Shown here in pieces: positions 1 through 58,932 of a stretch of DNA of 58,932 bases. Within the stretch, counting starts at the first letter, position 1. Every line of letters starts with the position of its first letter. The stretch covers positions 1-58,932 of the forward strand of contig JAKLDS010000009.1 in NCBI GenBank assembly GCA_022703375.1, in the 5' to 3' direction. The stretch is from Deltaproteobacteria bacterium. GTDB lineage: Bacteria > Desulfobacterota > Syntrophia > Syntrophales > Smithellaceae. The notes under the pieces were generated by a model. The model searched no databases and had not been told where the DNA came from. It saw nothing but the letters and a program-made list of their open reading frames with translations. Position numbers and translations under genes: made by a program.

Positions 1-273
1 TACGACGATACTTTTTTCTTGCCTGAGTTAACGAACTGCATCATAGGCTCACCGTTTTCTTTTCTCAAAAAGGTTGTTCGATACTAACCAGACAAAACGG
101 ATATTTGTCAACATCGTTTTTACTTATATTCGGGATTGGTCTTTATTACCACGAAATGCCGGCGGCAAAAATACAAGTGCGTTGAATTTATACATATTTT
201 TCTTTTCATTTGTTTTTAAAGAGAGTATAAAAACAACAAAATATCGCGAAAAGCCCATCGGGTATATTAATTG
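1..273. other. Left edge, no supported gene
   Basis: I find no convincing gene here. A 77-codon frame from 74 runs across the first cassette boundary, has no ribosome binding site and no recognisable protein, so I do not call it. A minus-strand frame begins at base 44 and runs off the window after about 14 codons; it cannot be judged and does not look like the start of an integron integrase. The stretch is AT-rich. Its right end merges into GTTATGA (273-279), the right-hand core of the recombination site in front of cassette 1, so this segment should be either the attI region or the tail of an earlier cassette. Confidence 0.4.
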
Positions 274-287
274 TTATGAGATAAATA

Positions 288-839
288 ATGATGATCACAA
301 GAATTAAAATCTGCTTCTTATTTTTAATCATATATTTCTCGCTGCCTTATGCATTCGCTGAAGATAATAATGTCTTTCCGCAAAACAACGGCACTTGCGT
401 TAACGATTTTGCGAAACTCATCAATCCAGAAGATACAGAGAAAATAAAATCTATGTGTGATGAAATCAGAAAAGATGAATTAGCCGTGATTGTGGTTGCA
501 ACTATTGATTCAATACCAAAAGTCAAAAAAGAATATGAGAGCGCACTCGCTTACGGTACTGATTTATTTAATTACTGGAAAATTGGGAGAAAGGGTGTTG
601 ATGATGGCATTTTGATTCTAGTCACCAAGAATGATAGAAAAACCGCAATATGTACTGGTTATCTTACAGAGCATTTCTTGCCAGATTGGCAAGCTGGAAG
701 GATATTAGATAAATACATGATACCTAATTTTAAAAAAGGAGATTATGGCAAAGGTATCATTGCTGGCATTATCGAGGCAAGAAAGATCATGGAGAAAAAC
801 AGAAAATTCATGTATCCGGAAAAATATGGGAATAATTAA
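288..839 (+). CDS. TPM-domain secreted protein (cassette 1)
   Basis: The 183-residue product begins with a clear signal peptide, with a hydrophobic core at about 8-19 and a likely cut after Ala24, followed by a TPM (DUF477, YgcG-like) domain over roughly residues 35-170. Typical features are FAKLINPED near the start of the domain, a YGTDLFNYWKIG segment and DDGILILV, the acidic pair of the family. TPM proteins are periplasmic or membrane-facing; the plant member TLP18.3 has acid phosphatase activity, but the bacterial role is not settled. Most relatives carry a C-terminal membrane anchor that is missing here, so this would be a soluble exported form. The gene starts only 14 nt inside cassette 1, as cassette genes usually do, with a weak ribosome binding site (GAGATAA). 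Confidence 0.8.
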   Translation: MMITRIKICFLFLIIYFSLPYAFAEDNNVFPQNNGTCVNDFAKLINPEDTEKIKSMCDEIRKDELAVIVVATIDSIPKVKKEYESALAYGTDLFNYWKIGRKGVDDGILILVTKNDRKTAICTGYLTEHFLPDWQAGRILDKYMIPNFKKGDYGKGIIAGIIEARKIMEKNRKFMYPEKYGNN

Positions 840-870
840 GTTGCGAGATTTTTTAGTTCATATATAAATC

Positions 871-934
871 TCATAACAATCAATACAGCCGATCGCAGCC
901 CTCTGGGCTGCTCCGGCTTAGCTTTTCGTTATGA
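871..934 (+). repeat. attC site 1
   Basis: Left core TCATAAC (871-877) and right core GTTATGA (928-934) are exact reverse complements. Between them lies an imperfect palindrome with CAGCCGATCGC on one arm and GCTCCGGCTTAGC on the other, and the hairpin AGCCCTCTGGGCT in the middle. This is the architecture of an integron attC site of about 60 bp. Recombination would occur between G928 and T929. The start codon of the following gene lies inside the right core. Confidence 0.85.
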
Positions 935-1152
935 ATGATAAGATCAAAATAATAATTGCTATAGGCCTTATTATAGTCGGTATTATCGGACTTTGTATTC
1001 ATATTAATGAATATAGAAAAGACCATCATGAGGCATTGAAAAATGAATTTCTTAATTTTATTTTTGACTTTCCATTTGCGGGGTTCATTTTTCCATTGGG
1101 ATTGATAGTTATAGGAATTGGTTGGTTATATTATTTACTGTGTAATATGTAA
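931..1152 (+). CDS. Small two-helix membrane protein (cassette 2)
   Basis: The 73-residue product has one hydrophobic segment at about 5-25 and a second at about 48-71, separated by a charged stretch (NEYRKDHHEALKNEF), so it should sit in the inner membrane with both ends on the same side. I recognise no family. The only usable ATG is at 931, within the right core of attC site 1, so there is no room for a normal ribosome binding site inside the cassette. Translation would depend on sequence from the preceding cassette or on coupling. It fills nearly the whole cassette (929-1215). Confidence 0.6.
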   Translation: MNDKIKIIIAIGLIIVGIIGLCIHINEYRKDHHEALKNEFLNFIFDFPFAGFIFPLGLIVIGIGWLYYLLCNM

Positions 1153-1169
1153 TATATTGAATAGTAAAT

Positions 1170-1221
1170 TCATAACCTGTCGCTAAAACCGATCGCGGCG
1201 CCAGGCGCCGCTCCGTTAGAG
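1170..1221 (+). repeat. attC site 2 (shortened)
   Basis: Left core TCATAAC (1170-1176) matches the start of cassette 2 exactly; right core GTTAGAG (1215-1221). The middle holds CCGATCGCGGCGCC and its pairing arm GGCGCCGCTCCG. The TTAGCTTTTC stretch present before the right core in sites 1 and 3 is absent, so the site is about 10 bp shorter and may recombine less well. Confidence 0.75.
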
Positions 1222-1240
1222 GTACAAGGATAGTCGTGTA

Positions 1241-1978
1241 ATGAAAGATACTGAAAAACTGTCATTTCTAGCGATGATTGAGAACCGTCATGAAATGATA
1301 ATGGATTTCTTGGCGACCTACTCAGAGATAACTGTTGTATTTGACTCAATAATATTGACCGTTCATTTAATAGCTTATGAGGCAACGATGGAGCACGGTT
1401 CAAAGAATTTGACTAAAACCCACATGGGTCTTATGTGGCAAACTGCTGTGAATTACTATAAGCAAGCTCTAGAGCATATACTGGCAAGAGAATTGGATGC
1501 TGGTTTTGCTCTTCTCAGAATGGCCACTGAATTAGCGAGAGATGCATATGCAATAGGGAAAGACGAGAGCCGTCTTGATCTGTGGATGCACAGAGAAGAA
1601 CGCGCTGAAGAATACAGAAGGGCTTTTAAGTTTGATAAAAGCAACCCAGCCGGAGAAATTGCTTTTCGTATTTACAAAATCACTTCACGCTATGGAGTTC
1701 ATGGCCATATGACATCTCTCCTACACGCCAAGAAAGGTCAAAAGACAGAAGATGCAAAGGGAGTGCTCCTAAGTACAGATGAAAAAATAATATTTACGGG
1801 TTTACAGATATGGCTTCGCGCTTTCTTTCCAATTCATGCACTTTTTTGTGATTCGTTTCAATTAAACAAGGCGCCAGTAAGCTCGTACAAGTCATTTATG
1901 GAATTGGTTACCTCCTTAGGTCCAATAATTGATGGCGTCGATAAGCATGTCGGTACGAAGCCAAAGGTGCTACATTAA
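1241..1978 (+). CDS. Hypothetical protein (cassette 3)
   Basis: A 245-residue soluble, mostly helical protein that I cannot assign. It has no signal peptide or membrane segment. The region around residues 68-110 contains an AVNYYKQALEHILARELDAGFALLRMATELARDA-like helical stretch, and the C-terminal half has conserved-looking aromatic and histidine positions (YGVHGHMTSLLH). This layout is reminiscent of uncharacterised helical proteins found in integron cassettes and near abortive-infection genes, but I have no motif to prove a function. The start at ATG 1241 is preceded by AGGTACAAGGATAG, which offers a plausible ribosome binding site. The gene occupies almost all of cassette 3. Confidence 0.65.
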   Translation: MKDTEKLSFLAMIENRHEMIMDFLATYSEITVVFDSIILTVHLIAYEATMEHGSKNLTKTHMGLMWQTAVNYYKQALEHILARELDAGFALLRMATELARDAYAIGKDESRLDLWMHREERAEEYRRAFKFDKSNPAGEIAFRIYKITSRYGVHGHMTSLLHAKKGQKTEDAKGVLLSTDEKIIFTGLQIWLRAFFPIHALFCDSFQLNKAPVSSYKSFMELVTSLGPIIDGVDKHVGTKPKVLH

Positions 1979-1982
1979 TACG

Positions 1983-2044
1983 TTCTAACGATGTCGCCAA
2001 AGCCGATCGCCACTACGCGACTCCGGTTTAGCTTTTCGTTAGCA
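1983..2044 (+). repeat. attC site 3
   Basis: Left core TTCTAAC (1983-1989) pairs with the cassette 3 start GTTAGAG with one mismatch; right core GTTAGCA (2038-2044). The inner arms CCGATCGC and GCGACTCCGG plus TTTAGCTTTTC resemble site 1 closely. Confidence 0.8.
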
Positions 2045-2068
2045 TTAAAATACAACAAAGAATATGTG

Positions 2069-2097
2069 TTGCCATAATGCACACATTGTGCTAATAT
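2069..2097 (+). promoter_or_regulatory. Cassette-borne promoter and operator of the toxin-antitoxin pair
   Basis: TTGCCA (2069-2074), a 17-nt spacer and TAATAT (2092-2097) make a good sigma-70-type promoter. The spacer contains the palindrome GCACACATTGTGC (2079-2091), the natural place for an autorepressing antitoxin to bind. Transcription would start near 2104, only about 3 nt before ATG 2107, so the toxin mRNA would be almost leaderless. A private promoter is typical of toxin-antitoxin cassettes, which must be expressed at any position in the array. Confidence 0.65.
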
Positions 2098-2106
2098 ATT
2101 TAGTAT

Positions 2107-2385
2107 ATGAAAAGTATTAATTGGAACACAGAGAAAAGTATTTTACTTAAGAAGTATAGGGGCATCTGTTTTGAAGATGTGGTTTTTTATATCGAAAGAG
2201 GTGACATCTTAGATGACTATTTACATCCCAACCAACGTGATTACCCTGGACAACGGATCATGGTTATTAGCATTGCAAATTACGCTTATCTTGTACCCTA
2301 TATTGAGAATGATGAAGAGTTATTTCTAAAGAACATCATCCCGAGCAGGAAAGCAACACAGAAATATTTTGGAGAAAAAACATGA
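2107..2385 (+). CDS. BrnT-like toxin (cassette 4)
   Basis: The 92-residue product resembles the BrnT/COG2929 group of small RNase toxins with a RelE-like fold. It starts with the family-like INWNTEKSILLKKY segment, continues with an FEDVVFYIERGDILDDY region and ends with the hallmark YIENDEELFLKNIIPSRKAT stretch carrying the basic catalytic-type residues. In this family the toxin comes first and the CopG-type antitoxin second, as here, and the two frames overlap by ATGA at 2382-2385. The expected role is mRNA cleavage and growth arrest unless neutralised by the next gene. I recognise the family from these motifs; activity is inferred. Confidence 0.8.
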   Translation: MKSINWNTEKSILLKKYRGICFEDVVFYIERGDILDDYLHPNQRDYPGQRIMVISIANYAYLVPYIENDEELFLKNIIPSRKATQKYFGEKT

Positions 2386-2660
2386 AAACTAAACTAACAA
2401 ATGAAGAAAAAGAAATTCTTGATAGCTTCGAGAAAGGTGAGTGGGTTCCCGTCAAAAACCTGCCAAAAAGGAAGAAGGAATTGATGGCCTATGCCCGTAA
2501 TACGTTGCGAAAAGACAAGAGGTTGAATATACGGATATCCGAAAGAGATCTTCTTGAACTTCAAAAAAAAGCGGTTATTGAAGGCTTACCCTACCAGACT
2601 TATGTTACCAGCATTATCCACAAATTCATTAATGGCGTTTTGGTCGAAGCGAGAAAATAA
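2382..2660 (+). CDS. CopG-family antitoxin (BrnA-like, cassette 4)
   Basis: The 92-residue partner begins with KLTNEEKEILDSFEKGEW, continues through ARNTLRKDKRLNIRIS and ends in a ribbon-helix-helix region with ISERDLLELQKKAVIEG and PYQTYVTSIIHKFING. This is the pattern of the CopG_antitoxin family (PF12441, COG5304), which pairs with BrnT-like toxins. The N-terminal half should wrap the toxin and the C-terminal ribbon-helix-helix should bind DNA, most likely the palindrome in the promoter spacer at 2079-2091. Its start overlaps the toxin stop, giving coupled translation. The gene stops 6 nt before the closing attC site, so the pair fills the cassette. Confidence 0.82.
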   Translation: MKTKLTNEEKEILDSFEKGEWVPVKNLPKRKKELMAYARNTLRKDKRLNIRISERDLLELQKKAVIEGLPYQTYVTSIIHKFINGVLVEARK

Positions 2661-2666
2661 AAAAAA

Positions 2667-2722
2667 TGCCAACCAGTCAATACAGCCGCTCGCTTACGCT
2701 CCGGGTGATTTTTTCTTTGGGC
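2667..2722 (+). repeat. attC site 4 (degraded right core)
   Basis: Left core TGCCAAC (2667-2673) fits the cassette 4 start GTTAGCA with one mismatch. The inner arms CAGCCGCTCGC and GCTCCGG match the other sites. The right core reads TTTGGGC (2716-2722) rather than GTTRRRY, so the terminal recombination point looks decayed. This is the last cassette before ordinary chromosomal genes. Confidence 0.65.
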
Positions 2723-2816
2723 ATACAATAAATTTCCGACACCTTTCTTATTCAGAGGATGGACAGTTGTTCGCGGCAGAAAGCAGGAGAGTAATAGAAG
2801 TGAAAGGGGCGTCCTG

Positions 2817-3512
2817 ATGGTATCAAACGATAATAACTTTTTAGGGGTGAGCCGTCGGGGATTTTTGGCTATCTCCACCGGTATTATTGCTGCCCTGTCG
2901 CTCGGCGGTACTTCACCTTTCGGGGTCAGCCAGGCAGCGGAGATTAGGTTTCCCGAAGGAAGATGTGGAGGCAACAAAAATATGGGGAAGAGAGTGTTGG
3001 TCACCTACGCCAGCAAATACGGCGCCACCGGGGGAGTTGCCGATGCTATTGGAAAGGAATTATGCGGCAAGGGTATGGCAGCGGACGTGGTCTTGGTAAA
3101 AAATGCCGGCAACATCAGTTCCTATCAGGGAGTCGTCATTGGCAGCGCTATCTATATGGGCAAGTGGTTGTCTGAAGCATTAGATTTTGTGAAAAAAAAC
3201 CAAGACATCCTGCGTCAGTTGCCTGTCGCCTATTTTCTTGTCTGTATGACCCTGGCCCGTCCCTCGGAAAAGAACATGACCGAAGTGTTGTCGTATATGG
3301 ATCCTGTACTTAAGTCCGTACCTGAGATAAAACCTGTTGGCATCGGGACCTTTGCCGGGGCGCTGGATTACAACAACCTTTCCTGGCTGAACAAAAAGAT
3401 TCTGAAGTCCAAAGGATCTCCGGAAGGAGATTTCCGTGACTGGAACGCCATTCGCACCTGGGCGCGGGAGCAGGTGTATGAAAAATTCGCCCATTATGAA
3501 TTCAAAAAATGA
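2817..3512 (+). CDS. Tat-exported flavodoxin-like protein
   Basis: The 231-residue product starts with a twin-arginine leader (SRRGFL at residues 12-17, hydrophobic stretch to about 35, Ala-rich cut region near 40) and then a flavodoxin fold beginning at about residue 58 (KRVLVTYASKYGATGG, the phosphate-binding FMN loop). The relatives I recognise are HemG-like/flavodoxin-domain proteins annotated as protoporphyrinogen oxidase-like. A Tat leader means it is exported already folded with FMN, to act in the periplasm or at the outer face of the membrane, which is unusual because flavodoxins are normally cytoplasmic. Partner and substrate are unknown. GGGGCG precedes the ATG. Confidence 0.75.
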   Translation: MVSNDNNFLGVSRRGFLAISTGIIAALSLGGTSPFGVSQAAEIRFPEGRCGGNKNMGKRVLVTYASKYGATGGVADAIGKELCGKGMAADVVLVKNAGNISSYQGVVIGSAIYMGKWLSEALDFVKKNQDILRQLPVAYFLVCMTLARPSEKNMTEVLSYMDPVLKSVPEIKPVGIGTFAGALDYNNLSWLNKKILKSKGSPEGDFRDWNAIRTWAREQVYEKFAHYEFKK

Positions 3513-3557
3513 GATAATGGCGGGCGCTATTAACAGGAGATATTAACGGAGATATTT

Positions 3558-4085
3558 ATGCTGTCACTTAATCCGAAACATGTGGAAGCTGTAATAAACA
3601 TTATAAATCAAGGGCCCTATTTTAAGCATTTATCCATGCCTGTTAAGGAAATCGGGATAGGCTATTCGGTAGTTGAGCTGAACATTGGGAATGAGCACTT
3701 AAACCCGTTTGGCGGTCTGCATGGCGGCGTCTATGCTTCAATAATTGATACTGCTGCCTATTGGGCGGTATATTGTGAGCTTGACGAAGGCGTTGGTTTA
3801 ACAACCATTGATCTGAAAGTTGATTATCTGGCATCGGTTAATTCCGGTAAAATTATTGTCAAAGGGCGCAGCATTAAGATTGGAAAAACAATATGTCTGG
3901 CCGAAGCTGTCGCCATTGCTCAAAACGATAAATGGCTGGCTCATGGAATTTCCAAAATGATGGTTACCAAGGGCATTCAGACTATAAAAAACGCCATCGA
4001 ATTTGCCGGCGGGACGCATCTTCCTCCAAAATTTATTGATACGCCCAAAATGAAAGCGGGAGGCCGGCGATATCTTAGAAGCTGA
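3558..4085 (+). CDS. PaaI-type hotdog thioesterase
   Basis: The 175-residue product is a hotdog-fold acyl-CoA thioesterase of the PaaI group. It shows NPFGGLHGGVYASIIDTAAYWA (residues about 50-71), where the HGG...D motif carries the catalytic acid of this family, followed by TIDLKVDYLASVNSGKIIVKG. Such enzymes hydrolyse aryl- or acyl-CoA and relieve CoA trapping; the substrate cannot be told from sequence. A C-terminal tail of about 35 residues after the domain is longer than usual. The gene follows the flavodoxin gene by 45 nt in the same direction and has a GGAGATATTT site before its ATG, so the two may be co-transcribed. Confidence 0.8.
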   Translation: MLSLNPKHVEAVINIINQGPYFKHLSMPVKEIGIGYSVVELNIGNEHLNPFGGLHGGVYASIIDTAAYWAVYCELDEGVGLTTIDLKVDYLASVNSGKIIVKGRSIKIGKTICLAEAVAIAQNDKWLAHGISKMMVTKGIQTIKNAIEFAGGTHLPPKFIDTPKMKAGGRRYLRS

Positions 4086-4357
4086 CATATCATACTGCCG
4101 TCGGAATTGCCGGCACGGTTTTAATTATTTTGCGGAATCGCCAATTAAAAAAGATTTCCTGACAATCAGCGAATCACCGGCGCAAACACCGGCCAGTTTA
4201 TCGTTGACATGCCGGGGAGCTTTTCCTATACTCCGGGGAAACACAATTATGAATAGGAACCCCGCTGCAAATACAGGAAGGCGAACTCAGGGCGCTGCAT
4301 ATCATCCTTGCCGATGCGGCAGCAGCGTTTTTCGAATCAACAAACGAGTGCAGGCAA

Positions 4358-6202
4358 ATGACCGGTAAATCCAATCTCCTTGATTATTTGAAAAATCATC
4401 TCGTTGTGGGTGACGGGGCCATGGCAACATGGTTGTACCAGAAAGGTGTTCCCATCGGACTGTGTTGCGAGGAATTGAATCTTTCCCGGCCCGATCTTAT
4501 CTTGAACACCCATCGCGAATATTACGAGGCGGGAGCCCGCCTGCTGGAAACCAATACTTTCGGGGCCAACCGCGACGCGCTTTCCCGCCATGGCCTGGCA
4601 GACAGCGTTTATCGCATCAACTGGAAAGCGGCGGGCATCGCCAGGGAAGCGGCGAAACCGGATGCCTGGGTTATGGGCAGCATGACCGCCATCAGCTCCG
4701 GCCGGGTTCGTCATGAAATTCTTCCCGGACACCGGGAGATGTTTATTGAGCAGGCCGAAGCTCTGCTCGCCGGCGGCGTTGATGGCCTGATTATGGAAAC
4801 ATTCCTCGATCTGGCGGAATTGCTGCTGGCCTTAAAGACAGTGCGGGCTTTGACTAAATTGCCGATTATTGCTCAACTGGCCTGCATGGAGGTGGGAAAG
4901 ACCCGCGACGGCTTTACGATTACCGAATCTTTCCGCCGTCTCGGTGATGCCGGAGCCGATATCGTCGGACTCAACTGCCGCCTCGGACCCGGCGAAATTC
5001 TGCGCACGATGAGAGAAACCATTGTTCCCGACGGCCTGCTCCTTTCCGTCTTTCCCAATGCCGGCCGCCTCGGACTTATGGAAGGTGAATTCGGCTATAC
5101 ATCGTCGCCCGCTTACTTCGCCGAACGCGCGCTGAATTTCCGCGAACAGGGCGTGCGGATTATTGGCGGTTGCTGCGGCACCACGCCGGAACATATCCGC
5201 GCCGTAGTTGAAGCGCTGCATGGCCTGTCTCCGCTCGCCCGCTGCAATCCGGAGCAGCTGCCGGAAGCCGGGCCGGAGTTGCGCGCCGTTGTTTCGGGTG
5301 GCGCAAAAACCGAAACCATTCTGGATATGGTGAAAAAGCGCCCGACGGTGCTTGTCGAATTCGACCCTCCCAAAGATTTGGATATCGAGCAATACATGAT
5401 CGGCGCGGCGTCCCTGCAGGATGCGGGAGCGGATGCCATCACCATGGCCGACAATTCGCTGGCGCAGACAAGGATGAGCAATCTCGCCCTGGGAGCTGTC
5501 GTCAAGATGCGCCTGGGCATTGATCCGCTTGTCCATATCGCCTGCCGGGATCGTAATCTTATCGGCCAGCAATCGCATCTCATGGGACTACATGCTCTGG
5601 GCATTCATCAGATTCTTGTCGTCACGGGAGACCCGGCGCGCTTCGGCGACCTGCCCGGCGCCAGTTCCGTCTTTGACGTTTCTTCGTTCGATTTGATTCG
5701 CATGGTTAAGCAACTCAACAGCGGCATCTCCTTTTCCGGCCAGCCCCTGCGGGAGCACGGCCGTTTCGTCGTCGGGGCGGCTTTCAACCCCCACGTCAAC
5801 AATCTGGCGAGCGCTTTCAACCGCCTGGAAAAAAAGATTGAAGCCGGAGCGGATTTTATTTTGACCCAGCCGGTTTATGACCGGGCAATGATTGAAATGA
5901 TTGCGGACCGGACACAGCGCCTTGCCATCCCCATCTTCATCGGCATTATGCCCATCACCAGCGCCCGCAACGCCGAATTCCTCCACAACGAAGTGCCGGG
6001 CATCCGGCTCACGGCAGAAGCCCTGCAACGGATGAGCAAATACCCGACCGCCGGACCCGCTGCCCGCCAGGAAGGCCTGGATATGGCAAGAGAGCTGGTG
6101 GATGCGGCAAGAGAGAGCTTCCGGGGGCTTTATCTGATGACTCCGTTTGCTTATTACGATATGACAGCGGCGTTGACGCGGTACGTCAAGAGCTTAACTT
6201 GA
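4358..6202 (+). CDS. Bifunctional homocysteine S-methyltransferase / methylenetetrahydrofolate reductase
   Basis: The 614-residue protein joins two enzymes. Residues about 1-290 form a homocysteine S-methyltransferase barrel (VVGDGAMATWLYQKGVP near the start, ETNTFGANR, then the zinc-binding GGCCGTTPEHI), and residues about 325-614 form a MetF-like reductase (VEFDPPKDLD, ITMADNSLAQ, LVVTGDPARFGD). The fusion matches YitJ-type proteins. It would reduce methylene-THF to methyl-THF with FAD and use a methyl group to make methionine from homocysteine, tying one-carbon flow to methionine. In acetogenic or syntrophic anaerobes it may also serve the Wood-Ljungdahl branch. It stands alone, with no terminator or partner I can identify; the start at 4358 gives a full-length barrel. 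Confidence 0.9.
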   Translation: MTGKSNLLDYLKNHLVVGDGAMATWLYQKGVPIGLCCEELNLSRPDLILNTHREYYEAGARLLETNTFGANRDALSRHGLADSVYRINWKAAGIAREAAKPDAWVMGSMTAISSGRVRHEILPGHREMFIEQAEALLAGGVDGLIMETFLDLAELLLALKTVRALTKLPIIAQLACMEVGKTRDGFTITESFRRLGDAGADIVGLNCRLGPGEILRTMRETIVPDGLLLSVFPNAGRLGLMEGEFGYTSSPAYFAERALNFREQGVRIIGGCCGTTPEHIRAVVEALHGLSPLARCNPEQLPEAGPELRAVVSGGAKTETILDMVKKRPTVLVEFDPPKDLDIEQYMIGAASLQDAGADAITMADNSLAQTRMSNLALGAVVKMRLGIDPLVHIACRDRNLIGQQSHLMGLHALGIHQILVVTGDPARFGDLPGASSVFDVSSFDLIRMVKQLNSGISFSGQPLREHGRFVVGAAFNPHVNNLASAFNRLEKKIEAGADFILTQPVYDRAMIEMIADRTQRLAIPIFIGIMPITSARNAEFLHNEVPGIRLTAEALQRMSKYPTAGPAARQEGLDMARELVDAARESFRGLYLMTPFAYYDMTAALTRYVKSLT

Positions 6203-6265
6203 AGGCAGAAGCAGTCAAATTCACGATTTATTTACTTATCACGGCAACCGGCAGCAATTATTGAG

Positions 6266-6294
6266 TTGACACATAAAACCGGCTGTCTTATAAT
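6266..6294 (+). promoter_or_regulatory. Consensus sigma-70 promoter for the usp gene
   Basis: TTGACA (6266-6271), a 17-nt spacer and TATAAT (6289-6294) match the housekeeping promoter at all twelve positions with ideal spacing. Transcription would start near 6301, leaving a leader of about 145 nt before the universal stress protein start at 6446. Confidence 0.8.
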
Positions 6295-6445
6295 TTTAAC
6301 GAAACAAAAATTTCTTCATTAAGTGTATTATCAACGGCGGGTAAAACGACGGCTCAATTGACTGATTTTATGAACAGCAGAGCAGACCGAGTGACTGCCG
6401 ACCGGACATTCCAGCCGGAGCAGCCACCGTCAGGAGGTAAATCCT

Positions 6446-6865
6446 ATGTTTCGCCAGATTCTGGTTCCGACAGATTTTTCCAAAAAGCACGTTACCCCTC
6501 TGGAAATCGCAACTAACCTTGCGGAAAAACACAACAGCACCATTCATCTTCTCCATGTCATTGAAATAATCCCCGATACTGATTTCAAGGAGTTTGAGGA
6601 TTTCTACAACGAGTTGAAAAAAAGAGCGCAAAAACAGATGAACTCCCTCCTGTCCAAATACAAGAGTAAATCGCTTCAAATCGCCACTCACACAAGTTAC
6701 GGCAACCGGGTTCAGGAAATCCTGAAATTCATGAAGCAGCATGAAATTGATTTAATCATCATGAATTCTCACAAGGTGGAATTGAAAAACCCCGTCCACG
6801 GCTGGGGCACTATCAGTTACAAGATTGCTCTTTTGTCGGAAAGCCCTGTCATGCTGGTAAAATAG
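6446..6865 (+). CDS. Universal stress protein
   Basis: The 139-residue product is a single UspA domain: MFRQILVPTDFS at the start, a central TIHLLHVIE strand, and a C-terminal ATP-binding-like region with LIIMNSHK and a final SESPVMLVK strand. The usual G-x2-G-x9-G-S loop is not well kept (GWGTISYKIALLSESP), so nucleotide binding is uncertain. Usp proteins are cytoplasmic dimers that promote survival under starvation or oxidative stress. AGGAGG lies 8 nt before the ATG and a perfect sigma-70 promoter lies upstream, which suggests strong basal expression. It is a one-gene transcript. Confidence 0.85.
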   Translation: MFRQILVPTDFSKKHVTPLEIATNLAEKHNSTIHLLHVIEIIPDTDFKEFEDFYNELKKRAQKQMNSLLSKYKSKSLQIATHTSYGNRVQEILKFMKQHEIDLIIMNSHKVELKNPVHGWGTISYKIALLSESPVMLVK

Positions 6866-7020
6866 AGAGAGCTGACCAAATAATACTTTAAGTTGATTTT
6901 TCCCCTGCTCCCTTCCCGGAAGGGAAAGTTCTTATCAATCCGAAAATTTCCTGCATCATGTATTTTATCCGGCGCAGATATTCCTTATCAAAAGAAAGCG
7001 CCTGTGCTACAAGATGCGCC

Positions 7021-8217
7021 ATGACAATCTGGCAAAAGAAAAACAAGATTCTGATAACCTGCCCGAAGGGCGTTTCACCCTATCTGAAAGCAGAAATCGC
7101 AGCTTTGGGATTTCCCGTCACGGCGGAAACAGCAACGGCGATTCAGACACAGGGAACCCTTGCCGATACGATGGTTTTGAATCTTCATCTGCGCACCGCC
7201 CAGCGCGTCCTCTATCATCTGGAAACACGGCAGGCCGGCACTCCGGGCGAACTGTACGGCAGGATTAATTCTCTGCCATGGGAAGATATTATTCATGATT
7301 CCGGAAGAGCCGGCTACGTTTGCGTCACATCCACGGTAGATAGTTCTTTGATTAACGATACCCGCTTTGTCAATATGAAGGTGAAGGACGCGATAGTGGA
7401 TAGAATACGGGATAAAATGGGACAACGCCCGGATTCCGGACCGGAAAAAGACAAGAGCGTCGTTCATGTCTACTGGAAGAATGACAGCGTTGAAGTCTAC
7501 CTGGATACATCGGGAGAACGTCTGGCGCGCCGCGGCTATCGCAAAATTCCCCTGCAAGCTCCAATGCAGGAGACGCTCGCCGCCGCTGTTATTCTGGCAA
7601 CGGGCTGGAATGGCGAAGGCGCGTTTGTCAATCCGATGTGCGGCAGCGGCACGCTGGCGATCGAGGCTGCCTTACTTGCCCTCAACCGCGCGCCCGGATT
7701 ATTAAGAAGCAACTACGGTTTCATGTATATCAAGGGATTTCCTGATGAGCTCTGGCAGGAGATGCGCAAAAAAACACGCGCTACGGCCGACAAAAAGAAA
7801 CCCCTGAAAATTATTGCCACGGATATCAACCGAACTGCCGTGCTGGCCGCCCGGCAAAACGCTCAGACTGCCGGTGTGGATCATTTGATTGAGTTCAATG
7901 TCTGCTCTTATGAAAGAACTGCGCTGCCGGCCGGCGGCGGGGTTGTTGTTCTTAACCCACCGTATGGAGAAAGAATGGGCGACATCAGAAAACTGGAGAG
8001 CCTTTATTCCGGCATCGGCGATTATTTCAAAAAAAGCGGCGGCGGTTACCGCGGCTGCATTTTTACCGGCAATCTGGATTTGGCGAAAAAAGTAGGGTTG
8101 CGCTCCCAGCGACGGATTATCTTTTATAACAGCGAAATCGAATGCCGCTTACTTACGTATGAACTCTATGCAGGCAGCAGGAAGACAACGACCTTACAGA
8201 CTGTTACCTGCCTGTAA
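7021..8217 (+). CDS. THUMP-domain class I RNA methyltransferase (RlmL/YpsC-like)
   Basis: The product (398 residues from the chosen start) has an N-terminal THUMP/ferredoxin-like RNA-binding region (KNKILITCPKGVSPYLKAEI onward), then a Rossmann methyltransferase with the SAM-binding block NPMCGSGTLAIEAAL and the catalytic NPPYGERMG motif that marks N2-guanine or N6-adenine methylation. It belongs to the COG0116 group, whose best known member is E. coli RlmL (m2G2445 of 23S rRNA). An in-frame ATG at 6958 would add 21 residues without family similarity and has no ribosome binding site, so I prefer 7021. The 3' end overlaps the convergent VKOR gene by 14 bp. Confidence 0.85.
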   Translation: MTIWQKKNKILITCPKGVSPYLKAEIAALGFPVTAETATAIQTQGTLADTMVLNLHLRTAQRVLYHLETRQAGTPGELYGRINSLPWEDIIHDSGRAGYVCVTSTVDSSLINDTRFVNMKVKDAIVDRIRDKMGQRPDSGPEKDKSVVHVYWKNDSVEVYLDTSGERLARRGYRKIPLQAPMQETLAAAVILATGWNGEGAFVNPMCGSGTLAIEAALLALNRAPGLLRSNYGFMYIKGFPDELWQEMRKKTRATADKKKPLKIIATDINRTAVLAARQNAQTAGVDHLIEFNVCSYERTALPAGGGVVVLNPPYGERMGDIRKLESLYSGIGDYFKKSGGGYRGCIFTGNLDLAKKVGLRSQRRIIFYNSEIECRLLTYELYAGSRKTTTLQTVTCL

Positions 8218-9238
8218 CAAGCTGCATCTTTAACATGAGCAGGCCATTCCATATTTCCTCATCACCCACAAATTTTTTAATATCCGTCGCTGAATAAATA
8301 ATGATGGCTGTCGGCGTGGCGTTTACCTTGTATTGTTTTATTATCTTGCTCAACTGCCGGAAAACAGGTTTCTGGTCAAATGCTTTCCCTGTGATTTTCT
8401 GTTCAGTTAAATAATTGTTTAAGGCTTCTTCTGTCTGGATGCGTTTACCCTGCGCCGCCTCAAAAAGCGTTTTACGGACATGAAGAATATTGGCAAAATC
8501 CGCGTTGGCATTGGCCGCGTAAAGATAATGCTTGGCATACATCGGCGTCGCCCTGTTAAAGGGAACATCAACAAACCTAATTTTGACCTTCCCTGTGGCC
8601 AGCAATTCTTTAAGCAGCGATTCCGCCTTCAGATCAATTCTCCGGCAGGGCGGGCAGAAATAATCAGAGAATAAAATAACTTCATATGGCCCCTTGCCGC
8701 AAGAAGGAATTGTCGAATTTTCCGTCGCATAGGCAGGTGTTACAGCTCCGGAAAAAGTAAAAAAGATAAAAAGGTATGCCAGGAGCGAAAAAACAAGCAA
8801 TGGCAGCTTTTCCAATTTCAGCATCGTCAGATCAACCTCCCCGAGAAAATATAGCCACATCCGGCGGCGCTTCTCCCGCCACGCGGACGGCACTTCGTAA
8901 TTAACAAGAAACGCCGCAATCACCAGCACGGCAAAAGCCAGGCAAAAAGGACAAAAAACATCATGCTGCACCTGAAAGGCAACCAGATAAACTTCCACAC
9001 CCAAACCGCCCGCGAGAATGATGCGGACAAACGGCGTCTGCCGGAAGGCGGCAAAAATAATCAGAGCCGTCATGTAAATGATGCCGATATATTTTAAATC
9101 AATTCCCCAGATATCGCCTTTAAGATAACTGCACGCCGTATCGCAATAGTCATAGTAGGCCATCAGGCCGATACCGGCCAGAGACAGAATAATGGTCAAC
9201 GGATTGCGATATTTTTTTATGAACGCCGCCCTATCCAT
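8204..9238 (-). CDS. VKOR-thioredoxin fusion (disulfide bond formation)
   Basis: The 344-residue protein combines a VKOR-type membrane domain (about 1-165) with a DsbA-like thioredoxin domain (about 175-344). The VKOR half has its quinone-side CPFC pair at 96-99, the loop cysteines C32 and C36, and four to five membrane helices. The thioredoxin half follows another membrane segment and has CPPC at 195-198. Such fusions replace DsbB plus DsbA: the thioredoxin half oxidises exported proteins and passes electrons through the VKOR half to quinone. In an anaerobe menaquinone would be the acceptor. It is read leftwards and ends inside the tail of the RNA methyltransferase gene. Confidence 0.9.
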   Translation of the reverse strand: MDRAAFIKKYRNPLTIILSLAGIGLMAYYDYCDTACSYLKGDIWGIDLKYIGIIYMTALIIFAAFRQTPFVRIILAGGLGVEVYLVAFQVQHDVFCPFCLAFAVLVIAAFLVNYEVPSAWREKRRRMWLYFLGEVDLTMLKLEKLPLLVFSLLAYLFIFFTFSGAVTPAYATENSTIPSCGKGPYEVILFSDYFCPPCRRIDLKAESLLKELLATGKVKIRFVDVPFNRATPMYAKHYLYAANANADFANILHVRKTLFEAAQGKRIQTEEALNNYLTEQKITGKAFDQKPVFRQLSKIIKQYKVNATPTAIIIYSATDIKKFVGDEEIWNGLLMLKMQLVTGR

Positions 9239-9335
9239 AATGTAACTTGAATTATTTTACTAATCAGCAAAGATTGTCAAGAAAAAAACTGACCGCATTG
9301 AACTATCTTAGGAATTTTGCCGGGTTGGTTTGTAT

Positions 9336-11360
9336 TCAGATTTTTACCCAGCGGGCGGCGGTAAGCGATGTCATATTCGATATTGTTCCCAGTATCTGGC
9401 GCTGTTCCGGCAGCAGGTTCCGATAATTATCTCTAATGCCGATGACTCCTATTGTTTCCTCCTGAAATTTTATGGGAAAAAAGAAATAGGATATGCTGGT
9501 AAGCGTTTCCGTTCCGGCGCCGGCGATTTTCCCCTGTGTCAATGTCAGTCTGGCAACGGCCAAATCGTTGGCGCTGATTTCCACATCCCCGTCGCTCTTT
9601 GCCCAGAGCTGCATATTTCCGTCTTTTTCCTTAAAAAAAACAAATGAGGGAGCAGCGATGACCCGTTGCAGATATTTGATTATCAGGTTACTGATATCGC
9701 CGAGAATCGTTGTCCGGAGAAAGGTCAGTGTGCTCATTGTTTCTTTGGAAAAAAAGGCCAGTCCTTCCACCAGTTGCTCGAGAGGCGGCAGAGTGAGAAT
9801 TTCCTTGCTCATCTCTTCCACCAGAGTTCCTCGCTGCAGACGGAATTGTAAAGCAAGATTTTGCTTTTTCACCACTTTTACCAGTTGGCCGACAATGATT
9901 GCCGTAAAGAGAAAAACCAGTATATTGATGATTTCTCTGGGGTCATGCATGGTTAAGCTGTAGCGCGGTTCGGTGAAGAGAAAATCAAAGACAAGCAGAC
10001 TCAAAAAGGAGGCAAATACCGAAGGCCAGATTCCGAACAATAAGGCGGAGCTGATAATGGCAATCAAATACAGGTAAACAAGAGAAGAAGGCTCAATAAA
10101 GAGTTCCAATCCGGCATTAACAATTGTAACCAGAGAAACTATCGCCACGGTCAGCAGATAATCAAGCGGCTGCAAAGACATCTTGCGCCTTGGCAGGTCT
10201 GTTTTGTTTTCTCTTTTTTCTTCAACGGGAGGAATGAGGTGCAGCTCAAATTCACTGCGGGCATAAAGCAGACGGGAAACTGGTGATCCCTTGAAGTATT
10301 CCGTGAGCAAGGAGCGAAGCGGCTTGCCGATAACAATCCTGGTCACATTTTGCTCACGGGCATAACGCAATATTTCCTCTGCGATATTCCGGCCATAGAG
10401 CGTAACGATTTTCGCCCCCAGCTCTTCTGCCAGATTCAGGGCATCGGTCAGAAATAGTTTTTCTTTGCCTGACGGCTCTGTTACCCCGGCCGGTAAAACA
10501 TAAACGGCGTACCATTCGGCGTGTGTGTTTTTGGCAATTGTATAAGCTTTGCGTATTAACTGTTTGGCGTAAGGGCTTGCGCCGACGCAGACAATCAGCT
10601 TTTCCGCCGCCGGCCAGGGTCCGGCTATCGCTTTGGCTTTCATGTAATTGAGAAGCTCGCTGTCCATCTTGCGTGCGACAAAAGTCAGCATCAGCTCCCG
10701 CAAAGCAAAGAGATTGCCGCGCTGGAAGAAATTAGCGACGGCATGACGCGCCCGTTCGGGAATATAAACCTTGCCTTCTTTAAGCCGCTGATTGAGCTCT
10801 TCCCAGGGAATGTCTATCGCCTGCACTTCATCCGCCAGCTCAAAAAAAGTATCCGGCACCGTCTCCTGCATCCGAACGCCCGTTATTCTGGCTACGGAAT
10901 CGTTCATGCTTTCGAAATGCTGAATATTAACAGTTGTATGGACATCGATGCCGTTTTCCAGCAATTCTTCGATATCCTGATAGCGTTTCGGATGGCTGCT
11001 TCCTGTGACATTGGTATGCGCCAGTTCATCGACCAGAACAGCTGCCGGCCTTCTGGCAATTATTCCGGCGATATCCATTTCTCCCAGAACAATTCCCTTG
11101 TAATCGATAGCCCGGCGGGGAAACAATTCCAAACCGACAAGAAGAGCTTCCGTTTCCGTACGTCCGTGCGTCTCCACAAAACCGACAATGACATCAATGC
11201 CTCTTTTCTTTAACACATGCGCGTCATTGAGCATGGCATAGGTTTTTCCGACACCAGGCGCGTAGCCGAGGAATATTTTCAGCCTGCCTTTTTTGCTGTC
11301 CTGCCGCTGTACTTCCCTGAGCAGGGCATCGGGATCGGGTCTTTGTGTTTCATTTTCCAT
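9336..11360 (-). CDS. KdpD-like sensor lacking the histidine kinase domain
   Basis: At 674 residues this is about 220 shorter than a full KdpD. The order is KdpD N-domain (about 25-235, Walker A GYAPGVGKT at 32-40, DELAHTN Walker B), a Usp domain (about 250-370, IVCVGASPYAKQLIRKA), four membrane helices of DUF4118 (about 395-500) and a GAF-like domain to the end. There is no H-box, N-box or G-box: the protein stops with a normal TAA where the kinase should begin. It therefore cannot autophosphorylate, and no kdpE lies nearby. It may act as a bound regulator of the pump; Usp domains of some KdpD proteins bind c-di-AMP. It ends the kdpABC operon, 25 nt after kdpC. Confidence 0.85.
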   Translation of the reverse strand: MENETQRPDPDALLREVQRQDSKKGRLKIFLGYAPGVGKTYAMLNDAHVLKKRGIDVIVGFVETHGRTETEALLVGLELFPRRAIDYKGIVLGEMDIAGIIARRPAAVLVDELAHTNVTGSSHPKRYQDIEELLENGIDVHTTVNIQHFESMNDSVARITGVRMQETVPDTFFELADEVQAIDIPWEELNQRLKEGKVYIPERARHAVANFFQRGNLFALRELMLTFVARKMDSELLNYMKAKAIAGPWPAAEKLIVCVGASPYAKQLIRKAYTIAKNTHAEWYAVYVLPAGVTEPSGKEKLFLTDALNLAEELGAKIVTLYGRNIAEEILRYAREQNVTRIVIGKPLRSLLTEYFKGSPVSRLLYARSEFELHLIPPVEEKRENKTDLPRRKMSLQPLDYLLTVAIVSLVTIVNAGLELFIEPSSLVYLYLIAIISSALLFGIWPSVFASFLSLLVFDFLFTEPRYSLTMHDPREIINILVFLFTAIIVGQLVKVVKKQNLALQFRLQRGTLVEEMSKEILTLPPLEQLVEGLAFFSKETMSTLTFLRTTILGDISNLIIKYLQRVIAAPSFVFFKEKDGNMQLWAKSDGDVEISANDLAVARLTLTQGKIAGAGTETLTSISYFFFPIKFQEETIGVIGIRDNYRNLLPEQRQILGTISNMTSLTAARWVKI

Positions 11361-11385
11361 TACTTCACCTATATCGCTTTACCCG

Positions 11386-11958
11386 CTATTTTTTCCATCC
11401 GTCCAAAGCGAGATTCAAAATCAGAATATTCACTCTTTCTTTTCCCCATATCCAGAGAAAAGGTTCTTCGGTATTGTCTTTAATTAGTTTCTCCACCTCT
11501 GAACGCTCGATACTTCTCTCCCGGGCTACTCTTTCCGCCTGCATATAGGCTGCGGCCGGACTGATATGCGGATCAAGCCCGCTGGCTGAAGCCAAAACAA
11601 GTTCCGCGGGAATGGCCGCACCGGCAGTCAAATCATTTTCCATACGGATGCTTTGCACCTGGCCACTGGCTTGCGCAATTAATTTAGCATTAGACGGTGC
11701 AAGGTTGCTTCCCCCGGAATTGCCGGCATCGTATACCGGATCGGTCGCCGACGGCCTGCCATGAAAGTAGCGGGGGCTGGTAAATTGCTGACCGATTAAA
11801 TACGAGCCGACGGCCTGCCCGCCGCTTTTAATAATGCTGCCTTTTGCTTTCTCCGGAAAGAATATATTCGCCGTTAAAGTGATGATGAGCGGATAAATCA
11901 GGCCGCAGATGAGCGATAGTCCGCAAAACATCAGCAAAGATCGCTTCCACTGGAACAT
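11386..11958 (-). CDS. KdpC, potassium-transporting ATPase subunit C
   Basis: The 190-residue product has one N-terminal membrane helix (about 10-32) and a periplasmic domain with the family blocks GSYLIGQQFTSPRYFHGRPSA and SGLDPHISPAAA (about residues 140-152), ending in VNILILNLALD. KdpC stabilises the KdpAB complex and raises its ATP affinity. It lies between kdpB (10-nt gap) and the short kdpD, read leftwards. Length and motifs are normal. Confidence 0.93.
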   Translation of the reverse strand: MFQWKRSLLMFCGLSLICGLIYPLIITLTANIFFPEKAKGSIIKSGGQAVGSYLIGQQFTSPRYFHGRPSATDPVYDAGNSGGSNLAPSNAKLIAQASGQVQSIRMENDLTAGAAIPAELVLASASGLDPHISPAAAYMQAERVARERSIERSEVEKLIKDNTEEPFLWIWGKERVNILILNLALDGWKK

Positions 11959-11968
11959 ACTATCTCCT

Positions 11969-14005
11969 TTATATTATTTTAAGCGCATTAACGATAACAT
12001 CAATCAATTTTATGCCGATAAACGGCAGAACCAATCCGCCCAGACCATAAACCAGCAGATTGCGCCGCAGCAGCTTCGCGGCGCTGGCCGGTTTGTAATG
12101 TACACCACGCAACGCCAGAGGGATCAACAGCGGAATAATCAGTGCATTGAATACAACAGCCGACATAATCGCGCTTGCCGCGCTGCCCAGACTCATAATG
12201 TCGAGCACTCTCAGTTCCGGGTACTGAGCGATAAAAATCGCCGGAACGATGGCAAAGTATTTGGCGACATCGTTGGCAACGCTGAAGGTGGTCAGCGCGC
12301 CGCGGGTGATGAGAATCTGCTTGCCGATTTCCACAATATCGAGAAGCTTGGTGGGATTGGAATCAAGATCGACGATATTGGCCGCCTCTCTTGCGGCCTG
12401 CGTGCCGGCATTCATTGCTACGGCCACATCCGCCTGGGCCAGCGCCGGCGCATCATTGGTGCCGTCGCCGATCATGGCCACCAGGTGCCCCATTCCCTGA
12501 TAACGGCGAATTAAATCGAGCTTGGTTGCCGGCTTTGCCTCCGCGACGAAATCATCGACACCTGCTTCGGCGGCAATGGTCGCGGCGGTCAGCGGATTGT
12601 CGCCGGTTATCATTACGGACTTGATACCCATCTGACGCAGTTTCGCGATGCGTCCGCTGATTCCTTCCTTGAGAACATCCTTCAAGCGGATTGCACCGAG
12701 AATCTTTTCGTTTTGGGCGACTAAAAGCGGTGTCGATCCTTCGGTCGATATATCGTTGGTAATTTTCAATACAGGATCGGTAATCGGTGTACCTTGCGCG
12801 GCAACAAACTCCCTGATAGCTTCCAGAGATCCTTTCCTTATTTTTCTACCGCTCCAGTCAATGCCACTCATGCGCGCCTCTGCGGAAAAAGGGATAAATG
12901 TCGATCCCTGAGGAGCACGGATTTCTCTGCCGTGCACTCCCAGCCTTTCCTTGGCCAGAATAACGATACTTCTCCCCTCCGGCGTATCGTCCGCCAGAGA
13001 CGATAAAAGAGCGGCGTTGATAAGTTCCTTTTCATCTTCCCGATTGACCGGAATGAATTCCGTAGCCATTCTATTGCCCAGGGTAATTGTCCCCGTTTTA
13101 TCCATGAGCACCACATCGACATCGCCGGATGCTTCAACGGCGCGGCCGCTCATGGCGATAAAATTATACTGCAGCAGCCTGTCCATGCCGGCGATTCCGA
13201 TTGCCGGCAGCAGGCCGCCGATGGTTGTCGGCATCAGGCAAACTAAAAGGGCAATGAGCACGGATAAATTGACATCCACCTTCATATATCCGGCGAAATA
13301 TTTGAAAGTCACAACAACAACGATAAACACAATAGTCAGGGCGATAAGCAGGATATGGAGAGCTTTCTCATTGGGTGTTTTCTGTCTTTTCGCTCCTTCA
13401 ACCATATTGATCATCTGGTCGAGAAAGCTTTCTCCGGGATTGGCGGTAATGCGCACTTTTATTTTTCCCGATAAAACTCTAGTGCCGCCGGTGACGCCGC
13501 TGCGGTCTCCTCCCGATTCCCGAATTACAGGCGCGGATTCACCGGTAATGGCGGATTCGTCAATGAGAGCCGTGCCTTCGATAACATCACCGTCTCCGGG
13601 AATAGTATCGCCGTCTTCCAGGCATATGACATCCTCTTTTTGCAATTTCAGCGCTGAAATCACTTCCTGAGTGCCGTCGGCGCGCAATCTTTTAGCCTTT
13701 GCTTCGCTGCGGTTTTTCTTGAGAGACTCCGCCTGCGCCCGGCCCTGTCCCTCGGCCAGCGCTTCCGAAAAATTGGCAAAGATAATCGTGAACCACAACC
13801 ACAGCGCAATCTGCAGATCAAATATAACATTGCGCCCGCCGATAATATCGGCAATAGCGATTAAGGAAGTAATTACCGTAACCACCTCGACGATAAACAT
13901 CACCGGGTTGGCAATCATAACCAGGGGATTAAGTTTTTTCACGGAATCCCGAATTGCGGGGATGACGAATTTTGCCTGCCAGATATTTATTTTTTTTGCT
14001 TTCAT
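11969..14005 (-). CDS. KdpB, P-type potassium-transporting ATPase subunit B
   Basis: The 678-residue protein is a full-length P-type ATPase: the TGES-type actuator motif (AITGESAP, residues about 153-160), phosphorylation motif [10 protein letters not shown] near residue 303, the KdpB nucleotide-domain blocks [14 protein letters not shown] and RKGS, and hinge motif [17 protein letters not shown] near 510. It hydrolyses ATP to drive K+ moved through KdpA. Six to seven membrane helices are spaced as in the family. It follows kdpA after 9 nt and kdpC comes 10 nt later, so all three are one transcript. AUG and ribosome binding site are normal. Confidence 0.95.
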
Positions 14006-14014
14006 TTTATCGCC

Positions 14015-15721
14015 TCAAAATGTTTTTCCGGCCGCCATTAGCAGATGTTCCAGGATCGGCCCGAGTGTAAAGACCGGGAAAAAGGTCAGTGCTCCGACAA
14101 TAATGATAACACCGACCAACATGGCAATGAAAAGAAAGCCGGTGGTGGGAAATGTGGCAATGCTCGGCGGCACTGTTTTCTTTTGCGCCAGAGCTCCGGC
14201 AATAATCAGCGCCGGGATAATCGTGGAAAACCGGCCGACGAGCATGGCCAAAGCCGTGGTCAGGTTGAAGAAAATCGTATTGGCGTTAAGTCCGGCAAAA
14301 GCCGAACCATTGTTTCCGGAAGCGGAGGCAAACGCATAAATAATCTGGGACAGACCGTGTGGTCCGGCGTTACTCAAGCTGGACAACCCGACCCTGGTGG
14401 AGATGGCAATGCCGGAAAGCAGCAAAAGAAGGATAGCCGGAGAAAGAATAATCACTATGGACATAATCATTTCTTTGAGCTCCAGCTTCTTGCCGATCAG
14501 TTCCGGGGTGCGGCCGATCATCAATCCGGCCAGAAACATGGTCAATATCGCATAACTCAGCAGGCCGATGAGGCCGACGCCGACACCACCGAAAATCACT
14601 TCGCCGATAGTCATATTGAAGAGCAGAATTAAGCCGGAAAGCGGCATCATGCTGTCATGCATGCTGTTGACCGCTCCGCAGGAAGTAACGGTCGTGGCAT
14701 GGGCAAATATAACTGAACCAACCACTCCCGAACGGACTTCCTTGCCTTCCATATTTATTCCATCGGCAACTCCCGCCTTCTCCAGCAGGGGATTGCCGTT
14801 TGTTTCGACCCAGGCAAAAACACCCAGGCCGGCCAGATATAAAATCATCATAGCGGCGAATATGGCGATGCCCTGCCGTCGGTTTTTCAGCATAGCGCCC
14901 AGAGCAAAAGGCAGCGCCATTGGGATTAAAAGCAATCCCAGTATTTCCAGATAATTCGTCAGCGGTGTCGGATTCTCAAAGGGATGCGCCGAATTGGCGT
15001 TAAAAAAACCGCCGCCGTTAGTACCTATTTCTTTTATTGCCTCCTGCGAGGCTACCGGTCCCAGGGCGATTATCTGTTTTCCGCCGTCAAGGGTTTGCAC
15101 CGTCTCATAGCCGCTGAAAGTCTGCACAACTCCCTGAGAAACGAGGAGCACAGACCAGATGAAAGCAAGCGGCAGCAGGACATATAAAACCGAGCGTGTT
15201 ATATCCACCCAGAAATTGCCGATTGTTCCGGCATTTTTCCTGATAAATCCCCTGATCACGGCAATAGAGACGGCAATTCCCGTTGCTGCCGAAAGAAAGT
15301 TCTGGACAGTCAGACCCAGCATTTGTGTGAGGTAACTCATGGTCTGCTCGCCGCTGTAAGACTGCCAGTTGGTATTGGTAACAAAAGATACGGCCGTATT
15401 TAAAGCCGTATCCCAACGCACCGCTCCCAGCTTTTGCGGATTGAGCGGCAATATACCCTGAATAAATTGCAGGAACAACAGCGCCGCAATGCCGATAGCA
15501 TTGAAAAAAAGCAATGCCACCGCATAAGACTTCCAGGACATTTCTTCCTTTTCATCCACACCCAATAAGCGGTACAGAAAACGTTCCACGGGCAAGAAAA
15601 AAGGCGTGAGATAATTTTTCCCACCGCTGAATACCGAAGCCATAAACTCACCTAAGGGAATGGCCAGAAGCGTGAGTATCAACGGCACTAATATGAGACA
15701 CAGCCAGTCGCTTAAAGTCAT
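14015..15721 (-). CDS. KdpA, potassium channel-like subunit
   Basis: The 568-residue protein has about ten membrane helices and the fourfold selectivity-filter regions of the SKT superfamily: SYSGEQTMSY, TNGGGFFNANSAHPFENP, VTSCGAVNSMHDS and SGNNGSAFAG. It captures K+ at micromolar concentrations for the KdpB pump. AAGGAGG lies directly before the ATG. It is the first gene of the kdp operon and follows a c-di-AMP riboswitch by about 165 nt. No convincing kdpF micropeptide is visible in front of it. Confidence 0.95.
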   Translation of the reverse strand: MTLSDWLCLILVPLILTLLAIPLGEFMASVFSGGKNYLTPFFLPVERFLYRLLGVDEKEEMSWKSYAVALLFFNAIGIAALLFLQFIQGILPLNPQKLGAVRWDTALNTAVSFVTNTNWQSYSGEQTMSYLTQMLGLTVQNFLSAATGIAVSIAVIRGFIRKNAGTIGNFWVDITRSVLYVLLPLAFIWSVLLVSQGVVQTFSGYETVQTLDGGKQIIALGPVASQEAIKEIGTNGGGFFNANSAHPFENPTPLTNYLEILGLLLIPMALPFALGAMLKNRRQGIAIFAAMMILYLAGLGVFAWVETNGNPLLEKAGVADGINMEGKEVRSGVVGSVIFAHATTVTSCGAVNSMHDSMMPLSGLILLFNMTIGEVIFGGVGVGLIGLLSYAILTMFLAGLMIGRTPELIGKKLELKEMIMSIVIILSPAILLLLLSGIAISTRVGLSSLSNAGPHGLSQIIYAFASASGNNGSAFAGLNANTIFFNLTTALAMLVGRFSTIIPALIIAGALAQKKTVPPSIATFPTTGFLFIAMLVGVIIIVGALTFFPVFTLGPILEHLLMAAGKTF

Positions 15722-15885
15722 TTAAACCTCCTTCGACCCGGTGGTCGATTAATTGCAACCATTTTTCGGCCCCGGGCAAAGCAGCAATGTTAATTGGAAG
15801 ATTGATGTTTTCCGAATCGGTTTTTCTCCGATTACAGATACCGGCAATAACAAATCCGGCAAAAGAATAATCCGCATATCTTTTG

Positions 15886-16008
15886 CTCCTCCCTGAGCCG
15901 GCGAGGTTAGCTGACGGGCTGGGACCGGGAAGTGTCCCCTTCCTCAAGGAAGTTCGCCCCTGATGCTTGTTTCCCCCGCATCCGCCGACTAAACGGATTT
16001 AGGCTTTC
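15886..16008 (-). promoter_or_regulatory. c-di-AMP riboswitch (ydaO/yuaA class) upstream of kdpA
   Basis: Read leftwards, the RNA shows the strongly conserved elements of the ydaO/yuaA class in the right order: a CCGTTTAGTCGGCGG-like first stem, GCGGGGGAAAC, CAGGGGCGAA, a variable hairpin (CTTCCTTGAGGAAG), CCCAGCCCGTCAGCTAACC and the CTCGCCGGCT closing arm, followed by GGGAGGAG. The class binds cyclic di-AMP and usually shuts off K+ uptake or cell-wall genes when the ligand is high, which fits its place before kdpABC. I recognise it from the conserved blocks, not from a model search. A 41-codon frame (15752-15877) with GGAGGAG in front follows the aptamer; it could be a leader peptide or chance, and resembles no KdpF. 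Confidence 0.85.
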
Positions 16009-16022
16009 TGAATTCGCCCCTT

Positions 16023-16051
16023 GAGCTACGCCCTTTTGGCGCTACTGTCAA
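16023..16051 (-). promoter_or_regulatory. Candidate promoter for the kdp riboswitch transcript
   Basis: On the minus strand TTGACA (16051-16046) is followed after 17 nt by TAGCTC (16028-16023), a weak -10. Start would be near 16016, just before the aptamer. The -35 is perfect; the -10 is poor, so the call is tentative. Confidence 0.4.
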
Positions 16052-16199
16052 TGTACATTTTTGTAGCTACATTTTTGTATCATTTCCTCATTAGTAAAGG
16101 GATAGCGCGGATTTTCAGAAGGAGAAAAAGGGAAAAAGCCAGGTAAGCTTAATCAGACAATTGGAAGGCTTTACCATATCAGTTTTATCAATTATTAAT

Positions 16200-17246
16200 T
16201 TAATTGGTAAAAAACTTCGCTTTGAATTTCAGTGCAACATTTACCAAGCCGATCATGACCGGCACCTCCACCAGCGGGCCGATGACTGCGGCAAAAGCAG
16301 CGCCGGAGTTGATGCCAAAGACGGCAATAGCCACGGCAATAGCCAGCTCAAAATTGTTGCTGGCTGCGGTGAAAGCCAGGGTGGTTGTTTTGGAATAATC
16401 AGCGCCCAGTTTTTTACCCATATAAAACGACACCAGAAACATGACCACAAAATAAATTAACAGCGGAATTGCGATGCGTATGACATCCAGAGGCAGAGAA
16501 ACAATCAGATTGCCTTTGAGGCTAAACATAACGACAATTGTGAATAAAAGCGCTATCAGCGTCAGCGGACTGATTAGCGGGACAAAGCGCGCATGATACT
16601 TTTCTTTTCCTATCAGTTTAACACCGATGAGTCGGGTCGCTACCCCGGCGATGCAGGGAATACCCAGATATATAAAGACGCTTTCGGCAATTTGTTTAAT
16701 GCTGACATCAACGACACTGCCCACCAATCCGAACAGCGGCGGCAGTATGGTAATAAAAAACCAGGCAAAAACACTGTAGAACAAAACTTGAAAAATGCTG
16801 TTGAAAGCAACCAACCCTGCGGCATATTCCGTATTACCGCGCGCCAGTTCGTTCCAAACGATAACCATCGCAATGCAACGCGCCAGACCAACCAGAATCA
16901 CGCCGATCATGTATTCAGGATAATTATGGAGAAAGATGACTGCCAGAACGAACATGACAATCGGGCCGATCACCCAGTTTTGCAGCAATGAAATTGTCAG
17001 AAGCTTCTTGTTTTTGAATACTTTTCCCATTTCTTCGTATTTTACGCGGGCGAGCGGCGGGTACATCATCAGGATGAGTCCGACGGCGATGGGAATGGAA
17101 GTTGTACCGACTTGTAAACCGGTAATGAACTTTGCGACGGATGGCATAAAATAACCAAGCGCGACACCGACACCAATCGCCATAAAAATCCACAAAGTTA
17201 GAAACCGGTCAAGAAATGATAATTTGCCCGCTACATTTTCGGACAT
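16200..17246 (-). CDS. Acr3 arsenite efflux permease
   Basis: The 348-residue protein has ten membrane helices and the ACR3 signatures: [18 protein letters not shown] at the N-terminus and [12 protein letters not shown] in helix 4, whose cysteine is essential for As(III) transport in the family. It expels arsenite using the proton gradient. It is the last gene of a leftward ars operon and follows arsC by 10 nt. Length is typical of bacterial Acr3. I see no terminator behind it before the divergently located kdp leader region. Confidence 0.93.
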
Positions 17247-17256
17247 AAATGCCTCC

Positions 17257-17682
17257 TTAGCTTAACATTTTCTCTTTCTGAAAAAAGGTAGTCAGAGTTT
17301 CCTTAATCTCATCGCGCACACGGCGGAATTCCCGCAAAATGTCTTCCTCGCTTCCCGAAGCTGCAGCCGGGTCGTCAAATCCGATATGCTTTTTCTGCGC
17401 ACCACCTATATACAAAGGACAGTTTTCATTTGCGCTGCCGCACAGCGTGATCACATGGTCAAACGCCTGGCCGTCGAATTCCGACAGCGTCTTTGACCGA
17501 TGGCCGGTAATATCAATCCCGATCTCCTTCATCACCGAGATGGCGCGTGGATGAACAAATGTCGCCTGCGTTCCTGCAGAACAGGCTACAAAGCGGTCTA
17601 CCAGAAAATGATTAATAAGCCCCTCCGCCATTTGCGACCGGCAGGAATTAGCGGCGCATAAAAATAAAACTCTTTTTTTCAT
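17257..17682 (-). CDS. Arsenate reductase, thioredoxin-coupled (low-MW phosphatase type)
   Basis: The 141-residue protein shows the P-loop C-A-A-N-S-C-R (Cys9 to Arg15) near the N-terminus and the resolving cysteine pair Cys81 and Cys88 ([11 protein letters not shown]), the layout of S. aureus pI258-type ArsC. It reduces As(V) to As(III), passing the disulfide along its cysteines to thioredoxin. The product is the substrate of Acr3, encoded next. A small thioredoxin-like protein is encoded in the same operon. Confidence 0.93.
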
Positions 17683-17704
17683 TAACTTACCTGTTAAAAT
17701 CTAT

Positions 17705-18772
17705 TCAGTCATCGCGATCCAAAGAATCGAGAAATAATCCATAATCGTCATATAATTTGCTCGTGAGTAATATCGTGGCATGGCTTCGCGGATAATGAAT
17801 GAGCTTTTTAATGTTATTTTTTTGAGCAAATTCAACCATGGCACTTTCCGGTGTCAGCTGGTCATATTCGGCATACATAATCTGCGCGCGGTTAGGATTT
17901 AACTTCAGCTTATATTTTATGGGATTAATAATTCCATACGCCTGTGTAAGAAAATTTTCAGAAAAACCTGCTTTTTCGAATTGAGCAATAGCTTCGCGCA
18001 TGTAAACATTTTTAAAGACAACGGTCTCCCAGTTAATGATGGGTATCATTATGTTGATATGATCAAATTCTTCCGTCTGCTCGGCCAGCAGGAGCATCGT
18101 GGCGCCGATGGAGCCTCCCCATCCGCCGATTTTTGTGACGCCCCTGCCTTTTAAATAAGAAATCATGGTGCGCAATTCGCGCACCGAGTTTAATAAGACG
18201 GTGATATTTCTTTCGTGATCGGAAGTAAATAACCCTTCGCCATTATTTTTACCCGCCTCGGTTCTTTCCAGATGATAAGGCGGGACATAAAAAACGATAT
18301 TGAAATCTCTAAGAAAGGCTTCCGTGAAAAAATATTTAATAAACCTGAACGCAAAATCCGACACCCCGGCGCCGGGAACCCAGAGGATGACTTTTTTATC
18401 TTTCAGTTCACCGGTTCGGTAAACATAAAAAACAGCCGTATCGAAACCATTTTTGTGTTTGATTCCCGAAGGAAATGTTATCTTTTCCCTGATCAGCTTC
18501 TCGCCCGCGGGATGTTCAATGTACCATTTTGCCAGCGGGCTGGTTGAAAAATGAACAGTTGCCGCAGGTTCAGTATCTTTCGCCAGCGATGTTGCATTGA
18601 CAAAGGACTGGAGTTTTTCCGGGCTACCAGGATGGAAGTCGGCGGTGATATCTGTTGCCAGGTCTTTCAGTCCGGAAATATCCATGCGTTTCTGTACATA
18701 GCTGCAATTGCAGAGACACAATACCAAAATACAACCAAGCGGGATTGATATGTAGTGCCTGATTTTATTCAT
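17705..18772 (-). CDS. Lipoprotein alpha/beta hydrolase of the ars operon
   Basis: The 355-residue product has a lipoprotein signal (hydrophobic core about 10-22, lipobox LCNC with Cys23) and an alpha/beta hydrolase fold: a VILWVPGAGVSDF segment near residue 133, a nucleophile elbow GGWGGSIGA (G-x-S-x-G, near 218) and a late HYPRSHATILL region with a candidate catalytic histidine. It should sit on the outer side of the inner membrane or on the outer membrane. The substrate is unknown. Its position between an ACR3-like micropeptide and arsC, with 22-nt spacing to arsC, places it firmly in the arsenic operon, where such an enzyme is not a standard member. Fold assignment is solid, role is open. 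Confidence 0.75.
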   Translation of the reverse strand: MNKIRHYISIPLGCILVLCLCNCSYVQKRMDISGLKDLATDITADFHPGSPEKLQSFVNATSLAKDTEPAATVHFSTSPLAKWYIEHPAGEKLIREKITFPSGIKHKNGFDTAVFYVYRTGELKDKKVILWVPGAGVSDFAFRFIKYFFTEAFLRDFNIVFYVPPYHLERTEAGKNNGEGLFTSDHERNITVLLNSVRELRTMISYLKGRGVTKIGGWGGSIGATMLLLAEQTEEFDHINIMIPIINWETVVFKNVYMREAIAQFEKAGFSENFLTQAYGIINPIKYKLKLNPNRAQIMYAEYDQLTPESAMVEFAQKNNIKKLIHYPRSHATILLTSKLYDDYGLFLDSLDRDD

Positions 18773-18797
18773 AACGAAATACCGATTTCACTTCTTA

Positions 18798-18911
18798 TTA
18801 AATAAAGTTCAAAAAAATCAAATAAACCCCGCCCAGTATCATGGCGGCAAAAATCCAAATCGTTAAAAAACGATCCAGAAATAATAATTTTTTAGTAATG
18901 CGTTCTTTCAT
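18798..18911 (-). CDS. 37-residue membrane micropeptide resembling the Acr3 N-terminus
   Basis: A short frame with an ideal ribosome binding site (AGGAG, 6 nt before ATG) encodes 37 residues. Positions 9-23, LLFLDRFLTIWIFAA, match residues 9-23 of the Acr3 in the same operon ([15 protein letters not shown]) almost letter for letter, followed by a single hydrophobic helix and a stop. It is either the remnant of a second acr3 or a maintained small protein that mimics the first Acr3 helix and could assemble with the transporter. The clean ribosome binding site, absence of any further acr3 coding after the stop, and tight spacing to the next gene (25 nt) favour a real gene. I know of no described equivalent. 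Confidence 0.6.
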   Translation of the reverse strand: MKERITKKLLFLDRFLTIWIFAAMILGGVYLIFLNFI

Positions 18912-19030
18912 GCATTACTCCTTGATTCATTATTCCGGAAATCCGGAGCTCATCATCACACTCCTCTTCGCTTCGGGGATAGTTCGTCTTTCAATCTTCA
19001 GTGCAATACGTTTCTGAAGTTTGGGTCTCA

Positions 19031-20074
19031 CTAAAATATTGTGTTGAATAAATAGCCGACTATGATTATTCCGAAGGTGACAATGCCGATGAAAATAACA
19101 ATCAGCGGCAGCTTGATCACCTTGCGCAAAATAATCATCTCCGGCAGTGAAAGGCCGATGACCGACATCATGAAAGCCAGCGCCGTGCCGAGCGCCGCGC
19201 CTTTCCCCAAAAGAGCCTGGACAATGGGAATCATTCCGGCGGCATTGGAATATAAAGGCACGCCAATCAGGACGGCAATCGGCACCGACCACCAGGCATC
19301 CTTGCCCATAATTGATGCCATGAAATTTTCCGGAACATAACCATGCACGGCAGCCCCAACGGCAATACCGGCCACGATATAAATCCAGACTTTGGAAACA
19401 ATATCTACAACAGCAATGTAGCCTGCTTGAATTCTGTCGGCAAAAGTCTTTTTCTCCTCATGCATCTGAAATTTGCCGGTCTTGATTTCGCAGACCCACG
19501 GCTCGACAAAACGCTCGAGTTTTAATCTGCCGATTATCCATCCCGCCGTGATGGCAATGGCCAGACCAGTTGCGACATAAAGAAGAGCTGTCTTCCAGCC
19601 AAATAAGCCAAAGAGCAAAACCACAGCTACTTCGTTAATCATGGGCGCAGCAATCAAATAGGAGAAAGTGACGCCCAGCGGTATGCCGCTTTCGACAAAA
19701 CCGATAAACAGCGGAATTGCCGAGCAGGTGCAAAACGGTGTGACAATGCCCAAAAGGCTAGCCAGAATGTTGCCGATAAACAGCGGCTTTCCTTCCAGCG
19801 CCTTTCTGGTTTTTTCCGGAGAAAAGTAAGAACGGATAATCCCCACGGCAAAAACAATGACGGTCAAGAGGAGTAATACTTTCGGCGTATCATAAATAAA
19901 GAACCGCACCGCCTCCGTCAGGTGCTCGCCTTTTTCCAGGCGAAATACTTTATCCACTAAAAAATTAGCGCCATCTTCCAGAAAGATATATATGACCACC
20001 GCAATGGGAATCAGAAAAAGCGGCCAATAAACATTTTTCTTTTTGTTTGTGTCAATTTGAATTAATTCAGCCAT
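19031..20074 (-). CDS. Permease of the DUF318/ArsP-related family
   Basis: The 347-residue protein has eight to nine membrane helices with the family core TPFCTCSAIPLFIGFVES and APMINEVAVVLLFGLFGW. The paired cysteines CTC match those seen in ArsP-like and thiol-linked permeases that export trivalent organoarsenicals. Stop and start meet: it begins one base after the thioredoxin-like gene ends, so translation is coupled. It probably exports methylated or other arsenic species, working with the small CxxC protein. The exact substrate cannot be read from sequence. Confidence 0.82.
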   Translation of the reverse strand: MAELIQIDTNKKKNVYWPLFLIPIAVVIYIFLEDGANFLVDKVFRLEKGEHLTEAVRFFIYDTPKVLLLLTVIVFAVGIIRSYFSPEKTRKALEGKPLFIGNILASLLGIVTPFCTCSAIPLFIGFVESGIPLGVTFSYLIAAPMINEVAVVLLFGLFGWKTALLYVATGLAIAITAGWIIGRLKLERFVEPWVCEIKTGKFQMHEEKKTFADRIQAGYIAVVDIVSKVWIYIVAGIAVGAAVHGYVPENFMASIMGKDAWWSVPIAVLIGVPLYSNAAGMIPIVQALLGKGAALGTALAFMMSVIGLSLPEMIILRKVIKLPLIVIFIGIVTFGIIIVGYLFNTIF

Positions 20075-20311
20075 TTAATTACCACCCAGAAGCTTTTTAA
20101 TTTCTTCTTTGGCAGGTATTTTACCCGCCACCTTCACTTCGCCATCAACAACCAGAGCCGGAAGAGTCATTACGCCGTAACCCATGATTTTTTTATAATC
20201 CTGAACTTTAATGACCTCTGCCTCTATTCCCAAATCTTTTACAGCTGCGCTGGTTTGCTCTTCAAGCTTATGGCACCTGGCGCATCCTGTTCCCAAAATT
20301 TCAATCTTCAT
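20075..20311 (-). CDS. Small thioredoxin-like CxxC protein
   Basis: The 78-residue protein is a minimal thioredoxin fold of the redox-active disulfide protein 2 group: MKIEILGTGCARCHKLE with Cys10-x-x-Cys13, a cis-proline-like MTLPALVVDGEV and a C-terminal helix. Proteins of this kind are commonly encoded beside DUF318 permeases and ArsR regulators. It may supply electrons to arsenate reductase or carry metalloid to the permease. It begins 11 nt after arsR and abuts the permease gene. Confidence 0.85.
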   Translation of the reverse strand: MKIEILGTGCARCHKLEEQTSAAVKDLGIEAEVIKVQDYKKIMGYGVMTLPALVVDGEVKVAGKIPAKEEIKKLLGGN

Positions 20312-20322
20312 AAATATCCTTT

Positions 20323-20655
20323 CTACTTTTTACAGCACTTTAAAATTTCCATATGTTCTTTGGCATTGGAAGAAAGCACGTCTTCCACACAGCCGATAAA
20401 CTGCATTATGCAGGGCACGCGCAGGCTGTAAAAAATGGAGTTGCCTCTTTTTTCCACCATAACCAGCCCGGCGTTTTTCAGAACACTCAAATGTTTGGAA
20501 ACTGTGGAGGCATCGGAACCAATCATTGCCGTAAGATCATTGACGCATTGCTCCCCTTTGTCGAGCTCCTCAATAATAAAAAGTCTGCTGGGGTGGGCAA
20601 TCGCCTTGATTACCTTTGCCCAGGCTTCATGTTTTGTATTTACCCGGTTAGCCAT
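20323..20655 (-). CDS. ArsR-family transcriptional repressor
   Basis: The 110-residue protein is a winged-helix SmtB/ArsR repressor (ADPS RLFII-like start, DASTVSKHLSVLKNAGLV recognition region). The classical metal site C-V-C-D-L in helix alpha3 is altered to C37-V-N-D-L, so only one of the two usual cysteines remains. Extra cysteines occur at 82, 89 and in the tail at 107-108, suggesting a different As(III) site as in other independently evolved ArsR proteins. It heads the leftward ars operon and should bind the inverted repeat that overlaps its own promoter. Confidence 0.9.
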   Translation of the reverse strand: MANRVNTKHEAWAKVIKAIAHPSRLFIIEELDKGEQCVNDLTAMIGSDASTVSKHLSVLKNAGLVMVEKRGNSIFYSLRVPCIMQFIGCVEDVLSSNAKEHMEILKCCKK

Positions 20656-20679
20656 TTTCGTTTCCTTTCTATCCCTTAT

Positions 20680-20717
20680 CTATTTGGCAAAATAGCCAAA
20701 TAGCCAGATGTTGTCAA
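20680..20717 (-). promoter_or_regulatory. ars promoter with overlapping ArsR operator
   Basis: On the minus strand TTGACA (20717-20712), a 17-nt spacer and TATTTT (20694-20689) form a strong promoter. The perfect inverted repeat CTATTTGGC-6 nt-GCCAAATAG (20680-20703) is centred on the -10, so a bound ArsR dimer would block RNA polymerase. Start would be near 20682, about 27 nt before the arsR ATG. Confidence 0.8.
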
Positions 20718-20866
20718 GAAATATTTTATGCTATTTATAATTTTTGATGGCAATGTTGAATAACGATGTTATGAACTTGAATTGTTTAATGTTATTGGAG
20801 GCGACTACGGCAGTTCCACATCTTGAGGAATTGTTGTTATTCTTTGAATTGGGCAGGTTCAGTCTT

Positions 20867-22129
20867 CTAGCGGAAGGAATCAAGCCCGGCAAAATCCAAA
20901 GTAGCCAGATAATCGTCAACCGTTTCGGCGCGCCGTATTTGCACAACATCCCCGTTTTCTCGCAGCAGCAGTTCCGCCGAGCGCAGTTTGCCGTTGTAGT
21001 TGAAACCCATTGCGTATCCGTGCGCTCCTGTATCATGGATGACAACTATATCCCCCGGCGTCAGCTCCGGCAGGGCGCGGTCTATGGCGAACTTGTCGTT
21101 GTTTTCGCAAAGCGATCCGGTCACATCATAAACAAAATTGCTCGGCTTGTTTTCCTTACCGACCACTGTAATGTGATGATAAGCGCCGTAAAGGGCCGGC
21201 CTCATCAAATTGGCCATGCAGGCATCCAGGCCGGCAAACTTTTTATAAGTATCCTTGATGTGCAGGACACGGGATACCAGATAACCGTAAGGGCCGGTTA
21301 TGTAGCGGCCGCATTCCGTATAAATTTTAATCGGGCCAAGGCCGTTGGCGACAATGATTTCATCATATTTTGCTTTGACACCGCGGCTCATTGCCGCCAG
21401 GTCAATTCTTTTCTGATCGGGATGGTAAGGGATTCCCACTCCGCCGCTGAGATTGACAAATTCAAACCGGATATTCAGTTTTTGGGAAATTTCGGCGACA
21501 ACATTAAAAAGTATCTCGGCGGTTTCCACAAAGTAATTGGCATTAAGCTCGTTGGAGGCAACCATTGTATGAATGCCGAACCGCTTGATTCCTTTTTCTT
21601 TGCAGATTTTATATCCGGCGAACAATTGCTCGCGGGTAAAGCCGTATTTTGCTTCCTCCGGATGACCGATGATAAAATTGCCTTTTTTCAGGGGCCCCGG
21701 ATTGTAACGGCAGCAAATCAGCCCCGGCAGACCGGCATGCTTTTCGAGATAGGCAATATGAGTGATATCATCCAGATTAATGGTGGCATTGAGCTCTCTG
21801 GCCTTGATAAATTCGTTGGCGGGCGTATCGTTGGATGAAAACATTATTTCCTCGCCGGTTATGCCCGTTTTTTCCGCTATGATGAGTTCGGCAAGCGAAC
21901 TGCAATCCACCCCGAAGCCTTCCCGATGCAGAAGCTTAATCAAGTAAGGATTGGGTGTCGCCTTGACGGCAAAAAATTCTTTGTAGCCATCATTCCACGC
22001 ATAAGCATCTTTCAAGGCGCGCGCATTTTCCAGAATAGCTTTTTCATCGTAAAGATGAAAAGGAGTTGGAAAATCGTTGATTATCTTTTCAATTTTTTTC
22101 TTGCTTAAAGGCAAATGTTTTTCCGACAT
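20867..22129 (-). CDS. Diaminopimelate decarboxylase-like PLP enzyme
   Basis: The 420-residue protein is a fold-III PLP decarboxylase: FFAVKATPN with the PLP lysine at about 56, GFGVDCSSLAEL, the GGVGIPYHP glycine loop, ECGRYITGPYG and HDTGAHGYAMG near the C-terminus. LysA converts meso-diaminopimelate to lysine. Relatives also decarboxylate arginine, ornithine or carboxynorspermidine, but the SLCENNDKFA and TGAHG segments fit LysA best. It could supply lysine for the KamA cluster a few kilobases away, although many genomes have lysA elsewhere as well. It is monocistronic or the last gene after the PiT transporter (22-nt gap). Confidence 0.82.
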   Translation of the reverse strand: MSEKHLPLSKKKIEKIINDFPTPFHLYDEKAILENARALKDAYAWNDGYKEFFAVKATPNPYLIKLLHREGFGVDCSSLAELIIAEKTGITGEEIMFSSNDTPANEFIKARELNATINLDDITHIAYLEKHAGLPGLICCRYNPGPLKKGNFIIGHPEEAKYGFTREQLFAGYKICKEKGIKRFGIHTMVASNELNANYFVETAEILFNVVAEISQKLNIRFEFVNLSGGVGIPYHPDQKRIDLAAMSRGVKAKYDEIIVANGLGPIKIYTECGRYITGPYGYLVSRVLHIKDTYKKFAGLDACMANLMRPALYGAYHHITVVGKENKPSNFVYDVTGSLCENNDKFAIDRALPELTPGDIVVIHDTGAHGYAMGFNYNGKLRSAELLLRENGDVVQIRRAETVDDYLATLDFAGLDSFR

Positions 22130-22150
22130 TGGTTTATTCCCCGTTAATAA

Positions 22151-23149
22151 TCAGCAGAAACAATTAATAACCAGATAAATAATTGCCGCAATGAGCGCGG
22201 AAACCGGTATCGTCAACAGCCATGCCCAGATAATGTTACCGGCCACTCCCCAGCGCACGGCAGACAGTCTTTTGGTTGATCCAACACCGACAATGGCGCC
22301 GGTTATTGTATGGGTTGTGCTCACGGGAATTCCGGCAACCGTCGCTCCGATGATCGAGCAGGCAGCAGCAGTTTCAGCGGAAAAACCGCCGATGGGCTGC
22401 AGTTTGGTAATCTTGGTTCCCATTGTTTTGACAATTCGCCAGCCACCGAACATGGTTCCCAGAGAAATCATCGTATAGCAGGCAATAATCACCCATATGG
22501 GAATATGAAAGGTATCGCCCAGTAAACCTTTGCTAAACAGAGCCATGGCAATGATGCCCATTGTTTTTTGTGCGTCGTTCATACCGTGGCCCAATGAATA
22601 GACGGCGGCGGAAAGCAGCTGTAGTTTACGAAAAAGTTTGTCGGACTTAGCAATGTTGGAATGACGGCTCAAATTCATGGCCAGAACCATGAAAATAAAG
22701 CCGAGAATCATGCCGATAGCCGGGGAAACAATGATAAAAATTGTAGTTTTTGTAATACCAGACCAGACCAGAGTTTCGGTTCCCGCTTTGGATATCGCAG
22801 CACCGATAAGGCCGCCGATTAAAGCATGCGATGATGAGCTGGGCAACCCATAATACCAGGTGATAACATTCCAAATAATGGCACCGCCCAAAGCTGACAG
22901 GATTAGCATGTTATCTACAATGCCGATATGAATAATACCTTTACCGACAGTATGCGCGACTTCCGTGCCGACAAAAAAAACGGCGGCAAAATTAAAAAAG
23001 GCCGCCCAGATTACAGCATGTTTCGGGGAAAGAACACGGGTGGAAACAACGGTGGAAATAGAATTGGCGGAATCATGAAAGCCGTTAATAAAATCAAAAA
23101 CAAGAGCAATGACAACTATCGCTATGACAAACGCCGTCGAATCAAGCAT
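22151..23149 (-). CDS. PiT-family inorganic phosphate transporter
   Basis: The 332-residue protein has about ten membrane helices and the duplicated PiT signature: DFINGFHDSANSIST near the N-terminus and GHGMNDAQKTMGI in the second half. It imports metal-phosphate complexes with protons or sodium. Its natural partner, the DUF47 protein, is encoded just upstream in the same direction, with a palindromic repeat sitting in the spacer between them. The lysA-like gene follows after 22 nt. Confidence 0.92.
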   Translation of the reverse strand: MLDSTAFVIAIVVIALVFDFINGFHDSANSISTVVSTRVLSPKHAVIWAAFFNFAAVFFVGTEVAHTVGKGIIHIGIVDNMLILSALGGAIIWNVITWYYGLPSSSSHALIGGLIGAAISKAGTETLVWSGITKTTIFIIVSPAIGMILGFIFMVLAMNLSRHSNIAKSDKLFRKLQLLSAAVYSLGHGMNDAQKTMGIIAMALFSKGLLGDTFHIPIWVIIACYTMISLGTMFGGWRIVKTMGTKITKLQPIGGFSAETAAACSIIGATVAGIPVSTTHTITGAIVGVGSTKRLSAVRWGVAGNIIWAWLLTIPVSALIAAIIYLVINCFC

Positions 23150-23186
23150 GCCGGCCTCGTAAAAAATACAAGAATTTCAGAATATG

Positions 23187-23312
23187 AACGTTCTCGTAAA
23201 ATGCTCCAGAGGCAAGGCGCGCAAAACATGAGGAGTGAGGCGTACTTTTTTGTACTCCGCAACGACGAAGGTTGCAGCGCAACGCAGCATATGGGCTTTT
23301 TCCGAGAACGTT
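23187..23312. repeat. Palindromic repeat element between PiT and DUF47 genes
   Basis: A 126-bp unit with perfect 10-bp terminal inverted repeats (AACGTTCTCG at 23187-23196 and CGAGAACGTT at 23303-23312) and further internal symmetry around GCGTAC-TTTTTT-GTACTCCGC. The pattern resembles the non-autonomous palindromic (REP/MITE-like) units common in deltaproteobacterial genomes. Its right end supplies two bases of the stop codon of the DUF47 gene. It may act as a transcription or mRNA stability signal between the two genes. Confidence 0.7.
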
Positions 23313-23931
23313 AAGCATGTTTCAAGACGATTCCTTCCAATATATTGGAAACATCTTCACACATATCAATTGATTCTTCGATGCGTTCGAATATTTCCTT
23401 CCACTTGATAAGCTCAACAGCATCTTTTTCCTTGACGAAAAGATCCGCAATAATCGTTCTTAAAGCGACATCGCCGGCGTTTTCAAGTGTATTGATTTCC
23501 ACGCAGCCGTCCAGAATCATCTTGGCGTTTTTCATATCGCGCAACGCATGGACAATGCTTTTGAGCTTTATTACGGCTTGATTTAAAATTTTCGCCTGCT
23601 TGATGATTTCATCATCCGGTTTTTTGACTTTATAAAGATAAATCCGGACAGCCGTCGCTTCAATCATGTCCAGAATACTGTCCATTTTATTGACTAGGGC
23701 ATAAATATCCTCGCGGTCAATCGGCGTAAGAAAAGTCTTGTGCATCTTTTCATAAGTGGTGTGGGTGATTACATCGGCTTCGTGTTCAATTACTTTGAGT
23801 TTATTTATATTTGCTTCTGAATAATCATGTTTCTCCGTCATTTCCAGAAAGAACCGGCTGCCAACTTCAATTTTATCCGCCAGCTCTTCGAAAAGATCGA
23901 AAAACTTTTCCTCTTTGGGAAATAAACCCAT
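23311..23931 (-). CDS. DUF47 (PhoU-like) partner of the phosphate transporter
   Basis: The 206-residue protein is an all-helical PhoU-like DUF47 protein (FFDLFEELADKI, EHEADVITHTTYEKMHKTFLTPIDREDIYALVNKMDSILD, ending in MCEDVSNILEGIVLKHA). The acidic, helix-rich pattern binds metal-phosphate clusters in relatives. It regulates PiT activity. It is the first gene of the pair; the palindromic element at 23187-23312 touches its stop codon. Confidence 0.9.
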   Translation of the reverse strand: MGLFPKEEKFFDLFEELADKIEVGSRFFLEMTEKHDYSEANINKLKVIEHEADVITHTTYEKMHKTFLTPIDREDIYALVNKMDSILDMIEATAVRIYLYKVKKPDDEIIKQAKILNQAVIKLKSIVHALRDMKNAKMILDGCVEINTLENAGDVALRTIIADLFVKEKDAVELIKWKEIFERIEESIDMCEDVSNILEGIVLKHA

Positions 23932-24067
23932 GAAAAACCCCCTTCATTTTACATTCTAAAAATTTACTTTTTTTCGCCCTAGAGGTCTAACGAATTATCG
24001 GAAAAAATGCAAGATTTTACCGTCTGTTTTTGTCTGATTTTTTACGATGATTAGTAATATCGGTTCT

Positions 24068-24565
24068 TTAGATAGACTTGGAATATATAACCTTACCGTC
24101 GCCCTGCGCGTAAAATTCCTTAAGGAAAGCTTCCTTGTGATAACCGCATTTTTCATAAAAAACATGGGTTGGCTGATACTGACTACGCGAAGAGGTTTCT
24201 ATATAAATATTTCTGCCGGCAGCGGCACGGATTAAATCCTCGGTTCTCTGCAGCAGTTTTCTGCCCAATCCCTGCCCGCGCATTTTTTCGTCCACGGCAA
24301 TCCAGTATAAATCATAACTGCCCGCAGTAGCCGGAATTAAACCATAACAGGTATAACCAAGAACTGTCTTTTTTTCTTCGGCGAAAAGAAACTGATAAGA
24401 GCTGGCGGCGCCGTGCTGCAATTTATCATCGGCCAGTTCGATAGCCAAATCAATTTCCTCCTGAGAAAAAAAACCACTGGAGCGCACGATTTTTCCAATT
24501 TCAGAAGCATCCGATGGCTTAATTTGCTGCCGGTATGCAATCTCCACTTTTACCTTCAACCTCAC
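24068..24565 (-). CDS. GNAT acetyltransferase, last gene of the KamA cluster
   Basis: The 165-residue protein is a GNAT fold: LYWIAVDEKMRGQGLGRKLLQRTEDLIRA contains the acetyl-CoA loop (R-x-x-G-x-G), and the C-terminal region has VFYEKCGYHKEAFLKEFYAQG, the usual core strand. It is encoded 24 nt after the DUF486 gene in a leftward five-gene unit with a KamA aminomutase and two ATP-grasp ligases. Lysine 2,3-aminomutase paired with an acetyltransferase recalls N-epsilon-acetyl-beta-lysine synthesis (ablA/ablB), but this protein is about 100 residues shorter than AblB, so the acceptor is uncertain. It could acetylate the product of the ligases. Confidence 0.8.
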   Translation of the reverse strand: MRLKVKVEIAYRQQIKPSDASEIGKIVRSSGFFSQEEIDLAIELADDKLQHGAASSYQFLFAEEKKTVLGYTCYGLIPATAGSYDLYWIAVDEKMRGQGLGRKLLQRTEDLIRAAAGRNIYIETSSRSQYQPTHVFYEKCGYHKEAFLKEFYAQGDGKVIYSKSI

Positions 24566-24589
24566 GTATTGAGTATGTAATCCGCAACC

Positions 24590-24940
24590 CTATGATGCCT
24601 GAGGCAGGCCTTCCCGAAACATGAAGTAAGCCGCACCCACCAGACAAAGACCCGCCCAGAGATAATCGAGTTTAAGCGGCTGCTTCATATAAAAAAAGGC
24701 AAATCCGGCAAAAACGACCATGGTAATGACTTCCTGAATTACCTTTAACTGACCGATATTGTAATGCTGAAAACCAATCCGGTTGGCCGGCACCTGCAGC
24801 ACATACTCGAAAAAGGCGATACCCCAGCTGACCATAATGACTATCAGCAAAGGTTTGCTATTCATGTTTTTCAAATGGCCATACCAGGCGAAGGTCATGA
24901 ATAAATTGGAAAAGAAAAGTAAAATAATCGGTTTTAACAC
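24590..24940 (-). CDS. DUF486 small membrane protein
   Basis: The 116-residue protein has four membrane helices and the DUF486 pattern (MTFAWYGHLKN near the N-terminus, FFEYVLQVPANRIGFQHYN, QLKVIQEVITMVVFAGFAFFYMKQPLKLDYLWAGLCLVGAAYF). The family is related to small multidrug-type drug/metabolite transporters and has no assigned substrate. Its position between the second ATP-grasp ligase and the GNAT makes it a candidate exporter for whatever the cluster makes. Confidence 0.85.
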   Translation of the reverse strand: MLKPIILLFFSNLFMTFAWYGHLKNMNSKPLLIVIMVSWGIAFFEYVLQVPANRIGFQHYNIGQLKVIQEVITMVVFAGFAFFYMKQPLKLDYLWAGLCLVGAAYFMFREGLPQAS

Positions 24941-24991
24941 TTTGTCAACTATATCCTCCTTTAAAAAATATCTTCTTTTTACCGGATTGTA

Positions 24992-25978
24992 TTATAATGT
25001 GTGGGCATCCTTAACAATCCGCTCAATCGCCTCGTAATATTGCAGATTTGCTTTTTCCACGGCAAAAGCAAAACCGGCCTCCAGCGATAAACAGGGATTG
25101 GCGTTAATCTCCAGCACCCAGGGATTACCGTCCTTGTCCACGCGAAAATCAACCCGGGCATACCCGCGCAGGCCGAAAAGGTCCCAGCATTTCCGGGCAA
25201 TGTTCTGTAATCGGCTGATTAGCTCATTATCTTCAGCGGCTATATCCAGGGTGCGGGTAGTGTTTTCGTATTCAAAGGTGCCCTCCACCCATTTGGCGCG
25301 ATAATCCAGCAGCTTAAGCTTATCCGGGCCGAAACCCGGGAAAAGCATTTCCGCTGCCGGCAGTACCTGTACCCCCGAGGCCGATGCCAAAAGCGCAATA
25401 TTGAACTCCCGGCCGTCAATGTAGGCTTCCGCAAAGCACTCTCCCCCCAGTTGCTGTTTGCGTTCCTGCATCAGACGGATAATATCTTTTTTATCAGTAA
25501 CCCTGACAACGGAATTTTCATCAAGACCAACCGACGCATGCTCCCAGGAAGCTTTAATGATAAAAGTATCAGAAGGAAGCGCCCCCGTCAGAACTCCTCC
25601 GGAAGTAAACCAGGCCGGGGTCGGAATACCTTCTTTATGCATTATTTCCTTGGCCAGCGGTTTGTTCGATGTGAGAAAAATGGCCTCAGTGCCCGCTCCC
25701 GTATAAGGAATTTGCAGATGATCCAGCAGCGCCGGAGCGAAATGGATCAGTCTGCCCCGCCCCGCTACTGTTTCGACCAGATTAAAAATAACATGAGGCT
25801 GCTGGAATTTAATATCATCAATTGTTTGCGCCAAATCAAGCACAAAAGGCATCAATACCGGCTCGTAACCGATTTTTCGCAAGGCTTCCGCGATGGTAGC
25901 CGCCTGTCTTAGACAGTCCAACTCATCCTCAGAGGCGTCAGGCGGAACGTCGCTGTGCAGTATTATGATTTTTTTCAT
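24992..25978 (-). CDS. ATP-grasp ligase B (D-Ala-D-Ala ligase-like)
   Basis: The 328-residue protein has the ATP-grasp fold of the Ddl type: IPYTGAGTEAIFLTSNKPLAKEIMHKEGIPTPAWF, the FNIALLAS and GREFNIA strand, and the metal-binding end WVLEINANPCLSLEAGFAFA. It lacks the first-domain and substrate-loop detail of true Ddl and is one of two adjacent, clearly diverged copies. It should join two carboxyl- and amino-bearing substrates with ATP hydrolysis. In context the likely substrate is a beta-amino acid made by KamA. It lies 41 nt downstream of ligase A. Confidence 0.8.
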   Translation of the reverse strand: MKKIIILHSDVPPDASEDELDCLRQAATIAEALRKIGYEPVLMPFVLDLAQTIDDIKFQQPHVIFNLVETVAGRGRLIHFAPALLDHLQIPYTGAGTEAIFLTSNKPLAKEIMHKEGIPTPAWFTSGGVLTGALPSDTFIIKASWEHASVGLDENSVVRVTDKKDIIRLMQERKQQLGGECFAEAYIDGREFNIALLASASGVQVLPAAEMLFPGFGPDKLKLLDYRAKWVEGTFEYENTTRTLDIAAEDNELISRLQNIARKCWDLFGLRGYARVDFRVDKDGNPWVLEINANPCLSLEAGFAFAVEKANLQYYEAIERIVKDAHTL

Positions 25979-26019
25979 CTTCCTTTTCTCTCAGTGTTAC
26001 CCGGATTTAAGCGTATTTT

Positions 26020-27015
26020 TTAACTGCAGCGCTTCAGCGCGGAATCAATAATCTGACTTATTAATTGTGAATAAGACATTCCCAGAAGATTGCACAGAAT
26101 CGGCAGGTCGGAGCGCACGGGATGTAATCCCGCCAGTGAATTAACTTCCATAAAATGCGGCCGGCCCTGAGAATCGGAGCGTAAATCAATCCTTCCGGCA
26201 TCTTTCAAATCCAAGCCGCGCCACACAGCCAGGGATATTTCCATGGCCTGCCTGGCTTCTATATCATCAACAAGAACATATTGAACAAGTTTTTCATAAT
26301 GCTCCTTGTTTTCGTAAGAATAGGCATTTTTTTCCGCTTCCGGCCTTAAAATTACTTCCAGCACACCAAGGGCTCGGGCGCTGCCGCCTGTTCCCAGAAT
26401 GCCGACAGTAAATTCCCGGCCGGAAAGATAAGTCTCTACCAGAACCGGCTGCCGGAAATTTTGTAAAAGATGGAGGCAGACCTCTTGCAGTTCCTGCCGG
26501 TTTTCTATTTTCGATGTTGCGGTGATGCCCTTCCCCGTTCCTTCAGCCACCGGTTTGGCGAAAAGGGGGAAAGGCAGGTTGATGGCGGCAATCTCTTCTT
26601 TATTACGGATAACCGCAAAATCGGGGGTGGGAATACCCAGATCGCGCACAACATGCTTGGTCATTCCCTTATGCAGGGTAAGAGCCTGCCCGAGCGGATC
26701 GGAAAATGTGTAAGGAATGTTGAAAGCTTCCAGCAGGGCGGGAATTTGCGCCTCCCGGCCGAAACCACTCACGCCCTCGGCAATGTTGAAGACGATATCC
26801 CACCTGTCTCCGGCTGCCAGCCGGCGCGTCAGCGCCCTGATATTGCCGATGCGACAGGCCTCATAGCCCTGCTCCCTGATTACTTTTTCAATGGCGCTAA
26901 TGGTATCGGGTGAATCAAACTCCGCCGTTTCTTCCGGAGAGTATCCTTCCTTTAAATAATCATCACGCAAATCATAGGTCATACCCACTTTCAGCGCCGT
27001 TTTGTGACCGCTCAA
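26020..27015 (-). CDS. ATP-grasp ligase A (D-Ala-D-Ala ligase-like)
   Basis: The 331-residue protein begins with KVGMTYDLRDDYLKEGYSPE, a Ddl-like N-domain, then the ATP-grasp core (PFPLFAKPVAEGTGKGI, with the phosphate-binding lysine and glycine loop, and LVETYLSGREFTVGILG), and ends with RIDLRSDSQGRPHFMEVNSLAGLHP, the metal-binding residues. It is similar in size to ligase B but only distantly alike, so the two probably act on different bonds. It follows kamA by 36 nt and precedes ligase B by 41 nt, all one transcript. Confidence 0.8.
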   Translation of the reverse strand: MSGHKTALKVGMTYDLRDDYLKEGYSPEETAEFDSPDTISAIEKVIREQGYEACRIGNIRALTRRLAAGDRWDIVFNIAEGVSGFGREAQIPALLEAFNIPYTFSDPLGQALTLHKGMTKHVVRDLGIPTPDFAVIRNKEEIAAINLPFPLFAKPVAEGTGKGITATSKIENRQELQEVCLHLLQNFRQPVLVETYLSGREFTVGILGTGGSARALGVLEVILRPEAEKNAYSYENKEHYEKLVQYVLVDDIEARQAMEISLAVWRGLDLKDAGRIDLRSDSQGRPHFMEVNSLAGLHPVRSDLPILCNLLGMSYSQLISQIIDSALKRCS

Positions 27016-27051
27016 TTCAATTACCTGCCTTTACCCTTATCAGTGCACGTT

Positions 27052-28362
27052 TCAGTGGATGTCCTTTTTCTCCGCGTGGTTGTCGGGATAACGGAACACG
27101 TTACCTTCATAGTTGCGCAACAGCAAATCACCTTTTTCCCAGCCTATGGCATATTCCGGAAGCAGCGGTATTTTACCGCCACCGCCGGGCGCATCCACGA
27201 CATAGGTCGGAACCGCATAGCCGGTGGTATGACCGCGCAAACCCTGGATTATTTCCAGACCCTTGCTGATCGGCGTGCGAAAATGCGAAGAACCGGGAAT
27301 CGGATCACACTGATATAAGTAATAAGGACGTACCCGGATTTGCAGCAGCCCATGCACCAGTCTGGCCATCGTGCTGACGTTATCATTGATACCCGAGAGC
27401 AATACCGTCTGGCTTCCCAGAGGTATTCCGGCATCCGCCAGTCGAATACAGGCCGCGCTCATTTCCGGAGTCAGTTCATCCGGATGGGTGACATGGATAC
27501 TAATCCACAGCGGATGATATTTTTTCAACATGGCCGTCAGAGCCGGTGTTATTCTTTGTGGTAATACAGCCGGAACCTTCGTGCCGATGCGGATTAGTTC
27601 AACATGGGGAATGCTCTTCAGTCGCGCCAGCAACCATTCCAGTTTCTCATCAGACATGGTCAGGGGATCGCCGCCGGAAAGCAGAACATCGCGGACATTC
27701 GGATTGTTTTCTATATAGGCAATGGCCTTTTCCCATTTTTCCATATTAATATAATGCTGATTGCTGCGCCCGATAATGCGCGACCGCGTACAGTAACGGC
27801 AATAAGTGGAGCAGCTGTCGGTAACTAAAAACAAAACCCTGTCCGGATAGCGGTGCACAATACCCGGAACAGGCGAATCGGCATCTTCATTCAGCGGATC
27901 TTCTTCTTCGCCGGCAGTGTGCAGGCATTCATCAACTACGGGCACAACACAGCGGCGCAGCGCCGAAGATGCATCCCGCGTATCGAGCAGGCTCGCGTAA
28001 TAAGGTGTGATTGATACCGGCAAAGCACCGGTGTGATGCATCATCGCCTGACGTTCGTTGTCGGAAAGTTGAAGAATCCGGGCCAGCGTTTCTACATCCC
28101 GAATGGCGTTGCGTAACTGCCAGTGCCAGTCGTACCATTCAAACCGGGTGATTTCGGGATAAAAACGTTTACGGAAAATGCGTGAGCGGGGTGAATCCTT
28201 AAAAGGGAATAACTCGCGTTCTGTTTTTCGCTTAGCCAGAACTGGCTGGCTGGTAATACCGTTTAACGAAAAAAAGTCAATTACTTCATTTTGACACTTA
28301 ACAAGACCGGTCTTACGACCAGGAGGTTCCGCCTCCTCAGCGAACAGGGTCTCGTTTTCCAT
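27052..28362 (-). CDS. KamA-family radical SAM lysine 2,3-aminomutase
   Basis: The 436-residue protein has the radical SAM cluster motif Cys184-x3-Cys188-x2-Cys191 (SCSTYCRYC) and the PLP lysine at 397 in APGGGGK. By distance from that lysine, Asp353 (YQCD) and Asp390 (VVD) correspond to Asp293 and Asp330 of the clostridial enzyme, which hold the epsilon-amino group of lysine; glutamate mutases replace them. The sequence therefore predicts lysine to beta-lysine conversion with AdoMet, PLP and a 4Fe-4S cluster. It heads a five-gene leftward unit behind a TTGACA promoter and a GGAGGAG ribosome binding site. No ablB-sized acetyltransferase follows, so the fate of beta-lysine differs from the osmolyte pathway. 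Confidence 0.85.
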   Translation of the reverse strand: MENETLFAEEAEPPGRKTGLVKCQNEVIDFFSLNGITSQPVLAKRKTERELFPFKDSPRSRIFRKRFYPEITRFEWYDWHWQLRNAIRDVETLARILQLSDNERQAMMHHTGALPVSITPYYASLLDTRDASSALRRCVVPVVDECLHTAGEEEDPLNEDADSPVPGIVHRYPDRVLFLVTDSCSTYCRYCTRSRIIGRSNQHYINMEKWEKAIAYIENNPNVRDVLLSGGDPLTMSDEKLEWLLARLKSIPHVELIRIGTKVPAVLPQRITPALTAMLKKYHPLWISIHVTHPDELTPEMSAACIRLADAGIPLGSQTVLLSGINDNVSTMARLVHGLLQIRVRPYYLYQCDPIPGSSHFRTPISKGLEIIQGLRGHTTGYAVPTYVVDAPGGGGKIPLLPEYAIGWEKGDLLLRNYEGNVFRYPDNHAEKKDIH

Positions 28363-28423
28363 TTGTCTCCTCCTTCTGGAAGCTTCCTTCCTTTTGAAAT
28401 TATTTTACTAAATCTTTTTTGTG

Positions 28424-28451
28424 AATGTACGCATATATCAAAAATTGTCAA
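28424..28451 (-). promoter_or_regulatory. Promoter of the KamA cluster
   Basis: On the minus strand TTGACA (28451-28446), a 16-nt spacer and TACATT (28429-28424) lie 62-89 nt before the kamA ATG in a very AT-rich region. The -35 is perfect and the -10 fair. No operator-like inverted repeat is obvious. Confidence 0.5.
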
Positions 28452-28603
28452 TATTTTTTTTGCATTTTTGCCTCAATAATGAAAAAAATTACAATTATTC
28501 GCCCGGCAAAAATTAAGATAGGCAAAATATTTTTTTTCTAGTATCAGCTATCAGGTAATTACCAATCAGCGAGGCGGCAAAAAAATAGTCAGGAGGTCAA
28601 GAC

Positions 28604-29377
28604 ATGCCCGAATTGCCCGAGGTGGAAACCCTATGCCGGCAGTTGCGCCGGAAAATTCGCGGCCGGCAAATCAAGGCCTGTGCTGTTTACGACGAGAAAC
28701 TATCAGGAATTAAAAATCAGGCCGGCAGAACAGTAACCGACGTAAAACGAACCGGTAAAATGCTGGAGATTGCTCTCGACAATGGAGAGGCCATCTATAT
28801 CCATCTGCGCATGACCGGACGGTTGCTCTGGCAAGACGATTGTTCTCTGCCTCCGCATACCCGCTGGAAAGCCGCTTTCCCCCACGGCAATGTGGTATTG
28901 ATTGATCCGCGGCGTTTTGCCACAGTTAATGTTTTGGTAAAAAGTCCTGTGCCGGGCAACCTGGATATTTTCCGGAGTTTCGACCTGACTGCCTTTATTG
29001 CAAAAAACGGCCGGAGAAAAACAACCATTAAAGCTCTCTTGATGGATCAAAACGCCGTTTCCGGCATCGGCAACATTTACGCCTGTGAAATTTTACATCA
29101 GACGGGGATTAATCCGGAAAAACCGCCCAGTGATTTGCAAAAAGCGGATTGGGAAAAATTATTCACCGCCGCCGCCCGGATTCTGAAAAAAGCTATTGCC
29201 TGCAGGGGAACATCCGTTTCTGATTGGAGGGATTTAACAGGGCGCAAGGGCGTAAATCAGCATGAACTGAAAGTTTACGGGCGGGAAGGCCTGCCCTGCT
29301 TTAATTGCGGCACCGTTATTCGCCGTAAAAAGCAAAACGGCCGCAGCACCTTTTTTTGCCCTCGCTGCCAGAAATGA
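28604..29377 (+). CDS. Formamidopyrimidine-DNA glycosylase
   Basis: The 257-residue protein starts with MPELPEVETL, in which Pro2 and Glu3 are the catalytic pair after removal of Met1, keeps the helix-two-turn-helix block GIGNIYACEILHQTGINPE and ends with the zinc finger CFNCGT...FFCPRCQ that grips damaged DNA. It removes 8-oxoguanine and formamidopyrimidines and nicks the strand. AGGAGG precedes the ATG by 8 nt. It is slightly shorter than the usual 270 residues but has all key parts. It faces away from the kamA unit. Confidence 0.93.
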   Translation: MPELPEVETLCRQLRRKIRGRQIKACAVYDEKLSGIKNQAGRTVTDVKRTGKMLEIALDNGEAIYIHLRMTGRLLWQDDCSLPPHTRWKAAFPHGNVVLIDPRRFATVNVLVKSPVPGNLDIFRSFDLTAFIAKNGRRKTTIKALLMDQNAVSGIGNIYACEILHQTGINPEKPPSDLQKADWEKLFTAAARILKKAIACRGTSVSDWRDLTGRKGVNQHELKVYGREGLPCFNCGTVIRRKKQNGRSTFFCPRCQK

Positions 29378-29524
29378 AAATATCGCTTCCGACAGTTGTC
29401 CCCGTGCTGAAAATGCCTCTTGCAAGTTGAGAATTAATTTCTATAATGCAATCATGCCGGAGGGGACATAATAATAAATGGATTGCCGCAGCTATTTTAC
29501 CGGAAGGACGGAGTTGACTGACTC

Positions 29525-30529
29525 ATGATACTCAAAACCGTTGCAGAGCAGAAAGCAATCAATAAATATGCCCGTCAGTTCGTTAAATCATTCAAACCTT
29601 TTATTGATGAGCAGATAAAAGTCAAGCTGGGCCATCAGGGCGCCAGCTATCAGGCCAAAGTGCTGTGGTCGAAAAGACTGGGTATCTGGTTTTTTTCCCG
29701 TTCACTGAAAAAAATCCGCTACTGGAATGCTTTTGGCGTGGGCAAGCCTGTTGCCGGTTCGCTCGTTTCCATCACCTGTGAAATCAATTTCCCCTGGCAG
29801 GCAATTGACAGAAAGACGGGGGGAGCCTTTGCCCGTGACTACAGCGGCAACGTTTTCGTTATTCATCGCGGGAAAATCGGCGGCGGGAAAAAAGGTGTCG
29901 GCAAATCTCTTTTTGAGCATAATTATCGCGGCGTCTGGTCTTTAATGGAGGACGGCGATTCCTTAAACCAAGTGGCGGTAATCGGCGCTTTGAACTCCAG
30001 CCGTTTTGCCTTGCAGGTTGCTCAATTTGTCAAAAAAATTGAACTCCTGAAGTCGGCCGCCGGTTATTCAGCGCAAACGGAAATTATGTTTTCCGAAACT
30101 ACCTTCCGTAATAATCTCATTGGTTATCTGCCTGTTCAGGAAGTTGTTAATTTAACAGCCCAATGCGACCGTGACTTAATAATAAAAAGCCTGGCCGGGC
30201 TTTTAAAGCGCTGGAAATTCAAAGTAGGCAACGACGGCGACCATGTTCTTTTTGTCATGGATCAGGCGCAAAATCATATTTCTCATTTTTTTGAAGTTGT
30301 CACAGATGTGCGGGAAGAAAAAGTGCTGGCGGCAGCGGCCAGGCTGCTTTCCCAGAAAGCGGCCGTTGCCGGTAATCCACTGGCCATCCTGGTTGTCCCG
30401 GAAGATATCATGACCCGTTATACCCAGATGCTGGAAAGTATAAATATTGCGGTTATCACTTTCCGTCTGGAAGGAGAAAAAATAATTTTCCCGGATTTGG
30501 GGAAAATCAAGCTTGACCAAAATCAATAG
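29525..30529 (+). CDS. Conserved hypothetical protein, unknown function
   Basis: I do not recognise a family for this 334-residue soluble protein. The N-terminal half is basic with WSKRLGIWFFSRSLKKIRYW, then AGSLVSITCEINFPW, GAFARDYSGNVFVIHRGKIGGG (a beta-rich stretch with a glycine-rich turn near 120) and an acidic SLMEDGDSLNQ. The C-terminal half has alternating helices and strands ending in a VILVVPEDIMTRYTQMLESINIAVITFRLEGEKI-like segment of a PD-(D/E)xK or Rossmann-type edge, but no catalytic motif I can defend. It stands between mutM and the c-di-GMP operon, 147 nt after mutM and 81 nt before pilZ. Confidence 0.6.
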   Translation: MILKTVAEQKAINKYARQFVKSFKPFIDEQIKVKLGHQGASYQAKVLWSKRLGIWFFSRSLKKIRYWNAFGVGKPVAGSLVSITCEINFPWQAIDRKTGGAFARDYSGNVFVIHRGKIGGGKKGVGKSLFEHNYRGVWSLMEDGDSLNQVAVIGALNSSRFALQVAQFVKKIELLKSAAGYSAQTEIMFSETTFRNNLIGYLPVQEVVNLTAQCDRDLIIKSLAGLLKRWKFKVGNDGDHVLFVMDQAQNHISHFFEVVTDVREEKVLAAAARLLSQKAAVAGNPLAILVVPEDIMTRYTQMLESINIAVITFRLEGEKIIFPDLGKIKLDQNQ

Positions 30530-30610
30530 TTGTGGGAATAATACAAAAAAGTTGATAAACAGATAACAGCTTAATCTACCTTTGAGTTTTAATGCCGAGG
30601 AAAATATAAT

Positions 30611-30964
30611 ATGGTAAATGAAAGAAGAAAAAGAACGAGGGTGCCTGTTAATTTTGCGATAAGGATATTGACCAAGGGCAAAAAAATAGAAGTTAAAACT
30701 TTTAATATCAGCCTTACAGGCATCAGCTGCACCAGCGATCCGCTTTTTCAAAAGGAAGATTTATGCGAAGTTATTTTAAGTCTCGATAATGAAATTACAT
30801 TGCTTATCAGCGGAAAGATTCTCAGAGCTGATAAGAAGGAAACCACGATAGCTTTTCTTTCGATGGATGAAGATACTTTTTTCCATTTAAAAAGACTGCT
30901 GCAGTATAATTCCGATGATCCGGAAAAAATTGAGGAAGAAATCAAGAATCCGGCTTTTATTTGA
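30611..30964 (+). CDS. PilZ-domain c-di-GMP receptor
   Basis: The 117-residue protein is a single PilZ domain: R6-x3-R10 (RKRTR) and N32-I-S-L-T-G are the two c-di-GMP-binding motifs. No other domain is attached, so it would act by binding a partner when c-di-GMP rises. It opens a rightward run that also encodes an HD-GYP-like N-domain, an HDOD protein and a GGDEF protein. A short acidic C-terminal tail (DDPEKIEEEIK) follows the domain. Confidence 0.85.
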   Translation: MVNERRKRTRVPVNFAIRILTKGKKIEVKTFNISLTGISCTSDPLFQKEDLCEVILSLDNEITLLISGKILRADKKETTIAFLSMDEDTFFHLKRLLQYNSDDPEKIEEEIKNPAFI

Positions 30965-31013
30965 CAGCGTGAATACTTAAATCTTGCAAAATTAAAAACG
31001 GAGGAAATAATTA

Positions 31014-31310
31014 ATGCCTAAGATTCCCGTAGCGAAACTGGAAGCGGGTATGAAGCTGGCAAAACCGGTTGTCGGCAAAAACGGCATGGTCATGCTGGGA
31101 GAAGGTACCGAACTTTCGGAAACCTGGGTGGAAAGAATCCGCGATATGGATATCGCCAGCGTTTTTATTGACGGACCGCCGATTCAGGCCATCCCCAGGG
31201 AAGAAGCTCTGGCCAACCTGGAAACAAGGTTTGCCGCCGTCGAAGGCAAACCTCATATGAATCTTATAAAAAAAATAGTGAAGGAACATATCGAGGGCCT
31301 TTATGAGTAA
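31014..31310 (+). CDS. Small protein like the N-domain of HD-GYP proteins
   Basis: The 98-residue protein begins KIPVAKLEAGMKLAKPVVGKNGMVMLGEGTELSE, a pattern shared with the N-terminal (DUF3391-like) domain of HD-GYP phosphodiesterases, and then stops. No HD-GYP domain follows in this frame; the next gene encodes an HDOD domain instead. It overlaps that gene by 8 nt, so the two are translationally coupled and may act as one split protein. Function is inferred from context. Confidence 0.7.
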   Translation: MPKIPVAKLEAGMKLAKPVVGKNGMVMLGEGTELSETWVERIRDMDIASVFIDGPPIQAIPREEALANLETRFAAVEGKPHMNLIKKIVKEHIEGLYE

Positions 31311-32136
31311 CATTGATTCCAAGGTTCTGCGCTATAAAGTGGAAAACATCAACACACTGCCTACCGTTCCCGGTGTCTTGAAAAGACTTTCCGTTATTAT
31401 TGAGAAACCACGGATCACGCTGGTGGAAATCAGCGCTTTTATTTCCAACGATCCCGCTTTAACCACCAAAGTTCTGAAAATGGTAAATTCCGCGATTTAC
31501 GGCTTTCCCGGCCGTATTGCATCTGTTTCTCATGCGACGATGCTCCTGGGCCTGAATGTTATCAAAGGTCTCCTTTTGGGCGTTTCTGTTTTTGAACTGA
31601 TGCAAAAGACAATGAACGGACTGTATGAACACTCGCTGGCTTGCGCCATTGCTTCGCGCGTTATTGCTCAAAAAAAAGGGCTGAAGGAACCGGAAGAAAT
31701 ATCCGTGGCCGGTCTGCTGCATGATATCGGCAAGGTTATTCTGCTGCTGGAATTTCCAAAAGAGTACGAAACGGCCATGAATGAAGCTCAGGCCAAAGGA
31801 ATTTCCATCTATGAAGCGGAAAGAATTCAATTTAACGCCACTCATGCCAATGTGGGCAGCTGGCTTGCCGAAAAATGGCGCTTCCCGAAAAATCTGATTG
31901 AAGTTATCGAATTTCATCATCGTCCGACGCTTTCGAAAAATGCGCCGATGGAAACGGCCATTGTTCATTTTGCCGACATGCTGGTGCGCGCCCGCGCGTT
32001 CGGATTTGCCGGGGAAAATATGGTGCCGGAAATCAACCCCGTTGCTTATGAAATGCTGAAACTTTCTGAAACAGATATTAAAGATGTCCTCAATGAAATG
32101 GAAGATAACATGGATTCTGCCGAAGACATATCCTGA
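31303..32136 (+). CDS. HDOD-domain signalling protein
   Basis: The 277-residue protein has an HDOD domain over about residues 13-215: NTLPTVPGVLKRLSVII, the core helices FISNDPALTTKVLKMVNSA, and the HD-like GLLHDIGKVILL. HDOD proteins are catalytically uncertain relatives of HD phosphohydrolases and serve as scaffolds in second-messenger signalling. It overlaps the upstream gene and is 5 nt from the GGDEF gene. It likely links the small N-domain protein with the diguanylate cyclase-like protein. Confidence 0.85.
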   Translation: MSNIDSKVLRYKVENINTLPTVPGVLKRLSVIIEKPRITLVEISAFISNDPALTTKVLKMVNSAIYGFPGRIASVSHATMLLGLNVIKGLLLGVSVFELMQKTMNGLYEHSLACAIASRVIAQKKGLKEPEEISVAGLLHDIGKVILLLEFPKEYETAMNEAQAKGISIYEAERIQFNATHANVGSWLAEKWRFPKNLIEVIEFHHRPTLSKNAPMETAIVHFADMLVRARAFGFAGENMVPEINPVAYEMLKLSETDIKDVLNEMEDNMDSAEDIS

Positions 32137-32141
32137 TTAAT

Positions 32142-33113
32142 ATGAAAACAGTTGTCGTAGTCTGCAAAGATATAGTTCTCACTAACGCCATAGACCGCAG
32201 TCTGAAAGGACTTTATCACACGGTTGTTTTCAGCAACATGCCGTCGGCACTCGATTACATTTATAATTCCATTCCGGATTTGATCGTCATAAACGTAGTT
32301 AAAGACGATCCGCTGGCAATGAATATCCTGACCGATTTGAAAACCGATCCGATGTTCCATCAGTTGCCGGTACTGGCTATTCTTCCCGATCATTTCAATC
32401 TTTCGGGCTGGGAAGATTTGCTTATCGAAGATTACATCTGGCGGGCCGATTTCGATAAAGATTTTATTTTACGGGTTATTTTATGCATCCTGCGTTCCGA
32501 GCGCGTTGTGGAAATCAATCCCCTGACACGTCTGCCGGGCAATATCTCCATCAACAAGGAAATTCAGGCAAAAATTGATAAAGGGGAAGATTTCTCGTTC
32601 GGCTATGCCGATCTCGATTATTTCAAGCCATTTAATGACCGTTACGGTTTCAGCCGCGGCGATGAAGTCATTAAAATCACCGGACGGCTGATTTTAAATA
32701 TCGTCAAAAGCAAACAGCCGCAGGGAAGCTTTGTCGGGCATGTCGGCGGCGACGATTTCGTTTTTATCATCGAACCGGCGCTGGCTGAAGAAATGGCCAC
32801 AGAACTAATCAACGCCTTTGACAGCCTCATCCCGACTTTCTACGACCACGAAGACGCCAGGAATTCCTATATCAAATCATTCGACCGCAAGGGTAAAGCT
32901 TCCACCTTTCCCATCATGGGCATATCCATCGGCATTACCGAAACAATATCGCGGGCGTTTTCACATTACGGCGAAGTTACCGAACTGGCTTCTGAAATGA
33001 AGAAATTTGCCAAACAGTTTCCGGGAAGCTGTTTTAAATCGGACAGAAGGCAGGATAAGGACTTAAAGGAAAAGAAAAAGGAGCCGGCTTCTAAAAAGAA
33101 GAGGACTCCTTGA
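32142..33113 (+). CDS. GGDEF protein with a degenerate receiver
   Basis: The 323-residue protein has a receiver-like N-domain (about 1-120) in which the phospho-acceptor aspartate is replaced: the strand reads DLIVINVV with Asn51 where Asp is expected. A GGDEF domain follows (DLDYFKPFNDRYGFSRGDE, then GGDDF at 202-206), with the signature altered at one position from GGEEF/GGDEF but with all acidic residues kept, so diguanylate cyclase activity is plausible. The C-terminus is strongly basic (KEKKKEPASKKKRTP). It ends the c-di-GMP operon 6 nt before the attachment-site duplication of the integrated element. Confidence 0.82.
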   Translation: MKTVVVVCKDIVLTNAIDRSLKGLYHTVVFSNMPSALDYIYNSIPDLIVINVVKDDPLAMNILTDLKTDPMFHQLPVLAILPDHFNLSGWEDLLIEDYIWRADFDKDFILRVILCILRSERVVEINPLTRLPGNISINKEIQAKIDKGEDFSFGYADLDYFKPFNDRYGFSRGDEVIKITGRLILNIVKSKQPQGSFVGHVGGDDFVFIIEPALAEEMATELINAFDSLIPTFYDHEDARNSYIKSFDRKGKASTFPIMGISIGITETISRAFSHYGEVTELASEMKKFAKQFPGSCFKSDRRQDKDLKEKKKEPASKKKRTP

Positions 33114-33119
33114 GTTTAC

Positions 33120-33164
33120 TGGTGCGCCCAGCAAGATTCGAACTTGCGACATCCAGATTCGTAG
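33120..33164 (-). repeat. Left attachment site (tRNA-Arg 3' half copy)
   Basis: Identical over 45 bp to 41638-41682, from the encoded CCA through the T arm and variable loop into the anticodon arm. It ends at GTAG, after which the sequences differ. This copy lacks the 5' half of the tRNA, so it is not a gene. Confidence 0.93.
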
Positions 33165-33236
33165 GTATAACAGGGAATACTTTTATTGTTTGCGTTTCTT
33201 GTTATTGCTTGTCATTAAAAGACATTTTGACGAAAT

Positions 33237-33273
33237 AGCCATAATATCTTTTGCGGTATTATGGCTTTTTTTG
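33237..33273 (+). terminator. Intrinsic terminator at the left end of the element
   Basis: A perfect 10-bp stem, AGCCATAATA (33237-33246) with TATTATGGCT (33257-33266), encloses a 10-nt loop and is followed by seven T. It would stop transcripts entering from the chromosomal c-di-GMP operon on the plus strand. Confidence 0.75.
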
Positions 33274-33281
33274 TCTTAGTC

Positions 33282-33301
33282 ACTATACAAGCACTATACA
33301 T
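33282..33301 (+). repeat. Left pair of putative integrase arm sites
   Basis: ACTATACAA (33282-33290) and ACTATACAT (33293-33301) are repeated with an 11-bp period. The same 9-mer occurs twice with the same 11-bp period near the right end (41570-41589). Paired short direct repeats near both ends are typical of integrase arm-type binding sites. Confidence 0.6.
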
Positions 33302-33308
33302 AAAAGAA

Positions 33309-33470
33309 TTATTTCTTTTTAGCCTGTTTAGTTGTGTCGTGCTTTCTCAGATAATCTCTCATTGCTTCTTCGAGAATATCGTTTATCGGCCTTTCAAGGT
33401 CAATGGCGAGTTTCTTAAATTCCTTGAGCAAATCATTGTTGACTTGTGTCGTGAACATTTTCTTTTCCAT
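33309..33470 (-). CDS. Small ribbon-helix-helix regulator
   Basis: A 53-residue frame reads MEKKMFTTQVNNDLLKEF at the start and continues KKLAIDLERPINDILEEAMRDYL with a Lys-rich tail. It has the CopG/Arc ribbon-helix-helix pattern: a short strand (MFTTQV), helix 1 with LLKEFKKLA and helix 2 with INDILEEAMRDYL. Such proteins bind DNA as dimers and repress element genes or serve as antitoxins. It is read leftwards, against the other element genes, and lies just inside the left end. Its 3' end abuts the arm-type repeats. No toxin partner is evident next to it. Confidence 0.75.
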   Translation of the reverse strand: MEKKMFTTQVNNDLLKEFKKLAIDLERPINDILEEAMRDYLRKHDTTKQAKKK

Positions 33471-33602
33471 ATTGATATTAATAATTTATGTGAATCAATA
33501 AATCAAGGAGAAAATAATTGACAAAACAGAAATAAATATATAAATATATATTGAATTAAATAATTCTCAGAGCATAGGAAAATGACAAATAACCTATTTG
33601 AT

Positions 33603-33678
33603 AAAACCCTTGAAGATTCCTGCCGTCGTGAGGCGGTAGGCGGCACCTATGGCCGTGAGAAGTCTTCCGGGGTTTTTT
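33603..33678 (+). ncRNA. Candidate three-way-junction structured RNA
   Basis: The sequence folds on paper into a three-way junction. P1 pairs 33603-33618 with 33661-33676 (15 of 16 pairs, two of them G-U). P2 pairs 33620-33627 with 33632-33639, eight pairs closed by a GUGA tetraloop (GNRA type). P3 pairs 33640-33644 with 33652-33656 around the loop ACCUAUG. The 3' arm of P1 runs into TTTTTT, so the RNA could end there as an sRNA with a built-in terminator or act as a leader element of the gene whose ribosome binding site lies at 33684-33690. I match it to no known family. Confidence 0.6.
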
Positions 33679-33696
33679 ATTCTGGGGAGGTGTAAA

Positions 33697-34047
33697 ATGA
33701 AGAAATCGGCGAAAAGAATTACTTTAAAAGACGGTATCTATCGAGATTCAGAAAATAAGGAAATATCAACATACAAGGAAGATATTGGTTGGATCATACG
33801 GGTAAACTTAGAACCTTTGCAAGATTTTCTGGGAATGTGTCATGAAACCGATGCACAAAGAGAGATGTTTATTGCTGAGGCGTTGTTGGAAAGAGCAGAA
33901 GAAAAAATTTATGAAGCTATTGAATACACTAGGAAGAATTACGGAACAGTCGAATTAGTAAGAGCCACTTATCAACAAGAGGATAAGATAAAACCGGAAA
34001 CCATACTTGATGTCGTTTTTACACCAAGCAAGGAGGTGGCAGCATGA
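33697..34047 (+). CDS. Hypothetical element protein (116 residues)
   Basis: The product starts at ATG 33697 behind GGGAGGTGT; an upstream in-frame ATG at 33649 lies within the structured RNA and is unlikely. The protein is soluble and charged (KKSAKRITLKDGIYRDSENK, later AEEKIYEAIEYTRKNYG) with no family I know. The stop overlaps the start of the next, frameshifted gene by ATGA, showing that the two were coupled. Confidence 0.65.
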   Translation: MKKSAKRITLKDGIYRDSENKEISTYKEDIGWIIRVNLEPLQDFLGMCHETDAQREMFIAEALLERAEEKIYEAIEYTRKNYGTVELVRATYQQEDKIKPETILDVVFTPSKEVAA

Positions 34048-34296
34048 AAAACGTGACTGACTGCACTAAAGTGCAGTTATGAACGGGAAGGCTGGACAGC
34101 GCTGGGATATGCAAGCTGGCGGGAATGTGTGGTTAAGGAATTTAATCAAAATGAGCGTTATCTTTATCGTCAACTAGAGGCGGCACAAACGGAAAAAGTG
34201 ATTTCGCCCTTGGGCGAAAAAGAAATTCCAGAAGGCCAACTCCGTCCCCTGTCTAAACTCGAACCACAAAGGATAAGAAAATGGATTGATCAATAA
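34044..34296 (+). pseudogene. Frameshifted gene related to phage/plasmid GYASWRECV proteins
   Basis: The frame opens at ATG 34044, overlapping the previous stop, but ends after 12 codons at TGA 34080. In the +1 frame from 34078 a long open stretch continues to TAA 34296 with EREGWTALGYASWRECVVKEF and LRPLSKLEPQRIRKW, a pattern I know from proteins carried by phages and plasmids near ParB- and methylase-type genes. No start codon exists in that frame, so the gene is frameshifted or needs a +1 shift at the stop. A perfect 8-bp inverted repeat with a 2-nt loop (34060-34077) sits exactly at the junction. Confidence 0.65.
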
Positions 34297-34348
34297 TCAA
34301 AAAAGAGCGATAAATAATCAGGGAAATGAATTCAAGGGGGACAAGACT

Positions 34349-34981
34349 ATGCGCGATAAAGTTATGAAAAAGCAATCTTTATTTGTAATGCTTTGTTGCT
34401 CTTGCCTATGTTTCTTGATAGGGTGCGGGGCACGTATTCAGATGAAAGTTGACAGTTACCTCAATCAAGACTTGAATATTTCAGAGTACAAAAGCTTCTC
34501 TTTCCTTCCAACAAACAATGAAAAGCCCCTCATGGAAAAACAATTGTTCGCGTTTATTAGAAGTGAAATGGAGAAAAAAGGATATATTTACAATGATAAA
34601 GAGCCGCAATTTCTCATTGCCGTTCAGTCCGGGATACAATCACAGGAGAAGCAGCACAGAGTACGCTCACGCCCTATTCAAGTGTACCAACCACCACCTG
34701 TAGGATCAATAGGTAAATACGGAACTTGGCAAACGCAATATGTTACAGAAGGCGGCGGGACATATACTGATAGCACAAGGTGGATGAAGATAGACTTTAT
34801 TGATGTTATAAATAAAAAACCGGGCGATAAGCTAACTTACCTATGGCAAGGGGAAGTTACGAGCAAGGGAAGTCTTGAATTAAATCAGGTGGCAAAATGC
34901 TTAATATCCGGGTTGCTTTCCGACTATCCAGTCAAGCTGCCTAAATCTACACGGACAATTAAACTCAATGAATGTAACTAG
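34349..34981 (+). CDS. Lipoprotein (DUF4136-like) carried by the element
   Basis: From ATG 34349 (behind AAGGGGG) the product is 210 residues. It has a lipoprotein signal with hydrophobic core and lipobox LIGC (Cys26), then a DUF4136-like domain: IQMKVDSYLNQDLNISEYKSF, LIAVQSG and a C-terminal KIDFIDVINKKPGDKLTYLWQGE strand region. DUF4136 lipoproteins are outer-membrane or periplasmic proteins of unknown role. It is the only exported protein of the element and may be cargo, for instance altering the cell surface against other phages; this is speculation. An earlier in-frame ATG at 34286 overlaps the preceding pseudogene and lacks a ribosome binding site. Confidence 0.75.
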   Translation: MRDKVMKKQSLFVMLCCSCLCFLIGCGARIQMKVDSYLNQDLNISEYKSFSFLPTNNEKPLMEKQLFAFIRSEMEKKGYIYNDKEPQFLIAVQSGIQSQEKQHRVRSRPIQVYQPPPVGSIGKYGTWQTQYVTEGGGTYTDSTRWMKIDFIDVINKKPGDKLTYLWQGEVTSKGSLELNQVAKCLISGLLSDYPVKLPKSTRTIKLNECN

Positions 34982-34985
34982 ATAT

Positions 34986-35046
34986 TTTGAGGCCATAGGG
35001 TAGCTCCCGAAAAGCCGGTAATTCCCACCGGCCTTGGCCTCATTAC
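34986..35046 (+). ncRNA. Second candidate structured RNA or attenuator
   Basis: Between the lipoprotein and the 450-residue gene, pairing gives an outer stem 34988-34995 with 35035-35042 (8 bp), a small GGG/CCC hairpin (34998-35008) and a 6-bp stem GCCGGT/ACCGGC (35014-35019 with 35027-35032) around the loop AATTCCC. There is no T-run, so it is not a standard terminator. It may be a regulatory RNA; its size recalls phage antisense RNAs such as C4, but I cannot claim identity. Confidence 0.45.
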
Positions 35047-35072
35047 TTTTGGGATACTTGTGAGGGAAGGCA

Positions 35073-36425
35073 ATGAAAACATACCCGGCGAATAAAGCGA
35101 AAAAATCCCTTGAAGCTATCTATCCCCTAGAATGGGAAGAAAAGGCATTGACGGAAGTCATTCAAGGTTTTCAATCATCATGGGGGAAAGACCGGGAACG
35201 CTTCGAAGAATTGTCAAAGGAAAATGAAAGCATCAACGCACCCCTTCCGACATTTGAATCAGAAAGCAAAGAACTAATTGCCTTAAATGAAAAGACCTTT
35301 CGTCTACTAATTCTTCGAGAGCCTTTCCTATATCGTATTTTGGCCTATATCTCGCTTGCACAGGAAGACCAAAGGACAAAAAAAGCCTTCTTTGAAAAGT
35401 ACCTTCACAGAAATATCTTAGAGACCTATTATGAAATCTTAACCTTTGAAAACATATTGGAAAAGTCTGAACTTGCCAAAAGCCACAACGTTTCCGGGAT
35501 ACCACTTCATTCCTGTTTTGTCGGGAAAGTCTTGAAATACCTTCTTGATAAAGCTGATAGTCAACGGATGTCAGATTTCAATATCCCGGAGTGTATGAGG
35601 GTTGAAAAAACAAAGAACGGTTTAATCTTTTTCTATCTTAATGAGGCTGACTATAAAAGCCCCCTGGCCGATGAAATTATTGATGACATCCTTTATAAAA
35701 CAATTGTCAATTCACACCGTGATAGACGGCAACGTCTTTTCTTTGGTAAGGATTTAGATAACCCAGAATATAAAATTATCAAACGATTCCGGGGCAAGGA
35801 AAAGAAAATCTCTTTTCAAATGTTACCAAAATACGCAGGTCTTATCCGGAAGACAGCAAAGAAAGACCCAAAATATAAAGAAAATGAAGACGTCATAAAA
35901 AAAGGAATCCCATTACAAGTCTGGCAAGACCTCGAAAATAAAGTCGTCATGCTTTTCCTTGAAGCTGTTCTTGACCAACCACCGGAGAAAACAAAACCCG
36001 CAAAATTACCTTTTTCAGCTTTCATTAAAAATCAGCTTTTATGGCGTACCAGCAAAGAATGGGAAGACAAATCTATCCAAATCAATAAAAAGCGAATCAG
36101 TAAGGAAGCCTTAGAGCATGAATGTGAAAGCCTTGATGACTGGCTTGATCAAAACGATGAAGAGCTAGGAAGGCGCAGTCATATTATCAAAGACGGAAAG
36201 GCCATTAACCCGGAAAATAATCTTTTAGACGATGAACAAGTTACACTGAAACAGAAGCTTCTAGAATATCTTTTAAAAACAACCGACAAAAAGCTTAAAA
36301 GGTTAATGCAGATTCATACCCAAAAAGGCGATGTAAGGCTGTCAGATGCTGACCAGAAATTTTATTCCCGGAATTGGAATGATACGATAAAAAAACTTCG
36401 AGATAAGTTCCATATCCCCATCTAA
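35073..36425 (+). CDS. Large hypothetical element protein (450 residues)
   Basis: I do not recognise this protein. It is soluble, highly charged and mostly helical. The N-terminal half has ILREPFLYRILAYISLAQEDQ and the region near 260-300 has ISFQMLPKYAGLIRKTAKKDP. Toward the C-terminus, FSAFIKNQLLWRTSKEWE, an acidic CESLDDWLDQNDEE stretch and LLEYLLKTTDKKLKRLMQIHTQKGD followed by DQKFYSRNWNDTIKKLRDKF are laid out like sigma-factor-type or recombination-directing helical domains, but the match is too weak to name. It is the longest gene of the element, followed by an intrinsic terminator, which makes it a single transcriptional unit with the genes before it. Confidence 0.6.
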   Translation: MKTYPANKAKKSLEAIYPLEWEEKALTEVIQGFQSSWGKDRERFEELSKENESINAPLPTFESESKELIALNEKTFRLLILREPFLYRILAYISLAQEDQRTKKAFFEKYLHRNILETYYEILTFENILEKSELAKSHNVSGIPLHSCFVGKVLKYLLDKADSQRMSDFNIPECMRVEKTKNGLIFFYLNEADYKSPLADEIIDDILYKTIVNSHRDRRQRLFFGKDLDNPEYKIIKRFRGKEKKISFQMLPKYAGLIRKTAKKDPKYKENEDVIKKGIPLQVWQDLENKVVMLFLEAVLDQPPEKTKPAKLPFSAFIKNQLLWRTSKEWEDKSIQINKKRISKEALEHECESLDDWLDQNDEELGRRSHIIKDGKAINPENNLLDDEQVTLKQKLLEYLLKTTDKKLKRLMQIHTQKGDVRLSDADQKFYSRNWNDTIKKLRDKFHIPI

Positions 36426-36449
36426 GAAAACCTTTGTTTCGCCTATCAT

Positions 36450-36478
36450 ACCCCACGGCTAATAGCATGGGGTTTTTT
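36450..36478 (+). terminator. Intrinsic terminator after the 450-residue gene
   Basis: ACCCCA (36450-36455) pairs with TGGGGT (36468-36473) and is followed by TTTTT. It lies 25 nt after the stop. Confidence 0.75.
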
Positions 36479-36584
36479 ATTGCCTAAAATATTTTCACTT
36501 TTTATGTCCGATTTTCCTGCCTTCTTCCTATTTATATCTTAACGGGATGAAAATCCTGAATCCAATGCAAACGAGGTATGAAAA

Positions 36585-36821
36585 ATGAAACAGACAAATG
36601 CAAAAGTACCCATCCTAGACATTCACCTAGCTTCTTATCTTTCCCTCAACGGTACACCCCCCGAATTTACAAAGCAAGGTAGCCGTGTTGTCTTCGAGTT
36701 TCCTTCAACGCCGGAAGTTACAAAACTGACACGAGCTTACAATGAAAACCCTTCTGTCAAGATTCTTGATTATGTTCATCACTTGCGGAAGACCCGTTCA
36801 ATGATGCTTGCAGCGCGATAA
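36585..36821 (+). CDS. DUF5659-type small protein
   Basis: The 78-residue product reads LDIHLASYLSLNGTPPEFTKQG, RVVFEFPSTPEVTKLTRAYNENPSVKILDYVHHLRKTRSMM, the pattern of DUF5659, a small domain common in phages and mobile elements, often near primases. Function is unknown. A GAGGT site is 8 nt before the ATG. It starts the replication block and is followed 23 nt later by the CHC2 gene. Confidence 0.75.
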   Translation: MKQTNAKVPILDIHLASYLSLNGTPPEFTKQGSRVVFEFPSTPEVTKLTRAYNENPSVKILDYVHHLRKTRSMMLAAR

Positions 36822-36844
36822 TCACAGGCAATAAGGAAACGGCA

Positions 36845-37369
36845 ATGGAAAACAAACCTGATATTATTGCAACCATAGAACATGAAGGCTTTACGGTAAA
36901 GCGGAAAGGCCATGCTTTATGGCTTTCCTGCCCCTTCCATGAAGACAAGACCCCATCTTTGAAGATTAATCCTGACAAGCAAACATTCTATTGTTTTTCC
37001 TGTAATAGTGGCGGTGACTCAATCACCTTCATTCAAAAGCTGCATGGGTTATCATTTAAAGACGCGCTTCAATATCTAAACATTGAAGGCAATCACCCCG
37101 TAAAGATTAATCCGAAGGAGAGAACCAAGCGCGATTTATTAAAAGCCTTTAGGTTATGGGAAAAGGAATATTTGCGTCAGCTTACAGATTATTACCGGGA
37201 AATTCATGACACGTTGAGGCAATACAGCACTATGGAAGCAATTGAATTATTTGCCATAGACCTGCACCGGTTGCCTGTTGTCGAACATCGCTTAGAAATC
37301 CTGTTCAATGGTACCGACGAAGAAAAATATGAACTTTACCAAGGAGTCAATGTGAATGGAAAAATTTAA
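36845..37369 (+). CDS. CHC2 zinc-finger primase-like protein
   Basis: The 174-residue protein has the DnaG-type CHC2 zinc ribbon: CPFHEDKTPSLKINPDKQTFYCFSCNSGGDSITFIQ (about residues 30-65), with Cys, His and two Cys as ligands. The catalytic TOPRIM domain of DnaG is missing, so by itself it should recognise template DNA rather than make primers. A C-terminal helical region follows. It overlaps the ATPase gene by 14 nt, and the two likely form a primase-helicase pair for element replication. Confidence 0.85.
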   Translation: MENKPDIIATIEHEGFTVKRKGHALWLSCPFHEDKTPSLKINPDKQTFYCFSCNSGGDSITFIQKLHGLSFKDALQYLNIEGNHPVKINPKERTKRDLLKAFRLWEKEYLRQLTDYYREIHDTLRQYSTMEAIELFAIDLHRLPVVEHRLEILFNGTDEEKYELYQGVNVNGKI

Positions 37370-38357
37370 TTTAGCAGAAAAATTGCTCGAAGAATACAGT
37401 CAGAAAAATAGTGACACCCCTACTGATTTAATAATGGAACAACCTAACTCATCGTGGATAAAGATCATTGATGCTGTTGATTTCATGAGTCTGGAATTGC
37501 CACCGAGGGAAAACATACTTGCGCCTTGGTTGCCTTGCCAAGGGCTGGCTATGATTTACGCACCGCGTGGCGTAGGAAAAACGTATGTTACGTTAAGCAT
37601 TGCCTATGCTGTGACAAGCGGAACTTCCGTTTTCGGCTGGCAGGCAGATAAACCGCGAGGCGTTCTGTATATTGATGGAGAAATGCCCGCTTCAGCGCTA
37701 CAGGAACGACTAGCTAACATTAGCCTCAGTAACAATCAAGAACCCACTGCACCATTGCGCTTTTATACACCTGATTTGCAAGAAACGCCGCGAATGATCA
37801 ACCTTGCCTGTGATGATGACCAAAAGGAATTACAAGGACACCTTGAAGGCATAGAGCTGATAATTGTGGATACTATTTCAACACTTTGTAAAGCAGGCCG
37901 TGAAAATGAGGGGGAAAGCTGGCTACCTATTCAGACGTGGGCACTTCAACAGCGGGCAGCACATCGCTCTATCTTATTCATTCATCATGCAGGAAAAAAC
38001 GGAGAACAGCGGGGAACGTCACGCCGTGAGGATGTTCTTGATACCGTTATTTCACTGAAACATCCGGGCGATTATACGCCGGACAAAGGGGCAAACTTTG
38101 AAGTTCATTTTGAAAAATCCAGAGGAATCTATGGCGATGACACAAAACCGTTTGAAGCACAATTAACCACCTTGCCGGATGGCAAGCTTCAATGGCTTAC
38201 GATGCCGCTGGAAGAATCCACAGTTGATAAAGTTGCAAAGCTTATTAATGAGGGTGTTTCACAACATGAAATTGCAGAGATGCTCAAAATACAAAAAGGC
38301 TCTGTTTCCAAAGCTAAAAAAAAGGCAGCGGAGCGCGGGCTTTTATCAAAACAATAA
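37356..38357 (+). CDS. RepA-like AAA ATPase / hexameric helicase
   Basis: The 333-residue protein has a RecA-type core: Walker A APRGVGKTYVTLS (about 66-78), a Walker B-like LIIVDTIST (about 167-175), IHHAGKNGEQRGTSRREDV as sensor region, and a C-terminal helix-turn-helix (VSQHEIAEMLKIQKGSVSKAKKKA). It resembles plasmid RepA and AAA_25 proteins, replicative helicases of RSF1010-like plasmids and satellites. The C-terminal DNA-binding helix could bind the GGAAAC repeats that begin right after the gene. Confidence 0.85.
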   Translation: MEKFNLAEKLLEEYSQKNSDTPTDLIMEQPNSSWIKIIDAVDFMSLELPPRENILAPWLPCQGLAMIYAPRGVGKTYVTLSIAYAVTSGTSVFGWQADKPRGVLYIDGEMPASALQERLANISLSNNQEPTAPLRFYTPDLQETPRMINLACDDDQKELQGHLEGIELIIVDTISTLCKAGRENEGESWLPIQTWALQQRAAHRSILFIHHAGKNGEQRGTSRREDVLDTVISLKHPGDYTPDKGANFEVHFEKSRGIYGDDTKPFEAQLTTLPDGKLQWLTMPLEESTVDKVAKLINEGVSQHEIAEMLKIQKGSVSKAKKKAAERGLLSKQ

Positions 38358-38541
38358 GTTTCCTTGTTTCCCTGTATAGGGAAGGAAACTGGGAAACTTT
38401 TTATAAAAAAAGGAAACTCGAAGGGAAACCGCATGGAAACAAGAACACTGAAAGCCTTATCTGTACTGCGTTTGAAAGGAAACCAGCAAGGAAACCACAG
38501 GGAAACTATAAGTTTCCCACAGGAAAAATCAAGGGAAACTT
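38358..38541. repeat. GGAAAC repeat cluster, candidate replication origin
   Basis: Within about 185 bp I count nine GGAAAC copies on the plus strand and three GTTTCC copies, often with neighbouring bases AAGG or AGGG in common. The first 40 bp form a large palindrome (AGTTTCCTT...AAGGAAACT with inner CCCTGTATAGGG). Such iteron-like clusters next to a RepA-type helicase gene are the usual form of a replication origin. The next small gene starts inside the cluster, so some copies are coding. Confidence 0.55.
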
Positions 38542-38735
38542 TAGAAATAATTGCCGATGCAATCCTTCAGGATGCTTGCCGGAAAATTCAGGCTTCGGGA
38601 TATTGGATGCCGACACCGGCGATAAGAAGGCTGGAAGATGAAATTAATAATCTTTATTTTGATGTTGTATCCGGCAAAGCTTCTTTAGAGAATTTTAAAG
38701 CGCTAGTTAATCAATGGACAATAACAAAGCAATAA
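38433..38735 (+). CDS. Small hypothetical protein of the replication block
   Basis: From ATG 38433 the product is 100 residues with no known domain. The first third is encoded by the GGAAAC repeats and so has low complexity in a KGNQQGNHRET pattern; the rest is helical (ETLEIIADAILQDACRKIQASGYWMPTPAIRRLEDEINNLYF). It lies 76 nt after the helicase gene. It could be a regulator of replication. The upstream in-frame ATG at 38364 is within the palindrome and lacks a ribosome binding site. Confidence 0.55.
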   Translation: METRTLKALSVLRLKGNQQGNHRETISFPQEKSRETLEIIADAILQDACRKIQASGYWMPTPAIRRLEDEINNLYFDVVSGKASLENFKALVNQWTITKQ

Positions 38736-38753
38736 CAAACAGGAGGTAATAAA

Positions 38754-39074
38754 ATGCCAATATTAAAGTATGGAGGACAGAGTTATCAAATACCGTTTAA
38801 TGCAAACAAGATCGCGGAATTAATATCTCAGGGTCATACAATACAACCTGATCCTGACATTGATGAGGCTACACTAAAGGCGCATCAATCCTTGATACGA
38901 CGACTATTAGAAAATCGTCAGAGCAATCAACAACCTGGCACACAGACCAAAACAAACCCTTCACCTATTGAAGTTGGAGGAAAAACAGTGGTGCTTCCTA
39001 AATTACAGCAAGCTAATAATACTTACCAACCTACAGGGCTGTTGAGTAGCCCGTTATGGAAAAAACTAACCTAA
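38754..39074 (+). CDS. Small hypothetical protein
   Basis: The 106-residue product (LKYGGQSYQIPFNANKIAELI start, IEVGGKTVVLPKL near the end) has two similar short strand pairs, GGQSYQIPF and GGKTVVLPK, hinting at an internal duplication. A perfect AGGAGGT site precedes the ATG. I recognise no family. It lies between the replication genes and the terminase-like gene. Confidence 0.6.
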   Translation: MPILKYGGQSYQIPFNANKIAELISQGHTIQPDPDIDEATLKAHQSLIRRLLENRQSNQQPGTQTKTNPSPIEVGGKTVVLPKLQQANNTYQPTGLLSSPLWKKLT

Positions 39075-39117
39075 AAATAAACCAACATAGATGTAAACCA
39101 TCTGGAGGCCAATTAAC

Positions 39118-39663
39118 ATGAAACGAGTCAACGATGAAGAATTAAAAAAGATGTTCGAAGAAGAGGGAAAAACTAAACGCGCAATTGCTAAGCACTTTGA
39201 TGTTTCTGAACAATATATCGGCAAGCGTCTTAAACAATTAGAAGCTTTCAGACTGCCAGAATCTTTTGAACGCTTATCCGTAAAACAGAAGAAATATGCT
39301 CTAGCTATCGCTGAAGGCAAGAATCAGACGGATGCTGCCATGACCGCCTATAATTGTGCGGATAGGACTTCAGCAAAAGCCCTTGGCTGCAAGGAATCGA
39401 AAGACCCGGACGTTGCCATTGCTATTTCAGACTTACTTCATCAGGAAGGCATAGGACGCAGAAAGAGGATTCAAAGACTAAGGGACATGATCGAATGTCA
39501 GGACTTGTCAATTGTTGGAAAAGGTTTAGATATGGCTAATAAGCTGGTGGGGGAATATGCACCGCAGCAAGTGGAAATCATATCAGATAGCGAAATCCGA
39601 CTACTTCTGGATAATCTGCCACAGCCACCTATTGATATCGAAGCGAAAGTAATCGAAGACTAA
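39118..39663 (+). CDS. Terminase small-subunit-like protein
   Basis: The 181-residue product has an N-terminal helix-turn-helix (KTKRAIAKHFDVSEQYIGKRLKQL, about residues 18-41) and a terminase-small-subunit segment LSVKQKKYALAIAEGKNQTDAAMTAYNC with the paired DPDVAIAISDLL helix (to about 110). Small terminases recognise packaging sites on phage DNA. In PICI-type satellites a satellite-coded TerS redirects the helper phage packaging machine. No large terminase is present. A small possible second frame continues past the stop (to about 39796) but shows no family, so I ignore it. Confidence 0.75.
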   Translation: MKRVNDEELKKMFEEEGKTKRAIAKHFDVSEQYIGKRLKQLEAFRLPESFERLSVKQKKYALAIAEGKNQTDAAMTAYNCADRTSAKALGCKESKDPDVAIAISDLLHQEGIGRRKRIQRLRDMIECQDLSIVGKGLDMANKLVGEYAPQQVEIISDSEIRLLLDNLPQPPIDIEAKVIED

Positions 39664-39851
39664 ACCAGACAAATGCTGCTCGTAAAGAGACAGGCAAGTT
39701 ATACATTAAATCCGATGCCGTTGACCTCCCACCACCCCTAAGGGGAATAGTTGCACCTGAGACAAACGTGGCGAGGCAGAACGGGTACTAATAATAACCT
39801 AACCATTTATCGAACCAGTCGAGAATGTTCTTTATGTAAAGGACAGACCAC

Positions 39852-40178
39852 ATGAACGATGATGATACAATGATGAATGCTTTAACTTTGCAGATACAAC
39901 CCTTCTTTATTCAGGCAATGGGCGATCACATAATTGAACGGCTAAAGCCTATTATCGGAAAGATGAAGCAAGAAGATGATTCTATCTTAGATGTAAAAGG
40001 CATTGCTGCTTATTTGAACGTTGATGAAAACTGGATATACCAAAGAACACGCAAGCAAGAGATACCTTTTATCAAAAAGGGCAAGTATTGTATGTTTAGA
40101 AAATCGGCCATTGATACATGGTTGAATCAGGACGCGATTAAGCCACTATCACCATTTACGCAACAGAAAAAGACATAA
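39852..40178 (+). CDS. Excisionase/HTH_17-type DNA-binding protein
   Basis: The 108-residue product has the MerR-like HTH_17 fold of excisionases in its second half: ILDVKGIAAYLNVDENWIYQRTRKQEIPFIKKGKYCMFRKSAIDTWL. This wing-and-helix layout bends DNA at attachment sites and helps the integrase excise the element. The N-terminal 40 residues are a separate helical region. It is encoded upstream of the repressor and integrase. Confidence 0.8.
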   Translation: MNDDDTMMNALTLQIQPFFIQAMGDHIIERLKPIIGKMKQEDDSILDVKGIAAYLNVDENWIYQRTRKQEIPFIKKGKYCMFRKSAIDTWLNQDAIKPLSPFTQQKKT

Positions 40179-40291
40179 CAGGCATTCAGATTACTAATCG
40201 TATTACACAAATGGAAACCATTGATATTTATTGCACAAATTTCATGCTGTATAGTGAATTGTATATTGAAAAAATATTTACATTTTCCCCC

Positions 40292-40320
40292 TTGACATGA
40301 ACAATGTTCATCTGTATATT
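40292..40320 (+). promoter_or_regulatory. Promoter with operator for the XRE regulator
   Basis: TTGACA (40292-40297), 17-nt spacer and TATATT (40315-40320) form a near-perfect promoter. The spacer contains the palindrome TGAACAATGTTCA (40298-40310). Transcription should start at about 40327, which is the A of the ATG used by the regulator, so its mRNA may be leaderless. Confidence 0.75.
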
Positions 40321-40326
40321 AAAGCC

Positions 40327-40554
40327 ATGAAGAATTGGATACCGAAAGAAATTAAGGAATTCAGAACGCGCTTAAACCTTTACCAGAAAGACTTTGCTCA
40401 AAAGATAGGGGTAACAGAGAGGTATGTTATTTATCTTGAAAAGGGGGTGAGACAACCAAGCAAGACATTAAAGATTTTATTATCCATATTAGAAAAACAG
40501 GAAAACGAGAAAGGAAAGGAGATTGTAAATCATGGCAAAAGAAAACTATCCTAA
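40327..40554 (+). CDS. XRE-family regulator (75 residues)
   Basis: From ATG 40327 the product is 75 residues with one HTH_3 domain: IKEFRTRLNLYQKDFAQKIGVTERYVIYLEKGVRQPS. An in-frame ATG at 40297 falls inside the promoter and cannot be the start. The gene overlaps the integrase gene by 23 nt. A leaderless message and an operator inside the spacer suggest an autoregulated repressor like lambda CI, controlling int or the element state. Its small size argues against an LexA-type self-cleaving repressor. Confidence 0.75.
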   Translation: MKNWIPKEIKEFRTRLNLYQKDFAQKIGVTERYVIYLEKGVRQPSKTLKILLSILEKQENEKGKEIVNHGKRKLS

Positions 40555-41614
40555 AGGTATTTATCCACGCGGAAACGTTCTCTGGCTGCGTTATGCCGGA
40601 CTTGATGGTAAGATTCTATTTGAATCATCCGGGTCTAACAAGCTCAAGGTTGCAGAGGCACTACTCCACAAAAGAAAGGCCGATATTAACGCCGGTAAAC
40701 AACCGGAAATCATCAAAATAAAGAATCACTCTTTTAAGGAACTTGCCCTAGAATATATTAAATGGGCTGAACGGCAGCGATGTTTCAGTAAGAAAAAATA
40801 CATGATAAAGCAGCTTTCGGATGAATTTGGTCACTATCCGTTAAGACGTTTTGACACTAGGATGGTTGAACAATTCCAAACTGAACGTATCCAGAAGGGT
40901 AACAAACCAGCAACAGTTAACAGGCTTATTGCCACCATCAAACACATGTTCACGAAAGCCATTGACTGGAATATGGTTGAAGAAGAAACCCTTAAAAGAG
41001 TCAGGAAGGCAAAACTACTGGAAGAAAATAACCGTCGTTTGAGATACCTGAGTAAAGAAGAATGCCATGCGCTAATTAATGCTTGCCCGAAACACCTAAA
41101 GCCGATTGTGATTACGGCCTTAAACACCGGCATGAGGAAAGAAGAAATCTTGTCTCTTAAATGGGATAATGTTGATTTAAAAAATGACTTCATCCTTTTG
41201 GATATAACGAAGAACGGAGAACGACGAGAAATCCCTATTAATGGAACGCTGCATGACACCATAACCAACATTGTGCGGCGTATTGATATTCCTCATGTGT
41301 TTTATGACATGGAATCCAGCAATCGTTATGGCAATATTAGAAGATCCTTCACAACTGCTTGTAGGAAAGCAAACATCAGAGATTTTCATTTCCATGACTT
41401 GAGACACACATTCGCTTCACAGTTAGTAATGGCAGGGATAGATATAACGACTATCAAAGAATTGTTAGGTCATAAGACTTTAACAATGACCCTTCGTTAT
41501 GCACACCTTGCCCCCTCCCATAAAACCAGAGCCGTTGATATTCTGGATAACACCATCAACGAAACCTCTACTATACAAAAACTATACAAAAAAGGGGCAA
41601 CGGTCAATGAATAG
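40532..41614 (+). CDS. Tyrosine recombinase integrase
   Basis: The 360-residue protein has an N-terminal arm-binding domain (ending near 60), a SAM-like core-binding domain, and the catalytic domain with the R-H-R-H-Y set: Arg in NTGMRKEEILSLKW, HDLRH, GHKTLTMTLRYAHL. It should cut and join at the tRNA-Arg repeat. A good AAAGGAG site lies ahead. It sits directly next to attR, and its own 3' end carries two of the arm-type repeats (41570-41589). Confidence 0.93.
   Translation: MAKENYPKGIYPRGNVLWLRYAGLDGKILFESSGSNKLKVAEALLHKRKADINAGKQPEIIKIKNHSFKELALEYIKWAERQRCFSKKKYMIKQLSDEFGHYPLRRFDTRMVEQFQTERIQKGNKPATVNRLIATIKHMFTKAIDWNMVEEETLKRVRKAKLLEENNRRLRYLSKEECHALINACPKHLKPIVITALNTGMRKEEILSLKWDNVDLKNDFILLDITKNGERREIPINGTLHDTITNIVRRIDIPHVFYDMESSNRYGNIRRSFTTACRKANIRDFHFHDLRHTFASQLVMAGIDITTIKELLGHKTLTMTLRYAHLAPSHKTRAVDILDNTINETSTIQKLYKKGATVNE
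41570..41589 (+). repeat. Right pair of putative integrase arm sites
   Basis: ACTATACAA occurs at 41570-41578 and 41581-41589, again 11 bp apart, inside the last codons of the integrase gene. This mirrors the pair at 33282-33301. Confidence 0.6.
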
Positions 41615-41637
41615 AAACCGTAACCCCTTGATATTTA

Positions 41638-41682
41638 TGGTGCGCCCAGCAAGATTCGAACTTGCGACATCCAGATTCGTAG
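41638..41682 (-). repeat. Right attachment site
   Basis: The 45-bp copy that now forms the 3' half of the intact tRNA-Arg. It is identical to 33120-33164. Confidence 0.93.
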
Positions 41683-41714
41683 TCTGGCGCTCTATCCAGC
41701 TGAGCCATGGGCGC
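41638..41714 (-). tRNA. tRNA-Arg (anticodon ACG)
   Basis: The minus strand folds into a full cloverleaf: acceptor arm GCGCCCA/TGGGCGC, D arm, anticodon arm CCAGA-CTACGAA-TCTGG with anticodon ACG, T arm with TTCGAAT, and an encoded CCA. The 3' half was supplied by the integrated element. Confidence 0.97.
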
Positions 41715-41778
41715 GTAAGTCTTTCCCTATCGTGAGGCAGGCATATAGCACAAATATTGTATTATACAAAACAAAAAA

Positions 41779-43554
41779 TTATTCCCAAAATACCTCGTTT
41801 ACGCCCCGGACGGAATTTGTCAGATATATTCTGTCTGCCTTCTTCAAGTCGCTGATGTACAATATCTTTTCCTTTACCTGTCTTTTCTTCATCATTAATT
41901 CTCTGCCAATGCCGTTCAGCAAACCGCAACTAAGTGGTGGGGTATAAAGGCGTCCATTTTTTTCGAAAAAAATATTACTTATTGCGCCCTCGGTGATTTC
42001 ATCTTTTTCATTGCAAAAAATGACATCAAAATAGCCCTGCGCCTTGTATTTCTTATATTCCGCGTTATATAAATCCCGTAAGGTTGTCTTGTGACGTAAA
42101 AACAGGTCGTGCGAATCAGTCCTGAGAGGGGAAACAGCAATTCGGCGGGACGAGTTATCGGGAATTACCAAAGCCGCGTGTTCGAATGATGTTTTCCCGC
42201 AACTGTCCATGAGCAGACGCAGTCGGCAAATGCCCGGCCGCTTTGCCGCGTATTTTTGCAAATCCTGTTTTATTGCTCTGGCATTGCAGGGAATGTGAAA
42301 ATACCGGGCGGAAGTTTTCAATCTTTTCAGATGAGCTGCCAGATATTTAATGTTGCCGCGCACACAGAGCATCGTCTCAATCAGCGCAAAAGCCGGCCGG
42401 GATTTAACCAGGAAATGTCCTTTGAGCAGGCATTCTTTGTATTCTTCATGAGGCCGGGAATCAGCAACAATGCCGCCGCCGATGCCCATTTGCGCCGAAT
42501 ATTTTTCTTCATCTTTCTGCCGCAAATCAATGGTCCGGATAGCCACATTAAAAACCACCGAGTTATCCGGCGCAAAATATCCTATCGCTCCCGTGTAAAT
42601 TCCGCGTGGTTCTTTCTCCAGTTTACGGATTATTTTCATGGAATTGATTTTCGGCGCGCCCGTGACGGAGCCGCAGGGGAACAGACTTTTAATAATATCG
42701 GTTATCCCGGTTTCCGGCAGCAATTTCCCCTGCACTGTCGAAGTCATTTGCTGCACGGTTTCATATTCTTCGATTTCAAACAACCGCTTTACCAAAACCG
42801 AACCCGGCTGGCAGATTCTGCCGATATCGTTTCTTAATAAATCAACTATCATCACATTTTCGCTTTTGTTTTTTTCATCGGAGGCGAGCCAGTTTCCGGA
42901 ATCCTGCGGGGCGGTTCCTTTCATCGGTTTGACTGTAATCCGCCGGTTTTTATCAATGCGGAAAAACAATTCCGGCGAGAGCGAAACCAGATAGTTGCCG
43001 CCATAGTTGATGAGGGCGGAGTAGGACACTTTTTGTTTTTCTTTCAGTCTGTTGTAAAAGGCAAAAGCATCTCCCCAAAAATCGAATTTGTATTTTCCCG
43101 TATAATTAATCTGGTAGGTGTCGCCGCGCGCGATAAACTCTTTGATGATGCCAATGTTCTTTTCATATTCAGCGCGGCTGACATTGAAAACAGGCGGTGA
43201 CAAATAATATTTCTGGTCCTCCGCTGCAATTGGCCGGGAAAGTATGCGGGGACGGTTAAATACTCCCAGCCAGATGAGTGGATAGTTTTGTTTTCGATAA
43301 CAGCCGTTTAGCGATTCTTCCAGAAGGTAACCCAGCTCATAGGCCAGAAAGCCGGCCAGATAAAATCCTTTTTGCCTGCAGGATTCTATTTGCCGGAAAC
43401 AACGGGTTAGTTCTTGGGGGTCATGACAGGTAATTATATCAACTGGATCGGTAAACAGAAGATTTAGCCGGTTGGCTTTGTCGCTGCGGACACTTTCCAA
43501 AAGGACAAAGTTCTGCTGAGCGCGCCAGTCATCTTGGGGCTTAATTCTGGTCAA
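41779..43554 (-). CDS. PabB-PabC fusion, aminodeoxychorismate synthase and lyase
   Basis: The 591-residue protein begins with an anthranilate/PabB-type chorismate-binding domain (about 1-390, GAPKINSMKIIRKLEKEPRGIYTGAIG and GGGIVADSRPHEEYKE), followed by a fold-IV PLP lyase (about 395-591, FALIETMLCVRG, GAISNIFFEKNGRLYTPPLSCGLLNG). It makes 4-amino-4-deoxychorismate and cleaves it to p-aminobenzoate for folate. No pabA glutaminase is encoded nearby. It is read leftwards toward the tRNA-Arg. Confidence 0.9.
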   Translation of the reverse strand: MTRIKPQDDWRAQQNFVLLESVRSDKANRLNLLFTDPVDIITCHDPQELTRCFRQIESCRQKGFYLAGFLAYELGYLLEESLNGCYRKQNYPLIWLGVFNRPRILSRPIAAEDQKYYLSPPVFNVSRAEYEKNIGIIKEFIARGDTYQINYTGKYKFDFWGDAFAFYNRLKEKQKVSYSALINYGGNYLVSLSPELFFRIDKNRRITVKPMKGTAPQDSGNWLASDEKNKSENVMIVDLLRNDIGRICQPGSVLVKRLFEIEEYETVQQMTSTVQGKLLPETGITDIIKSLFPCGSVTGAPKINSMKIIRKLEKEPRGIYTGAIGYFAPDNSVVFNVAIRTIDLRQKDEEKYSAQMGIGGGIVADSRPHEEYKECLLKGHFLVKSRPAFALIETMLCVRGNIKYLAAHLKRLKTSARYFHIPCNARAIKQDLQKYAAKRPGICRLRLLMDSCGKTSFEHAALVIPDNSSRRIAVSPLRTDSHDLFLRHKTTLRDLYNAEYKKYKAQGYFDVIFCNEKDEITEGAISNIFFEKNGRLYTPPLSCGLLNGIGRELMMKKRQVKEKILYISDLKKADRIYLTNSVRGVNEVFWE

Positions 43555-44017
43555 ATATTTTTCCCCCGATCTGGAAAAGGAAATTTATCAACACTAAAGT
43601 AATGAGAGTTATGACAACTGAGGCAATTATGGAATAGAAGAGGTCATTGATGTTTTTAATTTCACGGATTAATAAATATATGCCAATCGGAGCGTTGAGC
43701 AGCAGGCCGGTTAATGTGCCGGGGGCGTACCTTTTCAGCGCTAACGTAGCGGCCAAATGCGGGAAAAAAACATTGAGCACCATCATCAGCACAAAACCAA
43801 GATAGATATATTTTGCGGTACTGCAAGTTGCGGAAAAAAGGAAGTATTGGAATGTAACAAGATAACCCAGCGCGGTAATGATAATCACGGCAAAGCGAAA
43901 TTCGTTTGCCGAAACTTTCTTGTGATATTTCTGCGCGTGCTTTGACCACTCAGGCAGCCAAAGCGCTTCCTCCAGATTGTGCAGGGAAAATCCCAGGAGA
44001 AAAAGTAATTCCATCAT
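43541..44017 (-). CDS. HXXEE-domain membrane protein
   Basis: The 158-residue protein has four to five membrane helices and the HXXEE motif HNLEE near residue 13, with a second conserved H-A-A-T region (FPHLAATLALKRYAPGTLTG). The family has no known role. The stop overlaps the pabBC start by 14 nt and its start overlaps the GNAT stop by ATGA, so the three are coupled. Confidence 0.8.
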   Translation of the reverse strand: MMELLFLLGFSLHNLEEALWLPEWSKHAQKYHKKVSANEFRFAVIIITALGYLVTFQYFLFSATCSTAKYIYLGFVLMMVLNVFFPHLAATLALKRYAPGTLTGLLLNAPIGIYLLIREIKNINDLFYSIIASVVITLITLVLINFLFQIGGKIFDQN

Positions 44018-44508
44018 AGTATTTTCTGATAGGCGATGACATCGAGGTAGCGGTTGAATTTATAGCCGACTTCCTTGAAGTGGCCGCATTTTTCATAGCC
44101 TGCTTTTTCAAACAATCTTATACTGGGAATATTGTCGCCGCAAATCGTGGCGATAAGGCAATGAAATTGTGCCTCTCCAGCCTGTTTTTCGATAAAGGCC
44201 AGCGCCTGTTTTCCTATTCCCCTGCCGCAGAATTCCTCCGTCAGATAGACGGCAACCTCACAGGAACGGTCATAGGCAGCTCTGTTTTTATATTGCATGA
44301 CAATAGTAAAACCAATAATTTTTTCATCAAATACAATACTGAAGGTCTTGTAGCGCTCAGCGGCCGGCAGCAAGATCTTTTTCAGCGCCGCTTTATTCAG
44401 AGGTTTGAAATGAAAATTATTAGTGGTTTTTTCTATATAGGGCTTGAGGATGCCGCCGATTGCCGCTAAATCCTCTTTAGTTGTCTGACGAAATTTAATA
44501 TTCATCAA
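44014..44508 (-). CDS. GNAT N-acetyltransferase
   Basis: The 164-residue protein shows the GNAT core with the acetyl-CoA loop VYLTEEFCGRGIGKQALAFIE and the final RLFEKAGYEKCGHFKEVGYKFNRYLDVIAYQ strand, typical of the phosphinothricin or RimJ/RimL-like subgroup. The substrate is open. It is the first gene of the coupled leftward trio GNAT-HXXEE-pabBC. Confidence 0.88.
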   Translation of the reverse strand: MMNIKFRQTTKEDLAAIGGILKPYIEKTTNNFHFKPLNKAALKKILLPAAERYKTFSIVFDEKIIGFTIVMQYKNRAAYDRSCEVAVYLTEEFCGRGIGKQALAFIEKQAGEAQFHCLIATICGDNIPSIRLFEKAGYEKCGHFKEVGYKFNRYLDVIAYQKIL

Positions 44509-44545
44509 TGCAGCGGATTAAGTATCGGTCGAGGTTTATAAAAAC

Positions 44546-44640
44546 TGGCGGAGAGAGCGGGATTTGAACCCGCGGTACACCTTTTACGGGCGTACAATCG
44601 CTTAGCAGGCGATCGCTTTCGGCCACTCAGCCATCTCTCC
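44546..44640 (-). tRNA. tRNA-Ser (anticodon GCU)
   Basis: The minus strand has acceptor arm GGAGAGA/TCTCTCC, anticodon arm with CTGCTAA loop (GCU), the long variable arm of class II tRNA, TTCAAAT T-loop and encoded CCA. Length is about 95 nt. Confidence 0.96.
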
Positions 44641-44713
44641 GTACCGTTATGTAAGTCTCTATATTATTAAAAGGGTTTCAGTTCAATCCTTAAATGTGCC
44701 CTTTGAATATTTA

Positions 44714-44799
44714 TGGCGGAGGGAGCAGGATTCGAACCCGCGAGACTTTCGCCCAACGGTTTTCAAGACCGCCGCCATCGTCCACTCGGCCATCCCTCC
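44714..44799 (-). tRNA. tRNA-Ser (anticodon UGA)
   Basis: Class II cloverleaf on the minus strand with acceptor arm GGAGGGA/TCCCTCC, anticodon loop CTTGAAA (UGA), long variable arm and encoded CCA. It lies between serS and the other tRNA-Ser. Confidence 0.96.
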
Positions 44800-44817
44800 G
44801 CGTAAAAACTACCCTTT

Positions 44818-44933
44818 GTCATTCCGACGAATCCGGCATTCGCCGGAGTATACAGCCCTATGCGGGGCGAATGCCCCGGGAATACAGAAATAATTACAAA
44901 ACCTGGACACCGGCCTTCGCCGGTGTGACGACT
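44818..44933. repeat. Dispersed hairpin repeat between serS and tRNA-Ser
   Basis: The stretch contains CCGGCATTCGCCGG, GGGGCGAATGCCCC-like and ACACCGGCCTTCGCCGGTGT (44907-44926, perfect 8-bp arms) hairpins within a sequence of the familiar TTCGCCGG-rich dispersed type. It may stop transcripts of serS and of the tRNA genes. It is not a coding region. Confidence 0.6.
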
Positions 44934-44938
44934 TTATT

Positions 44939-46213
44939 TTAAATCGTAATCTTCTCTTTACCTCTCATATAAGGACGCAGGGCTTCAGGTATTATAACCG
45001 ATCCGTCCGCCTGCTGATAATTTTCCAATATCGCCACAACCGTCCGGCCGGCGGCAAGCCCCGAGCCGTTTAAAGTATGGACAAATTCAACTTTGTCGCT
45101 CTCTTCACGCCGGAAGCGAATAGAAGCGCGTCTGGCCTGAAAATCTTCAAAATTACTGCACGAAGAAATTTCCCGATAGGCATTCTGTCCCGGCATCCAT
45201 GCTTCCACGTCGTAGGTCTTGGCCGACGAAAATCCCAAATCCCCCGAACATAAAGTCACGGTGCGATAAGCGATTCCCAGGCGTTTCAATACTTCTTCGG
45301 CATTCAGAGTCAGTTTCTCCAGTTCATCATAAGATGTTTCCGGCTTCACAAATTTTACCATTTCCACTTTATTGAACTGGTGCTGGCGAATCAGCCCGCG
45401 CGTGTCTTTGCCGTAAGAACCGGCTTCCGCGCGAAAACAGGGCGAATAAGCCACATAGTAAACGGGCAGAATCTTTTCTTCCAATATCTCGTCGCGGTAA
45501 ATATTTGTGACGGGAACTTCCGCTGTCGGAATCAAATAATAATCAGTTTTATCCACATGAAACAAATCTTCTTCAAATTTCGGTAACTGGCCGGTGCCCG
45601 TCATGCTGTCGCGATTGGCCATAAACGGCGTCAGCACTTCAACATAGCCGTGTTCGCCGGTATGCAAATCGAGCATGAAATTAATCACGGCGCGTTCCAG
45701 CGTTGCACCCAAACCGCGGTATAAAGTAAAACGCGCGCCGGCAATTTTGGCGCCGCGTTCAAAATCCAGAATTTGCAGATTCTCGCCGATTTCCCAGTGC
45801 GGTTTGGGCTCAAAGGCGAAAGCCGGCTTTTCTCCCCACTGACGGACAACGGGATTGTCTTCCGAGCTTGTGCCCACCGGAACTGATGCGTGCTGAATAT
45901 TGGGAACAGCCATAACAAAGGCGCCGAGTTCTTCTTCCGTCACCCGCAGTTTTTCGTCCAGTTCCTTAATCTTATTGGAAACTTCCCCCATCCGGGCAAT
46001 GATTACCGAGGCATCTTCTTTTTTTTTCTTGAGTTCGCCTATCTGCTTGGAGACGTTGTTTCGTTCCGCCCGCAGGGTTTCCACTTCCTGCAGAATATCA
46101 CGCCTCTGCGTTTCCAGAGCGCTGAAACGGCTAAAATCAATATTCTTGCCGCGCTTTTCCATCTTTTCGCGCACCAGTTCAACGTTCTGTCTTAAATATT
46201 TAATGTCCAGCAT
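44939..46213 (-). CDS. Seryl-tRNA synthetase
   Basis: The 424-residue class II enzyme has the N-terminal coiled-coil arm (about 30-100), motif 2 [21 protein letters not shown] and motif 3 [18 protein letters not shown]. It charges tRNA-Ser and tRNA-Sec. The long variable arm of tRNA-Ser is read by the coiled coil. Two tRNA-Ser genes lie directly beyond its stop on the same strand. Length is normal. Confidence 0.97.
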
Positions 46214-46298
46214 TTTTTTCTACCCGTCATAATTGCGTTAATTAGTTATGCAAAAGACGCCGTGAACTATCACTTTGTGAGAGTTAAGTCAATGATAA

Positions 46299-47876
46299 TC
46301 ATCGTAATCTCTTCTTCAACTGCTGAACAACGCTGTGCATTTCCTGTATTTGCAGCAGGTAGGCAAAGGCAAAATAGCTGACACCACCCGCCCCGATAGC
46401 GATAATCAGATAAGTCAGCCTCGTCGGGAAAGCAGCGTTTGTATTCCACGGTTTTATAAACTCAATAAGGAGAATAACTCCCAGCATTCCCAGCGAGGAA
46501 ATGATTATTTTGCGCAGCGACGAATAGAAAGCGGCATCCAGAAAGGAGCCGATTTTCTTTCTCAGGACAAAGGCCAGGAGCAGGATGTTGACGATGGCGG
46601 AGATAGAGCCGGCGAGCGCAATGCCATTGTGCTTGAGAGGATACATTAAAATCAGACTGCAAAGGACATTGACAAGCAAAGTGATGATTGCCGCCTTCAT
46701 CGGCCAGCGGGAATCCTGCAGGGAATAAAAAGCGGAAACTAAAACGCGGAGCATTGCATACGCCCAGAGCCCCAGCGCGTAACAAAACAGTGCCTGACCG
46801 GTATAGACGGCCGCTTGCGCGTCAAAAGCGCCCCGTTGAAACAAAACGGAGATAATCGGCAAGTGCAGCGCCATTAAGGCCACCATCGCCGGGATGGTTA
46901 AGAACAGCAACAGCCGCAAAGAAAAGGAAATGTTGGATTTTAAATCATCCATCTGGCCTGCGGCCACATGCCGGGAAAAGCTCGGCAGCGCTGCTGTTCC
47001 GATGGCAATAGCAAAAATACCCAGCGGGAATTCCATAATCCGGTCGGCATAAAAAAGATAGGTGACGGAACCGCCCGGCAGCAGGGAGGCCAGAACCGTT
47101 CCGACAAAAACATTAATGGTGCCCACCCCCGCGCCTAAAATCGCCGGCAGCATTAACAGGCCGATTTGTTTGATGCCCGGATGCCGCAAGTTGAAACTAA
47201 ATTTAAATTTGACACCGAATTTACGCAGCGCCGGCCACTGCATGGCCAGTTGCAGCACACCGCCCGCCAAGACTCCCACGGCCAGCGCCGTAATCGGCTG
47301 GGCAAAATAGTTGCGTAACGTGAGCGCGGCAGCGATCATGGCGACGTTGAGCATTACCGGAGATAAGGCCGGCGCGGTAAAATGCCGGAAAGAATTCAAA
47401 ATACCCATGCATAGAGCAACGAGCGCAATGAAAAAGATATAAGGAAACATCAGGCGGTTTAAGAAAACTGCCAGGGCAAACTGCTCGGGTTTGGCAATAA
47501 AACCGGGGGCAATGAGGCCGACAATCAAAGGCGATAACAGAATACCCAGCACCGAGACGATAGCCAGAATGAAAGAAAGTATAGTAAAAGCATTGGCAGC
47601 CAGTTCGAGGGCTTCTTCTTTGGTTCTTTTCTGGAGATACTCGGTAAAAACGGGAACAAAGGAAACGGTGAGCGAACCTTCGCCCAGCAGGCGACGGAGC
47701 ATATTGGGAATGCGAAAGGCCACCCAGAAAGCGTCAGTCAGTAAGCTCGCTCCGAAAAAGGCGGCAATTACCATATCCCGCAAAACTCCGAAGACGCGGC
47801 TCAACATCGTGGCAATGCCCACAATTCCCGCCGCTTTGGCTACTTTCGCGTTTTCTGAACCGGACTGCTGCTCCAT
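46299..47876 (-). CDS. Lipid II flippase MurJ
   Basis: The 525-residue protein has 14 membrane helices and family blocks SRVFGVLRDMVIAAFFG, DAFWVAFRIPNMLRRLLGEGSLTVSFVPVF and RVLVSAFYSLQDSRWPM. It moves lipid II across the inner membrane for peptidoglycan synthesis. It follows the DUF167 gene after 3 nt. An 85-nt gap separates it from serS, so the two could be co-transcribed. Confidence 0.95.
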   Translation of the reverse strand: MEQQSGSENAKVAKAAGIVGIATMLSRVFGVLRDMVIAAFFGASLLTDAFWVAFRIPNMLRRLLGEGSLTVSFVPVFTEYLQKRTKEEALELAANAFTILSFILAIVSVLGILLSPLIVGLIAPGFIAKPEQFALAVFLNRLMFPYIFFIALVALCMGILNSFRHFTAPALSPVMLNVAMIAAALTLRNYFAQPITALAVGVLAGGVLQLAMQWPALRKFGVKFKFSFNLRHPGIKQIGLLMLPAILGAGVGTINVFVGTVLASLLPGGSVTYLFYADRIMEFPLGIFAIAIGTAALPSFSRHVAAGQMDDLKSNISFSLRLLLFLTIPAMVALMALHLPIISVLFQRGAFDAQAAVYTGQALFCYALGLWAYAMLRVLVSAFYSLQDSRWPMKAAIITLLVNVLCSLILMYPLKHNGIALAGSISAIVNILLLAFVLRKKIGSFLDAAFYSSLRKIIISSLGMLGVILLIEFIKPWNTNAAFPTRLTYLIIAIGAGGVSYFAFAYLLQIQEMHSVVQQLKKRLR

Positions 47877-47879
47877 GTT

Positions 47880-48188
47880 TTAACTCTTGACCACGTTTGC
47901 GATTATTTTTTCCAATTCTTCCTTCTCGATATTCCGCACCAGCACTGCTTTTCTTCTTGCTTTGGCTCCCGTAAAAATTTCCAGTTGGCTTTTTTTCAAC
48001 CCGAGCGTTTTCGCCAGTAATTTCAGACAGGCCGCATTGGCGGCGCCTTCCACCGGCAGGACGGTAACCCTGACTTTCAGCTTCCCATCCTGTGCGCCTG
48101 ATATTTCGGTCCGGGAGGCTCGCGGCGTGACGGCTATTTCAAAAGTACAACCTTCTTTGGATTTGTTGACGTTTATTTTTGTTTCCAA
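47880..48188 (-). CDS. DUF167 (YggU) family protein
   Basis: The 102-residue protein has the DUF167 core: FEIAVTPRASRTEI, GKLKVRVTVLPVEGAANAACLKLLAKTLGLKKSQLEIFTGAKARRKAVLV. The family often travels with yggT and proC. Function is unknown. It is 3 nt from murJ and 22 nt from yggT. Confidence 0.88.
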   Translation of the reverse strand: METKINVNKSKEGCTFEIAVTPRASRTEISGAQDGKLKVRVTVLPVEGAANAACLKLLAKTLGLKKSQLEIFTGAKARRKAVLVRNIEKEELEKIIANVVKS

Positions 48189-48210
48189 GAAAAATTTGCC
48201 CCTCCGGCAT

Positions 48211-48507
48211 TTACAGGCGCGAAGCCAGATCTGTTAATGTCTGCACCAGAAAATACTGCAAAAAGAAAATTATCAGAATGACAATTACAGGAGAGATATC
48301 TATACCCAAATTGCGCAAAAAAGGCAGACGGCGGATCGGCCGCAAAACAGGTTCCGTTACGCGGTACAGGAAAACAACAATAGGATTATACGGATCAGGA
48401 TTTACCCACGAAATGACGGCGCGGAAAATAATAATAAACGTGTAAATGGTTAAAGCCACATCCAGAATTTTTGCCAAAGCCAGAATAAAATTGTTGATAA
48501 CAAACAT
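48211..48507 (-). CDS. YggT-family membrane protein
   Basis: The 98-residue protein has two main membrane helices and the YggT pattern: FIIIFRAVISWVNPDPYNPIVVFLYRVTEPVLRPIRRLPF. YggT proteins sit in the inner membrane and are linked to cell division and osmotic response in other bacteria. It lies in the leftward run alpha/beta hydrolase-yggT-DUF167-murJ. Confidence 0.9.
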   Translation of the reverse strand: MFVINNFILALAKILDVALTIYTFIIIFRAVISWVNPDPYNPIVVFLYRVTEPVLRPIRRLPFLRNLGIDISPVIVILIIFFLQYFLVQTLTDLASRL

Positions 48508-48521
48508 GAGCGCCTCATAAT

Positions 48522-49304
48522 TTAAATTTTTATTTTTGTTTCGATGAATTTCGTCAACTCTTCGTTGAAAATCTCAGGTTTTTCCAGCATGGGCATATGC
48601 CCGGCCCCCTCAATGAAACAAAGTTTTGCTCCGCTTATTTTTGCCCCCAGCTCACCGGACAGGGCCGACGGTGTCATTTTATCATTGTCGCCGCAAATAA
48701 CAAACACGGGAATATTAATTTTCACAATTTCGGCAGTTAAGTCCAATGCGTCGCAGGCGGCAAGGTCGCCCTGCAATACTTCGATATTGGCCTGAGCCAG
48801 ACTTTTTTGCAGGGGCGCCAGTAATTTTGCACGGTTTTCTTTGGCGAGCGAAAATTTGCAGATTAAATCAATAGTCTCAGCGGAATTTGTTTTTAAACCG
48901 GCAAAGACCAGGGGATTCACCGGCATCGTTATTCCCCCGCCCACCGGCACGATACCGGCTATCTCCTGCGGATAAAGCAACGCCATCTGCAGGGCAATAG
49001 CCGCTCCCAGGGAATGGCCGACAATAACAGGCCGCGCTAATTTCAGTTCATCCAGCAAAGCTTTGACGGCGCGGGCATAGTTTTCCACCTTGTTTTCACC
49101 GCTGCCGGAAGACCGGCCGTGACCGGGCAAATCAAGCGCAAAAACATTATATCTCTTGCGCAGTTTCGCGTATTGATGCGACCACATGCTGTGATTGCTT
49201 CCCGAACCGTGAATGAAAACCAGGCTGATTTTCCTGTCTCCTTCTTCACTGTTGCCGGTCCAGCAGGCAATTTTACCCGACACGATATTGAAATATTTCA
49301 GCAT
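48522..49304 (-). CDS. Alpha/beta hydrolase
   Basis: From ATG 49304 (behind AAGGAATTAATT) the product is 260 residues. It has the oxyanion stretch FIHGSGSNHSMW, the nucleophile elbow VGHSLGAAIAL, the acid in VICGDNDKMTP and His in GAGHMPMLEKP, a complete catalytic triad. Substrate is unknown; the form is typical of small esterases or ring-cleavage hydrolases. A longer in-frame start at 49334 adds ten residues without a ribosome binding site. It opens the yggT-murJ run. Confidence 0.85.
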   Translation of the reverse strand: MLKYFNIVSGKIACWTGNSEEGDRKISLVFIHGSGSNHSMWSHQYAKLRKRYNVFALDLPGHGRSSGSGENKVENYARAVKALLDELKLARPVIVGHSLGAAIALQMALLYPQEIAGIVPVGGGITMPVNPLVFAGLKTNSAETIDLICKFSLAKENRAKLLAPLQKSLAQANIEVLQGDLAACDALDLTAEIVKINIPVFVICGDNDKMTPSALSGELGAKISGAKLCFIEGAGHMPMLEKPEIFNEELTKFIETKIKI

Positions 49305-49560
49305 AATTAATTCCTTCGCTTTATGAACTATCATAAATAAGAAAATATATGCAATGAAAGAATCGCAGATATTTTCCCCGCTGCTTTGCCATGTTCAGCA
49401 TTAGGGGATTTATTTTGCACAGCGGGGGCTACCCGAATATGATTTATATTGACAGCAGGCCATGACCTGTGTTTTTCTTTTCCACGTCCAATTTACATAA
49501 TGCAGAGCATAACCTGATAATTCAAAAGTCACGCGAGGGCCACAAGGGGAGGATTCGCAA

Positions 49561-50379
49561 ATGCTAAGAGATAAGAAAATTGCCGTCATCGGCGGCGGCA
49601 CGATGGGCAGCATAATCGCGGAAGGTTTGGTTGCACGCAAAAGCGTTACCTCAAGCGACATTATCATCACTGATATTGATCCCGCCCGTCTGGAACACAT
49701 TCGCTCCGTAATGGGATTACAGGCTGCCTCCGACAATATTTCCACTGCAAAAAATGCCGATATAATTATTATTGCCGTCAAACCACAAAACATGGCGGCC
49801 ACTCTTCAGGAAATAGCAACCGTTATTGATAAATCCAAACTCATTATTTCAATTGCCGCGGGAATTCGCAGTGAGTTTATCGAGGGGCACTTAAAGCCCA
49901 AATCGCGGGTTACCCGGGTAATGCCCAATACGCCCGCGCTAATCGGCGAGGGAGCCGCGGCTATCGCCAAAGGAAGTTTCGCCACAGCGGCGGATGTTAA
50001 AATTACCCGTCATATTTTCGATCACATCGGCATAACTGTCGAAGTTGAAGAAAAATTGATGGATGCCATAACCGGCTTGAGCGGCAGCGGTCCCGCATAT
50101 TGCTTCGTCATAATCGAAGCGCTTACCGATGCCGGTGTGCAGATGGGTTTATCGCGGAACGTCGCCGCGAAACTGGCGGCACAGACGATGCTGGGCGCGG
50201 CTAAACTTTGCCTCAAGGGGGATAAGCACCCGGCACAGTTGAAGGATATGGTCACGTCACCGGCCGGCACAACTGCAGCAGGGCTGAAAGCTTTAGAGGA
50301 TGGAAAAATCAGGGCAACGTTGTTATCAGCGGTGGAAGCGGCAACCAAGCGCTCCAAAGAACTGGCCAGCGGGAAATAA
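49561..50379 (+). CDS. Pyrroline-5-carboxylate reductase
   Basis: The 272-residue protein has the NADPH-binding start KIAVIGGGTMGSIIAEGL and the ProC signature GLSGSGPAYCFVIIEAL with DMVTSPAGTTAAGLKALE. It makes proline from pyrroline-5-carboxylate. It is divergent from the hydrolase-yggT run; proC and yggT families are often neighbours in other genomes. GGGGAGGA precedes the ATG. Confidence 0.95.
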   Translation: MLRDKKIAVIGGGTMGSIIAEGLVARKSVTSSDIIITDIDPARLEHIRSVMGLQAASDNISTAKNADIIIIAVKPQNMAATLQEIATVIDKSKLIISIAAGIRSEFIEGHLKPKSRVTRVMPNTPALIGEGAAAIAKGSFATAADVKITRHIFDHIGITVEVEEKLMDAITGLSGSGPAYCFVIIEALTDAGVQMGLSRNVAAKLAAQTMLGAAKLCLKGDKHPAQLKDMVTSPAGTTAAGLKALEDGKIRATLLSAVEAATKRSKELASGK

Positions 50380-50550
50380 GGCTGCTTTTTAAAAATAGAA
50401 AGCCGTTTTAAGCTGCAGCGGCAAAGTAAACTGAATATGATTTTGTTTGTCGCGACCGCTTGCTAAATCGTTGACAAAGCATTCATTTTCAACGCCTAGT
50501 GAGCCGTTCAAATAATTTACTGCCCAGTAATAATGAAACGCCGACAGGAT

Positions 50551-52425
50551 TTAAACAGTATCGTCATTTTTATCCGCTTCGTCCGATGAAACCGGCGGTT
50601 CTTTTATCTCCTGACGCTCTTCCGGTTCTTTATGTTCCGACGGTGTAATGAAAAAACCAAGTTGTTCCACCGGGTGGCCCGGCAAAACCGGCAGCGGAGT
50701 TGCCACGTCGGCAATTATTGCTTCTGTACTCTGCGGAACATTTCTTTCCCCGTTAATTGCTACCGGGATTTCATCCGGTAACATATTTTGCTGTTTTAAC
50801 TCTGACGTTTTTTTCCTACGACCACGGCGGCGGCGGGATTTCTTTTTACCCGGCTTTTCTGTGGCGGTGTGCTCTGCCAGTTTTGGTTCGGCGCTTTTGT
50901 CCTCTGTTTCGGCGGCGGCATCGGCTGCGGACGCTTTCGTTTCCTTTATCGCCGCAGGGCAGGGACTTTCTTTCAGAATATGCTGCATTTCCACATTATC
51001 CCACGGCATATCCGGGTTGCCTGAAATGTAAAGAGAAAGACCAAAAGCACTTTCCAGATTCAAAAGCTCGCTGCGTTTCAGGTTAAGAATGTAGCTCGCA
51101 ATTTCGTGCGGCAGCGTTATGCGCAAATCGCAGTAGATACCCTTAACCACTTCCGATTCGATTTTACGGAATGCTCCCAGCGCGGCATACTCCAGCGATG
51201 GACGCAGTCCGCTGCCCTTGCAGTAAGGGCAGGTCATATAGCTGATTTCCTGAATTGTTGATTGCTTCTTCTGCCGCGATAATTCCAGAATGCCGAATTT
51301 GGAAATGCGGGATAGTTGAATCCGCGCACGGTCCACACTCAGCGCTTTTTTGAATAACTTTTCCACTTCCGCGTTGTGTTTTTTATCCATCATGTCAATA
51401 AAATCAATAACAATCAGGCCGCCGAGGTCACGCAGGCGCAGTTGCCGCGCAATTTCCTCACAGGCGTCAATATTCGTTTTAAAAGCGGTTTCTTCAATAT
51501 TTCTTTTATTGGAACCGCGTCCGGAATTGACGTCAATCGAAATCATGGCTTCCGTCGGATTGATTATGATGTAGCCGCCGGATTTAAGATCCACCCGTTC
51601 CTGATAAATAAGACGAATCTGCTCTTCCATCTGATAGCGTTCAAAAATGGGAATTTTTTCCTTGTAGAGCTTAATCATCTTTGCGTGGCGGGGAGCCACC
51701 GCCTGCAGATAGGAACGCATCTGGCGATAGGTATCAGCATCATCCACCAGAATTTCTTCAATTTCCGGCGTCAGGTAATCGCGCAGACTGCGCACGCCGA
51801 AGTCGGTTTCCTGATGAATCAGCGCCGGTGCGCTGATGCCCTTAGCCCTTTTCTGTATTTCTTTCCAGAGACGCAGTAAATGCTGATAATCACGGATTAT
51901 TTCCTGCTTGGTGCGATTGATGCCTGCCGTGCGGACGATACATCCCATGTCATCGGGGATTTTTATCTGATCCATCAGAGTTTTAATTTTCTGACGGTCT
52001 TCTTCATTTTCAATTTTTCGCGAAATGCCGCTGCCCGGTTTATTAGGCAGCAATACGACATATCTGCCGGGCATGGAAATATAGGAAGTCAGAAGCGCGC
52101 CCTTGTTGCCGCTTACCTCCCTGACTACCTGAACGATTATTTCCTGTGAGTTTTTCAGCGCCGTCCGGCCGTTTTCCTGCTCGGTGAAGTAATCAGGGCT
52201 GACATCCCGCAGCGGTAAAAAACCGTCCTTACCGCCGCCGAAATCAACAAAGGCCGCCTGCAGACCGCGTTCTACTTTCAGTACCTTACCTTTGTAAATG
52301 TTGCCCGTAATGGGATCTTTGACCGACATCTGAATGTTGAACTCAATCAGTTTGCCTTTTTCATCAACGGTTGCCATGCGCTTCTGTTCTTTGTGAACAG
52401 CGTTAATGAGCATAACCTGTTTCAT
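50551..52425 (-). CDS. Ribonuclease G/E family
   Basis: From ATG 52425 (AAAGGACATTT before it) the product is 624 residues. An N-terminal S1 domain (about 25-110) is followed by the RNase E/G catalytic core with the magnesium-binding IVIDFIDMMDK and the zinc-link CPYCKGSG. A C-terminal extension of about 130 residues is of low complexity with acidic tracts and an Arg-Lys run, GKKKSRRRRGRRKK, as in degradosome scaffolds. It matures 16S and 5S rRNA and starts mRNA decay. An alternative start at 52449 adds eight residues. Confidence 0.93.
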   Translation of the reverse strand: MKQVMLINAVHKEQKRMATVDEKGKLIEFNIQMSVKDPITGNIYKGKVLKVERGLQAAFVDFGGGKDGFLPLRDVSPDYFTEQENGRTALKNSQEIIVQVVREVSGNKGALLTSYISMPGRYVVLLPNKPGSGISRKIENEEDRQKIKTLMDQIKIPDDMGCIVRTAGINRTKQEIIRDYQHLLRLWKEIQKRAKGISAPALIHQETDFGVRSLRDYLTPEIEEILVDDADTYRQMRSYLQAVAPRHAKMIKLYKEKIPIFERYQMEEQIRLIYQERVDLKSGGYIIINPTEAMISIDVNSGRGSNKRNIEETAFKTNIDACEEIARQLRLRDLGGLIVIDFIDMMDKKHNAEVEKLFKKALSVDRARIQLSRISKFGILELSRQKKQSTIQEISYMTCPYCKGSGLRPSLEYAALGAFRKIESEVVKGIYCDLRITLPHEIASYILNLKRSELLNLESAFGLSLYISGNPDMPWDNVEMQHILKESPCPAAIKETKASAADAAAETEDKSAEPKLAEHTATEKPGKKKSRRRRGRRKKTSELKQQNMLPDEIPVAINGERNVPQSTEAIIADVATPLPVLPGHPVEQLGFFITPSEHKEPEERQEIKEPPVSSDEADKNDDTV

Positions 52426-52522
52426 AAATGTCCTTTGGTCGGACTGCATAAATCGTTTTTATACGACAATAAAGAGCGAGGCTTGATGCCGGCTCTTCAG
52501 ATATACAGCCCAACGTTTATAT

Positions 52523-53128
52523 TTAGAGAAAGGCGCTGACATCGCCTTTTCCTATTCGAATAATTTCAATCTCGTCATCAACCAGGCTGATGACGCTGGA
52601 AGGCTCCGGATTAATGATACCGCCATCAATTATTTCATCCACGGTACGCCCGAAGCATTCCTTGATGGCGGCCGGATTGCCCAGATCCTCACCTGCGGCA
52701 TTTTTCACGCTGGTGCTGATAATCGGATGCCCCAGTTCCCGCACCAGGCTGAGGCAAATTTCATTTGCCGGTACTCTTATGCCAGTTGTTGACCGTTTGG
52801 GCAAGATTATTTTTGGTACCAGGCGCGATGCTTCCAGAACAAAGGTGTAGGGACCGGGCAGCAACCGGCGCATTGTCTTATAGGCATAATCGGTTACTTT
52901 GGCGTACTGGCTGATATGCTTTAAATCGGAACAGACGAAACTGAGCTGTTGCTTTTTATCCCGTCGTTTGATTTCGTAAATTTTCTCAATGCCTTTTTTA
53001 CTGAACAGATCACAGCCCAGTCCATAGACCGTGTCGGTCGGATAAATGATTACTCCGTCCTCCTGCAGGATTTCCACTGCTTTTTTGATGAGGCGCATTT
53101 GCGGATTCTGATTGTGAATGGACAGCAT
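52523..53128 (-). CDS. YrdC/Sua5-type threonylcarbamoyl-AMP synthase
   Basis: From ATG 53128 (AGGA 6 nt ahead) the product is 201 residues. Motifs are DGVIIYPTDTVYGLGCDLFSKKGIEKIYEIKRRDKKQ, GPYTFVLEAS and GIRVPANEICLSLVRELGHPIISTSVKNAAGE, the YrdC fold. It lacks the C-terminal Sua5 domain. It makes threonylcarbamoyl-AMP for the t6A37 modification of tRNA. A longer start at 53146 is possible. Confidence 0.88.
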   Translation of the reverse strand: MLSIHNQNPQMRLIKKAVEILQEDGVIIYPTDTVYGLGCDLFSKKGIEKIYEIKRRDKKQQLSFVCSDLKHISQYAKVTDYAYKTMRRLLPGPYTFVLEASRLVPKIILPKRSTTGIRVPANEICLSLVRELGHPIISTSVKNAAGEDLGNPAAIKECFGRTVDEIIDGGIINPEPSSVISLVDDEIEIIRIGKGDVSAFL

Positions 53129-53325
53129 TTCAATTCCTGATACCAATTAGCTTAATCGGGCCGACGTTACTGGTTGTATCGTTATCCGTTTTAAGCCGAA
53201 ACGGTATAATACCGGTATATTAGAATGACATATATCAGGAATTGAGACCTTTGGCAATCAAACCCTGGCGAATTCTTAACTTCTATCAGGAATAGCCTGC
53301 AACTGAAGCAACGGCAGGAATAACA

Positions 53326-54117
53326 TTAACCATGTAAAACGTCGGTTTTTTCATCTTCTTCCTCTTTACTGCCGCCGCCGGCGTGTTCTCTGAAGACGCC
53401 AAAGACGCTGAGAACAACGAGAGTCGCTCCCGCTACTGTCCATAGCGTAATGGCTTCTCCCAGGAAAAACCAGCCTAAAAATACGGCCAGCACCGGGTTC
53501 ACAAAGGCATACGTCATCATAACATTAATTGGCAACAGCCGCAGAGCGCTGACAAATGAACTGTAAGCAAGCACCGAACCGAAAATTATCAGATACCCCC
53601 AGGCGAGCCATGCAATTGTAGTAGGACGCGCCAATGGCTCATTAAACAAAAAGGAAAGAAAGACAAATATCAGGCTGGCCAAAAACGTCTGATATCCCGA
53701 AAGCGTAAAATCAGAAATATTCAGCTGGTTATGTTTCTGAATCACAGAGCCAATGGCCCAACACACTGATGCGCCCACAAGTGTCAAACCCGAGATAAAA
53801 TCAGAAATATTATTGACGGATAAAGCAGGGTACATTAATACAAAAATACCACACAAGCCAAGAAATAAAGACAGGATCAATAATACCGATGGCCTTTTCT
53901 TATCAAGGATGGATTCTATTAATGATGCCCAGACTGGCGTTGTACAAACAAGCAAAGCAGCCAGCCCCAATTGAACATGCTGTTCCGACCAGATCAAAAG
54001 ACCGTTGCCGCCAGTCCAGAGAAAAAATCCGGAAGCGGCAATGACGCAGAGCTCTTTGCCGGTGATGGCAATTCTTTGCTTACGCAGCCAGGCAATTGAC
54101 AGAAAATATAGCAGCAA
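53326..54117 (-). pseudogene. EamA-family transporter, 5'-truncated
   Basis: The 263-residue frame covers membrane helices 3-10 of a drug/metabolite transporter (GNGLLIWSEQHVQLGLAALLVCTTPVWASLI, then GASVCWAIGSVIQKH and a second EamA repeat), but the first repeat lacks about 35-40 residues at its beginning. The only start is TTG at 54117 and an in-frame stop lies five codons upstream, with no ribosome binding site. I infer a 5' deletion or decay; if TTG is used a shortened protein could still form. A Glu-rich basic tail ends the frame. Confidence 0.6.
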
Positions 54118-54371
54118 TGGCTTAACCTAAAATTTCCAAACTGCCGGATTGAGGAATTGCTCAAAAACAAAAGTGCGAAAGATTCTTGACACTACACGGC
54201 GGAAAGCCGCTGCCTTCGGAAACAGCAACCCGTATCGCCAGATATGTGCTGCTCCAGACAACATAAACGATTAATAAGTGAAATAATCCGGGCTTAGATA
54301 AATTCGGCATTATCTTTTAGAAATATTACCTGTGGTCAATTATGAGCAAAGAAGAGATTTGACACGTCTGA

Positions 54372-54863
54372 TTACACTTCCTTCAAGGAACTTCCGTCAC
54401 CTGTTTTTTCTTCTTTTATAGCTTTCTTTATTCTTGATAAATGATCATTCGTATCTTCCTGGATGTGTTTAATAATTGCTTTCACATCAGGATCACCGGA
54501 GATAAAATAATCATATAACTTCTTTTCAATAATTGACTGTTCAAAATCATTGCTTAAAGTCAATGCTTTCAATAACGAAATTTTATTTGCTTCAGTTTCG
54601 GCATACACCTTTTTTACATTGTCTATAAATAGCTGCACTGTGTAAGTTTTTGTCATTTTTTCATCAAAGCTTGCTTTCCCCTCTTCAGCCAGAAGATGAA
54701 GCTTTTTTGCCTGATCTGCATGCTCTCTTTCTTCCTGCACCAGCGTATCCCATAAATCTTTACGGCCGGGATATTTACCGGAAAAAAGTTCATAAAGACC
54801 AGCTAATTCCAGTTCGAGCTGTTCTAAAAGTTCTAATATCCTCTTCTGATAGTCTTTTAACAT
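54372..54863 (-). CDS. Ferritin-like (rubrerythrin-type) protein
   Basis: The 163-residue protein is a helical bundle with ELELAGLYELFSG, VQEEREHADQAKKL (an E-x-x-H iron motif near 46-52), ALTLSNDFEQSIIEKKLYDYF and a final DHLSRIKKAI. These are the ligand positions of a ferritin-like di-iron protein, though no C-terminal rubredoxin domain is present. It may scavenge peroxide or store iron. It follows the di-iron MBL protein gene by 79 nt in the same leftward unit. Confidence 0.75.
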   Translation of the reverse strand: MLKDYQKRILELLEQLELELAGLYELFSGKYPGRKDLWDTLVQEEREHADQAKKLHLLAEEGKASFDEKMTKTYTVQLFIDNVKKVYAETEANKISLLKALTLSNDFEQSIIEKKLYDYFISGDPDVKAIIKHIQEDTNDHLSRIKKAIKEEKTGDGSSLKEV

Positions 54864-54942
54864 TGGTTAACTCCTCTTTTGTTTCGCATTTTAATTCCAA
54901 AAGCAGTATCCGTTACCATAAATGCCCCGCAAAAATAGTTCG

Positions 54943-55749
54943 CTAATATATATCAATACCTACTCCCTCGAGTGATTCGAGTTTTTCGATAAGAAAATGA
55001 ATATCTCTCTTGTTGTTGATAATACTGCCGTGTTGGGGAGCAATAATATCAATATCCAGTTTTTTAATTACCTTCATGGCATATTGCAAAGCTTTTCCCG
55101 CAGGAATCATTTTCTGATGAAACGATAAAATATCCGGCAGCGGGCAATAATCTTTCCCGTTGATGCAATTATTATAGTCTTTACATTCAATGCAGGCATC
55201 ATCTAAGGCCAGAAATAAATCCCATCTTCTGGAATAGCTCCCGAAAAGATCACTGCTGAAAAGCGTTTTTGTGTTTTGATCATAAGTGACAAAACTACCG
55301 GGACTGTGTGAATACGGAGTTTCAATGAATTGCAGAGTACGGTTATTGAGTTTATAAATATTGTTAAAATCATGAATTGATTTCAGCATACCATGCTTTT
55401 CTTTTTCCAGATAATAATTGATAAAAACATTATTATCCGACTCGGAAAGTATGAGCAGGTTATCATTCTCGCATATATCAACCATATTGGGCACTGATCC
55501 GCACAGATCAGGGTCATAGTGCTGATAGATGAGGGCGGATATCTGTTTCGGATTTACCCCCGCCTGCAGAATCTTCATCATTACCACGGCAAAATCCGGC
55601 CTGCTCCCACTATCAATGACGACTACCTTATCTCCCTGCACAACAAGATAAGGGTTACAATGAAAATTTGTGGCTTCTTCATAAAAACCGACCCAATAAA
55701 TTCCGTCAGCAACGGTTATCGGCCTGTCATATTTTATCTGTTGTTTCAT
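54943..55749 (-). CDS. Di-iron MBL-fold protein (ODP/flavorubredoxin-like)
   Basis: The 268-residue protein is an MBL-fold protein of the FprA/ODP type without flavodoxin domain. Ligand-like stretches are YQHYDPDLCGS (in place of HxExDH), YSHSPGS, LFSSDLFGS and APQHGS. The relatives I know bind oxygen at a di-iron site and serve as oxygen sensors in spirochetes and Thermotoga. It begins 5 nt after the adenylate cyclase gene, so the two should be made together, which suggests it senses O2 or NO for that cyclase. A four-cysteine cluster-like segment (CIECKDYNNCINGKDYC) near residue 185 is unusual. Confidence 0.75.
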   Translation of the reverse strand: MKQQIKYDRPITVADGIYWVGFYEEATNFHCNPYLVVQGDKVVVIDSGSRPDFAVVMMKILQAGVNPKQISALIYQHYDPDLCGSVPNMVDICENDNLLILSESDNNVFINYYLEKEKHGMLKSIHDFNNIYKLNNRTLQFIETPYSHSPGSFVTYDQNTKTLFSSDLFGSYSRRWDLFLALDDACIECKDYNNCINGKDYCPLPDILSFHQKMIPAGKALQYAMKVIKKLDIDIIAPQHGSIINNKRDIHFLIEKLESLEGVGIDIY

Positions 55750-55754
55750 GGAGG

Positions 55755-56561
55755 TTATGTCTCCTTCACCGCAAAATAAGCTTTCATGCTCTCTTTGTTT
55801 TTTAAACTTATCATGCCTCTTTCCCGGTATTCAAAAAAACCGGCAGTTTGAAGATATGTGGTTTCCGATATATTGACTTTCCCTTCTTCTCCTGCTGATT
55901 CAAACCGCGAAGCGATGTTGACATTATCTCCGAATACATCGAACTGCATTCGTTCCTTCCCTACCACTCCGGCCATAACTGTACCGGTATGAATACCGAC
56001 GCGCATCTGAAGATTACTTTTATTGAGAATGTTAAAATCAGCAAGAAATCTCTGCAAGGAAAGACCGGCCCGGACAGCCTGAGCCGCATGATTTTCCAGT
56101 TTAGATGGCGCTCCAAAAACAGCCATATAGGCGTCTCCGATAGTCTTAATTTTTGTTCCGTTGTAAGAAGCAATCAGATCATCAAAAGAGATGAATATCC
56201 TGTTTAAAATATCAATGAGCATTGCGCCGGAAATATTTTCCGCAAGCTTTGTAAATCCGATAAAATCGGAAAATAAAATAGTACACTCATAAGGCCTGGG
56301 CGCAAACATTCCTTCGTATTTTATCTCATCGGCGACTTTGACAGGCAAAGTGTTTTTTAATAAGGCATCAACTCTTTTTTCCAGATCAACATAGCGCCGG
56401 ATTAATTCCTTTAAGATTCTCTTTTGAACGGCATTATCTCCTGCTGCGGCAACGGCCTCGATATAATCATGAGCCAGATCATTTAATGTTTCAAAGTCGT
56501 CTTTTTTAGTACAAAGCGTTAAGATTGATTCTGTTTTCATGGTTTTAAAAATCCTGTCCAT
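55755..56561 (-). CDS. Class III adenylate/guanylate cyclase
   Basis: The 268-residue protein has an N-terminal helical region (about 1-85) and a class III cyclase domain: ECTILFSDFIGFTKLAE with the first metal aspartate, IKTIGDAYMAVFG with the second, and FDVFGDNVNIASRFESAG with the transition-state residues. The substrate-selecting position fits ATP or GTP loosely, so product is cAMP or cGMP. There is no sensor domain of its own. It precedes the MBL di-iron gene by 5 nt. Confidence 0.85.
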   Translation of the reverse strand: MDRIFKTMKTESILTLCTKKDDFETLNDLAHDYIEAVAAAGDNAVQKRILKELIRRYVDLEKRVDALLKNTLPVKVADEIKYEGMFAPRPYECTILFSDFIGFTKLAENISGAMLIDILNRIFISFDDLIASYNGTKIKTIGDAYMAVFGAPSKLENHAAQAVRAGLSLQRFLADFNILNKSNLQMRVGIHTGTVMAGVVGKERMQFDVFGDNVNIASRFESAGEEGKVNISETTYLQTAGFFEYRERGMISLKNKESMKAYFAVKET

Positions 56562-56707
56562 TTCTTTAATCTAAGCAGATGGAACACAGAGCAACGCTGT
56601 TAACTTTTCAGCTTCCTTCTTGAAAAACAGGGGCAACAGCGTCCTGATTTTTACTTTTTTCACGCAGCGTATAAAATTTTACTATGCTGGCGTAGCCTGA
56701 CGAATAC

Positions 56708-57265
56708 CTACCGCAATGTTTTCACGACGCTTTCCAGTCTCGTTTTTATCTCATCGTCACCCAGCGCATCAGAAAAATCCTTAAGCCACTGCCGAATATA
56801 AGCAATATCAATCTTGGGTATTCTCAGCAAGATGCCTCTGACGTCTTCTATATCGCGCGGCCTTCCGGCAACGATTTTTTGAATAACTACATCTTCGGGC
56901 GCGGCAAAATTTACTTCCTGATTAAGTATTCTGACTTTTCTTGCTCTCGCTATTGCCTGCTGTTCATAGAGTGAAAGTGAAAAAACAAAATCAATCCTTA
57001 TCCCCGTTTCTTCATGCATTACCGGTAAAACCATTGTCTTGCGAACGAAGGTCTCGATATTTTCCGGCAATATTTTAAGCGCCAGATCAGCGACAAGAGA
57101 AATAATGCTTTTGAGTTTGTCAACATCAACACCGAGCGTTATATCAATGTCACGCGTTAACCGCGGCTCGCCATAAAGCAAAACAGCCTGCCCCCCGATA
57201 AGCATATAGGGAATATTGCGGCGTTCAAGCTCAGAGCTTATTGAACAGATTATCTTTTCAAACAT
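56708..57265 (-). CDS. Nucleotidyltransferase (AbiEii/MNT-like toxin candidate)
   Basis: The 185-residue protein has the nucleotidyltransferase start MLIGGQAVLLYGEPRLTRDIDI, with the G-G and D-x-D pattern of the Pol-beta fold, then RIDFVFSLSLYEQQAIARA and VVIQKIVAGRPRDIEDV. It fits the AbiEii/DUF1814 group, some of which modify tRNA as toxins. The preceding gene overlaps its start by 16 nt, making a two-gene unit. Toxin role is inferred. Confidence 0.75.
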   Translation of the reverse strand: MFEKIICSISSELERRNIPYMLIGGQAVLLYGEPRLTRDIDITLGVDVDKLKSIISLVADLALKILPENIETFVRKTMVLPVMHEETGIRIDFVFSLSLYEQQAIARARKVRILNQEVNFAAPEDVVIQKIVAGRPRDIEDVRGILLRIPKIDIAYIRQWLKDFSDALGDDEIKTRLESVVKTLR

Positions 57266-57459
57266 GAATTAAGTATTCCGGCTACTTTGATGTCAACTTC
57301 TATCCCCGCCAGCGGATCTTTAAAAGGTATTATACCCAGTGACTTGGCCTCCTGCCACATGGCGGAAAAGATACTAAATGCTTTTTCGGGAGAAATTTTG
57401 CCTTCTTTATTGGCCAATGAATCCTCAAACTCTTTTAAAATATGACTGTTTTTTATCAT
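57250..57459 (-). CDS. Small partner protein of the nucleotidyltransferase
   Basis: The 69-residue product has no known domain. It is helical with EGKISPEKAFSIFSAMWQEAKSLG. It overlaps the nucleotidyltransferase gene by 16 nt and comes first, as antitoxins do in MNT/HEPN-like and AbiE-type pairs, but I cannot identify an HEPN or winged-helix motif. Confidence 0.65.
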   Translation of the reverse strand: MIKNSHILKEFEDSLANKEGKISPEKAFSIFSAMWQEAKSLGIIPFKDPLAGIEVDIKVAGILNSCLKR

Positions 57460-58032
57460 CTGGCTACCTGCATATTTGTAACTTAAGGTAAATACCTGAT
57501 ATTAATGTACATCAATCTCTCGGATATGTCTATATTTATTCAATTTATAAATACGAAAAACAAGTCAGCTAAAAAGGCTGTTGCAAATTATTAGTGTTAT
57601 GTCCACGGAATTATCCGAAAGATGCCATACTGGAAAAAGTGATGGTTGGATGAAGCGGAGAGATTTGGAGCGCAAATTACGAATAGCCGGTTGTTATCTC
57701 AAGCGGTAAGGCAATTCTCATTCACTTTGGATCAATCCGAAAAACGGTATTATAGAAACAGTTCCAAGACACGCAGAAAATAAAAGAACCTTCGGCAAAA
57801 AGATTTTGATAAATATCTATACTTAATGACGATTGTCGTCAGTTGACGGCAATCTGCTGTGAACTCAGAATTTTAAAGCACCCATCCCTCTGCTGACTTC
57901 CACAACCGAAGAAAGAATGACCAGACACATGTTGCCCCGCACAATTGTTCATCCGTTGCACTGGATAATGCATCGGGCAAGTTTCCGAGCGCTTGTTTTT
58001 TCAAAAACTCTTGCCCCCCTCTTCTATAATCC
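57460..58032. other. Decayed spacer with a hicA remnant
   Basis: Over 300 bases without an intact gene. It holds the broken hicA-like gene 57650-57826 and otherwise AT-rich sequence. A minus-strand frame 57873-58058 overlaps the next gene and has no family or ribosome binding site. Confidence 0.5.
57650..57826 (+). pseudogene. hicA toxin remnant with an in-frame stop
   Basis: The frame from ATG 57650 translates to MKRRDLERKLRIAGCYLKR, then stop TAA at codon 20, then GNSHSLWINPKNGIIETVPRH and a final KKI helix to TAA 57826. This is the HicA layout (basic helix, catalytic His near GNSHS, then V-P-R-H). The stop replaces the R-H-G turn, so no full toxin is made. No hicB is found beside it. Confidence 0.75.
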
Positions 58033-58305
58033 TCATCCGGCCAAAAGCTTTTTTTCAATCCATAAATTTCTATAGAAAAGCACGGTATCGGTAATGACCA
58101 TCAGCAGATTTATAATATAAAAGACTATAACCCCGTCTGCATGGTAAAATATTTTATGGAGAACCCCCGCGACATAACCGACCAGAACGACATAGAGAAA
58201 AAGCAGGCTCTTCCCCTTTGTGGAACGGGATTTGTAGGATTTGTAGATGGATAGAGGCCAGGCGAGGCCGAAACAAAGCAACATCATAATTTCAAAAATA
58301 CTCAT
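58033..58305 (-). CDS. Small PQ-loop-like membrane protein
   Basis: The 90-residue protein has three membrane helices and the segment AWPLSIYKSYKSRSTKGKSLLF, like a PQ-loop or SemiSWEET half-transporter repeat. Such proteins form dimers and transport small solutes, but the substrate is unknown. It is read leftwards from the rRNA side of the region, with about 250 nt to the 5S gene. Confidence 0.65.
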   Translation of the reverse strand: MSIFEIMMLLCFGLAWPLSIYKSYKSRSTKGKSLLFLYVVLVGYVAGVLHKIFYHADGVIVFYIINLLMVITDTVLFYRNLWIEKKLLAG

Positions 58306-58513
58306 AAAAAATCCTTAATGCTGCATGGCAGCTTCTGTTATCGAGTCAACCCGAAATGAGCAGTCTTTAAAGTGTACAAGGCCAATTTAGCAGATCGAAG
58401 CCATATTTGCATTTGCCGTCTTGAAGTTAAGAATCTCGAATTTTATGGTTTATCATCCTGCCGATAGGTATTCCGGATTTGATTATCTTTTTTTCATGCT
58501 CGATTAATATAAC

Positions 58514-58544
58514 AAAGCCCCCTCTGATTTCTCAAAGGGGGCTT
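58514..58544 (-). terminator. rRNA operon terminator
   Basis: On the minus strand, AAGCCCCCT pairs with AGGGGGCTT across a 13-nt loop, followed by TGTT. It lies just downstream of the 5S gene. Confidence 0.75.
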
Positions 58545-58556
58545 CCTGTTTTAAAT

Positions 58557-58670
<114 letters not shown>

Positions 58671-58703
58671 ATATACCTTATTATCGGCAAATCTTCTTAT
58701 TTG

Positions 58704-58757
58704 CCCTTCGACAAGCTCAGGGTGACAATTACTGTCATGGTGAGCCAGTCGAACCAT
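58704..58757. repeat. Palindromic repeat in the 23S-5S spacer
   Basis: TTCGACAAGCTCA (58707-58719) and TGAGCCAGTCGAA (58741-58753) are near-perfect inverted arms (11 of 13), with an inner TGACA...TGTCA. It belongs to the widespread CTTCGACAAGCTCAGGG repeat type. The rest of the spacer has a long palindrome (about 58863-58905, GCTTTGAGC...GCTCAAAGC) that may serve RNA processing. The final bases TGGTCA fit the end of 23S rRNA (TGACC). Confidence 0.65.
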
Positions 58758-58932
58758 ATAATTGCGTGACAATGCATATCGCTAGTTTAAAGCTGAACCA
58801 GTTAATAATAAGACCATATCACGGGCTATAGCCCTCCGCCTAAGCGGGATAATTCTACTTACGCTTTGAGCTAATCCCGATTAATCGGGATGATGCTCAA
58901 AGCGAGTATCATTATAATAATTATTATGGTCA

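Follow-up and report, generated by a model that had tools for sequence, protein, structure and literature searches.

Integrons are usually described as having one attI that adjoins one intI. The cassettes of CALINs end in attC sites, lack an adjacent intI, and are thought to arise by integron decay and to be movable in trans (PMC9024848). Usually no attI is recognised in a CALIN; IntegronFinder, the sites being poorly described outside class 1, detects attI in that class only (PMC9024848), and CALINs are therefore not normally scored for it. In Xanthomonas, as reported in the accessible part of the source, many lineages have lost intI but kept their cassettes, and further CALINs lie at conserved chromosomal loci (PMC12444791). 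Cassettes placed away from intI are also found at attG sites, which are described as diverging strongly from attI (cited in PMC12444791 and PMC12901181). In the delta-attI cassettes of class 1 and 2 integrons, attI sequence off its usual place takes the form of attI pieces that replace attC at the cassette end inside mobile integrons (PMC12901181).

The window analysed here is the whole of contig C110 (58,932 nucleotides), part of a 2.57-Mb, 95%-complete Smithellaceae assembly. With four attC and no intI it falls within the definition of a CALIN (at least two attC without an adjacent intI), and its cassettes, kept without intI at one of several dispersed loci, recall those of Xanthomonas as far as the accessible text describes them (PMC12444791). 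Unlike a CALIN, the locus keeps an attI, here termed attI-B (52 bits), which has several copies per genome. In the accessible part of the Xanthomonas report, by contrast, CALINs are given by attC alone, with no dispersed multicopy attI (PMC12444791). The window site is a whole attI with repeated words, unlike attG as described there, and is not a piece at a cassette end, as in delta-attI. As no IntI-B coding was found in window 1–112, we read positions 113–2722 as an integrase-less integron that has kept the attI of the double-SAM IntI-B class together with four cassettes (rough probability 0.85). Such an integron would be a new variant beside known CALINs and intI loss; a search of open-access literature yielded neither a paper that connects Smithella with integrons nor a description of a multicopy orphan attI.

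Table 1 Features at the left end of the window (positions from the first base of the contig).
Feature	Coordinates	Strand	Evidence
Expected place of first ~37 intI-B codons	1..112	-	No intI-B coding found; start would be ~115
Putative orphan attI-B	113..273	+	R2 52 bits; found next to full intI-B in relatives; G|TT crossover follows 273
Cassette 1	274..928	+	G|TT junctions both sides; start versus own R'' complement 8/8
ORF, 183 aa, N-terminal hydrophobic stretch, TPM domain	288..839	+	Pfam PF04536 E 1.3e-33
attC1	870..935	+	R1 33.1 bits; bottom-strand fold z -5.3
Cassette 2	929..1215	+	G|TT junctions; pairing 8/8
ORF, 73 aa, small membrane protein	931..1152	+	ORF; no family above cut-off
attC2, right arm shortened ~12 bp	1169..1221	+	Direct reading and alignment
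Cassette 3	1216..2038	+	G|TT junctions; pairing 6/8
ORF, 245 aa, unknown protein	1241..1978	+	No family match
attC3	1983..2044	+	R1 17.3 bits; 81%/57 bp match to C38 attC
Cassette 4	2039..2717	+	Left G|TT junction; pairing 7/8; right junction degenerate
ORF, 92 aa, BrnT-like toxin	2107..2385	+	Pfam PF04365 E 0.003, below cut-off
ORF, 92 aa, CopG-like antitoxin	2382..2660	+	Pfam PF12441 E 6e-4, below cut-off
attC4, terminal, degenerate R'	2666..2722	+	R1 13.4 bits; ~90%/48 bp match to L222 attC
Flavodoxin-domain gene, chromosomal flank at array end	2817..3512	+	Pfam PF12724 E 8e-28

Bases 274–2717 comprise four mobile gene cassettes in a row, each ended by its own attC. The original prediction had placed an integron cassette array at 274–2722, right almost to the base, and its rule that each left core complements the start of its own cassette is borne out by the pairing of each start with its own R'' box (Table 1). 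The G preceding each cassette start lies at 273, 928, 1215 and 2038, and the R'' boxes at 870, 1169, 1982 and 2666. Outside the fixed GTT, 17 of 20 positions match (p = 3e-8 against random bases; p = 0.0013 once the RYYYAAC/GTTRRRY consensus is granted). Common to the four sites, with core sites at the ends, is the attC core CCGATCGC...GCTCCGG, exact or slightly varied, the variant in attC4 being CCGCTCGC.

The sites were scored with a covariance model (R1) built from seven attC adjoining integron integrases in relatives, the own genome being excluded to avoid circularity. With every window position scored, attC1, attC3 and attC4 take ranks 1–3: attC1 (871–934) reaches 33.1 bits (E 9.9e-6), and attC3 (1983–2044; 17.3 bits, E 0.05 in the window) and attC4 (2668–2722; 13.4 bits, E 0.45) are each weak alone. 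Further support for attC4 comes from a 48-bp stretch that matches, at ~90%, an attC lying downstream of attI-B in L222, and attC3 is 81% matched over 57 bp to an attC on contig C38. Missed by R1 in the window scan because its right arm is ~12 bp short, attC2 was placed by direct reading and alignment, so that three of the four predicted sites are recovered by an independent model. Folding of the bottom strand gives z -5.3 for attC1, moderate values for attC2 and attC3 and no support for attC4, and Rfam at its gathering threshold returned no attC match in the window. Elsewhere in the own genome, R1 detects further attC on contigs C4, C38 and C88. The refutation test proposed with the original prediction (no attC hit, no intI, and the same units as ordinary genes in relatives) was run in an equivalent form and left it standing. 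In attC2, the ~12 bp absent between the L' and R' boxes (window 1205–1221) may have cost cassettes 2 and 3 their separability.

A TPM protein, a small membrane protein, an unknown protein and a BrnT/CopG-like pair make up a mix typical of sedentary arrays. The cargo had been predicted in similar terms, with the last pair called toxin-antitoxin, and the TPM domain is firmly matched (E 1.3e-33), with the BrnT and CopG matches falling below the Pfam cut-off. No relative of the 245-aa protein was found among 148 other genomes of the order, and no copy of the window cassettes was found elsewhere. The flavodoxin-domain gene has orthologues in G003, G004, G021 and G053, and no matching empty site was found upstream of it at these four loci. 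Far to the right, window 34988–35054 matches the Rfam int-alpA RNA (46 bits), which may point to a further mobile element in the window.

To the left of cassette 1, ~40 bp recur in the own contigs C38, C81 and C61, where each copy precedes a gene or array ending in an attC-like site. The core pattern of this leader (at most 3 mismatches) is present in 12 of 59 genomes, the reversed pattern, used as control, giving 0 matches in the 59. When the copies are aligned, up to ~160 bp are in common, ending at TATATTAATTG|TT and diverging beyond. The element is conserved in different genera, and this conservation ends precisely at G|TT, where the first cassette is joined: information content is mostly 1.4–2.0 bits per base at -10 to -1 and mostly <0.4 from +3. 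The element also carries repeated ACCCATTGGG words. In G031 the leader element adjoins an integron integrase that is 52% identical to that of contig C96 and has an additional domain at its N-terminus; in this long class, IntI-B, Pfam detects two SAM-like stretches. Among closely related long integrases with upstream sequence, attI-B is located ~160 bp from the start codon. More distant ones have the same TATATTAATTG|TT end with more divergent sequence upstream, and at one of them (L158) no clear attI-B copy was found.

Judged by sequence, window ~113–273 is the predicted attI of the long integrase class, and the array starts there. A model made from 18 attI-B, none from the own genome (R2), matches the window at 195–275 (52 bits, E 1.9e-13) and finds four further own-genome copies at E≤1e-6. 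The conserved site beside intI, ending at G|TT, is known from relatives, the window copy itself being without intI. The prediction of a cassette array without integrase in the window holds in this respect and had overlooked the attI at the left edge. The crossover word in attI-B varies between sites (CCCATTGGG, CCAAGTTGG, CCAACTTGG ...), and related copies of it recur close to where intI starts and again ~115 bp upstream of the crossover; these words look like integrase-binding repeats whose specificity may have drifted. A second orphan attI-B array of the own genome (L111 1311–5263, contig C38) holds a first ORF without assigned identity, followed by two toxin-antitoxin-like cassettes. At L212, L229, L232, L250 and L256, a GC-rich hairpin unit (TACGGCCGCGCTGCGCGC... 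or TAGGCCGCCGCGCTG...) takes the place of GTTRRRY just after attI-B. Over 65 bp it is identical between two genomes; it may be a capping element or a cassette without an ORF.

Across the relatives attI-B is multicopy, with 134 copies in 36 of 59 genomes (R2, E≤1e-6) and up to 8 in each. Forty-one of these are in nine genomes without an integron integrase match; G001 (100% complete, 30 contigs) is one of the nine, as is G015 (98%, 10 contigs). Integron integrases occur in 36 of the 59 genomes, so that integrons are not rare here, contrary to the suggestion that such arrays are little known in syntrophic Desulfobacterota. The attI regions of several genomes of the same family are the same sequence as Smithella/Smithellaceae contigs; outside the family, a phylum-wide sample of 148 genomes gave one R2 match above 25 bits (37 bits). 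Neighbourhoods were analysed for 60 attI-B sites, taking up to 2 kb upstream. Around them, 69 of 71 attC matches are downstream and on the same strand (expected 31%; binomial p 1e-32), and an attC is present within 3 kb at 43 sites. At 16 of these 43, the bases after the crossover pair 7/7 with the first detected attC, and first-cassette pairing averages 4.88, against 3.81 on shuffling, where the highest value in 2000 rounds was 4.44. Upstream, 13 of the 60 sites have an open frame of IntI-B or a remnant of one; at 47, no IntI-B was found within the upstream sequence taken (up to 2 kb).

Syntenic loci in relatives indicate how such orphan sites may have formed. At locus S1, an intI-B separates attI from the upstream chromosomal flank in G016, and in G007, G015 and G001 the same flank abuts attI, with no intI and with inserts of ~0.54, ~0.81 and ~1.73 kb, respectively, before the common downstream flank. 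This comparison shows in-place intI loss directly in relatives. S2 is empty in G020 and in G007 has one cassette ending in attC at G|TT, neither genome having intI there; at S3, different inserts lie between conserved flanks in G016, G002 and G026, none with intI. In addition, a cassette of an IntI-A array (L020) shares 89% identity over 887 bp with one at an orphan site of G019. Together, S1–S3 and this common cassette favour continued cassette movement, either in trans or before repeated intI losses. Another candidate insertion, L228, was rejected and left out of the count because it is a toxin-antitoxin segment between duplicated flanks.

The best-surviving alternative, to which we give a little less than an even chance, is that the sites are pure fossils, each orphan attI being an independently decayed integron whose cassettes have been static since intI loss. 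It competes solely with capture in trans and leaves the anatomy untouched. Partial IntI-B coding persisting upstream at some sites, the 41 copies in nine genomes without integrase and the proposal that CALINs are degraded integrons (PMC9024848) are what such fossils would leave; they sit less well with S1 and S3, where both flanks are conserved and the inserts differ by species with no intI in the orphans, with S2, one copy empty and one filled without intI, and with the cassette common to an orphan attI-B and an IntI-A array. In the integrase-less integron that we favour, cassettes would have been captured singly by recombination at G|TT and intI-B lost, as at S1; for the window locus we infer this loss, because no relative with the window's own insertion site was found. 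The attI-cassette unit would have been kept, perhaps since the attI region supplies transcription. The cassettes may still be moved in trans by an integrase located elsewhere, either a passing IntI-B or the IntI-A of C96, and capture in trans at orphan attI-B is plausible, if unproven.

Unlikely, at a distance behind the fossil reading, is a complete IntI-B integron with its intI a short way to the left of base 1. Between the usual intI-B start and the contig end there are only ~112 bp, the assembly is 95% complete, and a displaced or broken intI-B could sit just outside the contig. An IntI-B HMM, however, gives 0.1 bits for the best frame of window 1–290, against 28.6–42.9 bits for the positive control of real 30–38-aa IntI-B N-termini, each left out in turn, and window 1–112 was rejected as an intI-B start on this score. 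No intI-B was found anywhere in the 95%-complete assembly and no IntI-B N-terminal fragment on any contig, and the other own-genome attI-B copies that have 1.1–1.4 kb of upstream sequence also lack intI-B. An intI-B adjoining the attI, as in a complete integron, was found neither in window 1–112 nor elsewhere in the assembly.

It is very improbable that the cassettes were inserted at a non-attI genomic site (attG) with a dispersed promoter as leader. The leader is indeed dispersed and promoter-like in look, and insertion at attG is published for other bacteria (PMC12444791, PMC12901181), but in relatives it adjoins intI-B at near-constant spacing and its ~160 bp of conservation up to the crossover extend far beyond the attG consensus. 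A plain promoter or attG as leader was rejected once that spacing was found.

The single integron integrase of the genome lies on contig C96 (431.6 bits, cut-off 265). The predicted lack of a visible integrase is correct for the window; the genome does have an intI. It is of the shorter class (IntI-A), with a different attI (AATAAGTGGAAAA repeats, TTTTCCACTTATTAATCTG|TT), behind which lie one cassette and the first part of another. The least probable alternative, that the window is the distal end of this integron, split from its intI by an assembly break, draws on C96 ending inside its second cassette in a fitting orientation and on similar attC sites, but the window array has an attI of its own at its start, and the two contigs were rejected as one split array because the integrase class and the attI differ. 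Cassette 2 of C96 matches one in Syntrophaceae UBA5764 at 126/126 bp, the identity beginning exactly at G|TT, and cassette exchange therefore occurs in the group. This common cassette (L039 rc 1665–3340; L009 1–120) has a nucleoside-phosphorylase-like ORF; its UBA5764 copy also has a further ORF that may resemble lincosamide nucleotidyltransferases of integrons. On contig C4 (L098, 906–3298 and 4044–4172), an IS91-family transposase and a XerC-like recombinase gene are apparently packaged as a cassette, with G|TTGAAC at the start and an attC end with R'' GTTCAAC (7/7 match). The same attC and element start recur where the contig ends, a repetition that may account for the break in the assembly.

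A conserved attI present without intI at several loci per genome, with species-specific cassettes at a given locus, would give a route by which CALINs arise. It would also make attI a search target, current tools scoring attC and intI only, and cassette capture in trans at attI would become directly testable. The attI-B alignment, with its site-varying repeated words, is useful for how IntI recognises attI. Tentatively, and with somewhat less confidence than an even chance, we suggest that integron integrases in Smithellaceae serve many dispersed attI in trans as a multi-dock integron, the window being one platform. If so, the loading and exchange of cassettes at several such platforms on the chromosome would be the work of one or a few integrases, sometimes none of them resident.
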